From positions 1 through 37,567 of IMG/VR virus record IMGVR_UViG_3300029268_000054: a stretch of DNA of 37,567 bases; one strand, given 5' to 3'. The notes beneath the pieces were generated by a model. That model saw only the letters and a list, made by a program, of their open reading frames with translations, made no database searches and had not been told where the DNA came from. The position numbers and the translations under genes are program-made. How positions within the stretch are numbered: position 1 is the first letter of the stretch; every line of letters starts with the position of its first letter. Source of the DNA: a virus. Positions 1-37,567 of this stretch are shown here, piece by piece.

Positions 1-295
1 CCCAACACTACGTCTTAATTGAGAAATTTCCTCATCACGCACCATCCGGCGACATTCTATGGTTACATTTTGGTTATCCAAAAATAAAATATTTCCGACT
101 TTTTTTTTCTCAAAATATTTTAAAATTTGAAGAGTTTTTTTGTTATTTTCTCCTAAAATTTTGCTCCATTGCTTCAGACTTTTGGTTGAAATTCCACCCT
201 CCCAGAAGATTGCACAAAGCACTATTGACCATGCCCCAGTAATCGCTAGTGGGTGTTCCTGCATATCCCTCATAAAGTCGTTGGGGTAAAATTGG
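1..295. repeat. Left arm of a terminal inverted repeat
   Basis: The first 295 bases reappear as the reverse complement of the last 294 bases. Reading both arms base by base I find three differences: a one-base T deletion in the right copy (T run at 126-128) and two substitutions (227 and 245). The left arm lies inside the 5' part of the replication gene, which is open through the whole arm. Similarity stops abruptly at 295, where the left copy continues into the rest of the gene and its start codon. Confidence 0.95.
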
Positions 296-363
296 AATGA
301 AGGTCGTTTACCATGAGGAATATTGTATTTGTTGTCAGAATGATTGATATCTCGTACAAACAT
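1..363 (-). CDS. Phage replication-initiation protein, N-terminal part (runs off the contig)
   Basis: An open frame starts at ATG 361-363 after a GA-rich ribosome site (AAAGGGGA) and continues for 121 codons to the first base of the window with no stop. The product opens with a basic segment, then FQFYPNDF, then GAWSIVLCAIFWEGG, and ends near ECRRMVRDEE. This resembles the winged-helix N-terminal domain of phage replisome organisers, in which a FYP-type strand, a helix with a small hydrophobic core and a late RRM-RDE segment recur. By analogy it would bind the origin and recruit helicase; that role is inferred. The C-terminal part and any downstream helicase or primase genes lie beyond the contig. 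A degraded copy of part of this gene forms the right end. Confidence 0.6.
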   Translation of the reverse strand, partial: MFVRDINHSDNKYNIPHGKRPSFQFYPNDFMRDMQEHPLAITGAWSIVLCAIFWEGGISTKSLKQWSKILGENNKKTLQILKYFEKKKVGNILFLDNQNVTIECRRMVRDEEISQLRRSVG

Positions 364-412
364 CGTTATCCCCTTTCAAGTTCAGTCACAAATTCCGATA
401 CTCGTTTGTGTT

Positions 413-453
413 CAAAAAAGAAAACCCCTCCAAGGTTAAGGTTTGCGAGGGGT
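413..453 (-). terminator. Rho-independent terminator before the replication gene
   Basis: On the minus strand ACCCCTC (447-453) pairs with GAGGGGT (424-430) across a 16-base loop and is followed by TTTTCTTTTTT. It lies between the small early genes and the replication gene start at 363, so it would attenuate or end the early leftward transcript unless there is antitermination or a separate promoter. Confidence 0.7.
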
Positions 454-632
454 AGGATTATCCAGCCAGGAGGCCGGGAGTGGAATAACCCCGCTAAAGA
501 TTTCTCTCTTAGCAACCTTTTCCCGAAGGGGTATTTTTCAGTTTTCAGTTTCATTTGCAAGTATCTCAAGTGTAATCCTAAGTTTTCGCACCTTCAACAT
601 ATCACCATAAACCTCCGATGCAAGAGAAAATA
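454..632 (-). other. Gap with one doubtful micro-ORF and possible RNA structure
   Basis: No convincing gene is present. A 20-codon minus-strand frame (538-600, product starting MLKVRKL) has a GGAGG 12 bases upstream and could be a leader peptide. Bases 487-532 can fold into a nested structure: ACCCC 488-492 with GGGGT 528-532, enclosing GCTAAAGA 493-500 with TCTTAGC 507-513. Function unknown; the structure sits just upstream of the terminator at 413-453. Confidence 0.3.
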
Positions 633-755
633 TCAATCAGACCGATTATTTTTACCTGTCTTCTGGTCAGACTGCATTTTCTTGATCTTATCGATGAGCT
701 CATCAAGCTCGTCGTCGGTCATTTCTTCGAGAGCGTCCTTGATTTTGTCGGTCAT
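633..755 (-). CDS. Small acidic-helical protein, 40 residues, unknown function
   Basis: ATG at 753-755 overlaps the TGA of the upstream HExxH gene (ATGA), which indicates translational coupling. The product begins MTDKIKDALEEMTDDELDEL and ends with a basic QKTGKNNRSD tail, so it is probably one or two amphipathic helices with alternating acidic and hydrophobic residues. GAAGAAATTAAGAA upstream gives only a weak ribosome site, as expected for a coupled gene. It is the last gene before the terminator of the leftward early operon. I recognise no family; a small inhibitor or adaptor of a host protein is one possibility, but nothing in the sequence proves it. Confidence 0.6.
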   Translation of the reverse strand: MTDKIKDALEEMTDDELDELIDKIKKMQSDQKTGKNNRSD

Positions 756-1096
756 TTCTTAATTTCTTCCGTCAGGAAGTTCTCAAGCGACACGATAATT
801 GAGTGTTCCGCTATTGAAACAGCCCTCTCACTATATGTTGTTTCGGCCATGCTAACCAGGTCGGCTAGGAGGACGTGGAGTACCTCGTGAAACCCTATCA
901 TATCGATTACTTTGTCCGGTAACTTGACGTCACGGCTCAATGTGAATGTAGCGTTGCGGTCTTCCCTGCAATAAAACACGCTGCCCTCTGAGTTTACGTC
1001 GGACGGGTTCCACTCGAAATTTACCCGCCAGGACGTTAACCCAAACATCTTAAGGTACTTCCTAGTAGCGTTCTCGTATTTTTTTAACCGGCTCAT
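752..1096 (-). CDS. HExxH metallopeptidase-like phage protein
   Basis: The 114-residue product carries HEVLH at residues 70-74, the zinc-binding and catalytic signature of zincin metalloproteases, preceded by a hydrophobic helix (VIDMIGF) as is usual. An EH pair at 97-98 (AEHSII) could supply the third ligand. Such short HExxH proteins recur in phage early regions and are usually left without a function; SprT-like or ImmA-like relatives are alternatives. I chose ATG 1094-1096 because GGAAAGGGGATCAA precedes it; an upstream in-frame start would overlap nearly all of the preceding Cys-rich gene. Its 5' end overlaps that gene by 35 bases. Peptidase activity is inferred from the motif only. Confidence 0.65.
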   Translation of the reverse strand: MSRLKKYENATRKYLKMFGLTSWRVNFEWNPSDVNSEGSVFYCREDRNATFTLSRDVKLPDKVIDMIGFHEVLHVLLADLVSMAETTYSERAVSIAEHSIIVSLENFLTEEIKK

Positions 1097-1226
1097 TTGA
1101 TCCCCTTTCCGTAAACAGTAAACAGCTTTCAGTTTCCTTTTTAGACTCACGCATTGCCGCGCAGGTGCCATCTTTATCGTGCCAGAAACCACGTTGCCAG
1201 TGCCGGCAGTTCGAACAGGTGTGCAT
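1062..1226 (-). CDS. Small Cys-rich (zinc-binding type) protein, 54 residues
   Basis: A strong AGGAGG lies a few bases before ATG 1224-1226. The product starts MHTCSNCRHW and has Cys at residues 4, 7, 22 and 35, with a His and aromatic-rich stretch between the first pair and the third Cys. A CxxC followed by two more Cys suggests a small zinc ribbon. The gene lies directly after the metallophosphoesterase gene and its 3' end overlaps the HExxH gene in another frame, the compact style of this operon. Function unknown; nucleic-acid or protein binding is likely for this type of fold. Confidence 0.7.
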   Translation of the reverse strand: MHTCSNCRHWQRGFWHDKDGTCAAMRESKKETESCLLFTERGSNEPVKKIRERY

Positions 1227-1237
1227 GTTACCTCCTT

Positions 1238-2203
1238 TTAAACAACAGCCCCACTTGGGAGTATCCTTCGGTTTGACACTTCGAAGTTGCCGTTTTTCTC
1301 AACGTTGATTAATGCAAATCCCCAGTTCCAGGAATTCAGCGGAGCATAATCAGGATTTAGGTCGCACAAACAACCTACACTCCATGTAGTCAAATACTCA
1401 CCCCTTATGTTAGAAGAAGTATGCTCACTGCTGCGGTGGAAATGACCACACAAGGACCACGACATTGTTTTAAGAAAGAGCCCCCTAGCAGGATTTACCG
1501 GAGAAGTCCCCTTAACCTGATGGCCGTGGATAACCGGAAGTTTGCCCGCCATGACAATCTGATTGTACTCAGGCATTTCTATATTTCTGTATTCAAACCC
1601 CAGCGCGCTTTCCATCGCCAACAGGGGAAGTCCTATAAGCTCAGGAGCTTTGGCGGCGTAGTATCTCGGCAATCTCCATGAGTGATTACCCGGAACAAAA
1701 ACTATCTGTTTTCCAGGAAATGATTGCTCAATAAAATCAAGCAAGTCTATGACAACTTCCACTTCCTTGTCGAAGTCCCTTTTGGCTGTGCTAGGCCAAA
1801 ACGTAATCGCCGCGCAGTCCTGAAAGTCTCCCAGTAGGAGTATCCCGTCAACCCCTTCTGCTTGCCCGTACTTCACTGCCGCTTCGATTGCTTTAGGTGA
1901 ATGAAATGGCGCGTGTACGTCTGCGAGACACAACCACAATCCCGGCTTAAGATTGTACGGTGTCTTCTTTGGTGTCCAGGTCTTAGGGATCCTTATTTCT
2001 CCGGTGCGCTCTATTCTGTCCTTTACTTTTCCCCGGCTTACCTCGCCGACTTTTCCCACCTGATAGCGGATTCTTGATCTTATTCCTTCGATGTTGTTGT
2101 CAAATAATGGTCCGTAGTTGTGTAGGATGTATCTCGCAATTGTGCGTAATGGTAAATGTTGAAATCTCAATATGGAGTCTCTTATAATCTCAGTGCGATT
2201 CAC
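1238..2203 (-). CDS. Calcineurin-like metallophosphoesterase
   Basis: The 321-residue product has the metal-binding motif series of the calcineurin-like phosphoesterase superfamily in order: DVH at 95-97, GDFQD at 125-129, GNH at 172-174, HGH at 226-228 and GHFH at 253-256. The first 80 or so residues are not part of the catalytic core and look helical and basic, perhaps a DNA-binding segment. I chose the GTG at 2201-2203 because AGGAGGTAATT lies directly before it and 16 bases separate it from the preceding stop; an ATG at 2225-2227 overlapping that stop is the alternative. Substrate is unknown; phage relatives are often linked to DNA or nucleotide processing. Confidence 0.85.
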   Translation of the reverse strand: MNRTEIIRDSILRFQHLPLRTIARYILHNYGPLFDNNIEGIRSRIRYQVGKVGEVSRGKVKDRIERTGEIRIPKTWTPKKTPYNLKPGLWLCLADVHAPFHSPKAIEAAVKYGQAEGVDGILLLGDFQDCAAITFWPSTAKRDFDKEVEVVIDLLDFIEQSFPGKQIVFVPGNHSWRLPRYYAAKAPELIGLPLLAMESALGFEYRNIEMPEYNQIVMAGKLPVIHGHQVKGTSPVNPARGLFLKTMSWSLCGHFHRSSEHTSSNIRGEYLTTWSVGCLCDLNPDYAPLNSWNWGFALINVEKNGNFEVSNRRILPSGAVV

Positions 2204-2219
2204 AATTACCTCCTCAGTG

Positions 2220-2429
2220 TCATTCATATGTATTTTTGTCACGCGTCTTTCGGGCTGCAATAGCTACCAGGCTATGTATCGACCTGTGGTATTTTTTGCA
2301 ATACGGGCACAGATAGATTATGGCCCCCTTCTGGAAAGCCTCTTGTTCCGTCTCATACCCGCGCTTACGGGAACACGTCCGCTGATGCCTTATATCCCTC
2401 GTCCGTGATTGGTCGGAGTACTTATTCAT
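2220..2429 (-). CDS. Small zinc-finger-like protein (CPYCKKYH)
   Basis: The 69-residue product contains CPYCKKYHRS near residues 41-50, with one further Cys at residue 19 in a basic segment (TCSRKRGYETEQEA). The pattern Cys, then a Y-x-CPYC-x-x-x-H pair, recurs in small phage proteins that resemble C2H2 or ribbon zinc sites. It is strongly basic at both ends (RTRDIRHQR and RKTRDK), in keeping with nucleic-acid binding. ATG 2427-2429 overlaps the upstream stop as ATGA. No specific function can be assigned. Confidence 0.7.
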   Translation of the reverse strand: MNKYSDQSRTRDIRHQRTCSRKRGYETEQEAFQKGAIIYLCPYCKKYHRSIHSLVAIAARKTRDKNTYE

Positions 2430-2689
2430 GTACGCCTCAGCAACTGTTCACGCAGAGACAATATTTCTGCATCCTTAGACTTGATGATGTTTGCCGCTTC
2501 TTGCGCGGCCCCTTGGATACACTCTATGGGGGTACGACCTTTAAAGAAAGGACCGGGAGTAGCATCATTCCATTCATATGTTTTGTGATAAGCGGCTCCT
2601 GCCTCAGCTACTGCGGACAAAATTTTGTCAATCTCATCGACTTTTGTACGGTCAAAGCTGTAATAATAGGCCTCCATGTTGTATTTCAT
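2426..2689 (-). CDS. Hypothetical phage protein, 87 residues
   Basis: The product begins MKYNMEAYYYSFDRTKVDEI and ends in a helix rich in charged residues (KSKDAEILSLREQL) that could form a coiled coil. A helical central part (ILSAVAEAGAAYHKTYEWND) is followed by a loop with PGPFFKG. I recognise no family. Its ATG overlaps the stop of the DUF6378-like gene by four bases and its stop overlaps the next ATG by four bases, so it sits in a translationally coupled chain and is very likely expressed. Confidence 0.7.
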   Translation of the reverse strand: MKYNMEAYYYSFDRTKVDEIDKILSAVAEAGAAYHKTYEWNDATPGPFFKGRTPIECIQGAAQEAANIIKSKDAEILSLREQLLRRT

Positions 2690-2961
2690 TTCTCCCCCTT
2701 TGCATCCATTAAATTATGGAGTAGTTCCCCATAGCCAATGATATCAACCACGCTATCAGGTGAATACTCAGGACCTTGTAAGCGCGCCAGCTTGAAGAGT
2801 ATCATAAGGGCTGCGACGTCCTTGCCTTCCAGAGGACCGCGCCGATTGTCAAGGTACGCGTTCCAGAAGCGAGCTATCCTTGCAAAGCTCTCTTTTGCCG
2901 GGCCGTATTGTTTCTGTCTTTCCCCGTTTATCAATTCGATTGCTCTCGCTTTAACGCTCAT
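2686..2961 (-). CDS. DUF6378-like phage protein
   Basis: The 91-residue product has the hallmark order of the DUF6378 phage family: INGERQKQYG near the start, an aromatic helix (RFWNAYL), KDVAALMILFKLARL in the middle and VDIIGYGEL near the end. The family is common in phage early operons and has no established biochemical role; the helical architecture with conserved GERQxxYG and KxxRL motifs loosely recalls the MazG-like group, but that link is my inference. The start follows GGGAGGAAAACG. The 5' end overlaps a tiny membrane-protein gene (2951-3055) in another frame. Confidence 0.75.
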   Translation of the reverse strand: MSVKARAIELINGERQKQYGPAKESFARIARFWNAYLDNRRGPLEGKDVAALMILFKLARLQGPEYSPDSVVDIIGYGELLHNLMDAKGEK

Positions 2962-3055
2962 CGTTTTCCTCCCTGTTGATCCAGAGTAACGAGTAAGATA
3001 TCAACCCGAAGGCCACTATTACCGCGATGAAACATATAACGAGGTCTGTTAACAT
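2951..3055 (-). CDS. Single-pass membrane micro-protein, 34 residues
   Basis: ATG 3053-3055 follows AAGGAGGATAA, one of the best ribosome sites in the operon. The 34-residue product starts MLTDLVICFIAVIVAFGLIS and continues YSLLWINREENDER: one hydrophobic segment of about 22 residues and a charged C-terminal tail. It overlaps the stop of the upstream gene and the first codons of the DUF6378-like gene. A small inner-membrane protein acting early in infection is likely; superinfection exclusion or membrane-enzyme inhibition are possibilities only by analogy. Confidence 0.7.
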   Translation of the reverse strand: MLTDLVICFIAVIVAFGLISYSLLWINREENDER

Positions 3056-3198
3056 TTATCCTCCTTTTTAGTCTGTCGGTTGCGGCTGGGGCTGTGATCT
3101 ACCAAGCCCAGGGCGTTAATGTAATGGTGGAGTGTGTCGAAGTACCACGAGGTCCACATTATCCACGACCACGCGTATCGTTCCATCGGATTATTCAT
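3049..3198 (-). CDS. Trp-rich small protein, 49 residues, unknown
   Basis: The product begins MNNPMERYAWSWIMWTSWYF and ends with a basic tail (SRNRQTKKEDKC). Four Trp within residues 10-18 followed by DTLHHYINALGL suggest a short amphipathic or membrane-associated helix. ATG 3196-3198 overlaps the upstream TGA (ATGA), and CAGGAGG lies 12 bases upstream. A longer in-frame start at 3276 would overlap the Cys-rich gene 3195-3359, so I reject it. No family recognised. Confidence 0.6.
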   Translation of the reverse strand: MNNPMERYAWSWIMWTSWYFDTLHHYINALGLVDHSPSRNRQTKKEDKC

Positions 3199-3359
3199 TT
3201 GTTTTTGCGCCTCCTGACGCACTCTAGCCCTTCCAGTCCAAGCCAAGTTGCCAAGGTTTCGAAGCACAACAGGCATAGCGCCTTGATGCTTCCATCATTG
3301 TAGGTACATTCCGCATAGGTAGGTTCTTTGATTGTCTTCCGGCAAAAATCGCATTTCAT
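3195..3359 (-). CDS. Small zinc-ribbon protein, 54 residues
   Basis: The product starts MKCDFCRKTIKEPTYAEC and has CxxC at residues 3-6, a Cys at 18, CLLC at 29-32 and one more Cys at 46. Two CxxC knuckles about 25 residues apart are typical of a treble-clef or ribbon zinc site, here followed by an amphipathic helix and a basic end (RRRKNK). ATG 3357-3359 overlaps the TGA of the HNH gene. It is one of several small Cys-pair proteins in this operon; a regulatory or host-interaction role is likely but unproven. Confidence 0.7.
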   Translation of the reverse strand: MKCDFCRKTIKEPTYAECTYNDGSIKALCLLCFETLATWLGLEGLECVRRRKNK

Positions 3360-3757
3360 ATCAGTTTCCCGAAGTCCCTTTCTAAAGTATTGAGATGCTT
3401 AGTAAGGTGCTCCTTTGTTTCTTTCAAGTCCTCGACGCTAACCTTACAGGACTTTCCGCCGGCATATCCCAACTCCTGAAGCCTCAAGTACTCCTCTTCT
3501 CCGATTACACCAATTATGGTGTTGCGGAATCTCTCAGGGTCTATTTTCTCGAAGAAGTGGACCCCAGCGTTGAGAGTAATTCCGTTTTCGAGCAGCCAGC
3601 GGGTCCGGAGGTAGCGACGCGAACAGATATGGTGCGACTGTAGGCTATAGTCTTTTCCGCTGACTTGGCATTTCCGGTCTCGCACTTTCACCGCCAGACT
3701 CCAAAGCATATCGCAGTTCTTGATCAGCCTCTGCCGTTCTGTTTTGCACTTACTCAT
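3356..3757 (-). CDS. HNH-family nuclease (NinG-like)
   Basis: The 133-residue product has a Cys at 30 (RKCQVSG), a double His at 42-43 (LQSHHICSRR), an R-x-R-W stretch, then ENGITLNAGVHFF with Asn 58 and His 67. This spacing matches HNH or His-Me endonucleases, and the HHI-SRR-R-RW-NGI-L order is close to phage NinG/Rap-type recombination nucleases; a second CxxC of the full zinc knuckle is missing. A helical, charged C-terminal tail follows. It would cut DNA during recombination or replication. Coupled to the zinc-ribbon genes on both sides by ATGA overlaps. HNH is fairly sure, NinG-like is moderate. Confidence 0.7.
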   Translation of the reverse strand: MSKCKTERQRLIKNCDMLWSLAVKVRDRKCQVSGKDYSLQSHHICSRRYLRTRWLLENGITLNAGVHFFEKIDPERFRNTIIGVIGEEEYLRLQELGYAGGKSCKVSVEDLKETKEHLTKHLNTLERDFGKLI

Positions 3758-4104
3758 GCTGCTACCGCCTTTCTCGGCTTGCTACAGGGGGCGGCCGGAA
3801 TTCTACTAACTTCGCGCCCGATTCTGGTCAGGGTTTCCTCGAAGTCCTCTGCCATATCCTCGATATTGATCAGACGGGAGATGCACGTTTGACACAGCAG
3901 CCCGAACTTTGACATTGAGAGGACCAAACCGTCTCGCTCGCACAGATCACAGGTCCCCCGGATAGGCCGGTACGCTTTTACCTGCTGCCTCTGCTTTCTC
4001 GGCTTGTCGAGATTCTCCACAAATATTCTTTCGTCGCAGGGGCTACAGTTAGGCCCAGGGTTTCCACTTCTCAGTTCGCATCCGCAAGATTTACAAGTTC
4101 TCAT
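3754..4104 (-). CDS. Double zinc-ribbon protein, 116 residues
   Basis: Two Cys clusters are visible: RTCKSCGCEL with NCSPC in the first 25 residues, and GTCDLCERDG with LLCQTC in the middle. Each has the CxxC...CxxC form of a zinc ribbon; the linker between them is basic (KPRKQRQQVKAYRP). The C-terminal third is helical and acidic, then turns basic. This layout suggests nucleic-acid binding. AAGGAGGAAAAA precedes the ATG. The stop overlaps the start of the HNH gene (ATGA), so the two proteins are co-translated and may work together; this is inferred. Confidence 0.7.
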   Translation of the reverse strand: MRTCKSCGCELRSGNPGPNCSPCDERIFVENLDKPRKQRQQVKAYRPIRGTCDLCERDGLVLSMSKFGLLCQTCISRLINIEDMAEDFEETLTRIGREVSRIPAAPCSKPRKAVAA

Positions 4105-4114
4105 TTTTTCCTCC

Positions 4115-4288
4115 TTATTGGATCGTATCCGTGACTGTAGCGTTCATCATAAGTTCGTTCCTAACAATTTCGAGTGCTTCTTCGCTGGCCGCTTGACATT
4201 CGGAGCAGCAGATAATGATAACGACATTACCGTTTTCAAGTACGATTGTGCTTATCATCCATGTGTGTTCGTTAGTTTTATTAGGCAT
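4115..4288 (-). CDS. Hypothetical small protein, 57 residues
   Basis: The product starts MPNKTNEHTWMISTIVLENG, with a strand-rich stretch (NVVIIICCSEC) and a C-terminal helix (ASEEALEIVRNEL). A CC-x-x-C group in the middle could bind metal but no second pair is present. ATG 4286-4288 overlaps the stop of the upstream gene by three bases, and AAAGGG lies in a suitable position. Only ten bases separate its stop from the next start, whose ribosome site lies in this gap. No family recognised. Confidence 0.6.
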   Translation of the reverse strand: MPNKTNEHTWMISTIVLENGNVVIIICCSECQAASEEALEIVRNELMMNATVTDTIQ

Positions 4289-4493
4289 TTTCAAACCCTT
4301 TCTCGATTCCGAAATCGACTGTTTTCAGGTGATCCCGCACCTTGCACTTAGCGTCCCCGCAATAATGTAAGCAGTGGTTTACTGTGGATACCATGAGACC
4401 CCCGCACAGTGATTTGTGACGGGGGCAACGAACGAAGGAAACAACGTCTCCATCGGTGTGAAGTTTAGACGTGATAGGATAATATTCGGCCAT
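4281..4493 (-). CDS. Hypothetical Cys/His-rich protein, 70 residues
   Basis: The product starts MAEYYPITSKLHTDGDVVSF. Its centre has RCPRHKSLC and later HCLHYCGDAKC, giving five Cys and four His within about 35 residues, which fits one compact zinc-binding module. I chose ATG 4491-4493 because GAGGTGG lies directly upstream; a GTG two codons earlier lacks spacing. The gene follows the HTH regulator gene after 108 bases without a recognised feature. Function unknown. Confidence 0.6.
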   Translation of the reverse strand: MAEYYPITSKLHTDGDVVSFVRCPRHKSLCGGLMVSTVNHCLHYCGDAKCKVRDHLKTVDFGIEKGFENA

Positions 4494-4601
4494 AACCACC
4501 TCATTCTCTGGACAGATGCAAAGCGTTTATGATCGTTAAAATAACCAGGGCGCGTGACAATGTGATTATTGGAGCAAGTTCAAAAAGGGAAAAGCTACTA
4601 C

Positions 4602-4793
4602 TTAAACCAACAACTTTTTGGGGTTAACGTACAGGGCATGCGCGATTTTTTCTATGAACTTCAGGTTTGCTTCATCGGAGTTCCAATGATACCTGAAGAG
4701 TTGCCGCGACATTCCCGCCTTCTCTGCCAGGGTTGACATATTCAACCCTTTCTTTTTCATGACTTCCTGAATGAGCTTTTTGTTTGTTTTCAC
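4602..4793 (-). CDS. Cro/CI-type helix-turn-helix regulator
   Basis: The 63-residue product is almost entirely one HTH domain of the Cro/C1 (xre) type: NMSTLAEKAGMSRQLFRYH forms the two-helix motif and a last helix-strand segment ends in NPKKLLV. No second domain for ligand binding or cleavage is present, so it resembles Cro more than CI. The GTG at 4791-4793 is chosen because AAAGGAGGTAC precedes it. It is the first gene behind the leftward early promoter and faces a divergent rightward promoter, so it probably represses one or both; that is inferred from position. Confidence 0.8.
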   Translation of the reverse strand: MKTNKKLIQEVMKKKGLNMSTLAEKAGMSRQLFRYHWNSDEANLKFIEKIAHALYVNPKKLLV

Positions 4794-4815
4794 ACGTACC
4801 TCCTTTCTGGCTAAA

Positions 4816-4844
4816 ACTTTACACGGTCAAAACGATTATGTCAA
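4816..4844 (-). promoter_or_regulatory. Leftward early promoter
   Basis: On the minus strand TTGACA (4839-4844), a 17-base spacer and TAAAGT (4816-4821) fit a sigma-70 promoter closely. It lies 23 bases before the regulator gene start. TTGAC recurs inside the spacer (TTTTGACC), making a 14-base direct repeat that could be an operator. Confidence 0.8.
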
Positions 4845-4906
4845 GTTTTTTTTTGCATTTCTTTAAAAAAACCTTTATCCATAGGCTAATACAAAAAGAT
4901 TGAAGT

Positions 4907-4957
4907 GAAAATATTTTTTATATTTTGCTTGACACAGGAAAATATTTGGTGTAGGGT
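4907..4957 (+). promoter_or_regulatory. Rightward early promoter with upstream repeat
   Basis: TTGACA (4929-4934), a 17-base spacer and TAGGGT (4952-4957) make a sigma-70-like promoter with a perfect -35 box. The decamer GAAAATATTT occurs at 4907-4916 and again at 4938-4947, 31 bases or about three helical turns apart. The second copy lies between -35 and -10, so it is a candidate operator. The promoter serves the plus-strand early operon. Confidence 0.75.
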
Positions 4958-4995
4958 GTACTCAACAAATGGAAGTTCCTTCGAAAGGAGGAAAA

Positions 4996-5139
4996 ATGAC
5001 CCCCGTGTCTATCCAGAAGGAAGAGCGGGGGCGCAGGGGAAAAGAAACCCAATGTGTTGTGGCCCGGAGGTCTAGCCCACCTTCGGGCATTCAAAAGGAG
5101 GACTATGATAAAAGAAATAAACTATATAACTCTGGCTAG
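4996..5139 (+). CDS. Small basic ORF at the head of the rightward operon, 47 residues
   Basis: GAAAGGAGGAAAA precedes ATG 4996-4998, an excellent ribosome site. The product starts MTPVSIQKEERGRRGKET and is rich in Arg, Lys and Ser, with no motif I recognise. The DNA can also fold (CCCCCG near 5000 with CGGGGG near 5026, and GCCCG near 5062 with CGGGC near 5084), so the segment may act mainly as a structured leader or attenuator. Its last 35 bases overlap the next gene in another frame. Real translation is plausible because of the ribosome site, but biological meaning is uncertain. Confidence 0.45.
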   Translation: MTPVSIQKEERGRRGKETQCVVARRSSPPSGIQKEDYDKRNKLYNSG

Positions 5140-5299
5140 ACTCGGGGCGTGCCCCGCAGCAATAATAGCCTTTGGGAAATACTGTGGACCTTACGACACG
5201 GTATCTGTCGTGAGTGAAGCAAACAGACTGGGCAGACTAGATTGGGCAAACTGGCTGTTGCCCCGATGCATGGATAAAACACAGTATGTATTGAGTTGA
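5105..5299 (+). CDS. Hypothetical phage protein, 64 residues
   Basis: AAAAGGAGGACT precedes ATG 5105-5107; a longer in-frame start upstream has no ribosome site. The product has LARLGACPAAIIAFGKYCG at the front and a C-terminal block LDWANWLLPR. The plan LxxLxAC...W(A)xWLL recurs in many small phage proteins of unknown role found in early operons, where a cysteine helix and a DWxxWL end frame a short helical domain. No catalytic residues are evident. Confidence 0.7.
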   Translation: MIKEINYITLARLGACPAAIIAFGKYCGPYDTVSVVSEANRLGRLDWANWLLPRCMDKTQYVLS

Positions 5300-5323
5300 T
5301 AAACGAGTAAAGGGTGACGAGTG

Positions 5324-5530
5324 ATGCCATATAGAAGAGTAGATTGGGAGTATCAACGAGGGCTTGATTACGCAGGCTGGATTGACGACCTTGCGGATAA
5401 TTACGGACCCTGCGACTGCGGAGCGGACGACTGGCGGGTTGATGAGGGAGTCGGGCTGCACCACGGATCAATGGTGCTTACCTGCGAAAACTGCGGTGAA
5501 GTTAATATATTAACAATAGAAAGGAGGTAA
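5324..5530 (+). CDS. Zinc-ribbon protein, 68 residues
   Basis: The product holds CDCG near residue 30 and CENCG near residue 54, a clear two-knuckle zinc ribbon in which the second half reads like the C-terminal knuckle of many small ribbon proteins (LTCENCGEVNIL). The N-terminal part is aromatic and acidic (RVDWEYQRGLDYAGWIDDL). I chose ATG 5324-5326, with AAAGGGTGA upstream; GTG 5321 is in frame and possible. Function unknown. Confidence 0.65.
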   Translation: MPYRRVDWEYQRGLDYAGWIDDLADNYGPCDCGADDWRVDEGVGLHHGSMVLTCENCGEVNILTIERR

Positions 5531-5531
5531 A

Positions 5532-5762
5532 ATGCGAATACTTGATGCTAAAAAAGAGTTGGCGGAGTTGGCAAACGGGAAGTATCACTGTATCACGATG
5601 GAAATCCACGGGCACAAGCATCGTGATGAAATCAGGACGGTAGCGTACATCGACGGGGAACCGATTTCCTACGCCTCGACATTCCGCGAGGCACTAGACG
5701 GACTGCGGGTCAAGTTAGGGATGGAGCCTTTAGAGACTGACGCTGAAGACGTGGAGGAGTAA
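5532..5762 (+). CDS. Hypothetical protein, 76 residues
   Basis: AAAGGAGGTAAA precedes the ATG one base after the previous stop. The product begins MRILDAKKELAELANGKYHC, contains an HGHKHRD segment that could contact metal or nucleic acid, and a typical strand-loop-helix region (RTVAYIDGEPISYASTFREA), ending in an acidic tail (EPLETDAEDVEE). It directly precedes the exonuclease gene with no gap, so it may be part of the recombination set, but I recognise no family. Confidence 0.7.
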   Translation: MRILDAKKELAELANGKYHCITMEIHGHKHRDEIRTVAYIDGEPISYASTFREALDGLRVKLGMEPLETDAEDVEE

Positions 5763-6407
5763 ATGCCTACCCAAATATACCGCACTGCTAACGGAGAGAG
5801 GGTCCCAGGGGTTACTACGGTCATTTCAAATCTTGGCTGGAACAAACAAGCCCTCATGTATTGGGCTAACCAGCAAGGGTTAGAAGGAAAGAGCCACAGG
5901 GAGACAGTCCAGAAGGCCGCTGACGCAGGGACATTAGCTCACGCTTATATCGAGGCAGACCTGCAAGGGCAGGACTTCCCGGCTGGTGATTACGACCAAG
6001 AAATTATCGACAAGGCAGAACAGGCGTTCCTGAATTACGTTGACTGGAAAAACGTCGTCGGGTTCGCGCCTGTCGGGACGGAAATCCCTTTGGTCAGTGA
6101 GTCGCTGGGATATGGAGGCTGTCTCGATTGCGTATGTCTTATTAACGGCAAGCACTCATTGTGGGACTGGAAGACCAGTAATGGTGTGTATTCCGAATAT
6201 CTCATTCAGGTGGCGGCGTACAAGGCGCTCTGGGAAGAGAACAATCCGGACAAGCCACTGTCAGGGGGAATATATCTGCTCAGAATAGATAAGGAGTCGG
6301 CGGCCTGGGCCATGCACTTCTGGCAATCTGCTGATCCAGCGTACGAAGCGTTCAAGCACCTGCTGGCAATCCATAAGCTACAAAAAACGATAAAGAGACT
6401 GGCTTAG
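5763..6407 (+). CDS. PD-(D/E)XK exonuclease (RecB/Cas4-like)
   Basis: The 214-residue product has the motif order of RecB-type PD-(D/E)XK nucleases: GTLAHAYIE with His 60, then GYGGCLDCV with Asp 122 as the metal-binding acid, DWKTSN at 135-140 giving the (D/E)XK lysine, and the QVAAY helix at 149-153. An opening segment with VPGVTTVISNLGW is also usual for these phage exonucleases. It would resect double-stranded DNA ends to make single strands for the ERF protein encoded next door. The gene starts at the base after the preceding stop and ends ten bases before ERF, with AGGAGG in the gap. Confidence 0.88.
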   Translation: MPTQIYRTANGERVPGVTTVISNLGWNKQALMYWANQQGLEGKSHRETVQKAADAGTLAHAYIEADLQGQDFPAGDYDQEIIDKAEQAFLNYVDWKNVVGFAPVGTEIPLVSESLGYGGCLDCVCLINGKHSLWDWKTSNGVYSEYLIQVAAYKALWEENNPDKPLSGGIYLLRIDKESAAWAMHFWQSADPAYEAFKHLLAIHKLQKTIKRLA

Positions 6408-6416
6408 GAGGTACCA

Positions 6417-6980
6417 ATGGAAAAATCTGATAGCATAGGAAAACTTGCAGAAGCACTGGCTAAGGCGCAGAGCGTTATGACGGGGGCAATTAAGGACTCA
6501 GATAACCCCTTCTTCAAGTCACGCTACGCCGACCTCTCGTCGGTATGGGACGCCTGTCGGAAGCCGCTTACCGAAAACGGGCTGGCTGTTATCCAAACGA
6601 CGTGTACGATGCCGGAAACCCCGGAATACGTTGTTGTCGAGACAATCCTGACCCATACCTCTGGGGAATGGATAAAGGGCAGGCTGGCCATGAAACCAGT
6701 CAAGCAAGACCCACAGGCAATAGGGAGTTGTATCACCTATGCCCGCCGCTACGCCCTTGCAGCAATGGTAGGTATAGCCCCTGAGGACGACGACGCGAAC
6801 GCTGCAAGCGGGAAGGGTAAACCTCAGGATAAGAACGAGGTAATGAGAAAGACTGAAGCGGCGGACACTGGAAAGCCCAGGCAGAGCGGATCAGCTATCT
6901 ACTGCCCCGATAAGGCCAACAAGATTCAGCCCAAAGCACAGTGCGAAGGGTGCGCGAAGAAAAACGAATGCTTAATCTAA
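6417..6980 (+). CDS. erf: ERF-family single-strand annealing protein with C-terminal Cys knuckle
   Basis: The 187-residue product matches the ERF superfamily of phage annealing proteins: FFKSRYADLSSVWDACRKPL at 32-51, an alternating strand region, THTSGEWI, and AIGSCITYARRYALAAM at 101-117 followed by GIAPEDDDAN. It anneals complementary strands during phage recombination and genome circularisation. After a polar linker the last 25 residues carry Cys 163, 176, 179 and 185, a probable zinc knuckle not part of the core. Neighbouring genes supply exonuclease and SSB. The start follows AGGAGGTACC. ERF assignment is very likely; the zinc site is inferred. Confidence 0.92.
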   Translation: MEKSDSIGKLAEALAKAQSVMTGAIKDSDNPFFKSRYADLSSVWDACRKPLTENGLAVIQTTCTMPETPEYVVVETILTHTSGEWIKGRLAMKPVKQDPQAIGSCITYARRYALAAMVGIAPEDDDANAASGKGKPQDKNEVMRKTEAADTGKPRQSGSAIYCPDKANKIQPKAQCEGCAKKNECLI

Positions 6981-6994
6981 AGGAAGGTGCTTAT

Positions 6995-7588
6995 ATGCGT
7001 GTACTTATAGCTTGCGAGTTCTCCGGTATAGTGCGTAACGAGTTTATTAGACTAGGGCATGATGCTTGGTCCTGTGATTTGTTACCTTCTGAAATTCCCG
7101 GCAACCATTTTGAGGGAGATGCTTTGACAGTTGCTTATAACGGGGTATGGGATTTAATGATAGCCCATCCACCGTGTACCCACTTAGCAGTATCAGGAGC
7201 GAGGTGGTTTAAGGACAAGAAGACAGAACAAGAACAGGCATTGTTTTTTGTTCAAAACCTAATGGATGCTCCAATTGGACGTATTTGTATCGAAAACCCT
7301 ATATCTGTTATTTCCAGTAAGATTCGTAAACCTGACCAAATTATTCAGCCTTGGCAATTCGGCCATGGGGAGATAAAAGCAACGTGCTTATGGTTAAAGA
7401 ACTTACCTAAACTTGTTCCAACAAATATCGTTAACGGAAGGACTCCTAGGGTACATCGAGAGCCACCCGGCCCCGATCGATGGAAGAATAGATCGAGGAC
7501 ATTACAGGGGATAGCAGAAGCAATGTCCAGACAATGGAGCAATCATATAACAACTAAAAAACAGGAGGCAACACATGAACAAGGTTAA
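6995..7588 (+). CDS. Short cytosine-C5-methyltransferase-like protein
   Basis: The 197-residue product opens with MRVLIACEFSGIVRNEF, a C5-methyltransferase motif-I-like loop that binds AdoMet, then SCDLLPSE, HPPCTHL with the catalytic-type PPC at 59-61, and ENP at 100-102 (motif VI). QPWQFGH and RSRTLQGIAEAM follow, the latter resembling the end segment of this phage subgroup. It is much shorter than classical enzymes (over 300 residues): the target-recognition domain and the QRR motif VIII are not evident. Such mini-proteins are common in phages and may be active, a decoy or act on nucleotides. I chose ATG 6995 with AAAGGAAGG; an in-frame start at 6941 would overlap ERF. Confidence 0.75.
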   Translation: MRVLIACEFSGIVRNEFIRLGHDAWSCDLLPSEIPGNHFEGDALTVAYNGVWDLMIAHPPCTHLAVSGARWFKDKKTEQEQALFFVQNLMDAPIGRICIENPISVISSKIRKPDQIIQPWQFGHGEIKATCLWLKNLPKLVPTNIVNGRTPRVHREPPGPDRWKNRSRTLQGIAEAMSRQWSNHITTKKQEATHEQG

Positions 7589-7922
7589 CATCAGCGGCAG
7601 AGCAGGACGCGACGCGGAAGTCAAATTTTTGCCATCAGGCAAGGCTGTAGCAAGCGTGAGGATTGCGGTTTCGAACGACTACAAATCGAAGGAGACTGGC
7701 GAATGGCTCAAGAAGCCAGCAACTTGGATTGGCGTCTCTGCCTTCGGTACCACCGCCGAGGCCCTTGGACTTGCCGTTAAGGGAGATATGGTTGAGGTCG
7801 AGGGAAAACTCATAGGGCGTAAGTTTACAGACAAGGCAGGAAACGATCACGAGGTGGTCGAGGTCCTTGCCTTCGAAGTCGCAATCAAACGAAAAGACAA
7901 CGCCGCAGACGCGCCGTTTTAA
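7575..7922 (+). CDS. ssb: Single-stranded DNA-binding protein
   Basis: The 115-residue product is one OB-fold of the bacterial SSB type: it starts MNKVNISGRAGRDAEVKF, with the conserved GxxGRDxE turn, then VASVRIAVSN, the aromatic TWIGVSAFG strand and KGDMVEVEGKL. The C-terminal tail is very short and ends DAPF, echoing the acidic DDIPF tip that docks SSB partners. It coats single-stranded DNA made by the exonuclease and during replication. ACAGGAGG precedes the ATG; the gene overlaps the methyltransferase-like gene by 14 bases. Confidence 0.93.
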   Translation: MNKVNISGRAGRDAEVKFLPSGKAVASVRIAVSNDYKSKETGEWLKKPATWIGVSAFGTTAEALGLAVKGDMVEVEGKLIGRKFTDKAGNDHEVVEVLAFEVAIKRKDNAADAPF

Positions 7923-7930
7923 GGGGGAAT

Positions 7931-8134
7931 ATGAACATCAAAGAAATCGTCGAGAAGTACCTGACGGATAACGGATTAGACGGGTTGTGCATGCCGGATA
8001 TGGACTGCGCATGCCTAGTGAGAGACCTTATGCCATGCGGAGAAATTTATTGCCAATGCCAGGCAGGTAAACTTGTTTGTGGAATAGCGACAAATGATTA
8101 CCACTGGTGGGATATCGTACCGGAGGAAAAATGA
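7931..8134 (+). CDS. Cys-rich phage protein, 67 residues
   Basis: The product starts MNIKEIVEKYLTDNGLDGL and continues with CMPDMDCACLVRDLMPCG and YCQCQAGKL; seven Cys are spread over about 32 residues. A plan of short helix, GLDGLC, then C-x-C-x-L-x-DLMPC is shared by many small phage proteins of unknown role that are found near SSB. The Cys pairs probably bind zinc. AAGGGGGAAT precedes the ATG, and its TGA overlaps the next ATG. No function can be assigned. Confidence 0.75.
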   Translation: MNIKEIVEKYLTDNGLDGLCMPDMDCACLVRDLMPCGEIYCQCQAGKLVCGIATNDYHWWDIVPEEK

Positions 8135-8286
8135 CAAAGCGCGAAATTGACGACCTCGAAAAGAATTACCTGAAGTATGCGTATACGTCCTATGGCGCGC
8201 GCATATTGAGCCTGATCGCGTACACTAGGGAGCTTGAGAGCAAACTTGAGCTCAACACTAAGAAGCGCAAACAAAACCAAAAATAA
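8131..8286 (+). CDS. Small helical basic protein, 51 residues
   Basis: CGGAGGAAAA precedes ATG 8131-8133, which overlaps the preceding TGA. The product begins MTKREIDDLEKNYLKYAYTS and is predicted by eye as two helices: the second (ILSLIAYTRELESKLEL) has a heptad-like pattern and ends in a lysine-rich tail. This suggests a small coiled-coil or DNA-associated protein. The following gene begins 11 bases after its stop. No family recognised. Confidence 0.6.
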   Translation: MTKREIDDLEKNYLKYAYTSYGARILSLIAYTRELESKLELNTKKRKQNQK

Positions 8287-8296
8287 AGGACAAGGT

Positions 8297-8482
8297 ATGA
8301 TTTACAAATCGTGGAAAGAGTATCCCTCAGGAACTAAAGCTTATTCGCTAATGGGCGGGTACTGGATAAAATTAGAAAATGGTATGTGGAAGTGGCATAA
8401 TGGGGATTCATTTCCCTCACCTGGTGCAGATACAAGACGAATAGAATTACCAAGAATGGATGATGAAATAAAGCATGAATGA
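8297..8482 (+). CDS. Hypothetical protein, 61 residues
   Basis: AAAGGACAAGGT precedes ATG 8297-8299. The product begins MIYKSWKEYPSGTKAYSLMG and has many aromatic residues (GGYWIKLENGMWKWHNGDSF), a pattern of a small beta protein with alternating Trp and Gly, ending in a charged tail. A longer in-frame start at 8234 would overlap the preceding gene and has no ribosome site. I recognise no family. Confidence 0.6.
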   Translation: MIYKSWKEYPSGTKAYSLMGGYWIKLENGMWKWHNGDSFPSPGADTRRIELPRMDDEIKHE

Positions 8483-8531
8483 TGACGAGTACGATTATTT
8501 CATCGCAGCCTACAAGACAGACGAATATTGA
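8475..8531 (+). CDS. Possible 18-residue coupling peptide
   Basis: ATG 8475-8477 overlaps the end of the previous gene, and the product MNDDEYDYFIAAYKTDEY is acidic and aromatic. It ends 17 bases before the ribosome-site-bearing start of the next gene, so it may only keep ribosomes moving through the gap. There is no good ribosome site of its own. Low certainty. Confidence 0.3.
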   Translation: MNDDEYDYFIAAYKTDEY

Positions 8532-8547
8532 AAAAGGAGGTAAACTC

Positions 8548-8691
8548 ATGATAAGCGACTTTATCGGAGGGTTCCTGGGGATGTTACGTCCATCGGCTCG
8601 TTTTTTAGGAGGATTTGCGGCTGTTGTGTTTGTCCTCCTCTGCGCGTTTCTCACAGTGATAGGTATCCTCTGTTGGTTAATTAGGGTATGA
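8548..8691 (+). CDS. Single-pass membrane micro-protein, 47 residues
   Basis: AAAAAGGAGGTAAACTC precedes ATG 8548-8550. The product starts MISDFIGGFLGMLRPSARFL and then has a long hydrophobic segment (GGFAAVVFVLLCAFLTVIGI) ending in CWLIRV: one membrane helix with little outside it. An earlier in-frame ATG (8479) lacks a ribosome site. It is the second early membrane micro-protein in this phage and could target a host inner-membrane function; that is conjecture. Confidence 0.65.
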   Translation: MISDFIGGFLGMLRPSARFLGGFAAVVFVLLCAFLTVIGILCWLIRV

Positions 8692-8777
8692 CCATGATGC
8701 CCTTTGAGTATTGCAAAAAAAGCGGGTTATTGAAACGGATAGGCCGATACATGCGGAATCTGCACCAACACCTCTAA
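8688..8777 (+). CDS. Possible 29-residue basic peptide
   Basis: ATG 8688-8690 overlaps the preceding TGA (ATGA), so it is coupled to the membrane micro-protein. The product begins MTMMPFEYCKKSGLLKRIGR and ends YMRNLHQHL; it is basic and could form one amphipathic helix. Thirty-two bases separate its stop from the exported-protein gene, and this gap holds that gene's ribosome site. Certainty is limited by the length. Confidence 0.4.
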   Translation: MTMMPFEYCKKSGLLKRIGRYMRNLHQHL

Positions 8778-8809
8778 ACTTGAGCTCGAGACAGAAAAGG
8801 AGTTTGAAA

Positions 8810-9742
8810 ATGAAAAAGGCCTCCATGTTGTTAGTATTAGCACTGATATTAGTAGGATTTGTTTCTTCGGTAAACGCGGGAGTGCTTGATGTAAACGGCC
8901 CTACTGCTACAGCCAGCGCGACCTCAGTTTTACAGGCGATAGGAGGGACAAGCAACGTCAAGAACAATAATACCGTCAAAAACACCAACACAAACAATAT
9001 CAAAAACAGCAATACCAACAATAATACTAACAATAACAGTAATTTGAACAGCAACAACAACACGAATCTGAATGTGATTGCCCCAACCATGAACAACCGG
9101 CAATCACAGAATCAAGGTCAGGCTCAGGGGCAGGAACAATTTCAGGCAATCAACAATGGGCAGACCATTGCCCCCGTACAATCTATAACGTATGTGCAGG
9201 ACAGGGCGCTGCTGGCTGTCCCCTCGGCGTCAGGACCGGCCCTTACCGAGTATCGTGGACCATACGATAAGGATGCTAATACGGCGGCCAAACCGTGGGA
9301 AATAATCCCCTCGTGGACTGCTAAGGCTATAGATGCCCTTCCTTCTGATGGTATTCTCTTCAAGGATTGCTCGGTTGAAGCAGTGTTCTTCTCTGGTCCT
9401 ATCCTCCCGGCAAGTGAGATTGTCCCCGCTGGAGTCAAGGATTTGGCGGTACTCGGATATGTAACTGTTAAGTCCAACAATGGCTCTGGGTCATATTCTA
9501 AGGTATTCAAGCGCGGTATGGAAATAGGTATGGAATATGGCGCGCGCTACTATCGAGTACTTGTCATTGGTGCAACATCTGCTAACGTTTCCTCGGGGTT
9601 CAGCGTAGGATTGGCCGGGGGAGCTTCGGCAACATCTACCGGCAAGGACAACTATGGAGGAAGTGTTGGCGGGGGGACTGGATATAGTTCAATCGAGACA
9701 GGCCCAGTCAGTAAACCGTGGATCCTGATAATATTTTACTAG
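8810..9742 (+). CDS. Exported Asn/Gln-rich low-complexity protein
   Basis: The 310-residue product starts with a Sec signal peptide: two Lys, a hydrophobic core (MLLVLALILVGFVSS) and a VNA cleavage site near residue 23. Residues 48-88 are nearly half Asn (NTNNIKNSNTNNNTNNNSN), followed by a Gln/Gly stretch (QSQNQGQAQGQEQ). A folded-looking region begins near residue 125 (SITYVQDRALLAVPSA) and the end is Gly-rich before a final hydrophobic strand (KPWILIIFY). A+C-rich DNA encodes the linker. AAAAGGAGTTTGAAA precedes ATG 8810; a longer frame upstream from 8711 has no ribosome site. It would act in the periplasm or on the cell surface early in infection. Role unknown. Confidence 0.8.
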   Translation: MKKASMLLVLALILVGFVSSVNAGVLDVNGPTATASATSVLQAIGGTSNVKNNNTVKNTNTNNIKNSNTNNNTNNNSNLNSNNNTNLNVIAPTMNNRQSQNQGQAQGQEQFQAINNGQTIAPVQSITYVQDRALLAVPSASGPALTEYRGPYDKDANTAAKPWEIIPSWTAKAIDALPSDGILFKDCSVEAVFFSGPILPASEIVPAGVKDLAVLGYVTVKSNNGSGSYSKVFKRGMEIGMEYGARYYRVLVIGATSANVSSGFSVGLAGGASATSTGKDNYGGSVGGGTGYSSIETGPVSKPWILIIFY

Positions 9743-9757
9743 GAAAGGTGTAGAAAA

Positions 9758-9919
9758 ATGACAAAAGGGAAAAGATTAATAAATGCTGCACCTGAACTTC
9801 TCGCTGCTTGCAAGATGGCTAAGAAATATCTCGAACCTGTCCTTGATGAACCGGGAAGAACTGTTTTCTGGACTTTGGTTGATGCCATTATGAAGGCAGA
9901 AGGAAGCGAAGACATTTGA
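9758..9919 (+). CDS. Small conserved phage protein (APELLAACK type), 53 residues
   Basis: GGAAAGGTGTAG lies before ATG 9758-9760. The product begins MTKGKRLINAAPELLAACKM and ends LVDAIMKAEGSEDI. The segment APELLxACxxA followed by a C-terminal L-x-x-AI-x-KAEG recurs in many short phage and prophage proteins of unknown function that consist of two helices. It is the last gene before the rightward terminator and follows the exported protein by 15 bases. Confidence 0.7.
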   Translation: MTKGKRLINAAPELLAACKMAKKYLEPVLDEPGRTVFWTLVDAIMKAEGSEDI

Positions 9920-9925
9920 CAAGAA

Positions 9926-9960
9926 AGGCGGGAGGGTTCGCGCCCCCCGCCTAGTTTTTT
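9926..9960 (+). terminator. Strong terminator between converging operons
   Basis: AGGCGGG (9926-9932) pairs with CCCGCCT (9946-9952), extended inward by GGG with CCC, and is followed by AGTTTTTT. On the minus strand the same stem is followed by TTCTT, so it may also act weakly on late transcripts arriving from the right. Confidence 0.88.
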
Positions 9961-9973
9961 GATATAATTACCG

Positions 9974-9991
9974 ACACTTACTAATAAGTGT
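9974..9991. terminator. Hairpin at the end of the late operon
   Basis: ACACTTA (9974-9980) and TAAGTGT (9985-9991) form a perfect seven-pair stem with loop CTAA, immediately downstream of the last late gene. No U-run follows on the minus strand, so it may protect or process the late mRNA rather than terminate it. Confidence 0.45.
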
Positions 9992-9994
9992 ATG

Positions 9995-11230
9995 TCATTG
10001 TAGCTTTATCCCGGCCCCGGTCCCCAACGTTGTATTGCGTGTCAAATACCCCGCAGTACCCGCCATGGACGTACACGTCACGCCCTTCGTGTTTAAGGGG
10101 TGAGGGCAGGTGTAGGATACTAGCGGGTCGATTGCCGTGTTAAAAAAGTCTGTATTTTCGGTCAGGTCGTAACAAGCCTGACTACCATCACAGTCAGTGG
10201 CCTCGCAGTTTGTTCCTTTTGTGCACGACGTAGCCGTTTCCCCGTTCTTGACGTTCCCCCAGTAGTAAGAACCGCTTATATGCTGAGACTGGGCGTTAGT
10301 TGTTGCATCGCAGGAGTCAGAGTACTCTTCCCTGACCCTTAGAGTAACAGTTCCCGAGGTGACCACGTTGTTAGAGTAGACATGGTGCTTTCCTCCCCGG
10401 CCGTCATGGATAAGCACGTCCTTGTTATTGGTCGATGTCAAGAGGTTGTGGTGGACTTCCGTACCCATAGATGCATATACCCCGGACAATTGGTTGCCGT
10501 GACTATCAAACCAGGGGGAAAGTGCCGTTGACCCCGTATAAGTGTACGTGTTGTACCGAGCGACATACTTACCGCCCTGCCCGGCGCTATGCGGGGTAGT
10601 GGAGATTGACAAAACGTTGTTCTCAATGTAGACATTATTCTCCGACCCAAACGAGAAAGTGAAGTTATTCCAGGTATCTACGTTGTTTCCGTATACGTCA
10701 ACATGCTTGCCATTTCCCGAGAAAGTGTTGGTGTCCACGAGGCCGAAAACAGATCCCTGAAACATCACGGCGCGCATGGTACCGTCCTCCCGGGCGGCAT
10801 TGCTCAGCGTGCAGTTGTCGATCCTCACTTGCGTTGTCGGGGTCGTGGTGGCGTTAAATAGCCCTATCCCGCCGCACTTGGAAGCGAAATCGAAGTCAAA
10901 TCCCGATATCCTGAATAGGTTGTCGGCGGCTCGCTCTGCTGCGTCCGGACTGTACTCGATGAGGAAGTTGGTCACAGTCGCCGTGTTTCCCGGATTGGTG
11001 GCGTCATAGTTGCTGGTTATCCGGGGATTACCCAGACCCATAAGAGTAATCCCCTTCTCGATTTTAAGGTGGCTCGCCCAGGTCGCCGAGGTCGGGCAGG
11101 TGATAACATCCCCCGCAGTAGCCGCACTGATAGCGGCGTTGACTGTGGAGTAATCGCAATCGGCCAAGTTCGTGGTGCCCCCCAGGGCGAGAGAGGGGCA
11201 CAGGAGTATCAAGAGGATGAGCTTTTTCAT
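9995..11230 (-). CDS. Secreted right-handed beta-helix protein (pectate-lyase-like fold)
   Basis: The 411-residue product starts with a clear signal peptide (MKKLILLILLCPSLALG, cleavage near residue 18). The remainder shows short strands repeated with Asn and Gly turns (VRIDNCTLSNA, GSENNVYIENNVLS, TEVHHNLLTS, HHVYSNNVVTSG), the pattern of right-handed parallel beta-helices in pectate-lyase-like proteins and phage tailspikes. Two Cys-rich groups near the end could form disulfides in the periplasm. A carbohydrate-binding or depolymerase role is likely, catalytic residues cannot be assigned. The ATG overlaps the preceding stop by one base (TAATG). Last gene of the late operon. Confidence 0.75.
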   Translation of the reverse strand: MKKLILLILLCPSLALGGTTNLADCDYSTVNAAISAATAGDVITCPTSATWASHLKIEKGITLMGLGNPRITSNYDATNPGNTATVTNFLIEYSPDAAERAADNLFRISGFDFDFASKCGGIGLFNATTTPTTQVRIDNCTLSNAAREDGTMRAVMFQGSVFGLVDTNTFSGNGKHVDVYGNNVDTWNNFTFSFGSENNVYIENNVLSISTTPHSAGQGGKYVARYNTYTYTGSTALSPWFDSHGNQLSGVYASMGTEVHHNLLTSTNNKDVLIHDGRGGKHHVYSNNVVTSGTVTLRVREEYSDSCDATTNAQSQHISGSYYWGNVKNGETATSCTKGTNCEATDCDGSQACYDLTENTDFFNTAIDPLVSYTCPHPLNTKGVTCTSMAGTAGYLTRNTTLGTGAGIKLQ

Positions 11231-12438
11231 TAGTTGGGGTTGCTCCCAATAGGAGTTGTTCTTGCTCGCACTTTATCTATGTTGACAGTGTTTCCCTCCC
11301 CGGTTGCACCGACACTGAGGTACACCCGAGCTATATCTGAGTTGGCATTGCCATTGGTGCCAGAGGCGTAATTGTCTCCTGACGTAGGCATGATGCCGGT
11401 AGAGGAGAATGCCACAAAGTACGTGCCATCGGAACCTGTACCCTTTGTATATCCCCACCACACGTGATACAGTGTCTGAGCCGCTATTTTTCCAGCCGCT
11501 GAATCAGCAGTAATGGACGTGCTAGTCCCGTTGTTGATAGATAACCTACCTGTGGTGCCGATTGATACATACCCCTTATTAGACCCCCCGGAGTCAGCAA
11601 ACGACAAAACCCTAAACCCGGCTGCCGGAAGAGCATTGACGTATATTTGAGCATATCCGTACATGGTAGTCTGTGTAGCTATTGTATAATACAGGGATAT
11701 GACATTAGCTGATCCGTCCAGCAAGACGTTGTTTGTCCCCTCCATCGCAGGAGAAGTGGTGTTAAAGGTAGCTGTGCCTGTCCCTGCTGCAACCCAGGTA
11801 TTGTTACAGTTAGAGCCATCAGAAGCAACACACAATTGTACGCCGTCAAAGTTCTCGTAGAACTGATATGCTTCCGCTTCATATAAGTACATTTCCCCGA
11901 TTTGGACATAAGTAGCATCGTTCACGACTGCGGTAATGTTCATCTTGTAATACCTATATGCAGTGTTGCTAGACAGGGTAAACTCGCGTACTTCTCCTGA
12001 CGCCCAATCAGTTTGACTTGCTTGTGTATTTAACGTCACCCAGTTAGTATCATCGTTACTCCCGACAAAAGTCCACGTTTTAGGAGCTCTATCAGGTTCA
12101 GGTATTGAATTTACCCTGACAGAGTAAGAGTATAGGCGTTTAGCCGAGCCTAAATCAATTTTTACCCAAGCACTAGTAGGGTTAGTGCCAATAAAATACT
12201 TACCTGCTCCATATACTGAATCAAACACCTTCCATGATGAATAAGTAAGGTATGCAGTAGACGACGAGACAACGAACGGCGTCTGGCTTGTTGCCGATGT
12301 CAGGTTGTGAGGTGCTAAGTCTATCGACCGTACCACATATCCACCTCCTGTGCAGGGGCGGCCCCTGACCATAAACATACCGCCATCAGCCAACGACGGG
12401 AGTAATAACAGGATAACGACTATTAAAAAGCGTCTCAT
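11230..12438 (-). CDS. Secreted F5/8-type (CBM32-like) and lectin-like adhesin
   Basis: The 402-residue product opens with a signal peptide (MRRFLIVVILLLLPSLADG). Residues about 40-185 have the discoidin or F5/8 type C order: SSWKVFDSVYGAGKYFIG, a WVKIDLGSAKRLYSYSVRV strand, PKTWTFVGSNDDTNWVTL and YRYYKMNITAV with a closing IGEMYLYE. This is the jelly-roll fold of CBM32 sugar-binding modules. The second half (from about residue 195) looks like a concanavalin-A-like beta sandwich with FYENFDG, VSIGTTGRLSI and HVWWGYTKGTGSD. It probably binds surface glycans. AGGGGGTAACC precedes the ATG. Confidence 0.78.
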   Translation of the reverse strand: MRRFLIVVILLLLPSLADGGMFMVRGRPCTGGGYVVRSIDLAPHNLTSATSQTPFVVSSSTAYLTYSSWKVFDSVYGAGKYFIGTNPTSAWVKIDLGSAKRLYSYSVRVNSIPEPDRAPKTWTFVGSNDDTNWVTLNTQASQTDWASGEVREFTLSSNTAYRYYKMNITAVVNDATYVQIGEMYLYEAEAYQFYENFDGVQLCVASDGSNCNNTWVAAGTGTATFNTTSPAMEGTNNVLLDGSANVISLYYTIATQTTMYGYAQIYVNALPAAGFRVLSFADSGGSNKGYVSIGTTGRLSINNGTSTSITADSAAGKIAAQTLYHVWWGYTKGTGSDGTYFVAFSSTGIMPTSGDNYASGTNGNANSDIARVYLSVGATGEGNTVNIDKVRARTTPIGSNPN

Positions 12439-12447
12439 GGTTACCCC

Positions 12448-13506
12448 CTATTGAGTCTGTTTATATTTGATGAGCAATGGTCCAGAATAAGAGTCAACGG
12501 TACTCGTATCATTACCATGGTCGCCGTCTCTTGATACCCTGATGACCATTAACTGACCAGCGGTCATAGCCGAACGCCATCCGGTAAGGGTCGTCTCGGT
12601 TGTGGTTTCAACGTCCCCGTCCGCGCCGGATCCGTCTGCCGTAAATGCCAGGCTAACCGCATCGCCAAGCGAGCCAACGTAAGCCGCACTGTCTGCCACC
12701 GAGTCAAATGTAATCTCATATTCGAAATCTCCTGTGTCTGCACCACCCAATTTGAACTTAAATACTGCCGTGAGGTCAACATCAGTATCAATGTCAGGAG
12801 GTACAACTACGTAATACTCGGCGTAGTTGGTAGCCTTGTCCAGCGAGTTGGAAAACTTGCACTGTCCATAGGTGTTAGTAGTTGACGTTGTTTGTATCGG
12901 CGCGCCAGCCCCGCAGACGTGAGGATGAGTAAGAACAATGTAACCCCACATTTTAAGCACGTTTCCTGTCCCGTCAACGTCATAGGTCTTATTGGTAAAG
13001 GTGTCAGAGGTAGCCTTGCCGACAAGCGTATCCGTCGCGTCTGGTAAAGTCAGGGCGCGGTTGTCGGTCTGGCTTGATGTTAAGGTCATGAGTTTGCCGC
13101 TGGTCGAGCCTGACAAGAGGACCTTCAGCGTGCCCTTTGAGGCCGTCGCGGAGTAAAACTGTGCCGCTGAGTCGTCAATCTGAATGTTGGTGTACGCCCC
13201 TAACGTCCCGGCTGAATTCCATCCGACTATTGCCGAGTTGGTAGGCGTCAGGTATTTAAGTCCTGTAGCCTCAGTGCTCAGAGTGTACAGGATAGAGTAA
13301 TTAGCCGCCGCCGAGAGGACTGCCGCCGTAGATGCACCTGTCGCTACTGCCAAATCACCTTTAGTTTCCCAAATGTCGTCAGCGGATACGTCTCCCGCTC
13401 CACCGCCGCCCGAGGGGTCTTTGGTGATATCCCCGTCCGTGGTTATTGCAGCCCAGGAGGGCACACACAACAGCAAAAACAGTATAATGGTAATAATCTT
13501 TTTCAT
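12448..13506 (-). CDS. Fibre-like protein with signal peptide
   Basis: The 352-residue product begins MKKIITIILFLLLCVPSWAA, a textbook Sec signal. It then has a Gly-rich hinge and segments characteristic of phage tail-fibre shafts: DIWETKGDLAVATGASTA, GLKYLTPTNSAIVGW, RALTLPDATDTLVGKAT and SDTFTNKTYDVDGTGN. The C-terminal half (from about residue 185) is a beta-rich head of unknown type (YVVVPPDIDTDVDLTAVFKF). Fibre-type repeats on a protein that carries an export signal are unusual. CTAGGAGGCACTAA precedes the ATG. First of three signal-bearing genes in a row. Confidence 0.75.
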   Translation of the reverse strand: MKKIITIILFLLLCVPSWAAITTDGDITKDPSGGGGAGDVSADDIWETKGDLAVATGASTAAVLSAAANYSILYTLSTEATGLKYLTPTNSAIVGWNSAGTLGAYTNIQIDDSAAQFYSATASKGTLKVLLSGSTSGKLMTLTSSQTDNRALTLPDATDTLVGKATSDTFTNKTYDVDGTGNVLKMWGYIVLTHPHVCGAGAPIQTTSTTNTYGQCKFSNSLDKATNYAEYYVVVPPDIDTDVDLTAVFKFKLGGADTGDFEYEITFDSVADSAAYVGSLGDAVSLAFTADGSGADGDVETTTETTLTGWRSAMTAGQLMVIRVSRDGDHGNDTSTVDSYSGPLLIKYKQTQ

Positions 13507-13516
13507 TTAGTGCCTC

Positions 13517-14056
13517 CTAGCTAATTGACCTGCCGTTAAGATATGCCCTCATTATGGTCTGGTCCGCGCCGCTATTTACTATCCTCATCCGTGCGTATTT
13601 GCCGACCACTGAGATATCCCAGGCTGCTGCTGTCCCTCCGGTTACCGCGATAGCAGCCGAGGTATAGTCTGTCGTAACGCCGTCCTGACTCTGGTCTATG
13701 TATACAGAGCAGTTCCCTGAGGTGTTGATTGTGCCGACAATCTTGGCGCAGTGGTCAACCTTCTGCCAGTTGCCCTGATAGACCTGATTGATAGTAATGG
13801 ACTCCCCGGCGTTGTCATCGGCGATGGTAGTTGCTGAGGTGATAACCAACTTCCCGCTGGCTACTGTGCTAATCGTGTGAGTAGTGTTGTTTCCCGACAC
13901 AGAGGATGAGGCGACGAGGATCTTATCTCCTGCTGAAAAACCCGAACCTATCCCGGTAGCCGCGATGGAGTTGTCCAATTCCGCGAACGTAACAGATGAC
14001 GACGCGAAGTACTGCAAAAGCTCTGTAACCTTGTCAATTTGGAAAATCTTGTTCAT
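13517..14056 (-). CDS. Beta-rich virion-associated protein, 179 residues
   Basis: The product starts MNKIFQIDKVTELLQYFASS and contains alternating polar strands (GDKILVASSSVSG, HTISTVASGKLVITSATTI) then NCSVYIDQSQDG and YARMRIVNSGADQT. The last part resembles small beta-sandwich structural proteins of phages in which an average position and its uncertainty domain is displayed (xxMRIVNxGxDxT). No signal peptide, unlike the three genes downstream of it. CAGGAGGCTACACC precedes the ATG. Likely a tail or fibre-attachment part; not specifically recognised. Confidence 0.6.
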   Translation of the reverse strand: MNKIFQIDKVTELLQYFASSSVTFAELDNSIAATGIGSGFSAGDKILVASSSVSGNNTTHTISTVASGKLVITSATTIADDNAGESITINQVYQGNWQKVDHCAKIVGTINTSGNCSVYIDQSQDGVTTDYTSAAIAVTGGTAAAWDISVVGKYARMRIVNSGADQTIMRAYLNGRSIS

Positions 14057-14070
14057 GGTGTAGCCTCCTG

Positions 14071-15630
14071 TTAAATTTTGTTAAATCTATCGACCATACC
14101 CCGAATATCCGGAGGAGTCCCAGGTGGAATATCCGGAGGTGGCGGGGGCGGCATCATTCCCTTATATAACTTGCTTTTCGGTTCGAATCCCTTGTTACCT
14201 ATCTGCTTTTCGGCACTCGTGAACATCTTTTTGACAATATGATTCGGGTCGTTTTTGAATTTGATATACTCTTTGAACCCCCTCCATGCTGTCCCCTTAG
14301 CTACCATCCCCGGATTTGCGGACAGGATACCCCCGATAATCTCCGAGTTAGAGAACGGGTCGGTCAGGTCAGCAAGTCCCTTGATGTTCTTACGAGCATC
14401 GACGATTGCTCGGTGGTTTACGTCCTTCTCAAGTCCTTTCAATGCCCCGTAGGAGCGCTTGAGGTCCCCGTACCCTTTGCCAACTGAGCTCTCGATTACC
14501 CCGTCCAGCCCCTTCCTCAGGTTGTCGGCAACCAGGGCGTCTATGTAAGCCTTGCTGGCTGAGTCGTAAGTCGGGTTCTTGTAAAAGCTCTGCAAACCAT
14601 TGTTCAGTGTTTTTATAATGTCCTGCGCTTCCGTGGTCGAGTACTTGCCGCGTTCGGCCAGGCGTTCGGCGTAATCTCCGGCATACTTGGCAATGGTAGG
14701 GTCGTGGTCAAGAAGCTTCTTGGAGGCGGAAGCGTCCTGAAGGGCTTTAACTATCGGCTCAAGTCCGACTTCGGCTTCTTTCTCGCCGGCTTGGATTGCC
14801 ATTTGATTATATCTATCAAATATCCCTTTCTTGGTCTGGTCGATTGCCTGCGAAAACTCGTGCAAGCTTCCAGGAAGTTGAGAAACCTTGGGTTCCCCGT
14901 ACTTATCCACAAAAGACAGATTCTGCTTGTTAGAGATGATATTCTTAACCGCGTCGTTCGCATTGGCGAAGTACTTATCAACCTGACCGATAGATTGTTT
15001 CCCTACGACGCTTGGCCGCACGCCCTTCTCGATTCCCTTCTTAATGGTCTCGTTAAGTCCCTGCTCTATGGCTTGCGGAGTCTTCTGGATCGCGGACGCT
15101 ACAACGTCCCGACCGATATTAACTCCCTCACCGGCCACCTTCGCCCCGGCACCCATAGGGATAAGCGAGGCGATATTAACAGTGGCCTCTAAATCCTTAG
15201 CCGCGTCGGGAAAGCTCTTTTTAAACACCTGATAGGCATTGTAACCTTCCTTAGCGGCGTTGATTCCCATTTGCCCCACTGGGGTTTCAGCGACAGCCTT
15301 CGCCCCACTCGAAATAGCTCCTTGCACTGATTCCGGGACGATAGTCTTATAGAGGCTCTTAACTCCCTCGCCCAAGATATCCCCGGCCATCCCGGCAATC
15401 TGTCCACCTGTGCGCAGGTTGCGTTCTGCCGTCCCAACTAACCCCTTGTCAGGCGTGGACCACTCATCTTGTATATTGGATACCCGCTTAGACAGGGCAT
15501 CCCCGACATTTGAGAGGAACCCTTTCTCTTGAGGGGGAGCGGGGGCCGCAGTTATCCCTGAAATTTTATCAAGAAACGAATTGCCGTCCTTGATTCCGGC
15601 CATATCATCCAGGAAGTCATTATTTCCCAC
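14071..15630 (-). CDS. Probable ejection (internal virion) protein, 519 residues
   Basis: The product is largely helical and Ala/Lys-rich, with two Gly-Ala stretches (GGQIAGMAGDILGEG and ASLIPMGAGAKVAGEGV) that could contact membrane, several long amphipathic helices, and a Pro-rich end (MMPPPPPPDIPPGTPP). There is no signal peptide. The plan fits podovirus proteins ejected with the DNA, and it lies next to two more such genes. It begins with GTG at 15628-15630 after GGAGGTTATACC and overlaps the upstream gene by 11 bases. No sequence family is certain. Confidence 0.6.
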   Translation of the reverse strand: MGNNDFLDDMAGIKDGNSFLDKISGITAAPAPPQEKGFLSNVGDALSKRVSNIQDEWSTPDKGLVGTAERNLRTGGQIAGMAGDILGEGVKSLYKTIVPESVQGAISSGAKAVAETPVGQMGINAAKEGYNAYQVFKKSFPDAAKDLEATVNIASLIPMGAGAKVAGEGVNIGRDVVASAIQKTPQAIEQGLNETIKKGIEKGVRPSVVGKQSIGQVDKYFANANDAVKNIISNKQNLSFVDKYGEPKVSQLPGSLHEFSQAIDQTKKGIFDRYNQMAIQAGEKEAEVGLEPIVKALQDASASKKLLDHDPTIAKYAGDYAERLAERGKYSTTEAQDIIKTLNNGLQSFYKNPTYDSASKAYIDALVADNLRKGLDGVIESSVGKGYGDLKRSYGALKGLEKDVNHRAIVDARKNIKGLADLTDPFSNSEIIGGILSANPGMVAKGTAWRGFKEYIKFKNDPNHIVKKMFTSAEKQIGNKGFEPKSKLYKGMMPPPPPPDIPPGTPPDIRGMVDRFNKI

Positions 15631-17071
15631 GGTATAACCTCCATGCCGACTTTATTTCCTCCGGTTGCCAGCCAGCGCTTATGGCGTGGTAGTACAACTG
15701 CTTAGAGTCAAAGCCGGAATTCTGTTTTATCCAGCCGACTAAGGGGGTAAAGTCTCGGCCTTGTGTAGTTCCCTGCTGAGCTCCTTGCTGCGCGCCTTGC
15801 TGGGATCCCTTACCGCTAAGCCTCTGTTTTGTCGATTTAAGTTCCTCTTCTGAACTTGTTATCCGCATATTTGCCTGATGCTGGGTTTCGTCCAGTATCT
15901 TCTTGAGCTCTTTCATGCTCAGGTTAGGATCGTGTATCTTGTTCCATCTTTTCTGTGCTTCCGTGGAAAGTTCAGCAACCGAGGCCGACGAGCCTGTGGA
16001 TAATTTACCAATTTCATTTGATATTTCAGCCAAATAGGACTCAAGGACCTGCTCTTGTCCGCTACCGACAAACCGTGTGAGCAGTTCTCGGATAGGCAAG
16101 TCAAGCACCCTTACTCCGACTCTGGAAACGAGGTCATTGCCGATTTGACCTACCCTATCAACCTGCTTGTTGAGGTTCCTGACAAATCCGCCCATCATAC
16201 CCCGGACCTTTTCCTGATTCGCGATGGACTTAGTCAAAGCATCGGACTCGGCGCGCTGAGCTATGACGTCTGCGCCTTCGATACCACTTGATTTAGCCCA
16301 ATTAGCAAACCCCTCGATAAATGAGTTACGGCTCTGAGCGTCACGAGTCGCAAACGGGGGAAGCTGTTTTGTACGGTAATACTGCTCGTAGAATATATTT
16401 TTTGAGTCCTCGGGAATTGTCCCGAAGCCGCCCTGCCCGGCCTGCGCGATACGGATCTGGCGTTTCTCCATTTCAGCGAGTACCATCTTAGCTTCAGGGT
16501 CCCCCTTCAGGGCGCGCGCGGTCAACTGTTCAAACGTCTGGTTCTTGTCTACACCTTTAACCTTCTCGTCAAACATCTTGAGGTACGGCTCAAGCTCTTT
16601 CGATGCAGCAATCTTAGCGGCGGCGGCGTGTTGCAGTGCCTTGGTGTATACCGCTGGGGTACGCTGTTCGACTGGAAAGCGTTTCAAATAATCAGCCTCG
16701 GCGTTCTTAAAGACAGCGTCAGGGTCGATTCCTGAACGTTCAGCCAATACCTTTTTAAAGTTTTCCCTTTTCTCGAACAACTGCAAATCATCGTCGCTGG
16801 GACGCGCCGGAACATCAAACGGCATCTCAAGCACTTCAACGTTCTGCCCCCGCCAATCCCGCGACACCTTTTCGGTGTCCTGAGGGTTCTGGGGGATGTA
16901 AATGAACCTGTCGTTGTTTGGTGCGCTAATATCCGGCATCCGCAACTGAGAGTCTTCCTTGAACTCGGGAAGAGCCCCCGGCATGTTTGTTATATACGTC
17001 ATTGGCTGCTCAGGGGGCTTCTCCGGCACAGGTTGATCATAATATTCTTTCCCTTCGATAATATCCGCCAT
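15620..17071 (-). CDS. Probable ejection (internal virion) protein, about 483 residues
   Basis: The product begins MADIIEGKEYYDQPVPEKPP, has a Pro-rich, disordered first 100 residues, then long charged helices (KKVLAERSGIDPDAVFKNAE, KMFDEKVKGVDKNQTFEQL), a GGFGTIPEDSKNIFYEQYY block and a Gln/Gly repeat (SQQGAQQGAQQGTTQG) before a compact last domain (LVGWIKQNSGFDSKQLYYH). I chose ATG 17069-17071 because TTGGAGGGAAAA precedes it; an in-frame ATG at 17120-17122 overlaps the previous stop (ATGA) and would add 17 residues. The helical plan and place fit ejected virion proteins, unconfirmed. Confidence 0.6.
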   Translation of the reverse strand: MADIIEGKEYYDQPVPEKPPEQPMTYITNMPGALPEFKEDSQLRMPDISAPNNDRFIYIPQNPQDTEKVSRDWRGQNVEVLEMPFDVPARPSDDDLQLFEKRENFKKVLAERSGIDPDAVFKNAEADYLKRFPVEQRTPAVYTKALQHAAAAKIAASKELEPYLKMFDEKVKGVDKNQTFEQLTARALKGDPEAKMVLAEMEKRQIRIAQAGQGGFGTIPEDSKNIFYEQYYRTKQLPPFATRDAQSRNSFIEGFANWAKSSGIEGADVIAQRAESDALTKSIANQEKVRGMMGGFVRNLNKQVDRVGQIGNDLVSRVGVRVLDLPIRELLTRFVGSGQEQVLESYLAEISNEIGKLSTGSSASVAELSTEAQKRWNKIHDPNLSMKELKKILDETQHQANMRITSSEEELKSTKQRLSGKGSQQGAQQGAQQGTTQGRDFTPLVGWIKQNSGFDSKQLYYHAISAGWQPEEIKSAWRLYRGK

Positions 17072-17118
17072 TTTTCCCTCCAATTGTATGTACTTTTCGC
17101 CTTCCCACTGTCCCGCTT

Positions 17119-17370
17119 TCATCCCGGCTTATAGTATTGCGATTCAACAGAAAACGTTGGGTGTCCTGGTAATTTAAAAGTATCAGGAAGGTGTCCTCCC
17201 TCTCCTCCCCTGTTCAATCCAGACCTATAAGCTCCAAGCAAATCGTAATGCTGATCTGGATGGTAAGGTTCCTTGTCTCCATTCACAGTAAGCCACTCAT
17301 TGAAAGCGGCTTCCTCTTCAGGGTTATCCGGCAAAGGGATTTGAACTCCATCTCTTTCGATAGTTTTCAT
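17119..17370 (-). CDS. Conserved small phage structural protein, 83 residues
   Basis: The product has IPLPDNPEEEAAFNEWL near the front and a well-conserved type of ending: YDLLGAYRSG, then GGHLPDTFKLPGHPTFS and VESQYY. The combination YDxxGAxxxG ... GHLPDxFKxPxHPTFSxES is common in short proteins encoded among virion genes of podoviruses. Its function is not established. The ATG overlaps the stop of the upstream gene by one base (TGATG) and its own stop overlaps a possible start of the next gene. Confidence 0.75.
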   Translation of the reverse strand: MKTIERDGVQIPLPDNPEEEAAFNEWLTVNGDKEPYHPDQHYDLLGAYRSGLNRGGEGGHLPDTFKLPGHPTFSVESQYYKPG

Positions 17371-18062
17371 CAGTAACCAAATTTCTTCATGTAGTCTTGC
17401 ATCGCCGCAGAGAATTCTGTGTTGCGCCGGTTGACCTCGTTCTGGTAGTTAATCTTGGCCTGCTCGGCTTGGTCAGAGTACTCTCGTTCGTACTTATTTG
17501 CACCCGTAGTTGCCGCTCCCGCCATAACCTTCTCGAGGCCTTCCCCGTATCCTGCCAGGGCTTCCCGTAAGGACATACGGCGAGCGTTCGGGTTAGCCTC
17601 GTTGGTTGTCATGGCTCTGGTAACTGAGGACCGCATGGCCCGCAATCCCGGGGCTGCCGCCTTCTGTGCCAACTGAGTCTCACGTGCCTCGTCTCTAACA
17701 GGGGCCGTGTAAGTCGGGACGGTCAGCGTCGGCATAGGGCTTTGGGGCTTATTGGCAAGCTGATTGTAAGCACCTCTTAAACCAGACGACGCTTTAGCAG
17801 AGGCACTTTCCTCTAACCCGCGCGTAAAGAACGGGTCGTTGGGTCCAGCATAAGCCCAGGGGTCCTTGCCTGTGCTTTTGGCTGTACCGCCCGAAGAACT
17901 ACCGCTTTCTGTCCCGCCATCCCAAAACGCGTACCTATTACCAGGCTCGCTTTGGTAGTATCCTTTATTTTCACCGGTCTCGTACCACCCACTGTTGCTC
18001 CCACCGCCGAATTCGTCTCCGGTTACTTCATTTGAGTAGGTAGGTTCTTCGTAATCAGCCAT
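17370..18062 (-). CDS. Virion-associated helical protein, 230 residues
   Basis: The first 90 residues are Gly, Ser and acid-rich and probably disordered (EFGGGSNSGWYETGENKGYY). From residue 95 the chain turns into Ala/Arg-rich helices (ETQLAQKAAAPGLRAMRSSV, RRMSLREALAGYGEGLEKVM) and ends with a long charged helix (QAEQAKINYQNEVNRRNTEF). This is the general form of small internal virion proteins found before larger ejection proteins in podoviruses. AAGGGGGCAAGT precedes the ATG. Function inferred from form and place only. Confidence 0.6.
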   Translation of the reverse strand: MADYEEPTYSNEVTGDEFGGGSNSGWYETGENKGYYQSEPGNRYAFWDGGTESGSSSGGTAKSTGKDPWAYAGPNDPFFTRGLEESASAKASSGLRGAYNQLANKPQSPMPTLTVPTYTAPVRDEARETQLAQKAAAPGLRAMRSSVTRAMTTNEANPNARRMSLREALAGYGEGLEKVMAGAATTGANKYEREYSDQAEQAKINYQNEVNRRNTEFSAAMQDYMKKFGY

Positions 18063-18072
18063 ACTTGCCCCC

Positions 18073-19554
18073 TTAACTTATCTGCGTTGTATACGTAGCT
18101 ATTGCACAAGGATACCCAGGACTCCCAGCCGCAAAATTCCAACTACTTCCAGGTCTTAGTTGTGTCAACTCATCGCTGTTAGGCTTCCACCAGAGGGAGC
18201 CAGCCTGCTTTCCAAACGTGTCAAGGTACGGGTCGCCACCGACAAACATGTAATCGTACATCTCGGGATTACCAGGTGTCCCCATGCCTTGGGCCGCCTT
18301 AGCGTACTCTTCCGGGGTGATATCTCCAAACATTGAGAGCCAGTCTTCGTCAGATAGGAAAGCGTAATGTACAAGAAGACCGGTACTCCTGTTGGCGGCA
18401 TATAAATCGTACCCTCCGAGGGCATCGGCTAACGCCATCGGAACACCACCGGATGAAAAAATAATCCTAAAACTTGTATCACTGATTTTGCGAAATACCG
18501 ACGTAACCTCGTTGCGGTCAGTAGAAAATCCGCCCTTGTATCCACCGCAACACCATATAGTCCCGTCTGTCTTCATCGCCCATACGTAAGGGCTATCAAG
18601 GCCGATATCTCCGGTAACCATTTGCCATGCCCCGGGGACCTGCTCATATGTCTTGGCATAGTAATTGGGAAGAGTCGCATCACCAATCATTGTGTATCCG
18701 GTATCCTTACCTGTACCCAGGCAGCCGACCTGATTACTCCCCGCAACCCACAAACGCCCCTCTGTATCTATCAGGTAGGTGTTTTGATATGTCGTATGAG
18801 CCCAAGATACAGAATACGGGAACGATAATTGTGTCCAGTCTATTGTTGTCCAAGTCAATACCATAATGTTATACGGCATTGCTGAGACATAAACCCACTT
18901 ATCGTAAGCATCATCTCTGTGATCTATGAGATACGTTCTTTCGTACCACAACATTTCCGCCGGCAAACTAGACTCGTCGCATACGTAACGGGCAGTCCAG
19001 ACTGGCACTGCATCGTCGTAATAGTATTCAGCCAAGTCGTACTTCACACTATACCCGAACGACGAGAAATACTCGTGCGACGAAAAACTAGGCGGCAGAC
19101 CTAGGGGATTATTGCTATACGCCCACTTATCCGCAACACCAATGTCTAACACCTGTACATCGACAACAGAACTCTCGGTTAACGTATAGTCTACCCCCCG
19201 CCCGAAACAACTAAACTGATCCCACCCAAATACCCACGGCGTATTGGTGTACGTGGGTGTTGGCGGCACCGGAGGTTCAGGAGGTTCAGGAGTCGGAATA
19301 TCAGGATTAACCCACGGGTAGTTATTGTTATATTCCTGTGGACTATCATACTTATACTGATTCCCCCAGGCCAATGGGTCTTTAAAATAGTGTAGCATTT
19401 GCTGATTAGAGCAATCTGAATCATAGGGCTTTTTGAACTCTAGGCGATACCATGTGTAGCCCTTGTCCGCAACTTCCTTGTTGGTAGTAGCGTCCATAAG
19501 CTCCTGATATGACAGTCCTTCGTCCATATAAACTTTTTTCCCGAAGTCCCTCAC
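18073..19554 (-). CDS. RCC1-like repeat protein with N-terminal docking segment
   Basis: Residues 1-80 form a separate aromatic, charged segment; residues 86-100 are a Pro linker (PTPEPPEPPVPPTP). Beyond it come blades of the RCC1/BLIP-II type: TPWVFGWDQFSCFGRG (105-120), NTYLIDTEGRLWVAGSNQVG (258-277) with CLGTG, and YVWAMKTDGTIWCCGG (323-338), each with the strand-turn-W-GxN/C-LG order. This suggests a beta-propeller displayed from the virion by a short anchor. GTG 19552-19554 overlaps the previous TGA; AAGGAG lies 11 bases upstream. A host-receptor or adhesin role is inferred. Confidence 0.65.
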   Translation of the reverse strand: MRDFGKKVYMDEGLSYQELMDATTNKEVADKGYTWYRLEFKKPYDSDCSNQQMLHYFKDPLAWGNQYKYDSPQEYNNNYPWVNPDIPTPEPPEPPVPPTPTYTNTPWVFGWDQFSCFGRGVDYTLTESSVVDVQVLDIGVADKWAYSNNPLGLPPSFSSHEYFSSFGYSVKYDLAEYYYDDAVPVWTARYVCDESSLPAEMLWYERTYLIDHRDDAYDKWVYVSAMPYNIMVLTWTTIDWTQLSFPYSVSWAHTTYQNTYLIDTEGRLWVAGSNQVGCLGTGKDTGYTMIGDATLPNYYAKTYEQVPGAWQMVTGDIGLDSPYVWAMKTDGTIWCCGGYKGGFSTDRNEVTSVFRKISDTSFRIIFSSGGVPMALADALGGYDLYAANRSTGLLVHYAFLSDEDWLSMFGDITPEEYAKAAQGMGTPGNPEMYDYMFVGGDPYLDTFGKQAGSLWWKPNSDELTQLRPGSSWNFAAGSPGYPCAIATYTTQIS

Positions 19555-22500
19555 TGGCCGGTAAGCTCCTTAATCCCTACTGCGTAATCAAGCAATGTCA
19601 TGCTGGTTGACGCTTCGTTGTTCCTAACCTTTAAGGCAAAGTGGTCAGACTTGACGCCGCCGAAATTATCCCTGTGTCGCCGTGCCTGTTCGTTTGTCCG
19701 CAGGGCGGTCATTGTCAGTGTCTTGACGCCACCAGCAACCCCGTTATTATAAGGAGTAACAGTTACGTTACCGGCCGTCTGGCTCTTGGTTCTCAAGACA
19801 AATTCCGACAACTCCATCTCCACCCCTCCGCCGTCGAACTCCGCGACAACGTAGGCGTCTATTGCTGTCGTTACGTCGCTATCACCATAATTGGCTTGAT
19901 AGACGTACCCGTCAGATCCTCCAGCAACCTGTAGGACTGATATGTCACCACTACCTGCTTTTACTTCACTCATGCACGTAAGTGTTTGTCCAAAAGAATC
20001 GAAGTACCATTCCCTAGTTTTAGGGTCGTAAACAGGAAACACATTAGGTAAAGTTGCTGACGAGCCAGAAACCAAGCCCAACCTGATTACCTTCTGGGAA
20101 GAATCCCATTTGAGCCACATTTCGTTCTCGTATCCCTTCCTGATACACTCCGATTTCGTGGTGTCGAAATAGTTTTTAATATGCTCAGAGATGTTTACAA
20201 CCGACTTACCGTCAATCATAAATATTCCGTAGTGTGACAATGTTACTCCTACCGTACCAACCCTCGTCTCTGACAACTGAATTCCTTCTATTACTTCAAA
20301 AGTCTTCGCGCTCATGGTGCCGATAGACTGAGACAAAACCAACTTCCCGAAGGTTGCAGGGGAGTACCCTTCGAACAGGGTAATGCACCCGCCCGCTTCG
20401 CCGATTTCTTCTTGCAGGACGATGAGCTCGTTATAAAAAGACTTCATTGCCTTAATCTGGTTCTGCCTTCCGTCGCCAGCCTTGAGCACTGCTGAGTTTG
20501 TGGTGCTTGATACCTGCATCGGCTCGTCGATGGCGGTCACTGTGATATCTGCCGGGCTTTTCGAAAACACATAGCAGCCCCGGTTTTTCCAAACCGTACA
20601 GCACAGGCCGTTCCCAAGGTTTGATATTTCGTAATATGGTATAGTCATAATACCAACGTTGACCGTATCGGTTAAGGTGGTACTAACCGTTACCATGTAC
20701 CAATAAGAGTAGTATTGAGAGGCGTTAAACTGGCGTGGCTGTTCATTAGCGCATAACGTCCAAGTAACCCACCCTGATTTAGTAAACCCGTCTGTATCAT
20801 CTGTTTGCCCTGAAACTGGTATCCACGTCGATCCATTCCAGTATGCAATGCCGATTCCGACTCCCGCAGTCGAGTTAGGGGTATCTCCAAAATCAAAGTA
20901 AGCCGCAAGCGAGCGGTCAGCCGAGTTAAAGTACAGTGCATCCGAGGAGGTCATCTCGTCTATATCGATAGAGGACCCTCCGAAGGTTGTATATGTTGTT
21001 GCGGATGCATCGTAAAACTGCGCCTCGACTGCATCAAGCGAAACTCCATCCCACATATTGATCATGCTTTGCCAGGTGGTCCCGTAGGTAATTGCGGACG
21101 CGTAGGTGGCCGAATCAAAACTGCCCGAAGCAACAGTCATTTTGTACCAATACCCTATTCCGCCAAACAAATACAGAGGCAGGGAGTCTGTCGGGAGCGT
21201 CCAGGTCATTGTCCCGGACTTTCCAAGCGAGCATCCTCCTGAAGAGGTGTTATCGGTCAAACCTGAAACGGTTCCCCAGGTCCCCTTCCAGTAGGACATA
21301 GATACCACGGACGCTGTAGTGTTTACAGCAGATACTGTCCAGGACAGAGAGTTTATCGGTACGCTCGAACGGATGAACACGCAATCATATGCCAATGCCC
21401 CTACGTTAGAAATATCAGCTACCCCTCCGGACCGCAGAACTTCCGTGTAATCGTCGCCCACAGTCGGTATTGCTGGGGGGGCATCACTACTACGGTAAAC
21501 AACTATCTGTTCAATATCAGTTGCCGAGCCGGGATAAACCTGAAACTGGTCAACTCCTGAGGCATAGATCATTGTGTCGTTGACAACAGTCCAACTTCCT
21601 GGGATAGGGGTTGTCGCCCCCTCAAACACCTGTGAGCCAAACGACCCTGTGGTTACCGTTGGCGGCTGCGCCGTCGCTTCCATCACCCTTCCGTTTGCCA
21701 ACTGAGCATAAAAGTGAGACTCAGCGTCCTTGTTGAACTGATAAAGGGTCGTAACCTTAATACCGCGCTTTTCGGCGGAAACTTCCTCGGACAGAATAAA
21801 TGAATCGGATAAACCCTGCTGACTGTTAAATACCGACAGAGAATCATCGACCGAAAACGAATCACTGACGGTCGATTGAAGAAATGATGCTACAATGGAA
21901 TCATCAAAGGATATTCCTTCCTCTATCCGCGCAACTCCCCAAACCGAGATTGTATCGTCAACTGAAAACGAATCTCCAAATGATTTAATTCCCACCACGT
22001 CGATTGAATCATCAACAGATAAAGCCTCGGGAAAAGTCTTATCATATGTAGCATGATTAGGACTATAAGCCGCAGTGGGCGGGGTAAAGTTACTCGTCCA
22101 TCGAGCTATCCCCTTCGAAATTCTAAACTCATCCATCCAGGACGTATACGTCTGGCCTTCATTACCGGCCCTCGCGCCGATTTTAAAATCCAGCGCGGGT
22201 TTAGCAAGGGCACCGACTAGCGTTCCCCCGCCACCAGAGACACCATTGACGTACACAGTGACGGTTGTTCCATTGCGGACCAGAGCTATATGGTTCCATC
22301 CGGTAGTGATATTTTCAGTACTGGTAAAGTTTAAGTCCCACCCGCTCCCGGTTTTAGAAAGGAAACAAGCGGGGTTACCGCTTTGTAATTGCATCCAGAC
22401 AGAACTAGTCCACCCTGTATCAAAAGGATGGCCTAACAAATCCGAACTGCCATTCAGGTGTCCGTCTTTATACCAGAAATCTATGGTAAAATTACCGGAA

Positions 22501-22718
22501 CCGAACTCGAAATCATCATGTGTTGGGGTAGATATATAACGGCCGGAGGTAGTTGGTCTCGTAAACGAACTGTCGCCGAACTCGTAATCTGCTGTGTCCA
22601 GTTCCGCGCCTGCGCCCGTAGCAGTCCACGTCTTCCCCGATTCATCGGTAAAGGTGGTGGAAGCATCATCCCCGTCGAAATGCAGGAGTACTTTGGTATA
22701 GGAATCGTCTACAGCCAT
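19551..22718 (-). CDS. Large tail protein with LamG-like domain and SVDDSI repeats
   Basis: The 1055-residue product starts with a LamG/concanavalin-type domain (about 5-220): KVLLHFDGDDASTTFTDESG, FTIDFWYK, WNHIALVRNGTTVTVYVNG and WMDEFRISKGIARW. Residues 230-315 hold four or five short repeats of the type SFSVDDSISV. From about 320 a long beta-rich region begins with TTLYQFNKDAESHFYAQLAN and ends with KVRNNEASTSMTLLDYAVGI, probably the tail hub or stopper-like body. It lies between ejection and lysis genes and is the largest late product, so I take it as the main tail or spike component. CAGGGGGCAGGC precedes the ATG. Confidence 0.7.
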   Translation of the reverse strand: MAVDDSYTKVLLHFDGDDASTTFTDESGKTWTATGAGAELDTADYEFGDSSFTRPTTSGRYISTPTHDDFEFGSGNFTIDFWYKDGHLNGSSDLLGHPFDTGWTSSVWMQLQSGNPACFLSKTGSGWDLNFTSTENITTGWNHIALVRNGTTVTVYVNGVSGGGGTLVGALAKPALDFKIGARAGNEGQTYTSWMDEFRISKGIARWTSNFTPPTAAYSPNHATYDKTFPEALSVDDSIDVVGIKSFGDSFSVDDTISVWGVARIEEGISFDDSIVASFLQSTVSDSFSVDDSLSVFNSQQGLSDSFILSEEVSAEKRGIKVTTLYQFNKDAESHFYAQLANGRVMEATAQPPTVTTGSFGSQVFEGATTPIPGSWTVVNDTMIYASGVDQFQVYPGSATDIEQIVVYRSSDAPPAIPTVGDDYTEVLRSGGVADISNVGALAYDCVFIRSSVPINSLSWTVSAVNTTASVVSMSYWKGTWGTVSGLTDNTSSGGCSLGKSGTMTWTLPTDSLPLYLFGGIGYWYKMTVASGSFDSATYASAITYGTTWQSMINMWDGVSLDAVEAQFYDASATTYTTFGGSSIDIDEMTSSDALYFNSADRSLAAYFDFGDTPNSTAGVGIGIAYWNGSTWIPVSGQTDDTDGFTKSGWVTWTLCANEQPRQFNASQYYSYWYMVTVSTTLTDTVNVGIMTIPYYEISNLGNGLCCTVWKNRGCYVFSKSPADITVTAIDEPMQVSSTTNSAVLKAGDGRQNQIKAMKSFYNELIVLQEEIGEAGGCITLFEGYSPATFGKLVLSQSIGTMSAKTFEVIEGIQLSETRVGTVGVTLSHYGIFMIDGKSVVNISEHIKNYFDTTKSECIRKGYENEMWLKWDSSQKVIRLGLVSGSSATLPNVFPVYDPKTREWYFDSFGQTLTCMSEVKAGSGDISVLQVAGGSDGYVYQANYGDSDVTTAIDAYVVAEFDGGGVEMELSEFVLRTKSQTAGNVTVTPYNNGVAGGVKTLTMTALRTNEQARRHRDNFGGVKSDHFALKVRNNEASTSMTLLDYAVGIKELTGQ
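21774..22031 (-). repeat. Tandem SVDDSI-type protein repeat in the tail gene
   Basis: Within the tail protein, residues 230-315, the units ALSVDDSIDVVG, SFSVDDTISVWG, ISFDDSIVASF, SFSVDDSLSVF and SFILSEEVS follow each other at 18-20-residue steps. The DNA copies are diverged (GAATCATC-type cores recur), so this is a protein-level repeat. It probably forms a short beta shaft linking the LamG head to the tail body. Confidence 0.7.
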
Positions 22719-22730
22719 GCCTGCCCCCTG

Positions 22731-23303
22731 TTATACGTCGGCCCCGGTTATCGAAATAGTTATACGCAATACGTCTGTCGCTATAACTGATTGCGAACTA
22801 GACAATTTGCTCGAACAAAACAGCACCGCTCCATTTGCCGCTTCGTCGCCCTTGGTGGAGTTGGACAGCAAGGATCCGCCGTAAATCGTTTTGGTATTGT
22901 TGAACGTGAATACAGCCTTGTTGGCTGAATTGGTCATTACCTTAGACGAACTGGCGGCCTCATTGTAAGCGGGGCGTGTTGCCTCGTCGTATGCCTCACA
23001 TTCGGTATAGCCCGGTACCGCATAAGTGTTGGTCACAAGCGGGGTATAATCGTTCTCGAATACCGCAACGTACCAGGTCCCTATCTGAGTCGCACCGTGG
23101 AAGCCTACGTTAAGCAGGCTATCAATGCCCTCGTTAGTGCATACGTTAGGGGTATGGTCCTCATCGCGCTGCACAAGCTTCCCTGCTTTTGTGCGCCGGA
23201 AGAACTCCCAATCCCAAAGCGTTCTGACGTCGATACTGCCCGACAATCCCCTCATCCGCTCTGCCGATATTGTCATTATTTCCTTAAAAGATGCTTTGTG
23301 CAT
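22731..23303 (-). CDS. Conserved phage virion protein, 190 residues
   Basis: The product opens with a helical segment and then carries a recognisable block: NEGIDSLLNVGFHGATQIGT, WYVAVFENDYTPLVTNTYAV and CEAYDEATRPAYNEA. Blocks of this kind (NEG-LL-FHGATQ-WYVA-F) occur in single-domain structural proteins of many podo- and siphoviruses whose place in the virion is usually unassigned (tail or decoration). The second half is Ser-rich beta (SKVMTNSANKAVFTFNNTKT) and ends with VLRITISITGADV. GGGGGAGACA precedes the ATG. Not a signal-bearing protein. Confidence 0.7.
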   Translation of the reverse strand: MHKASFKEIMTISAERMRGLSGSIDVRTLWDWEFFRRTKAGKLVQRDEDHTPNVCTNEGIDSLLNVGFHGATQIGTWYVAVFENDYTPLVTNTYAVPGYTECEAYDEATRPAYNEAASSSKVMTNSANKAVFTFNNTKTIYGGSLLSNSTKGDEAANGAVLFCSSKLSSSQSVIATDVLRITISITGADV

Positions 23304-23312
23304 TGTCTCCCC

Positions 23313-23495
23313 CTATATCTGTTCAGTGTGTAGTTTGCGCAATCCCTTGCGTTTGATAAATCCCGGTCTCAGCGGACGCAGGTTCATTACCATTGAGTAT
23401 TGGCCGCTCTTGAGCAGGGTAGGGTCAACGCCTGTAATGCACCCGCCGGCAAACGGCACTGTCTTTAGTGGTGTGAGTTTCTTTTGCTCGCCCAT
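23313..23495 (-). CDS. Small virion protein related to podovirus tail N-terminus, 60 residues
   Basis: The product starts MGEQKKLTPLKTVPFAGGC and continues with DPTLLKSGQYSMVMNLRPLR, then a basic end (PGFIKRKGLRKLHT). A very similar plan (GC-x-T-x-VDP-LL-G-Y-NLRP-RPGxKKRKGxxKLH) normally forms the N-terminus of longer tail or decoration proteins; here it stands alone, followed by a stop. Its start overlaps the end of the holin gene (TAAATG). It could be a complete small protein or the front half of a split gene. Confidence 0.65.
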   Translation of the reverse strand: MGEQKKLTPLKTVPFAGGCITGVDPTLLKSGQYSMVMNLRPLRPGFIKRKGLRKLHTEQI

Positions 23496-24056
23496 TTACT
23501 TCACCGCGTCCGATTTGGCGATTATGTCGGTCTTCTGCTGGCTCGACTTGCTAGATCCAAAAAAGAACTGAAGGACCTGTCCGAAGCCTGTAGAGAGTGC
23601 CCCAAAAAGCATGAAGACAACCCCCGTCTGGTCGGGTGGTAATGCGACAATCAGCAGGCAGCCGATGAGACCAAAGAACCCTCCGACCACGACCCAGGCG
23701 AGAATATAGAGGTTCATATCTCCCTTGCCTGTGAGCTTCTCATGGTCAACCCGCATGTTTCTCGCGCCCTGAATATCCTTCAACGTAAGGTCGTACTCTT
23801 CCCTCTCGATCTTGCGGATTTCAATCAGGTAGGCGTTCTCTGCCTGCACGAGTTTTACCTTGGTCTCGGGGTCGGTCGTCAACGCCTGCAAGATGGCTTC
23901 TGGTTTGGCGTCTTCAGCCAGGCCAAATGCCTTAATGATTGCGGTCAGAGCCACGCCGATAGGCAACGACGCCCCTCCTGTTACAGGGACAAGGGCCGCA
24001 CCCAGAGCAGGAGCGAACGAGGCCACCTTAGCAGCTATTTGTTTCAGTATGTCCAT
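23496..24056 (-). CDS. Holin, three-transmembrane family
   Basis: The 186-residue product has an N-terminal amphipathic or hydrophobic segment (APALGAALVPVTGGASLPIG, about 15-34), a charged coiled middle (60-112) and two clear membrane helices near 116-139 (YILAWVVVGGFFGLIGCLLI) and 144-167. The end after the last helix, FFFGSSKSSQQKT, is a signature of the 3TM holin family in Gram-negative phages. It makes inner-membrane lesions that release the endolysin. It is encoded directly after the lysozyme gene. ATAGGGGGATAGCA precedes the ATG. Confidence 0.85.
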   Translation of the reverse strand: MDILKQIAAKVASFAPALGAALVPVTGGASLPIGVALTAIIKAFGLAEDAKPEAILQALTTDPETKVKLVQAENAYLIEIRKIEREEYDLTLKDIQGARNMRVDHEKLTGKGDMNLYILAWVVVGGFFGLIGCLLIVALPPDQTGVVFMLFGALSTGFGQVLQFFFGSSKSSQQKTDIIAKSDAVK

Positions 24057-24058
24057 TG

Positions 24059-24466
24059 CTATCCCCCTATTTTCGAGTACAGATTCAGAACGCGGTTAAT
24101 CCAGCCTGCAAAGTATTTCGACTTGTTCAGGCCCTGATAGTGTACCATCCTGTTCAAAAGAAACGCTTGCCAACAATCACTTTTAGCAAGGATTTGGCGC
24201 GCCCTACTAGGACCTTGATTGACTGCACAATCGAAAACGCATATGTCAAGAGGGTACGGCAGGTTGTCACAGCCCATTGGACGCCAGTAATTAACGGCGT
24301 ATATATTTTTCGCCTGATCCAATGTAATATTTGCGATATCCAAACTCGGAAAAGCCCTTTTACTGATTCCATACTTTGTTTCGCCGCCTGGATCATCCTT
24401 ATCATTTTCGTATCCCCCTTCGAAACCTATTACGAGTTCGAACGCCTTATCAAAGTTGTCCTTCAT
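24059..24466 (-). CDS. GH108 N-acetylmuramidase endolysin (compact form)
   Basis: The 135-residue product has the GH108 signature: FEGGYENDKDDPGGETKYG at 15-33, with Glu 16 as the catalytic acid, then the TLDQAKNIYAVNYW helix, ICVFDCAVNQGPSRARQIL and the closing FAGWINRVLNL. Most family members are 165-190 residues with a LQ-x-x-x-G-DG-GP insertion between the VNQG helix and the C-terminal helix; here that part is very short, so the peptidoglycan-binding portion is reduced. No signal peptide, so release depends on the holin. AAGGAGTACTAA precedes the ATG. Confidence 0.88.
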   Translation of the reverse strand: MKDNFDKAFELVIGFEGGYENDKDDPGGETKYGISKRAFPSLDIANITLDQAKNIYAVNYWRPMGCDNLPYPLDICVFDCAVNQGPSRARQILAKSDCWQAFLLNRMVHYQGLNKSKYFAGWINRVLNLYSKIGG

Positions 24467-24715
24467 TTAGTACTCCTTATCCCTCAACTTCCCGAGTATC
24501 CGCTCCCCTTCCAGGAAGGAAATACGGGATTCATGGCTATCGAGTTTCAAAAAAAACTTCAGATGGTCCACACGGTTTTCTCCAAACATTGCAAGGATGT
24601 TTTGGTGTCGTTCCTCGCTAAGCCTATCGTTGCGGTTTATCAATCTCCGCAGATACCACCCAAGTATAGGGATAGCAACTACGGCTATAAAAGCATTCAT
24701 TGTCAATTCAGGCAT
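24467..24715 (-). CDS. Small membrane-anchored coiled-coil protein of the lysis cassette, 82 residues
   Basis: The product starts MPELTMNAFIAVVAIPILGW, one membrane segment (about 7-25) followed by RRLINRNDRLSEERHQN and a long charged helix to the end. This is the form of an inner-membrane spanin or an accessory holin. I chose ATG 24713-24715, eight bases after GGAGG; a TTG five codons earlier is in frame. It lies directly before the lysozyme gene. No lipoprotein partner gene (outer spanin) is evident in another frame, so spanin identity is not established. Confidence 0.65.
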   Translation of the reverse strand: MPELTMNAFIAVVAIPILGWYLRRLINRNDRLSEERHQNILAMFGENRVDHLKFFLKLDSHESRISFLEGERILGKLRDKEY

Positions 24716-24744
24716 ATGTCCAGCCTCCAAAAGAGAGTATCCTA

Positions 24745-25620
24745 CTAGTAGTAAGGGCCGAAATCCAAGAATACTGATTCCATCGTTTTGTCTGCTGACA
24801 ATGTCCCGGCAAACGACCGTAACGCTTCTGCTAAGCTGGACGTAAACTCGTCCTTCTCGCTTGCGCTGGCCTTCTCCGCAGCCTTGGGATCTGATTTCAT
24901 CATTATCAGAGCCTTTGGGGCGATGAGGTGATGAAATGGTTCAGGCAAATCCGAGATTAACCCGTAATACTTGCTCGCGGCCCCTGTTTGTGCAGCCAGA
25001 GTGCATACCCGAGCAGAAGAGTAGCTATTGATTGCATCCACCCAACTATCTGTGACGTTCTCAATGTACATCCCATTGTAATAACTTGCTAAGGAGCGAG
25101 CCGAACTGGCAAGGGTTAAGGACAACGCACCTCCCGCCGTTGATAATCCTTGGTCAAGCTCCCTGACGCGCTTCCAGTACCACGAAGTAAACGTATCATT
25201 GCAGTCGTCTGCGTCTATCTTGATTACATCAACATACGACAGTTCTGCCCCAACAAACATTGTGGTAGCGTACCGTGAATAACCGTACTTCGAGCCGGCT
25301 GTGTTGCCGGAGTGTTTCTGATTGATTGATATCGGGTCTATCTTGTCGCCGTTGGAATTCTCGAGCCTTCGAATCAGGTGTACATCCCCGGGAATTACGA
25401 TTACCGAACTAACCGCAGTCACGCTTACGGATACCTGAAAAAGCTCGGGGAACCTGACGGTTAAAATGTTCCAAATGTAGCGTTGAGCATCATTGATCTT
25501 TACCATTATGTCCGAGTTGTCAAAATTGCCCGTGGTGTCAGTCCCGTTTACGTATCCAGTCGAATACTCACCCAGGCCCCGGCGAACTTCTCCAAGTATC
25601 TGATAAGCGTTTTGATACAT
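24745..25620 (-). CDS. Head-to-tail adaptor-like protein, 291 residues
   Basis: The product starts MYQNAYQILGEVRRGLGEYS and has a helical first part (IMVKINDAQRYIWNILTVRF), a beta middle with VIVIPGDVHLIRRLENSNGD, RYATTMFVGAELSYVDV and a helical end with HHLIAPKALIMMKSD. The opening helix pair with D-x-x-R-YIW is typical of the adaptor ring under the portal in podoviruses and some siphoviruses (gp4/gp6-like), and its position between capsid-associated and lysis genes agrees. The ATG overlaps the preceding stop by one base, with a GGGGGAGATA ribosome site. Family assignment moderate. Confidence 0.6.
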   Translation of the reverse strand: MYQNAYQILGEVRRGLGEYSTGYVNGTDTTGNFDNSDIMVKINDAQRYIWNILTVRFPELFQVSVSVTAVSSVIVIPGDVHLIRRLENSNGDKIDPISINQKHSGNTAGSKYGYSRYATTMFVGAELSYVDVIKIDADDCNDTFTSWYWKRVRELDQGLSTAGGALSLTLASSARSLASYYNGMYIENVTDSWVDAINSYSSARVCTLAAQTGAASKYYGLISDLPEPFHHLIAPKALIMMKSDPKAAEKASASEKDEFTSSLAEALRSFAGTLSADKTMESVFLDFGPYY

Positions 25621-26102
25621 TATCTCCCCCGTGAGGGTTTCTCGTTCTGGTCTATTAATTTCTGAAGCATGCCTTCTAAGGCCGAAAGCCTTGACTTCAG
25701 TTCCTTGTTTTCCGCAACCAGCGCGTCGCTGGCCTCTCGTTCCTTATCCCGCACAACGTAGGGCTGGTTCAGGGCAATTCCAAGCTCCTCTGCGTACTTC
25801 CTTACCATTGCCGGAGGCGTGAGATATGACGCACCCTGTGTCTTGCGCCCTTCGTTCGTCTGATTGTACGTCTCTACCTGCCGAATTTTGAATTCCCGGT
25901 TGATCTTGCGCGCCTTGGATCCAATGTCGTCCTCAGTGTCGCCGTACTTCAAGAATGTGATCCCGCGCTGTCCAAATGCGGTAAGTATGTGCTTGGCGCA
26001 GGCGTCTTCCATCTCTTCTTTATGCCCTGACGGAAACGAGTAAACTCTTCCCTGATAAACCGGGGCCATATCTTCATTTGTTGGATTCCATACTAATATC
26101 AT
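25620..26102 (-). CDS. Hypothetical virion-module protein with C-terminal coiled coil
   Basis: The 160-residue product starts MILVWNPTNEDMAPVYQGRV and has a conserved-looking beta segment, then CAKHILTAFGQRGITFLKYG, a basic linker and finally a leucine-heptad helix (AENKELKSRLSALEGMLQKL) of about 25 residues. Proteins with the same front (ILVWNP-E-M-xYQGR-YSFP) are common in phage head modules and unassigned. The coiled coil suggests trimerisation or binding to a partner. AAAGGAGAATACA precedes the ATG; the stop overlaps the adaptor start. Confidence 0.65.
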   Translation of the reverse strand: MILVWNPTNEDMAPVYQGRVYSFPSGHKEEMEDACAKHILTAFGQRGITFLKYGDTEDDIGSKARKINREFKIRQVETYNQTNEGRKTQGASYLTPPAMVRKYAEELGIALNQPYVVRDKEREASDALVAENKELKSRLSALEGMLQKLIDQNEKPSRGR

Positions 26103-26131
26103 TGTATTCTCCTTTGTGCCTTGTGGGGGAT

Positions 26132-26566
26132 TTAGCTCGCGCTAACTTCGCTCACACGACTTTTAGGTTCAATCCTGCGGAAAGCCGAGTTGCCCTTTCC
26201 GGTCCCCGCCCTTCGACTAAAGGCGTTCATCAGTTGTATCTTGTTGTCTTTGGTGAGGTCCCTGAACTCTTCGGACGCGCGCCGCTTGTCAGCCTCCCTG
26301 ACCTGCTCCATGTGCTTGGCGACGGCCGTCAGCCTATCCTGCACTCTTGTGTTGGTCATATCGCCCGACCGTACAAAATTAAGGTCAACATCGTTGGGCT
26401 GCCGGAACACGCAGTTTTCCATCCCGGCGACTGTGGCTATCGGGACGGGGCCACCAATGGTGCGCTCGTAGGTAACAACAAACTTCTCAATCTTGCTGTT
26501 GAAAAAGCATCCGAGTTTCGGATCAACTTCGTGAAGCTTTTTCAGAAAGAGTCTATCTACGTTCAT
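26132..26566 (-). CDS. Conserved head-module protein, 144 residues
   Basis: The product begins MNVDRLFLKKLHEVDPKLGC and contains a strand-rich first half (KFVVTYERTIGGPVPIATV), then GDMTNTRVQDRLTAVAKHME in a helical charged part, and a basic end with GKGNSAFRRIEPKSR. The motif pair LLKKLHEVDPKLxC and VVTYER-x-GPVPI is typical of a small conserved protein found next to the capsid gene in phages of this type; role unknown, perhaps head completion. A hairpin terminator-like element lies just upstream. AAAGGAGATTT precedes the ATG. Confidence 0.65.
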   Translation of the reverse strand: MNVDRLFLKKLHEVDPKLGCFFNSKIEKFVVTYERTIGGPVPIATVAGMENCVFRQPNDVDLNFVRSGDMTNTRVQDRLTAVAKHMEQVREADKRRASEEFRDLTKDNKIQLMNAFSRRAGTGKGNSAFRRIEPKSRVSEVSAS

Positions 26567-26576
26567 AAATCTCCTT

Positions 26577-26603
26577 TAAAAGGGGGCCAGTCGCCCAGCC
26601 CCC
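26577..26603 (-). terminator. Hairpin with short U-run between head genes
   Basis: On the minus strand GGGGGC (26598-26603) pairs with GCCCCC (26582-26587) around a ten-base loop, then CTTTTAAAGG. The U-run has only four T, so it is likely a partial terminator that lowers expression beyond the beta-helix gene. It lies in the 45-base gap between two late genes. Confidence 0.6.
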
Positions 26604-26611
26604 GAAGGTTG

Positions 26612-27568
26612 TTATGATACTGACGGATTAAGTGACAATCCAACTTTAGCAGCCGTTTCACCAAGCGGCGTGCAGTGAATAAACGCCACCTGACCGGTTG
26701 CGATAAGATCGGTCGCACCGACAACCACGCTCTTGTCCATGATTATATCAAGGGAGGTCGAAGCGGAACTGAACGCATAAGTCATTGCCGCGCCACCGCC
26801 ATAAATCCAGTTGTAGAATATGCAGTTTTTGAAGGTGACACTGCGGTCGGCCAGAGCAGCCGCCTTAACGAAGAAGGCATCAGCCGTGGACCAGGAAATG
26901 AACATACAATCTTCAAAAACTGTCCTCGCACTAGCCGCCTCGAGGGATACCAGGCAGTTAGCCGCCGACCGTTTGATGGAATCAACTCCAATAGTGCAGC
27001 TACGGAAATAGTTTTCAGATCCCGTGATGCTCAGGAGCTTGTACCCAGCAACAGCCGCTTCGGTATCGTTCATCGGTCCGGCGATATGGCAATTGATAAA
27101 GCTGTTACGATTCCCGGTAACGCTCAAACCGACTGTGTTACCCGAGTTACCACGCCCATGCTGCCAATAGATGTTCCTAAACTCGTTACCGTACCCGCTG
27201 ATAGTGGTAAGCGGGGTAAAGTTGGCACTGTGACCGATACGGGATCTGTGGGCCATCCGCGCCTCGGGATACATACCGATAAGCTTGCACTGGTTCTTGG
27301 ACCAGGTAATGGTAGCCGCAAGCGAGTTGCTATCAGGGGCAAGGAAAATAGCGTCGTTACGCCCGATAGAATTGCTGTCGTTGGAAAGCGCAGCGTAGGC
27401 ACTTGCGAGACTGGTAAAGGTCTTCTCTTTTCCCAGTTTGCTTCTCCAATAGTAATAGCTCGCGCCGTCGGTATCGCCAAAGCAATATACCCTGTTGGCA
27501 ATCATCGCGTCGTTGATTTTTGAGGGGTCTATGCCTGCATCCCAGGCCACGTTCTTGTCTTTAATCAT
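26612..27568 (-). CDS. Beta-helix protein encoded beside the major capsid gene, 318 residues
   Basis: After a first segment (YCFGDTDGASYYYWRSKLGK) the chain shows repeated short strands with Asn and small residues: FTPLTTISGYGNEFRNIYWQ, NTVGLSVTGNRNSFINCHIA, YKLLSITGSENYFRSCTIGV, RTVFEDCMFISW and RSVTFKNCIFYNW. This is a right-handed beta-helix pattern with one coil every 20-25 residues and Asn/Cys ladders. No signal peptide. Beside the capsid gene, it may be a head fibre or decoration, which would be unusual for this fold; a tail part is the alternative. AAAGGAGATTCAA precedes the ATG. Confidence 0.6.
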   Translation of the reverse strand: MIKDKNVAWDAGIDPSKINDAMIANRVYCFGDTDGASYYYWRSKLGKEKTFTSLASAYAALSNDSNSIGRNDAIFLAPDSNSLAATITWSKNQCKLIGMYPEARMAHRSRIGHSANFTPLTTISGYGNEFRNIYWQHGRGNSGNTVGLSVTGNRNSFINCHIAGPMNDTEAAVAGYKLLSITGSENYFRSCTIGVDSIKRSAANCLVSLEAASARTVFEDCMFISWSTADAFFVKAAALADRSVTFKNCIFYNWIYGGGAAMTYAFSSASTSLDIIMDKSVVVGATDLIATGQVAFIHCTPLGETAAKVGLSLNPSVS

Positions 27569-27602
27569 TTGAATCTCCTTTGTTTGATAGTTTACCCTGA
27601 AG

Positions 27603-27620
27603 GAGGGGCCGAAGCCCCTC
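27603..27620 (-). other. UUCG-capped hairpin after the capsid gene
   Basis: On the minus strand GAGGGGC-TTCG-GCCCCTC forms a perfect seven-pair stem with a C(UUCG)G tetraloop, the most stable small RNA loop. No U-run follows. It lies 18 bases after the capsid stop and 35 bases before the beta-helix gene and probably shields the abundant capsid mRNA or marks a processing site. Confidence 0.7.
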
Positions 27621-27637
27621 GCTCAGATACTGGTTGA

Positions 27638-28954
27638 TTAGTATACGCTTGGCTCGGTAAGGTCGTTCAGGGAGCTCAAGCAGTTACGCTGTTCTGTCCC
27701 CAGGTTAGTGTAGATCCGAAGGAACAAATCGAACTCGTCATAGCCTGACCTTCTGTGCATATTGCTACCGTCAAGATTTCCCCAGCCCAGCGGAGTCATT
27801 TCGTACTTCTGAATGACGCCCTTAGGCATGAAGCGAATCTTGTTCGGCTGGCACATAGGATCGATGACTATCTCAACGGAACCGTCGCCGCCGGAGAAGG
27901 TCAAGGTCTCGTATCCGCCCTTCAGGGTCCCGGGCTGGAAGCGCACGTCACCGATGAGCAGGTTAGCGTACTTCCTTCTCTGGCCAAGGCCCATCAGGAT
28001 CTGATTTACTTCCTTGCCGGAGTTCATCCTGGTCAGGTCACAAGCCTGCAACATCAGGTCGATGCTCAGGTCGCGATTAACGCTCGAATTGCTCAGGATG
28101 TTCGCTTTCCACTTCGGATAGCTAGCAACAACGATATTCTCGAAGGTGGACAGATTAGTACCATCGTCGAAAATACCTTCGATCCCAACAATTTCAGCCG
28201 CCTTATCATCCGAGGTCCAGGAAGCATCACGCGCGCCAAGGTGGACAGCAATTGAGGCCGCCGCAACTTCTGTGGCGTCATTGGTGTAACCAGCAATCGT
28301 GCTGTTCGGGTGGTCGGTAAGATAAGTTTGTCCGGAAATCTCAAACGTGACAACTTTGGTCGCCGGATTAACGATACTCACGCGCTGGCCGCAGCAAGTA
28401 GTTATCGGGGTTGAGCCGGCGCTGTTGAACATATCAACCAGCATCCCCTCCTTGAAGTACTTCACACCCAAATCGTTATCAAACGTACCAGTAAAGGTAG
28501 CCGAGGTAGACGGGGTCATGGCCGCACTCAGGGTCCCGAGCTTCCCGAAGCCATCGGAATGACACTGGCGGTTAAGGTCGTTCACGAGGCCCTTGTATAA
28601 ATCATCCATTTCATCGGACAAGCCATCCACGAACGCTGCTGTGTCGCCCTTTGCAGCCTCAATCATCGGACCTGTTAAGCGCAGGGATCCGTAAATGTAC
28701 TTCGGGAGTATTGTCCCTTGGTCCTTCTTACCGGTCATCGGGGTGGGCAGCTTTGCAGACTCAGCCCTGCCGCCGACAGACTGATTTCTCTCATACCGGA
28801 GTCCAAACACATAGCCGAGGCCTTTGGGCTGTCTATCGGACTTCGAGAACAGGTTGTAGGTTGTCTTTTCGTCATTAAACTGATTGGTCAGTCCAACGCC
28901 ATAAACATTTTTCAACAGGTCAGCAAGATTGGTCAGGTCAGAATATGTACTCAT
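27638..28954 (-). CDS. Major capsid protein (HK97 fold)
   Basis: The 438-residue product starts MSTYSDLTNLADLLKNVYGV and lies directly after the scaffold gene. Features that fit a P22- or HK97-like capsid subunit are an early RNQSVGGRAESAKLPTP segment, an SLRLTGPMIEAAKGDTAAF helix that resembles the spine helix start, DDLYKGLVNDLNRQCHSDG, and an ending with YDEFDLFLRIYTNLGTEQR. No N-terminal cleavable delta domain is obvious; a separate scaffold serves instead. The gene follows AAAAGGATAATAA. The assignment rests on pattern and on gene order. Confidence 0.85.
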   Translation of the reverse strand: MSTYSDLTNLADLLKNVYGVGLTNQFNDEKTTYNLFSKSDRQPKGLGYVFGLRYERNQSVGGRAESAKLPTPMTGKKDQGTILPKYIYGSLRLTGPMIEAAKGDTAAFVDGLSDEMDDLYKGLVNDLNRQCHSDGFGKLGTLSAAMTPSTSATFTGTFDNDLGVKYFKEGMLVDMFNSAGSTPITTCCGQRVSIVNPATKVVTFEISGQTYLTDHPNSTIAGYTNDATEVAAASIAVHLGARDASWTSDDKAAEIVGIEGIFDDGTNLSTFENIVVASYPKWKANILSNSSVNRDLSIDLMLQACDLTRMNSGKEVNQILMGLGQRRKYANLLIGDVRFQPGTLKGGYETLTFSGGDGSVEIVIDPMCQPNKIRFMPKGVIQKYEMTPLGWGNLDGSNMHRRSGYDEFDLFLRIYTNLGTEQRNCLSSLNDLTEPSVY

Positions 28955-28970
28955 TTTTTATTATCCTTTT

Positions 28971-29789
28971 CTAAGGAGTGCCCTTGAAAAAAGCAGTCAT
29001 TCTCTCGGCCGCCATCTTTCTGGCATCCTTGAGTTTAAAGTTCTTTGTCTCTTCTGCCGCAGGCGCTGGTTTGGTTCCGCCTCCGGTAGGTCCAATGTCC
29101 GGCACTTCAACCTTGCCAGCAAGGTAGGCTTTAATAGTCGCCTGCTGGAATGCTTCCAGTTTCTTGCGGGCATCAGCCACCATTTTCTTGACGGCTTTCT
29201 TGTCGGCGATATCAATCTCGTTGCAGGAGTTCCCTACCCCGAGAAATTCAGCCAGAAACGCCTTATCTTCCTTCGGCAGGTCGCTCAGGGTAGAGGATAC
29301 TTCGCTCTCGTAATCCTTAATTGCCTTAGCTGCCGCCGCGTCTGCGTCCCTCTGCTTCTTGGAGCTCTCGTCTTTGGACTTAAGGTCTTTAAGTTCTTTC
29401 TCTAGCCGTTCGGCCCTCTGTTCGGGAGTTTCCGTTTCTTTTAACTGCCGCTCTTTCTGCTCTTCCCAGTACTTCTCGTACTTGTCGAGCGTTTGGGAGC
29501 GTTCCAGGGCTTTCTCGAGGGCTGACACGTCGCCGACTTTACCTTTCAGTGTCTTCCCAAGTTGGATATGCTCAACGAGGACCTCGAAGTCCTCAAACCC
29601 GTTAGCTTCCATAATGTCCTGGACTTTCTTTTCCGTCTGGCGAGCACTGATCCACTTCGGGTGCTTGTCAAACGGCAATGTCTCGGGGGACGGGTCCGAA
29701 TTTGCGTCCGTTACTGCGGTTGACGGGTCCGCTTTTGCGTCGGGTGCGGGTGACGGGGCCGCATTTGCGTCTTTTACTTCATCTAACAT
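28971..29789 (-). CDS. Scaffold protein
   Basis: The 272-residue product is highly charged and helical: an Ala/Pro/Asp-rich start (DANAAPSPAPDAKADPSTA), a coiled coil (KYEKYWEEQKERQLKETETP and EKELKDLKSKDESSKKQRD), and a basic helical C-terminus (LKDARKMAAERMTAFF) of the sort that binds capsid subunits. It is encoded just upstream of the capsid gene in transcription order. I chose ATG 29787-29789 with AAAAAGGAGAAAGAT; the frame is open further upstream but lacks a ribosome site. It shapes procapsid assembly and is normally removed afterwards. Confidence 0.82.
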   Translation of the reverse strand: MLDEVKDANAAPSPAPDAKADPSTAVTDANSDPSPETLPFDKHPKWISARQTEKKVQDIMEANGFEDFEVLVEHIQLGKTLKGKVGDVSALEKALERSQTLDKYEKYWEEQKERQLKETETPEQRAERLEKELKDLKSKDESSKKQRDADAAAAKAIKDYESEVSSTLSDLPKEDKAFLAEFLGVGNSCNEIDIADKKAVKKMVADARKKLEAFQQATIKAYLAGKVEVPDIGPTGGGTKPAPAAEETKNFKLKDARKMAAERMTAFFKGTP

Positions 29790-29844
29790 ATCTTTCTCCT
29801 TTTTGTTCTCTTCTCGGTTTGCTCGCAATCCCGATAGAGACGGG

Positions 29845-30072
29845 TTATTTGCCGTAATACTGATAATCGTCAGAGGGGTAATACTGTTTGCCGTCCTTCC
29901 CACCCTTCCAAACGTTGTACACTTCTCGCATTTCCGGGAGGATTTCCGTCCCGGGCCGTACCATACCCTTGACTATCCTCCTTAACATGCGATTAGCGCG
30001 ACGTTTGTCTTGCTTCTCGCTCTCGCATAGCGTCATTCCCATAATGGGTGTGTGTCTTCTGGAACGGCTCAT
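29845..30072 (-). CDS. Small basic conserved phage protein (MSRSRRHTP type), 75 residues
   Basis: The product starts MSRSRRHTPIMGMTLCESEK and then reads QDKRRANRMLRRIVKG, a front shared by many 70-90-residue phage proteins encoded between portal and scaffold genes. The remainder is aromatic and acidic (REVYNVWKGGKDGKQYYPSD). Its role is unknown; a basic N-terminus suggests binding to DNA or RNA. Eight bases separate the ATG from the stop of the membrane micro-protein upstream. Confidence 0.75.
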   Translation of the reverse strand: MSRSRRHTPIMGMTLCESEKQDKRRANRMLRRIVKGMVRPGTEILPEMREVYNVWKGGKDGKQYYPSDDYQYYGK

Positions 30073-30079
30073 AAATGGC

Positions 30080-30190
30080 TCAATCATAATCACTGAAATA
30101 GATGAACCCAAAAAACATAATCAAGGCCAAAATCAAACAAAAAGTATGAAAGGCGTCAGGATTGAAATTACGAATCAGTAGACTCCCCAT
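30080..30190 (-). CDS. Single-pass membrane micro-protein, 36 residues
   Basis: ATG 30188-30190 lies inside the end of the upstream gene, with AGAGGTAAC seven bases earlier. The product starts MGSLLIRNFNPDAFHTFC and has one hydrophobic segment (LILALIMFFGFIYF) followed by SDYD. It overlaps the preceding gene by 23 bases in another frame. A membrane role in the late phase, for example in lysis timing, is possible but not shown. Confidence 0.5.
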   Translation of the reverse strand: MGSLLIRNFNPDAFHTFCLILALIMFFGFIYFSDYD

Positions 30191-30332
30191 TGTCAGTTAC
30201 CTCTCTATCGGTAGAGATTGATTTGCCGTGTTGTACCCAATCCTCAGTGGTCGAAACAAAAATACGGTCCCAATTCTCACGCCATTTGGCACTTGTAGTC
30301 TTAAGTCCTGAGCAGTACATGTTCTCAGTCAT
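30168..30332 (-). CDS. Hypothetical protein, 54 residues
   Basis: AGGAGGGGAA precedes ATG 30330-30332, which overlaps the TGA of the upstream gene. The product starts MTENMYCSGLKTTSAKWREN, continues WDRIFVSTTEDWVQHGKSIS and ends in a Ser/Thr/Asp tail. It is hydrophilic, with three Trp, and shows no motif I can name. It belongs to a chain of coupled small genes between portal and scaffold. Confidence 0.6.
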   Translation of the reverse strand: MTENMYCSGLKTTSAKWRENWDRIFVSTTEDWVQHGKSISTDREVTDNGESTDS

Positions 30333-30475
30333 TTCCCCTCCTTAGTGTTGGCGTGGATGGCCCGGATCTGCCGCTTAGCGTCCCTGAGCGTCAAAGGCTT
30401 CTTGCTGTGCCCCTCGGGAGTGTTCGGGCTAGTAACAACGTATCCTTTACCTTTTTTCTCGATTTTATATGGCAT
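30329..30475 (-). CDS. Small basic protein, 48 residues
   Basis: GGGGAGGAAGTGTA precedes ATG 30473-30475. The product starts MPYKIEKKGKGYVVTSPNTP and ends with EGHSKKPLTLRDAKRQIRAIH. The plan (Y-I-K-G-KGYVV-TxxTGxxHSKKPxTxxxAxxQxRAI) is common for tiny proteins near phage portals, with a strand pair and a basic helix; their role is unknown. Its first base is shared with the TAA that ends the in-frame portal extension. Confidence 0.7.
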   Translation of the reverse strand: MPYKIEKKGKGYVVTSPNTPEGHSKKPLTLRDAKRQIRAIHANTKEGK

Positions 30476-30525
30476 TACACTTCCTCCCCGGGCATCATAC
30501 CTTCAGGTGGTGGCCCAGGCTGCGG

Positions 30526-32574
30526 TCATGCCGCCGGCGATCCTTGCTGCGGTGCCCCTTGCTGCGGTGCCCCACCTTGAGGTGCTTGCATGGCCGCTTG
30601 CGCTTCTGCGTCTGCCACCTCCTGACCCTTGGCGAGGATCTTGTGGAGCGAGCAATGATCGATCAACACTTCCTGCCCCTTCTTCGGCAAGTCCTTGAAC
30701 TCCGAGGAAAGAATGAACCTGCGATGTATCTCAGCGTGTACCTTGTGGTTATCGAACTTAAACGCCGGATCATCGTTGATAGGCATATCGTCAGGGTTCA
30801 GGGTACCGTCCGCTCCTATCGGGGCGATAAAAATGTTCTCGTAGGAATTAGCGGAGATTTCCGCGTTCTCGTCATCGGCGCGCGCTATGTCGGCGTTTTC
30901 GTAGTCGGCAAAGCCAGCAAGTCCCATGCGAATCAACAGGTCCTGCCGAATCTCGGGGTTGTTAACAACGTCTCCAAGCATCCCCTGTCCAGCAAGCTGC
31001 ATCAAGAGTTGGTTCTTACCTGCATTAGTTGAGCTCAATCCCGAATCGAGCTCCATCCGCACGTCTGTGTTGTTGTGAAGGTCTGAAGCCTTGAACTGCT
31101 TGATGTTGACCTTATTTCCACGGCCCACGATCTTGATTGTGCGCTCTTCAGTGTACAGTTCCTGCACGACAAGCAAGCGTTTCTTCTGCACGCGGCCCCA
31201 GGACAGTTTAAAACGATCAACGTCCGGCTGGTGCCCCTGCATTGCGGTATCTCTCAGGATATCTACCTGTATCCCGCTCGCGCTAGCGGATGGAGGCACG
31301 CCCTTTAATATGTTCTTCGGGTCGCCAGACGAATCCTGAATCTGCACCTTCATGTTGTTGCGGTGTTCGAACACTTGACTGGGCAGTGGGGTACCATGCT
31401 CTATTGACGGCTTCTGTCCCCCTGACATTAGTGGGTCGTATTGCAGCATCAACAGACCAAGTCCGCCCTCGTTTACCCTTTTAATCCCGATTTCGCCCGG
31501 GGTAATTACTCTAGGACGGCCCAAGCCTCGCATGTTTATTTCAACTTGCTGGTCGATCAGGTTCAACGTGTTCTGCGGGCTGATTAAGTCATCCACGCCA
31601 GACCGGGACCAGAATCGTCCTGGAACATACTGAAAGTGGAAGTCGGTCAGAGAGTAACAGGACTTGCCCTTCTCTGCCTTGATCGGAAGTCTATCAGCGT
31701 TTACCAGTATCTTGCCCCCTGCGCTAACGATGTACTTGCCGTGCGGATACTTCTTCGATGGCTTGAACTCCACCTCTTTAAACACGCACAGGTCTTCGGA
31801 ATCGTAGTCAGTCAGTCCGGTCTCATCCAGGCCGATGCCCTTCCAATTCGAAACGTTCCCGACAAGCTTCGCGAGCCGTTTCTGGTAGTCAAGCGACTGA
31901 GTATCATCAGTCTGCACCAGCTTCGTGCCGAAAGTATCCTCGACCCACTCCTTGCGCTTCAGACTCTGCATGCCGATGTACCGCATATCCTCGAGAGCGG
32001 TCTCGATCGGGTCAACGCGCACGTTAAATGGAAGGATAGCGTCAGATCGCACGTCACCTGTGGTCACGATGGAACCATTGGAATTAATAAACCAAGAGCC
32101 ACCTTCCTTGTACGGGTAGGTCCTGATAAACGACGTACCGCAAAGTACCATCATCACGGCCGCTTTCTCACGCTCGTTGTGCAGCCGATAATCGTCGATA
32201 CTCTCGCAAAATACTAAGACCTCCTCAGCTAACTGGGAGGCCATAACGTCGCGCTTCTCGGAGGAGTTGGGCCATACTCTAGGACTGTACTTCTGGTTGA
32301 GCAACAACGCCTTCTGACTATTAACATAGTCGCTAATCTCATTGCTAACAGGGGTCGGTATCCAGTCGGGCATTGTGCGCCGCACGAACGTTTTACCAGT
32401 CTGCGACCAGCTAAGCCACTGCTCGCCCAGGGCGTAGAGGATGTTTCTGAACCAAATACGCTCCAACTGCTGGCGCGAGTAATCAGAGGTGTCGTCGAAA
32501 ATATTATCAATCTCCGCGATTAACACCGCTTCGTCAGGCTTTGTCTTGCTTTTAAACAGATCGAGTATTCCCAC
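30526..32574 (-). CDS. Portal protein (P22-like)
   Basis: The 682-residue product forms the dodecameric portal through which DNA enters and leaves the head. Typical portions are the helical front (YSRQQLERIWFRNILYALGE), KAAVMMVLCGTSFIRTYP, DILPFNVRVDPIETALEDMR-type wing segment, YVPGRFWSRSGVDDLISPQN with NLIDQQVEI leading to the stem, and LLVVQELYTEERTIKIVG. The C-terminus is Gln/Pro/Gly-rich (QGGAPQQGAPQQGSPAA) and ends at a TGA. The same frame then stays open for 16 Pro/Gly-rich codons up to TAA 30475-30477, so readthrough or a recent nonsense change is possible. GTG start at 32572-32574 after a run of G. Confidence 0.9.
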   Translation of the reverse strand: MGILDLFKSKTKPDEAVLIAEIDNIFDDTSDYSRQQLERIWFRNILYALGEQWLSWSQTGKTFVRRTMPDWIPTPVSNEISDYVNSQKALLLNQKYSPRVWPNSSEKRDVMASQLAEEVLVFCESIDDYRLHNEREKAAVMMVLCGTSFIRTYPYKEGGSWFINSNGSIVTTGDVRSDAILPFNVRVDPIETALEDMRYIGMQSLKRKEWVEDTFGTKLVQTDDTQSLDYQKRLAKLVGNVSNWKGIGLDETGLTDYDSEDLCVFKEVEFKPSKKYPHGKYIVSAGGKILVNADRLPIKAEKGKSCYSLTDFHFQYVPGRFWSRSGVDDLISPQNTLNLIDQQVEINMRGLGRPRVITPGEIGIKRVNEGGLGLLMLQYDPLMSGGQKPSIEHGTPLPSQVFEHRNNMKVQIQDSSGDPKNILKGVPPSASASGIQVDILRDTAMQGHQPDVDRFKLSWGRVQKKRLLVVQELYTEERTIKIVGRGNKVNIKQFKASDLHNNTDVRMELDSGLSSTNAGKNQLLMQLAGQGMLGDVVNNPEIRQDLLIRMGLAGFADYENADIARADDENAEISANSYENIFIAPIGADGTLNPDDMPINDDPAFKFDNHKVHAEIHRRFILSSEFKDLPKKGQEVLIDHCSLHKILAKGQEVADAEAQAAMQAPQGGAPQQGAPQQGSPAA

Positions 32575-32584
32575 GATGCCCCCC

Positions 32585-32821
32585 CTATGATATCGGTATA
32601 TCCCTGTCGTAATCGGCCTGTATCTCTTTCTTCAGGTCCTCAACAGCTACAACCTTAACAGCTTCCTGGCCCTTGGAGTACTCACCGTATGTGCGGGCCA
32701 TAAGCCTATCGAGCAGGTCCTTGGTCTGCGCGTCCTTCAGTTTGCGCTCTCTGATAATTAAACACTCATGAAATGCTATCCACCCAATGAGAATACACAC
32801 TACTGGAAAAAGGTCGCTCAT
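32585..32821 (-). CDS. Membrane-anchored charged protein, 78 residues
   Basis: The product starts MSDLFPVVCILIGWIAFHEC, a membrane segment of about 17 residues, followed by IIRERKLKDAQTKDLLDRLM and a charged helical remainder. ATG 32819-32821 overlaps the preceding TGA, with AGGTG a few bases upstream; a GTG three codons earlier is in frame. One membrane anchor plus cytoplasmic helix recurs in small proteins near terminase and portal genes. No family recognised. Confidence 0.6.
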   Translation of the reverse strand: MSDLFPVVCILIGWIAFHECLIIRERKLKDAQTKDLLDRLMARTYGEYSKGQEAVKVVAVEDLKKEIQADYDRDIPIS

Positions 32822-33105
32822 AACTCGCACCTATTAATCATCCACCTGACCGTAAAGATATTCGCATGCAGGCGAACTCTAATTTCACGCAACGTTTTTG
32901 CAACAGGCGAAGTCCGAACAGTAAACTGTGGCTGCTCAATCTCTAATACAGGGTCGATTGACATTATCGGGTCCAGTTGTTCCCTAAGATCACCAAGCAA
33001 TCCTGTTAGTGTGCTGACCGCTTCGTGAAGTTCGTTAATCTCAGAGACAATCTCCCTCTGTGGTTCCATCCCTATGGGATTCTCATACCCTTCTTTCTCG
33101 TTCAT
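32818..33105 (-). CDS. Hypothetical protein, 95 residues
   Basis: The product begins MNEKEGYENPIGMEPQREIV, then a helix with heptad-like pattern (SEINELHEAVSTLTGLLGDL) and a short strand-rich section (FTVRTSPVAKTLREIRVRL). The helix may drive oligomerisation. GAAAGGAGACGCG precedes the ATG, and a hairpin lies between it and the terminase gene. I recognise no family. Confidence 0.6.
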   Translation of the reverse strand: MNEKEGYENPIGMEPQREIVSEINELHEAVSTLTGLLGDLREQLDPIMSIDPVLEIEQPQFTVRTSPVAKTLREIRVRLHANIFTVRWMINRCEL

Positions 33106-33124
33106 CGCGTCTCCTTTCTTTAGT

Positions 33125-33148
33125 CTCCCTTATCCGAGATAACGGGAG
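33125..33148 (-). other. Hairpin after the large terminase gene
   Basis: On the minus strand CTCCC-g-TTATC-TCG-GATAA-GGGAG folds to ten base pairs with one bulged G, directly after the terminase stop. There is no U-run. It may be an mRNA stabiliser or processing site within the late transcript. Confidence 0.55.
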
Positions 33149-35734
33149 CTAAAAGTCTGCGTAATCCTCTAAGTTATCCTGCTTGCGACGTATCTCAGCA
33201 AGCTCTGTCCACGCAACAGTTGTTACGTTCTGCTCCTTCTTTACCTCTTTGGGCTTCCGTGGTCCCTCACTAATCGGTCGAGCCAGCAACAAGAAACAAA
33301 TCGAGTCGAAGCTGTGGTCCTCGCCGTCGGTGTCGATATCCTCAATGTTACGTTCGTCCTGCTGCAACATCGGGATAGTCCGTATAAAGTTAGTGCACCT
33401 CTCGTACACTCTCAACATAGGCGGCTCATCCGCTCGAATCCTTAGCCGATCGTGAAACTGGCGTACCTTCTTAACTCTATCAGCATCACCAGGATAGCCC
33501 TGCACGCCGCACTCCCTGAATACCTCGGCTGTCGCCTTGCCCTGCCCTCCGCCCTTGTAATCAGGCTTCTTCGAGAAGCAATCCGGACTCAGTATCCTGA
33601 TAATGTTGCGCTTGCTGATACCAATGCGCTCTTCTCGAGCCTTAATACCCTCAGCAATCTCGCTGTCCGTGAGCCTCAATCCTGTATCAGGCTCACCAGT
33701 CGAGCCGTAGTACTCATCAAACACGTGTATTCGCCCGTCGCCGTCTAACCACGACCAAAGGACGCTAAAAGGCTTGCCGTATCCCCAATCAAATGTCATG
33801 TAGATCGGGCTGGTCTCACCTATCGGCGTATCGTTTGGCACTCGGTGTGCAGGGCCGAACTCCGGGAACGCCTGCCCCAAGAAGATGTTCCAGTCGCCAT
33901 CTTTAAACGCCTTGCGCAGTGTCTCCGGTAGCGTGTCAAGCTGTTGCCAGTAGCTAGCTGGTAAGTGCGGGTTATCATCAGCCTTGCTCGGGATGTAGGC
34001 GAACTGGCTGCGATAATCAACCGGGGAAATCCACTCGCTCGGGAACTGCTTATCCATCCAGAGTTGTTTAACCCAGCCATGCCCGATGCTGCCGGGGTTA
34101 GTCCCCGCTATGAACTGACAATCAATATCCTCAAGTCCAGGCCAGCGCAGTCGAGTTCTCAGGTGAGTGAACGTGTCGTAATCGTTCTTGGTAAGCTCAT
34201 CCACTGCTATCATCGCAAACTCGGAGCTCGCGTATTTACTCGGATCATCCAGGTTACGAAACACAATAACCCCAGAGCCGTATTCTGGGGCCAATATAAA
34301 GCAGCGTCCGTAATCCTTATGATCGTTGTGCGACTTGCCAAGCCAGTCAGGAAACTCTCTGGAAATCTTGGATAGTTGCCTATCCTTGAGCGCAGGGTAA
34401 TTTTCACACGCCAGCATTATAACCGCGCCTGTTATCCCTTGCATAAACAGTCGCATGTGCTTCTTGACGCAAAACCAGCGCAGGAGGTAGCTATTGTGGG
34501 TCGGGATCATGGTCTCGCCGCACAAATACATATGAGAAGGAGCGTCCACCGAAATGCACTTCAGCGGTACTTGGTCTACCTCTTCAACCTTAACGATATA
34601 CCTGCGGTCGTGTGTGCCTCTAAACCCGTCAATCTTCTGTCGTGCAAGTTTCCTTTCAAGGCGGAAGGCAGGCATGTTGGTAATGAACTTCATCCTCCAT
34701 CGAGGACCGTAATCAATCCCGTTCAACTTAGCGCGTGACTCGCACGCTGTTACCTTGATACCAAGAGATAAGATTAATTCCCTGACTCCATCAACCAACT
34801 CTTTCCGCGTCAGCGTGATTTCGCACTGCCCTCGTGTGTCGCAAGTGCCGTCCGTGTCCATCAATCCTTGAAGTAACGCTAGTCTCTGGTCAACAGACGC
34901 CCTAAGGTACTGCATAGGGATATGTTTGTTTCCTTGTACACCTATTTGTTTAAGCTTACTGACAAGGCCAAGAATGTAATGACTCTTCTCGCTCTTGTGA
35001 TGGCTAACCCTGTATCCATCCTTTTCAATCTCTTCGAATATCTGCGGGTCTATCCCTGTTAGACCCCCGCTTATCGACGTTCCGTCACCTAACCATGACC
35101 CCAGAGTGTAGGGAGGCACTACCAACTCAGACTTAGGTAACTGTAAAGGACCGCATACCCTAACCGCATGATTAGCCTGGGGTCCTTTGTAGAGCGTGTC
35201 TTTAATCTCCTGCGTGGTCTTAATGGACGGCACAACAGGGGCACTTACATAATGACTTGCAACTTCTGAATTTCGTACAGCAAGGTCCGGTCTCTTACCT
35301 GTAGACCGCGATGCTCTTGACGCCCTGCGCTGCGCTCTGAACTCAGGAGACCTACGCAGTGACGCCTGAATATCAGCCATCGTCTCAGTAACCCACTGAT
35401 GCCTCGCTCCCGCTACAAGCTCGCTACCATCACTAAACGTTAGCTTGTACGTGGTCTCATACTGTACTTCTGAGACCCAATCAACGTTGCACACCTTGCC
35501 GTGTTCGTCGTACACTTGGTCGCCGGGCTTAAGGTCTTCCATGGTGGTCCAGCCGTCAGGTGTTGGAATTACTGTGCTTATCGCCAGAAGTTTACCGCCA
35601 CCTAGTGCGCCGCCGTAAAGCAGGAACTTTACCCCACCAGACTCAGCAACCCTTGTCGCCTCACGCTGTCTTGGAGTAAACTTTGCTAAATCTCGGTTAA
35701 AGTTGAGGGCTTTCGCCTTCGCGTTTTGTTTCAC
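33149..35734 (-). CDS. terL: Terminase large subunit interrupted by an intein
   Basis: The 861-residue precursor contains 495 residues of terminase. The ATPase P-loop GGALGGGK ends at residue 48 and continues with SYLLRW at 415, after the intein. Walker B is AVDEL (510-514), motif III is IAGTNPG (542-548), and the nuclease domain begins YMTFDWGYGKP (645-655, Asp 649) and closes with the acidic DGEDHSFDS motif. The protein pumps DNA into the head and cuts it. The GTG start at 35732-35734 overlaps the TAG of the small subunit by one base. Activity requires removal of the intein because it splits the P-loop between Lys and Ser. Confidence 0.93.
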   Translation of the reverse strand: MKQNAKAKALNFNRDLAKFTPRQREATRVAESGGVKFLLYGGALGGGKLLAISTVIPTPDGWTTMEDLKPGDQVYDEHGKVCNVDWVSEVQYETTYKLTFSDGSELVAGARHQWVTETMADIQASLRRSPEFRAQRRASRASRSTGKRPDLAVRNSEVASHYVSAPVVPSIKTTQEIKDTLYKGPQANHAVRVCGPLQLPKSELVVPPYTLGSWLGDGTSISGGLTGIDPQIFEEIEKDGYRVSHHKSEKSHYILGLVSKLKQIGVQGNKHIPMQYLRASVDQRLALLQGLMDTDGTCDTRGQCEITLTRKELVDGVRELILSLGIKVTACESRAKLNGIDYGPRWRMKFITNMPAFRLERKLARQKIDGFRGTHDRRYIVKVEEVDQVPLKCISVDAPSHMYLCGETMIPTHNSYLLRWFCVKKHMRLFMQGITGAVIMLACENYPALKDRQLSKISREFPDWLGKSHNDHKDYGRCFILAPEYGSGVIVFRNLDDPSKYASSEFAMIAVDELTKNDYDTFTHLRTRLRWPGLEDIDCQFIAGTNPGSIGHGWVKQLWMDKQFPSEWISPVDYRSQFAYIPSKADDNPHLPASYWQQLDTLPETLRKAFKDGDWNIFLGQAFPEFGPAHRVPNDTPIGETSPIYMTFDWGYGKPFSVLWSWLDGDGRIHVFDEYYGSTGEPDTGLRLTDSEIAEGIKAREERIGISKRNIIRILSPDCFSKKPDYKGGGQGKATAEVFRECGVQGYPGDADRVKKVRQFHDRLRIRADEPPMLRVYERCTNFIRTIPMLQQDERNIEDIDTDGEDHSFDSICFLLLARPISEGPRKPKEVKKEQNVTTVAWTELAEIRRKQDNLEDYADF
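34493..35590 (-). other. Class-3-type intein with LAGLIDADG homing endonuclease
   Basis: Residues 49-414 of the terminase precursor (366 residues) are an intein. Block A reads LLAISTVIPTPDGW, so position 1 is Leu (CTT), not Cys, Ser or Ala. Block B is GARHQWVT with Trp 114 two residues after His; block F is LKCISVDAPSHMYL with Cys 393 at the position usually Asp; block G is PTHN followed by Ser 415, with Thr 412. These Trp, Cys and Thr are the WCT marks of class 3 inteins, which begin splicing by attack of the block F Cys. Two dodecapeptides, LGSWLGDG (211-218) and LLQGLMDTDG (287-296), show a LAGLIDADG endonuclease that appears intact. Confidence 0.88.
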
Positions 35735-36216
35735 TAGGTTTCATCATCCGTAAGCACTACCAAAGGCTTGGTCACTGTGATTTCGTGTCGTTCGAAGTCT
35801 CCGTATTTCCGGGGGAGCAATTTAGCAGCCACCCACTTGCGGGCGTCCACCCTCAACCTTGACCGGTTAACAAACTCCTTATTCTGTAATCGTTTTGCAG
35901 ACTTACCTTCAGGTGTGTCGGCCTCCGAAAACATTACGTCCTCACTATCGTCGTCGGCGATTGAAATGATCTGATCGGCCATTACTTCGGCCTGCGCTTC
36001 CCTTGCTTTAACATACATCTCCCTAAACTCTTCCTGGAAGGGAGATGTATAGAAAAGCCAGCGCATTACAGTGGACATACGCGGCATTCCGTCTTGTTTC
36101 AGAATCGTGTTAAGAGGGAATCCCTGGGATATCAACGCACAGATAGTCTCGGCAAGCGTCTTATTGTATTTGCTAGGCCGCCCACCTGGATGTTTTTTTT
36201 TAACTTCCTCGCTCAC
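35734..36216 (-). CDS. terS: Terminase small subunit
   Basis: The 160-residue product starts with a basic GGRPSKYNKTLAETICALIS segment and a helix-turn-helix (GFPLNTILKQDGMPRMSTVM), then WLFYTSPFQEEFREMYVKAR, the order typical of phage terminase small subunits of the GRPxKY type. The middle helix forms the oligomer core and the acidic and basic C-terminal part contacts TerL. It recognises the packaging site on phage DNA. It lies directly before terL with a one-base overlap, and its ATG overlaps the preceding TGA. Confidence 0.88.
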   Translation of the reverse strand: MSEEVKKKHPGGRPSKYNKTLAETICALISQGFPLNTILKQDGMPRMSTVMRWLFYTSPFQEEFREMYVKAREAQAEVMADQIISIADDDSEDVMFSEADTPEGKSAKRLQNKEFVNRSRLRVDARKWVAAKLLPRKYGDFERHEITVTKPLVVLTDDET

Positions 36217-36383
36217 TCCATCCCTCCATCAACCGGATACGTAAACATCAGGTCCCTGATAGCCTCAAACATCGTCTCGCCCTGTCCATACTCAGTTGGT
36301 GCATTACTGATGGCGCGGTTGTAGCCGGTATTAGCGTAATATGCCGTATAGTTGTCGCCATACTTATCAATCCTGATATTCAT
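36213..36383 (-). CDS. Hypothetical protein, 56 residues
   Basis: The product starts MNIRIDKYGDNYTAYYANTG and ends TMFEAIRDLMFTYPVDGGME. A strand pair with alternating Tyr and a C-terminal helix with G-TMFEAI gives it the form of small phage proteins related to HicB-like folds (I-G-T-EAI), but this is only a resemblance. I chose ATG 36381-36383 with GGAG seven bases upstream; two in-frame starts lie just before it. It overlaps genes on both sides. Confidence 0.55.
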   Translation of the reverse strand: MNIRIDKYGDNYTAYYANTGYNRAISNAPTEYGQGETMFEAIRDLMFTYPVDGGME

Positions 36384-36513
36384 CGTCATACTCCATCTCA
36401 ACTATCTGTTTTTGTTCTGTTCTGAGTATTCGCCTGCCGTAGAGGTTACAAGTCTTCTCCTTATCAACAATCTCTCTCAGCATTTCGAGGCGTATATCGG
36501 ATGAGGTCAGCAT
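36367..36513 (-). CDS. Hypothetical protein, 48 residues
   Basis: AAGAAGG precedes ATG 36511-36513, 14 bases after the preceding stop. The product starts MLTSSDIRLEMLREIVDKEK and ends with an acidic tail (VEMEYDDEYQD). A longer frame from 36624 would overlap the previous gene and is not preferred. It appears to be one helix with a single Cys and a charged end. No family recognised. Confidence 0.5.
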   Translation of the reverse strand: MLTSSDIRLEMLREIVDKEKTCNLYGRRILRTEQKQIVEMEYDDEYQD

Positions 36514-36527
36514 AGCCTTCTTTCTGT

Positions 36528-36872
36528 TCAGTCTACGATTTCTATTTTCCACTGGTTGCTGTCGTTCGCTTTGAATACCATAGAGCATCCGTAGAGCTCC
36601 TTGCTTCGTTCCGCGTATCCGCAATATCCTTCAGACCCTAGCTTCTCACGAGACTTCTGCGTAATCTCGCCATCAAAACAATATGATTTGGGGATATGCA
36701 CAATGATTCTCTTTCCCAGCAGTCCCTTACCTTCGAATCTGATTGGGCAAGCCGTCTTCATGATTCCAATCTCCTTACCGTCTTGGAAATCTACGAGCTT
36801 GAAGCCATTACGTTTTGATACGGATTGCATCTCCTGTTCAAACTGTTCTTTTGTTGTTGCGTTACCGGCCAT
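36528..36872 (-). CDS. Hypothetical protein, 114 residues
   Basis: The product starts MAGNATTKEQFEQEMQSVSK, a helical front, then turns into strands: FKLVDFQDGKEIGIMKTACP, LLGKRIIVHIPKSYCFDGEI and CSMVFKANDSNQWKIEIVD. Four Cys are spread widely and do not form a zinc pattern. It may be a small beta-barrel or ribbon fold. Its ATG lies inside the end of the upstream gene. I recognise no family. Confidence 0.6.
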   Translation of the reverse strand: MAGNATTKEQFEQEMQSVSKRNGFKLVDFQDGKEIGIMKTACPIRFEGKGLLGKRIIVHIPKSYCFDGEITQKSREKLGSEGYCGYAERSKELYGCSMVFKANDSNQWKIEIVD

Positions 36873-36987
36873 TTACCCACCCGTAGTCCTCGGGCTCTTC
36901 GTCCAGGTATTGCTCACCGTCGCTAAACTCATCAAACTCATCACTTGCTTCCGCCTGCGTCTTTGGAATAAGAAGTTCGTCTCGCAT
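36862..36987 (-). CDS. Acidic small protein at the head of the late operon, 41 residues
   Basis: AAAAAAGGACACC precedes ATG 36985-36987. The product starts MRDELLIPKTQAEASDEFDE and is strongly acidic (FSDGEQYLDEEPEDYGWVNG). It is the first gene after the late leader. Very acidic small proteins at such positions can mimic nucleic acid, yet nothing beyond charge supports this here. Confidence 0.6.
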   Translation of the reverse strand: MRDELLIPKTQAEASDEFDEFSDGEQYLDEEPEDYGWVNGR

Positions 36988-37168
36988 GGTGTCCTTTTTT
37001 AGGGGTTACGTCAACCCCGGTATCGCCAGTTACGGATTGACATTATTACCGGATACTCGACCCCTTTTTTAGATGCCCGCCGGGGTGCGCTTTGGCTCAT
37101 GGATCGGAGCACGTCAGAGGCGTGGCGGGCTGATTCAGGTTATTGTAGCTATCTCTTTCATGGTTTAA
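36988..37168 (-). promoter_or_regulatory. Structured leader of the late transcript
   Basis: The 181 bases between the late promoter and the first late gene hold three inverted repeats on the minus strand: GCCCGCC (37124-37130) with GGCGGGC (37075-37081), nested with smaller stems; CCGGTA (37047-37052) with TACCGG (37017-37022); and GGGGTT (37013-37018) with AACCCC (37002-37007). Stems one and three are each followed by CTAAAAAAGG, so the unit is repeated. No protein gene is evident except an eight-codon frame near 37162. A put-like antiterminator, attenuator or translation switch is possible. Confidence 0.5.
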
Positions 37169-37196
37169 AGTATACACGTTTAAACGTTAAAGTCAA
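37169..37196 (-). promoter_or_regulatory. Late leftward promoter with palindromic operator
   Basis: On the minus strand TTGACT (37191-37196), a 16-base spacer and TATACT (37169-37174) form a strong sigma-70-type promoter. The spacer contains the perfect 12-base palindrome ACGTTTAAACGT (37176-37187). Upstream on the minus strand lie three A-tracts spaced about ten bases apart, like an UP element. It serves the late genes. Confidence 0.78.
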
Positions 37197-37273
37197 TCTT
37201 TTTCTTCACTTTTTTCTTGACTTTTTAAAACATTATTTATTTCGCGTAGTTATGCCCTAAAAAATATTTCAAA

Positions 37274-37567
37274 CCAATTTTACCCCAACGACTTTATGAG
37301 GGATATGCAGGAACACCCACTAGAGATTACTGGGGCATGGTTAATAGTGCTTTGTGCAATCTTCTGGGAGGGTGGAATTTCAACCAAAAGTCTGAAGCAA
37401 TGGAGCAAAATTTTAGGAGAAAATAACAAAAAAACTCTTCAATTTTAAAATATTTTGAGAAAAAAAAAGTCGGAAATATTTTATTTTTGGATAACCAAAA
37501 TGTAACCATAGAATGTCGCCGGATGGTGCGTGATGAGGAAATTTCTCAATTAAGACGTAGTGTTGGG
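37274..37567. repeat. Right arm of the terminal inverted repeat
   Basis: This arm is the reverse complement of 1-295 with a one-base deletion and two substitutions. Similarity ends at CCAATTTTACCCC (37274); to its left lies unrelated AT-rich DNA belonging to the late promoter region. It contains the interior of the replication gene without the true start. Confidence 0.95.
37296..37448 (+). pseudogene. Broken copy of the replication-initiation gene
   Basis: Read on the plus strand, the right arm matches the inner N-terminal part of the replication protein from MRDMQEHPLE on. Compared with the left copy, an Ala has become Glu, a Ser has become Leu, and the missing T shifts the frame so that a TAA follows TLQF after 50 codons. 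The segment upstream (37250-37273) does not encode the missing first 31 residues and offers no ribosome site. If real DNA, this is a decayed partial duplicate. Confidence 0.65.

Follow-up and report, generated by a model that had tools for sequence, protein, structure and literature searches.

A probable mobile class 3 intein beginning with leucine at the P-loop of a tailed-phage large terminase

The large terminase (TerL) gene of the virus record IMGVR_UViG_3300029268_000054, whose full 37,567 nucleotides are referred to here as the window, is interrupted by an element that we consider, with a probability of about 0.93, to be a mobile class 3 intein of a tailed-phage terminase, inserted at the classic site in the P-loop, between its Walker A Lys and Ser. 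This class had been proposed in a sequence-only reading of the DNA, and the assignment is upheld by the evidence from alignment, tree, structure and empty sites presented below.

The interrupted gene belongs to an ordinary packaging module, which comprises the following features:

33149..35734, minus strand: large terminase (TerL) gene with a GTG start, encoding an 861-aa precursor (Pfam Terminase_3, E 5e-9)
35591..35734, minus strand: N-extein, 48 aa, with the Walker A sequence ..LLYGGALGGGK as its C-terminal end; uninterrupted in the relatives L183-L199
35591..35614, minus strand: P-loop half GGALGGGK, precursor residues 41-48
33149..34492, minus strand: C-extein, 447 aa, with the P-loop Ser as its first residue
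35734..36216, minus strand: small terminase gene, directly upstream of TerL (PHROG 1482, E 3e-41)
30526..32574, minus strand: portal gene, downstream of TerL (PHROG 156, E 2e-14)
27638..28954, minus strand: major head protein gene, downstream of TerL (PHROG 14242, E 6e-43)

The exteins are intact: in the C-extein, the Walker B motif is kept as IAVDE and those of the nuclease as FDWGY, SPDC and EDHSFDS.

Elsewhere in the window, positions 5763-7588 on the plus strand hold a small recombination/modification block with a PD-(D/E)XK exonuclease, an Erf-like annealing protein and a DNA methyltransferase. The two ends of the record form a 295-nt inverted terminal repeat (window positions 1-295 and 37273-37567), the arms of which differ by 2 mismatches and one 1-base indel and are perfect over the outer 125 nt. 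Such a repeat is unusual in a terminase-encoding phage and could represent real inverted terminal repeats, a linear-plasmid form, or an inverted repeat into which the contig ends run; in a pattern scan of viral contigs, 25-nt pieces of it were found in no other viral contig.

Within the precursor, the Walker A motif GGALGGGK^S is divided in such a way that its Ser, precursor residue 415, is split from the Lys by 366 residues, which start with LLAISTVIPTPDGWTTM and end with CISVDAPSHMYLCGETMIPTHN. This insert contains the following elements:

34493..35590, minus strand: class 3 intein, 366 aa
35552..35590, minus strand: block A, LLAISTVIPTPDG; residue 1 is Leu, encoded by CTT at 35588-35590
35387..35428, minus strand: block B, GSELVAGARHQWVT, with Gly61 at B:7, His64 at B:10 and Trp66 at B:12
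35081..35110, minus strand: first LAGLIDADG motif, YTLGSWLGDG, intein residues 161-170, with Asp169 at the catalytic position
34847..34876, minus strand: second LAGLIDADG motif, LLQGLMDTDG, intein residues 239-248, with Asp247 at the catalytic position
34520..34567, minus strand: block F, PLKCISVDAPSHMYLC, with Cys345 at F:4 (34556-34558), the proposed initiating nucleophile
34490..34513, minus strand: block G region, ending in IPTHN plus Ser+1, with Thr364 at G:5, His365 and Asn366

In precursor numbering, Trp66, Cys345 and Thr364 are Trp114, Cys393 and Thr412, respectively; His64 stands two residues before Trp66, and Thr412-His413-Asn414 (intein residues 364-366) are followed by Ser415 as the +1 residue. 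The split P-loop, Leu1, Trp114, Cys393, Thr412 and the intein blocks had all been pointed out before, and each was found at the position given for it. A second IMG/VR contig (L002) shows 9 mismatches to the window over 5444 bases, none of them in the intein, and since it carries the identical CTT codon, a random sequencing error at Leu1 is unlikely.

The intein scores above the cut-off of the Pfam models LAGLIDADG_3 and Hom_end, and its AlphaFold model matches the structures of PI-SceI and I-DmoI. In line with the earlier description of two LAGLIDADG motifs and an intact endonuclease, Asp169 and Asp247 are retained; among the 176 class 3 inteins collected, they are conserved in 175 and 169, respectively. 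As both catalytic-position Asp residues are kept, the endonuclease looks intact.

The intein signal as such is far beyond chance, as indicated by a PDB match with an E value of 6e-20, by the Pfam endonuclease matches, and by 754 phage records with matches to the intein. The best PDB sequence matches obtained with phmmer are the class 3 DnaB inteins 6rix, 6bs8 and 6riy (E 6e-20 to 3e-19, covering both splicing halves), compared with 6riz, a gp41-1 intein grafted with the class 3 motif (E 2.5e-6), and 6qaz, the wild-type class 1 gp41-1 intein (E 0.0017). The AlphaFold2 model of the intein (mean pLDDT 94) predicts a HINT fold as in the solved class 3 inteins: when aligned with VIA-align, the splicing half matches 6bs8 with a Z of 22.6 and 1.3 Å over 124/125 residues at 40% identity, and gp41-1 with a Z of 18.9, while the whole-length model matches the intein endonuclease PI-SceI with a Z of 27.

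A tree of the splicing blocks, which has few columns and a weak inner order, splits 10 actinobacterial class 1 inteins from the rest with an SH-aLRT of 99. The solved class 3 inteins fall on the window's side of this split, and the window intein is thus a member of a monophyletic class 3 clade. Hence, the profile search and class 3 tree that had been suggested as a check place the intein with class 3 and apart from class 1.

The single residues likewise conform to class 3. In place of Cys, Ser or Thr, residue 1 is Leu (CTT at 35588-35590, the same in L002), Trp B:12, Cys F:4 and Thr G:5 are present as W66, C345 and T364 (the W/C/T set), and these are accompanied by His64 at B:10, the terminal H365-N366 and Ser at +1. 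Relatives were gathered with a profile built from five loci and the window; among them, His64, Trp66, Cys345, Thr364 and Asn366 are kept by 176/176 full-length class 3 inteins, 174 of which follow a Lys, and they are invariant in 225 nonredundant class 3 inteins as well, a set that includes later loci from further similarity searches and is not an unbiased sample.

The Cys, Ser or Thr that class 1 requires at residue 1 is replaced by Leu, and Gly stands at B:7 instead of Thr or Asp. Both residues might be expected of an intein of the class 1 type whose N-terminal nucleophile was lost recently and whose splicing has ceased. We regard such a dying intein as very improbable, given that the complete W/C/T set is present along with His64, His365, Asn366 and Ser+1, that the intein groups with class 3 at an SH-aLRT of 99, and that Leu1 recurs in 22 of the 225 nonredundant intact class 3 inteins. 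Moreover, the extein motifs of the interrupted terminase gene are intact, so the phage should not survive an intein that fails to splice. Still less credible is a class 2-like mechanism, in which Ser+1 attacks the N-terminal junction directly and Cys F:4 is dispensed with. It would fit the missing nucleophile at position 1, as in the KlbA inteins (PMC4031507); however, the class 2 inteins known so far are without exception KlbA orthologues that carry Ala1, Ser at G:6 and Cys+1 (PMC4031507), whereas the window combines Leu1, His365 at G:6 and Ser+1 with the W/C/T set of class 3. Within class 3, one decayed intein is known, Arsp-FB24 Arth_1007, which has lost Cys F:4 and His B:10 (PMC3196547), and because of this precedent splicing activity is beyond proof from sequence alone. 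Two loci, L215 and L256, were considered as class 1 inteins at the same site and rejected as such; they are divergent class 3 inteins with Ala1.

The NCBI model intein_Nterm (TIGR01445), which mainly helped to gather the class 1 outgroups, gave no match in the window, and the window's score for the Pfam model Hint_2 was below the cut-off. Both models appear to be tuned to class 1, and since the former is silent and the latter falls short, phage terminases probably hold more class 3 inteins than are annotated.

The insertion site was assessed by means of terminase relatives encoded on other viral contigs. At ~58-61% C-extein identity, these are uninterrupted at the exact proposed junction: the empty-site relatives L183-L199 read GGALGGGKSY.LRW without a break, as exemplified by L183 (KFLLYGGALGGGKSYFLRW) and L191 (KFILYGGALGGGKSYLLRW). 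The intein junction is set exactly by these intein-free relatives and corresponds to an insertion of the TerL1-a type, in which TerL is split after the Walker A Lys and before Ser/Thr (GGALGGGK^SY). The placement of the intein in the TerL P-loop, as given in the sequence-only reading, is thus confirmed by empty sites at ~60% TerL identity. An intein is present at the same site in L189 (59% identity over the C-extein) and in L201-L204 (48%), and the distribution among relatives is sporadic. In L024 the intein is 58% identical to that of the window, whereas the C-extein is only 30% identical. Intein and host similarity are therefore uncoupled, which is the behaviour of a mobile element.

Class 3 inteins splice by attack of a block F Cys, which generates a branched thioester at block F. 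We infer that the window intein splices through a corresponding order of intermediates, in which Cys345 (F:4), aided by His64 and Thr364, would attack the Lys(-1)-Leu1 bond to form the block F branched thioester. The N-extein would then be transferred to Ser+1, Asn366 would cyclise, and an O-N shift would yield the native GGALGGGKS. Leu1 would have no chemical role and may be tolerated for steric reasons, since Gly61 (B:7) replaces the Asp that normally faces residue 1. The LAGLIDADG domain, if active as an endonuclease, would cut intein-less terminase alleles at the same site and so spread the element; the L183-L199 junctions are candidate targets. Because the Walker A Lys and Ser are 366 residues apart in the precursor, unspliced TerL is expected to be unable to hydrolyse ATP, and splicing would therefore be a prerequisite of packaging.

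The sequence-only reading had gone further and suggested that splicing would gate packaging. The position within the P-loop of the packaging ATPase is in keeping with a class 3 intein that serves as a regulatory gate on DNA packaging via its catalytic Cys, for instance by redox or metal control, and in mycobacterial class 3 DnaB inteins oxidation of this Cys causes a reversible inhibition (PMC6195587). Nevertheless, we hold such a gate to be unlikely: mycobacteriophage terminase inteins spliced readily when tested (PMC5050341), inteins prefer conserved active sites regardless, since homing requires a conserved target, and there is no sign of regulation in the window.

Leu as the first residue had been singled out in the sequence-only reading, but it does not make this class 3 intein special. 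Leu is the second commonest residue 1, both in the 176 class 3 inteins (Ala 115, Leu 27, Gly 10, Arg 7, Met 7, Asp 3, Glu 3, Gln 2, Cys 1; none with Ser or Thr) and in the 225 nonredundant ones (Ala 150, Leu 22, Gly 13, Met 13, Gln 8, Arg 6, Pro 4, Asp 3, Glu 3, Cys 2). It changes repeatedly: the full-length tree requires 14 changes, of which well-supported branches force at least 5, and all four CTN codons as well as TTG are in use. The 21 Leu1 exteins scanned gave family matches to terminases (Terminase_6N 10, Terminase_3 4) but never to DnaB; matches to DnaB_C and further helicase families were confined to Ala1 exteins. Leu1 is thus ordinary for class 3 inteins of environmental phages. Nothing useful on Leu1 or on residue 1 of class 3 inteins was found in the literature searched, outside of which most subscription papers lie.

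The collection also contains two loci (L064 and L366) that combine the full class 3 W/C/T set with Cys at residue 1 and Asp at B:7. In six others (L075, L095, L100, L110, L115 and L427) the penultimate His is replaced by Cys or Gly (IPTCN, IPTGN); this class 3 subgroup is mostly inserted after ..PQK or AQK rather than in a canonical P-loop.

Residue 1 of class 3 inteins is variable yet apparently constrained, as it covaries with B:7, the position three residues before the catalytic His; the pair in the window is Leu1/Gly61. In the 225 nonredundant inteins, Ala1 or Gly1 occurs with Asp at B:7 in 135/163 cases, whereas Leu1, Met1 and Gln1 do so in only 6/43 and mostly have Cys or Gly instead; Asp1 is found with Gly (3/3) and Arg1 with Asp (6/6). 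Association of a column with residue 1 by Fisher test alone was discarded as evidence, because the clade structure makes many columns significant. When phylogenetically independent pairs were taken from the best tree, the pairs in which B:7 changed together with residue 1 numbered 14.0 and those in which it changed in the opposite sense 0.2 (median sign-test p 1.2e-4), which makes B:7 the strongest of 365 positions, with many of these pairs spanning weakly supported branches and with the grouping (Leu, Met, Gln, Asp and Glu versus Ala and Gly) chosen after the table was seen. B:7 also keeps the first rank with a second tree and with a coding that takes in every non-Ala/Gly residue; coding Leu versus the rest puts it third or first, and Ala versus all others ninth or second. 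Strongly supported branches alone leave 4.2 pairs in the expected direction and 0.1 in the other (median p 0.125), which are too few.

In the structure of the M. smegmatis DnaB intein, the B-block residue Asp62 is reported to lie near Ala1 and possibly to position the scissile bond (PMC6195587), which makes a direct contact between residue 1 and B:7 plausible. We lean, by a narrow measure, towards the view that class 3 inteins possess two interchangeable solutions for the N-terminal junction, namely Asp at B:7 combined with a small residue 1 (Ala or Gly), or Gly or Cys at B:7 combined with a residue 1 that is bulky or acidic (Leu, Met, Gln or Asp), with Arg1 keeping Asp, and that many evolutionary switches between them have occurred, mostly in phage terminases. 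The covariation may be new, as no earlier report of it was found in the literature searched, which leaves out most subscription papers. It would mean that Leu1 and Gly61 form a compensated pair, which is the reverse of N-terminal decay, and therefore suggests that Leu1 is accommodated rather than decayed. The rule is testable, and the window intein is a natural test case for it: if true, L1A and G61D exchanges should be epistatic. It bears on how class 3 inteins can do without a nucleophile at the N-terminus, and on which first residues are usable in engineered class 3 splicing.

Several terminases in the collection contain more than one intein. That of L040 (633-4322) harbors a P-loop Leu1 class 3 intein and two class 1-like inteins with Cys1, of which the first precedes Walker B and the second lies at the H^C site of the nuclease domain, and those of L041, L044 and L251 combine the P-loop class 3 intein with a Cys1 intein near the nuclease motif. 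In these four cases, two splicing chemistries are present in a single terminase polypeptide. The L071 terminase (2455-5769) apparently carries two class 3 inteins, a P-loop Leu1 intein and a Pro1 intein near Walker B, the latter with the end TGN, HTWW in block B and Cys at F:4.

The closest counterparts of the window intein are found on environmental contigs and in one MAG (L189, L251, L024 and L105), where Leu1, Gly at B:7 and the W/C/T set likewise occur after GK. The inteins of L189, L251 and L024 are 55-58% identical to that of the window, and the L189 terminase is 59% identical; L251 differs by its additional Cys1 intein. Among sequenced isolates, RcKickapoo (Rhodobacter), CMP1 (Clavibacter, putative terminase), Vibrio phage 489E54-1 and Stenotrophomonas phage SOVA965 carry class 3 inteins after GK with the W/C/T set, in genes annotated as terminases and with ~35-37% whole-intein identity to the window. 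They start with Arg, Asp, Ala and Pro, respectively, in place of Leu. The window intein is thus a further example of an already known type.

The mycobacteriophage TerL1 inteins also reside in the terminase ATPase domain, and the TerL1-a site, termed 'classic' and located between the P-loop Lys and Thr, is homologous in position to that of the window (PMC5050341). However, they belong to another terminase family (the window has Pfam Terminase_3) and another host range. TerL1-c, -d and -e are class 3 inteins, and five representative terminase inteins spliced (PMC5050341); unlike in the window, the class 3 TerL1 inteins named in that study occupy other sites, namely a poorly conserved helix and Walker B. 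The class 3 DnaB inteins of M. smegmatis and M. chimaera (6bs8 and 6rix) resemble the window intein in the splicing domain (~40% identity, fold within 1.3-2.0 Å), the W/C/T set, His B:10, the THN end, the +1 Ser and the insertion after the P-loop Lys (PMC6195587). In contrast to the window, with its terminase host, Leu1 and Gly at B:7, they are mini-inteins in DnaB that lack an endonuclease and have Ala1 with Asp at B:7. To these systems the window adds a class 3 intein that is full-length, bears an endonuclease and sits at the terminase catalytic lysine; such inteins are widespread in uncultured phages.
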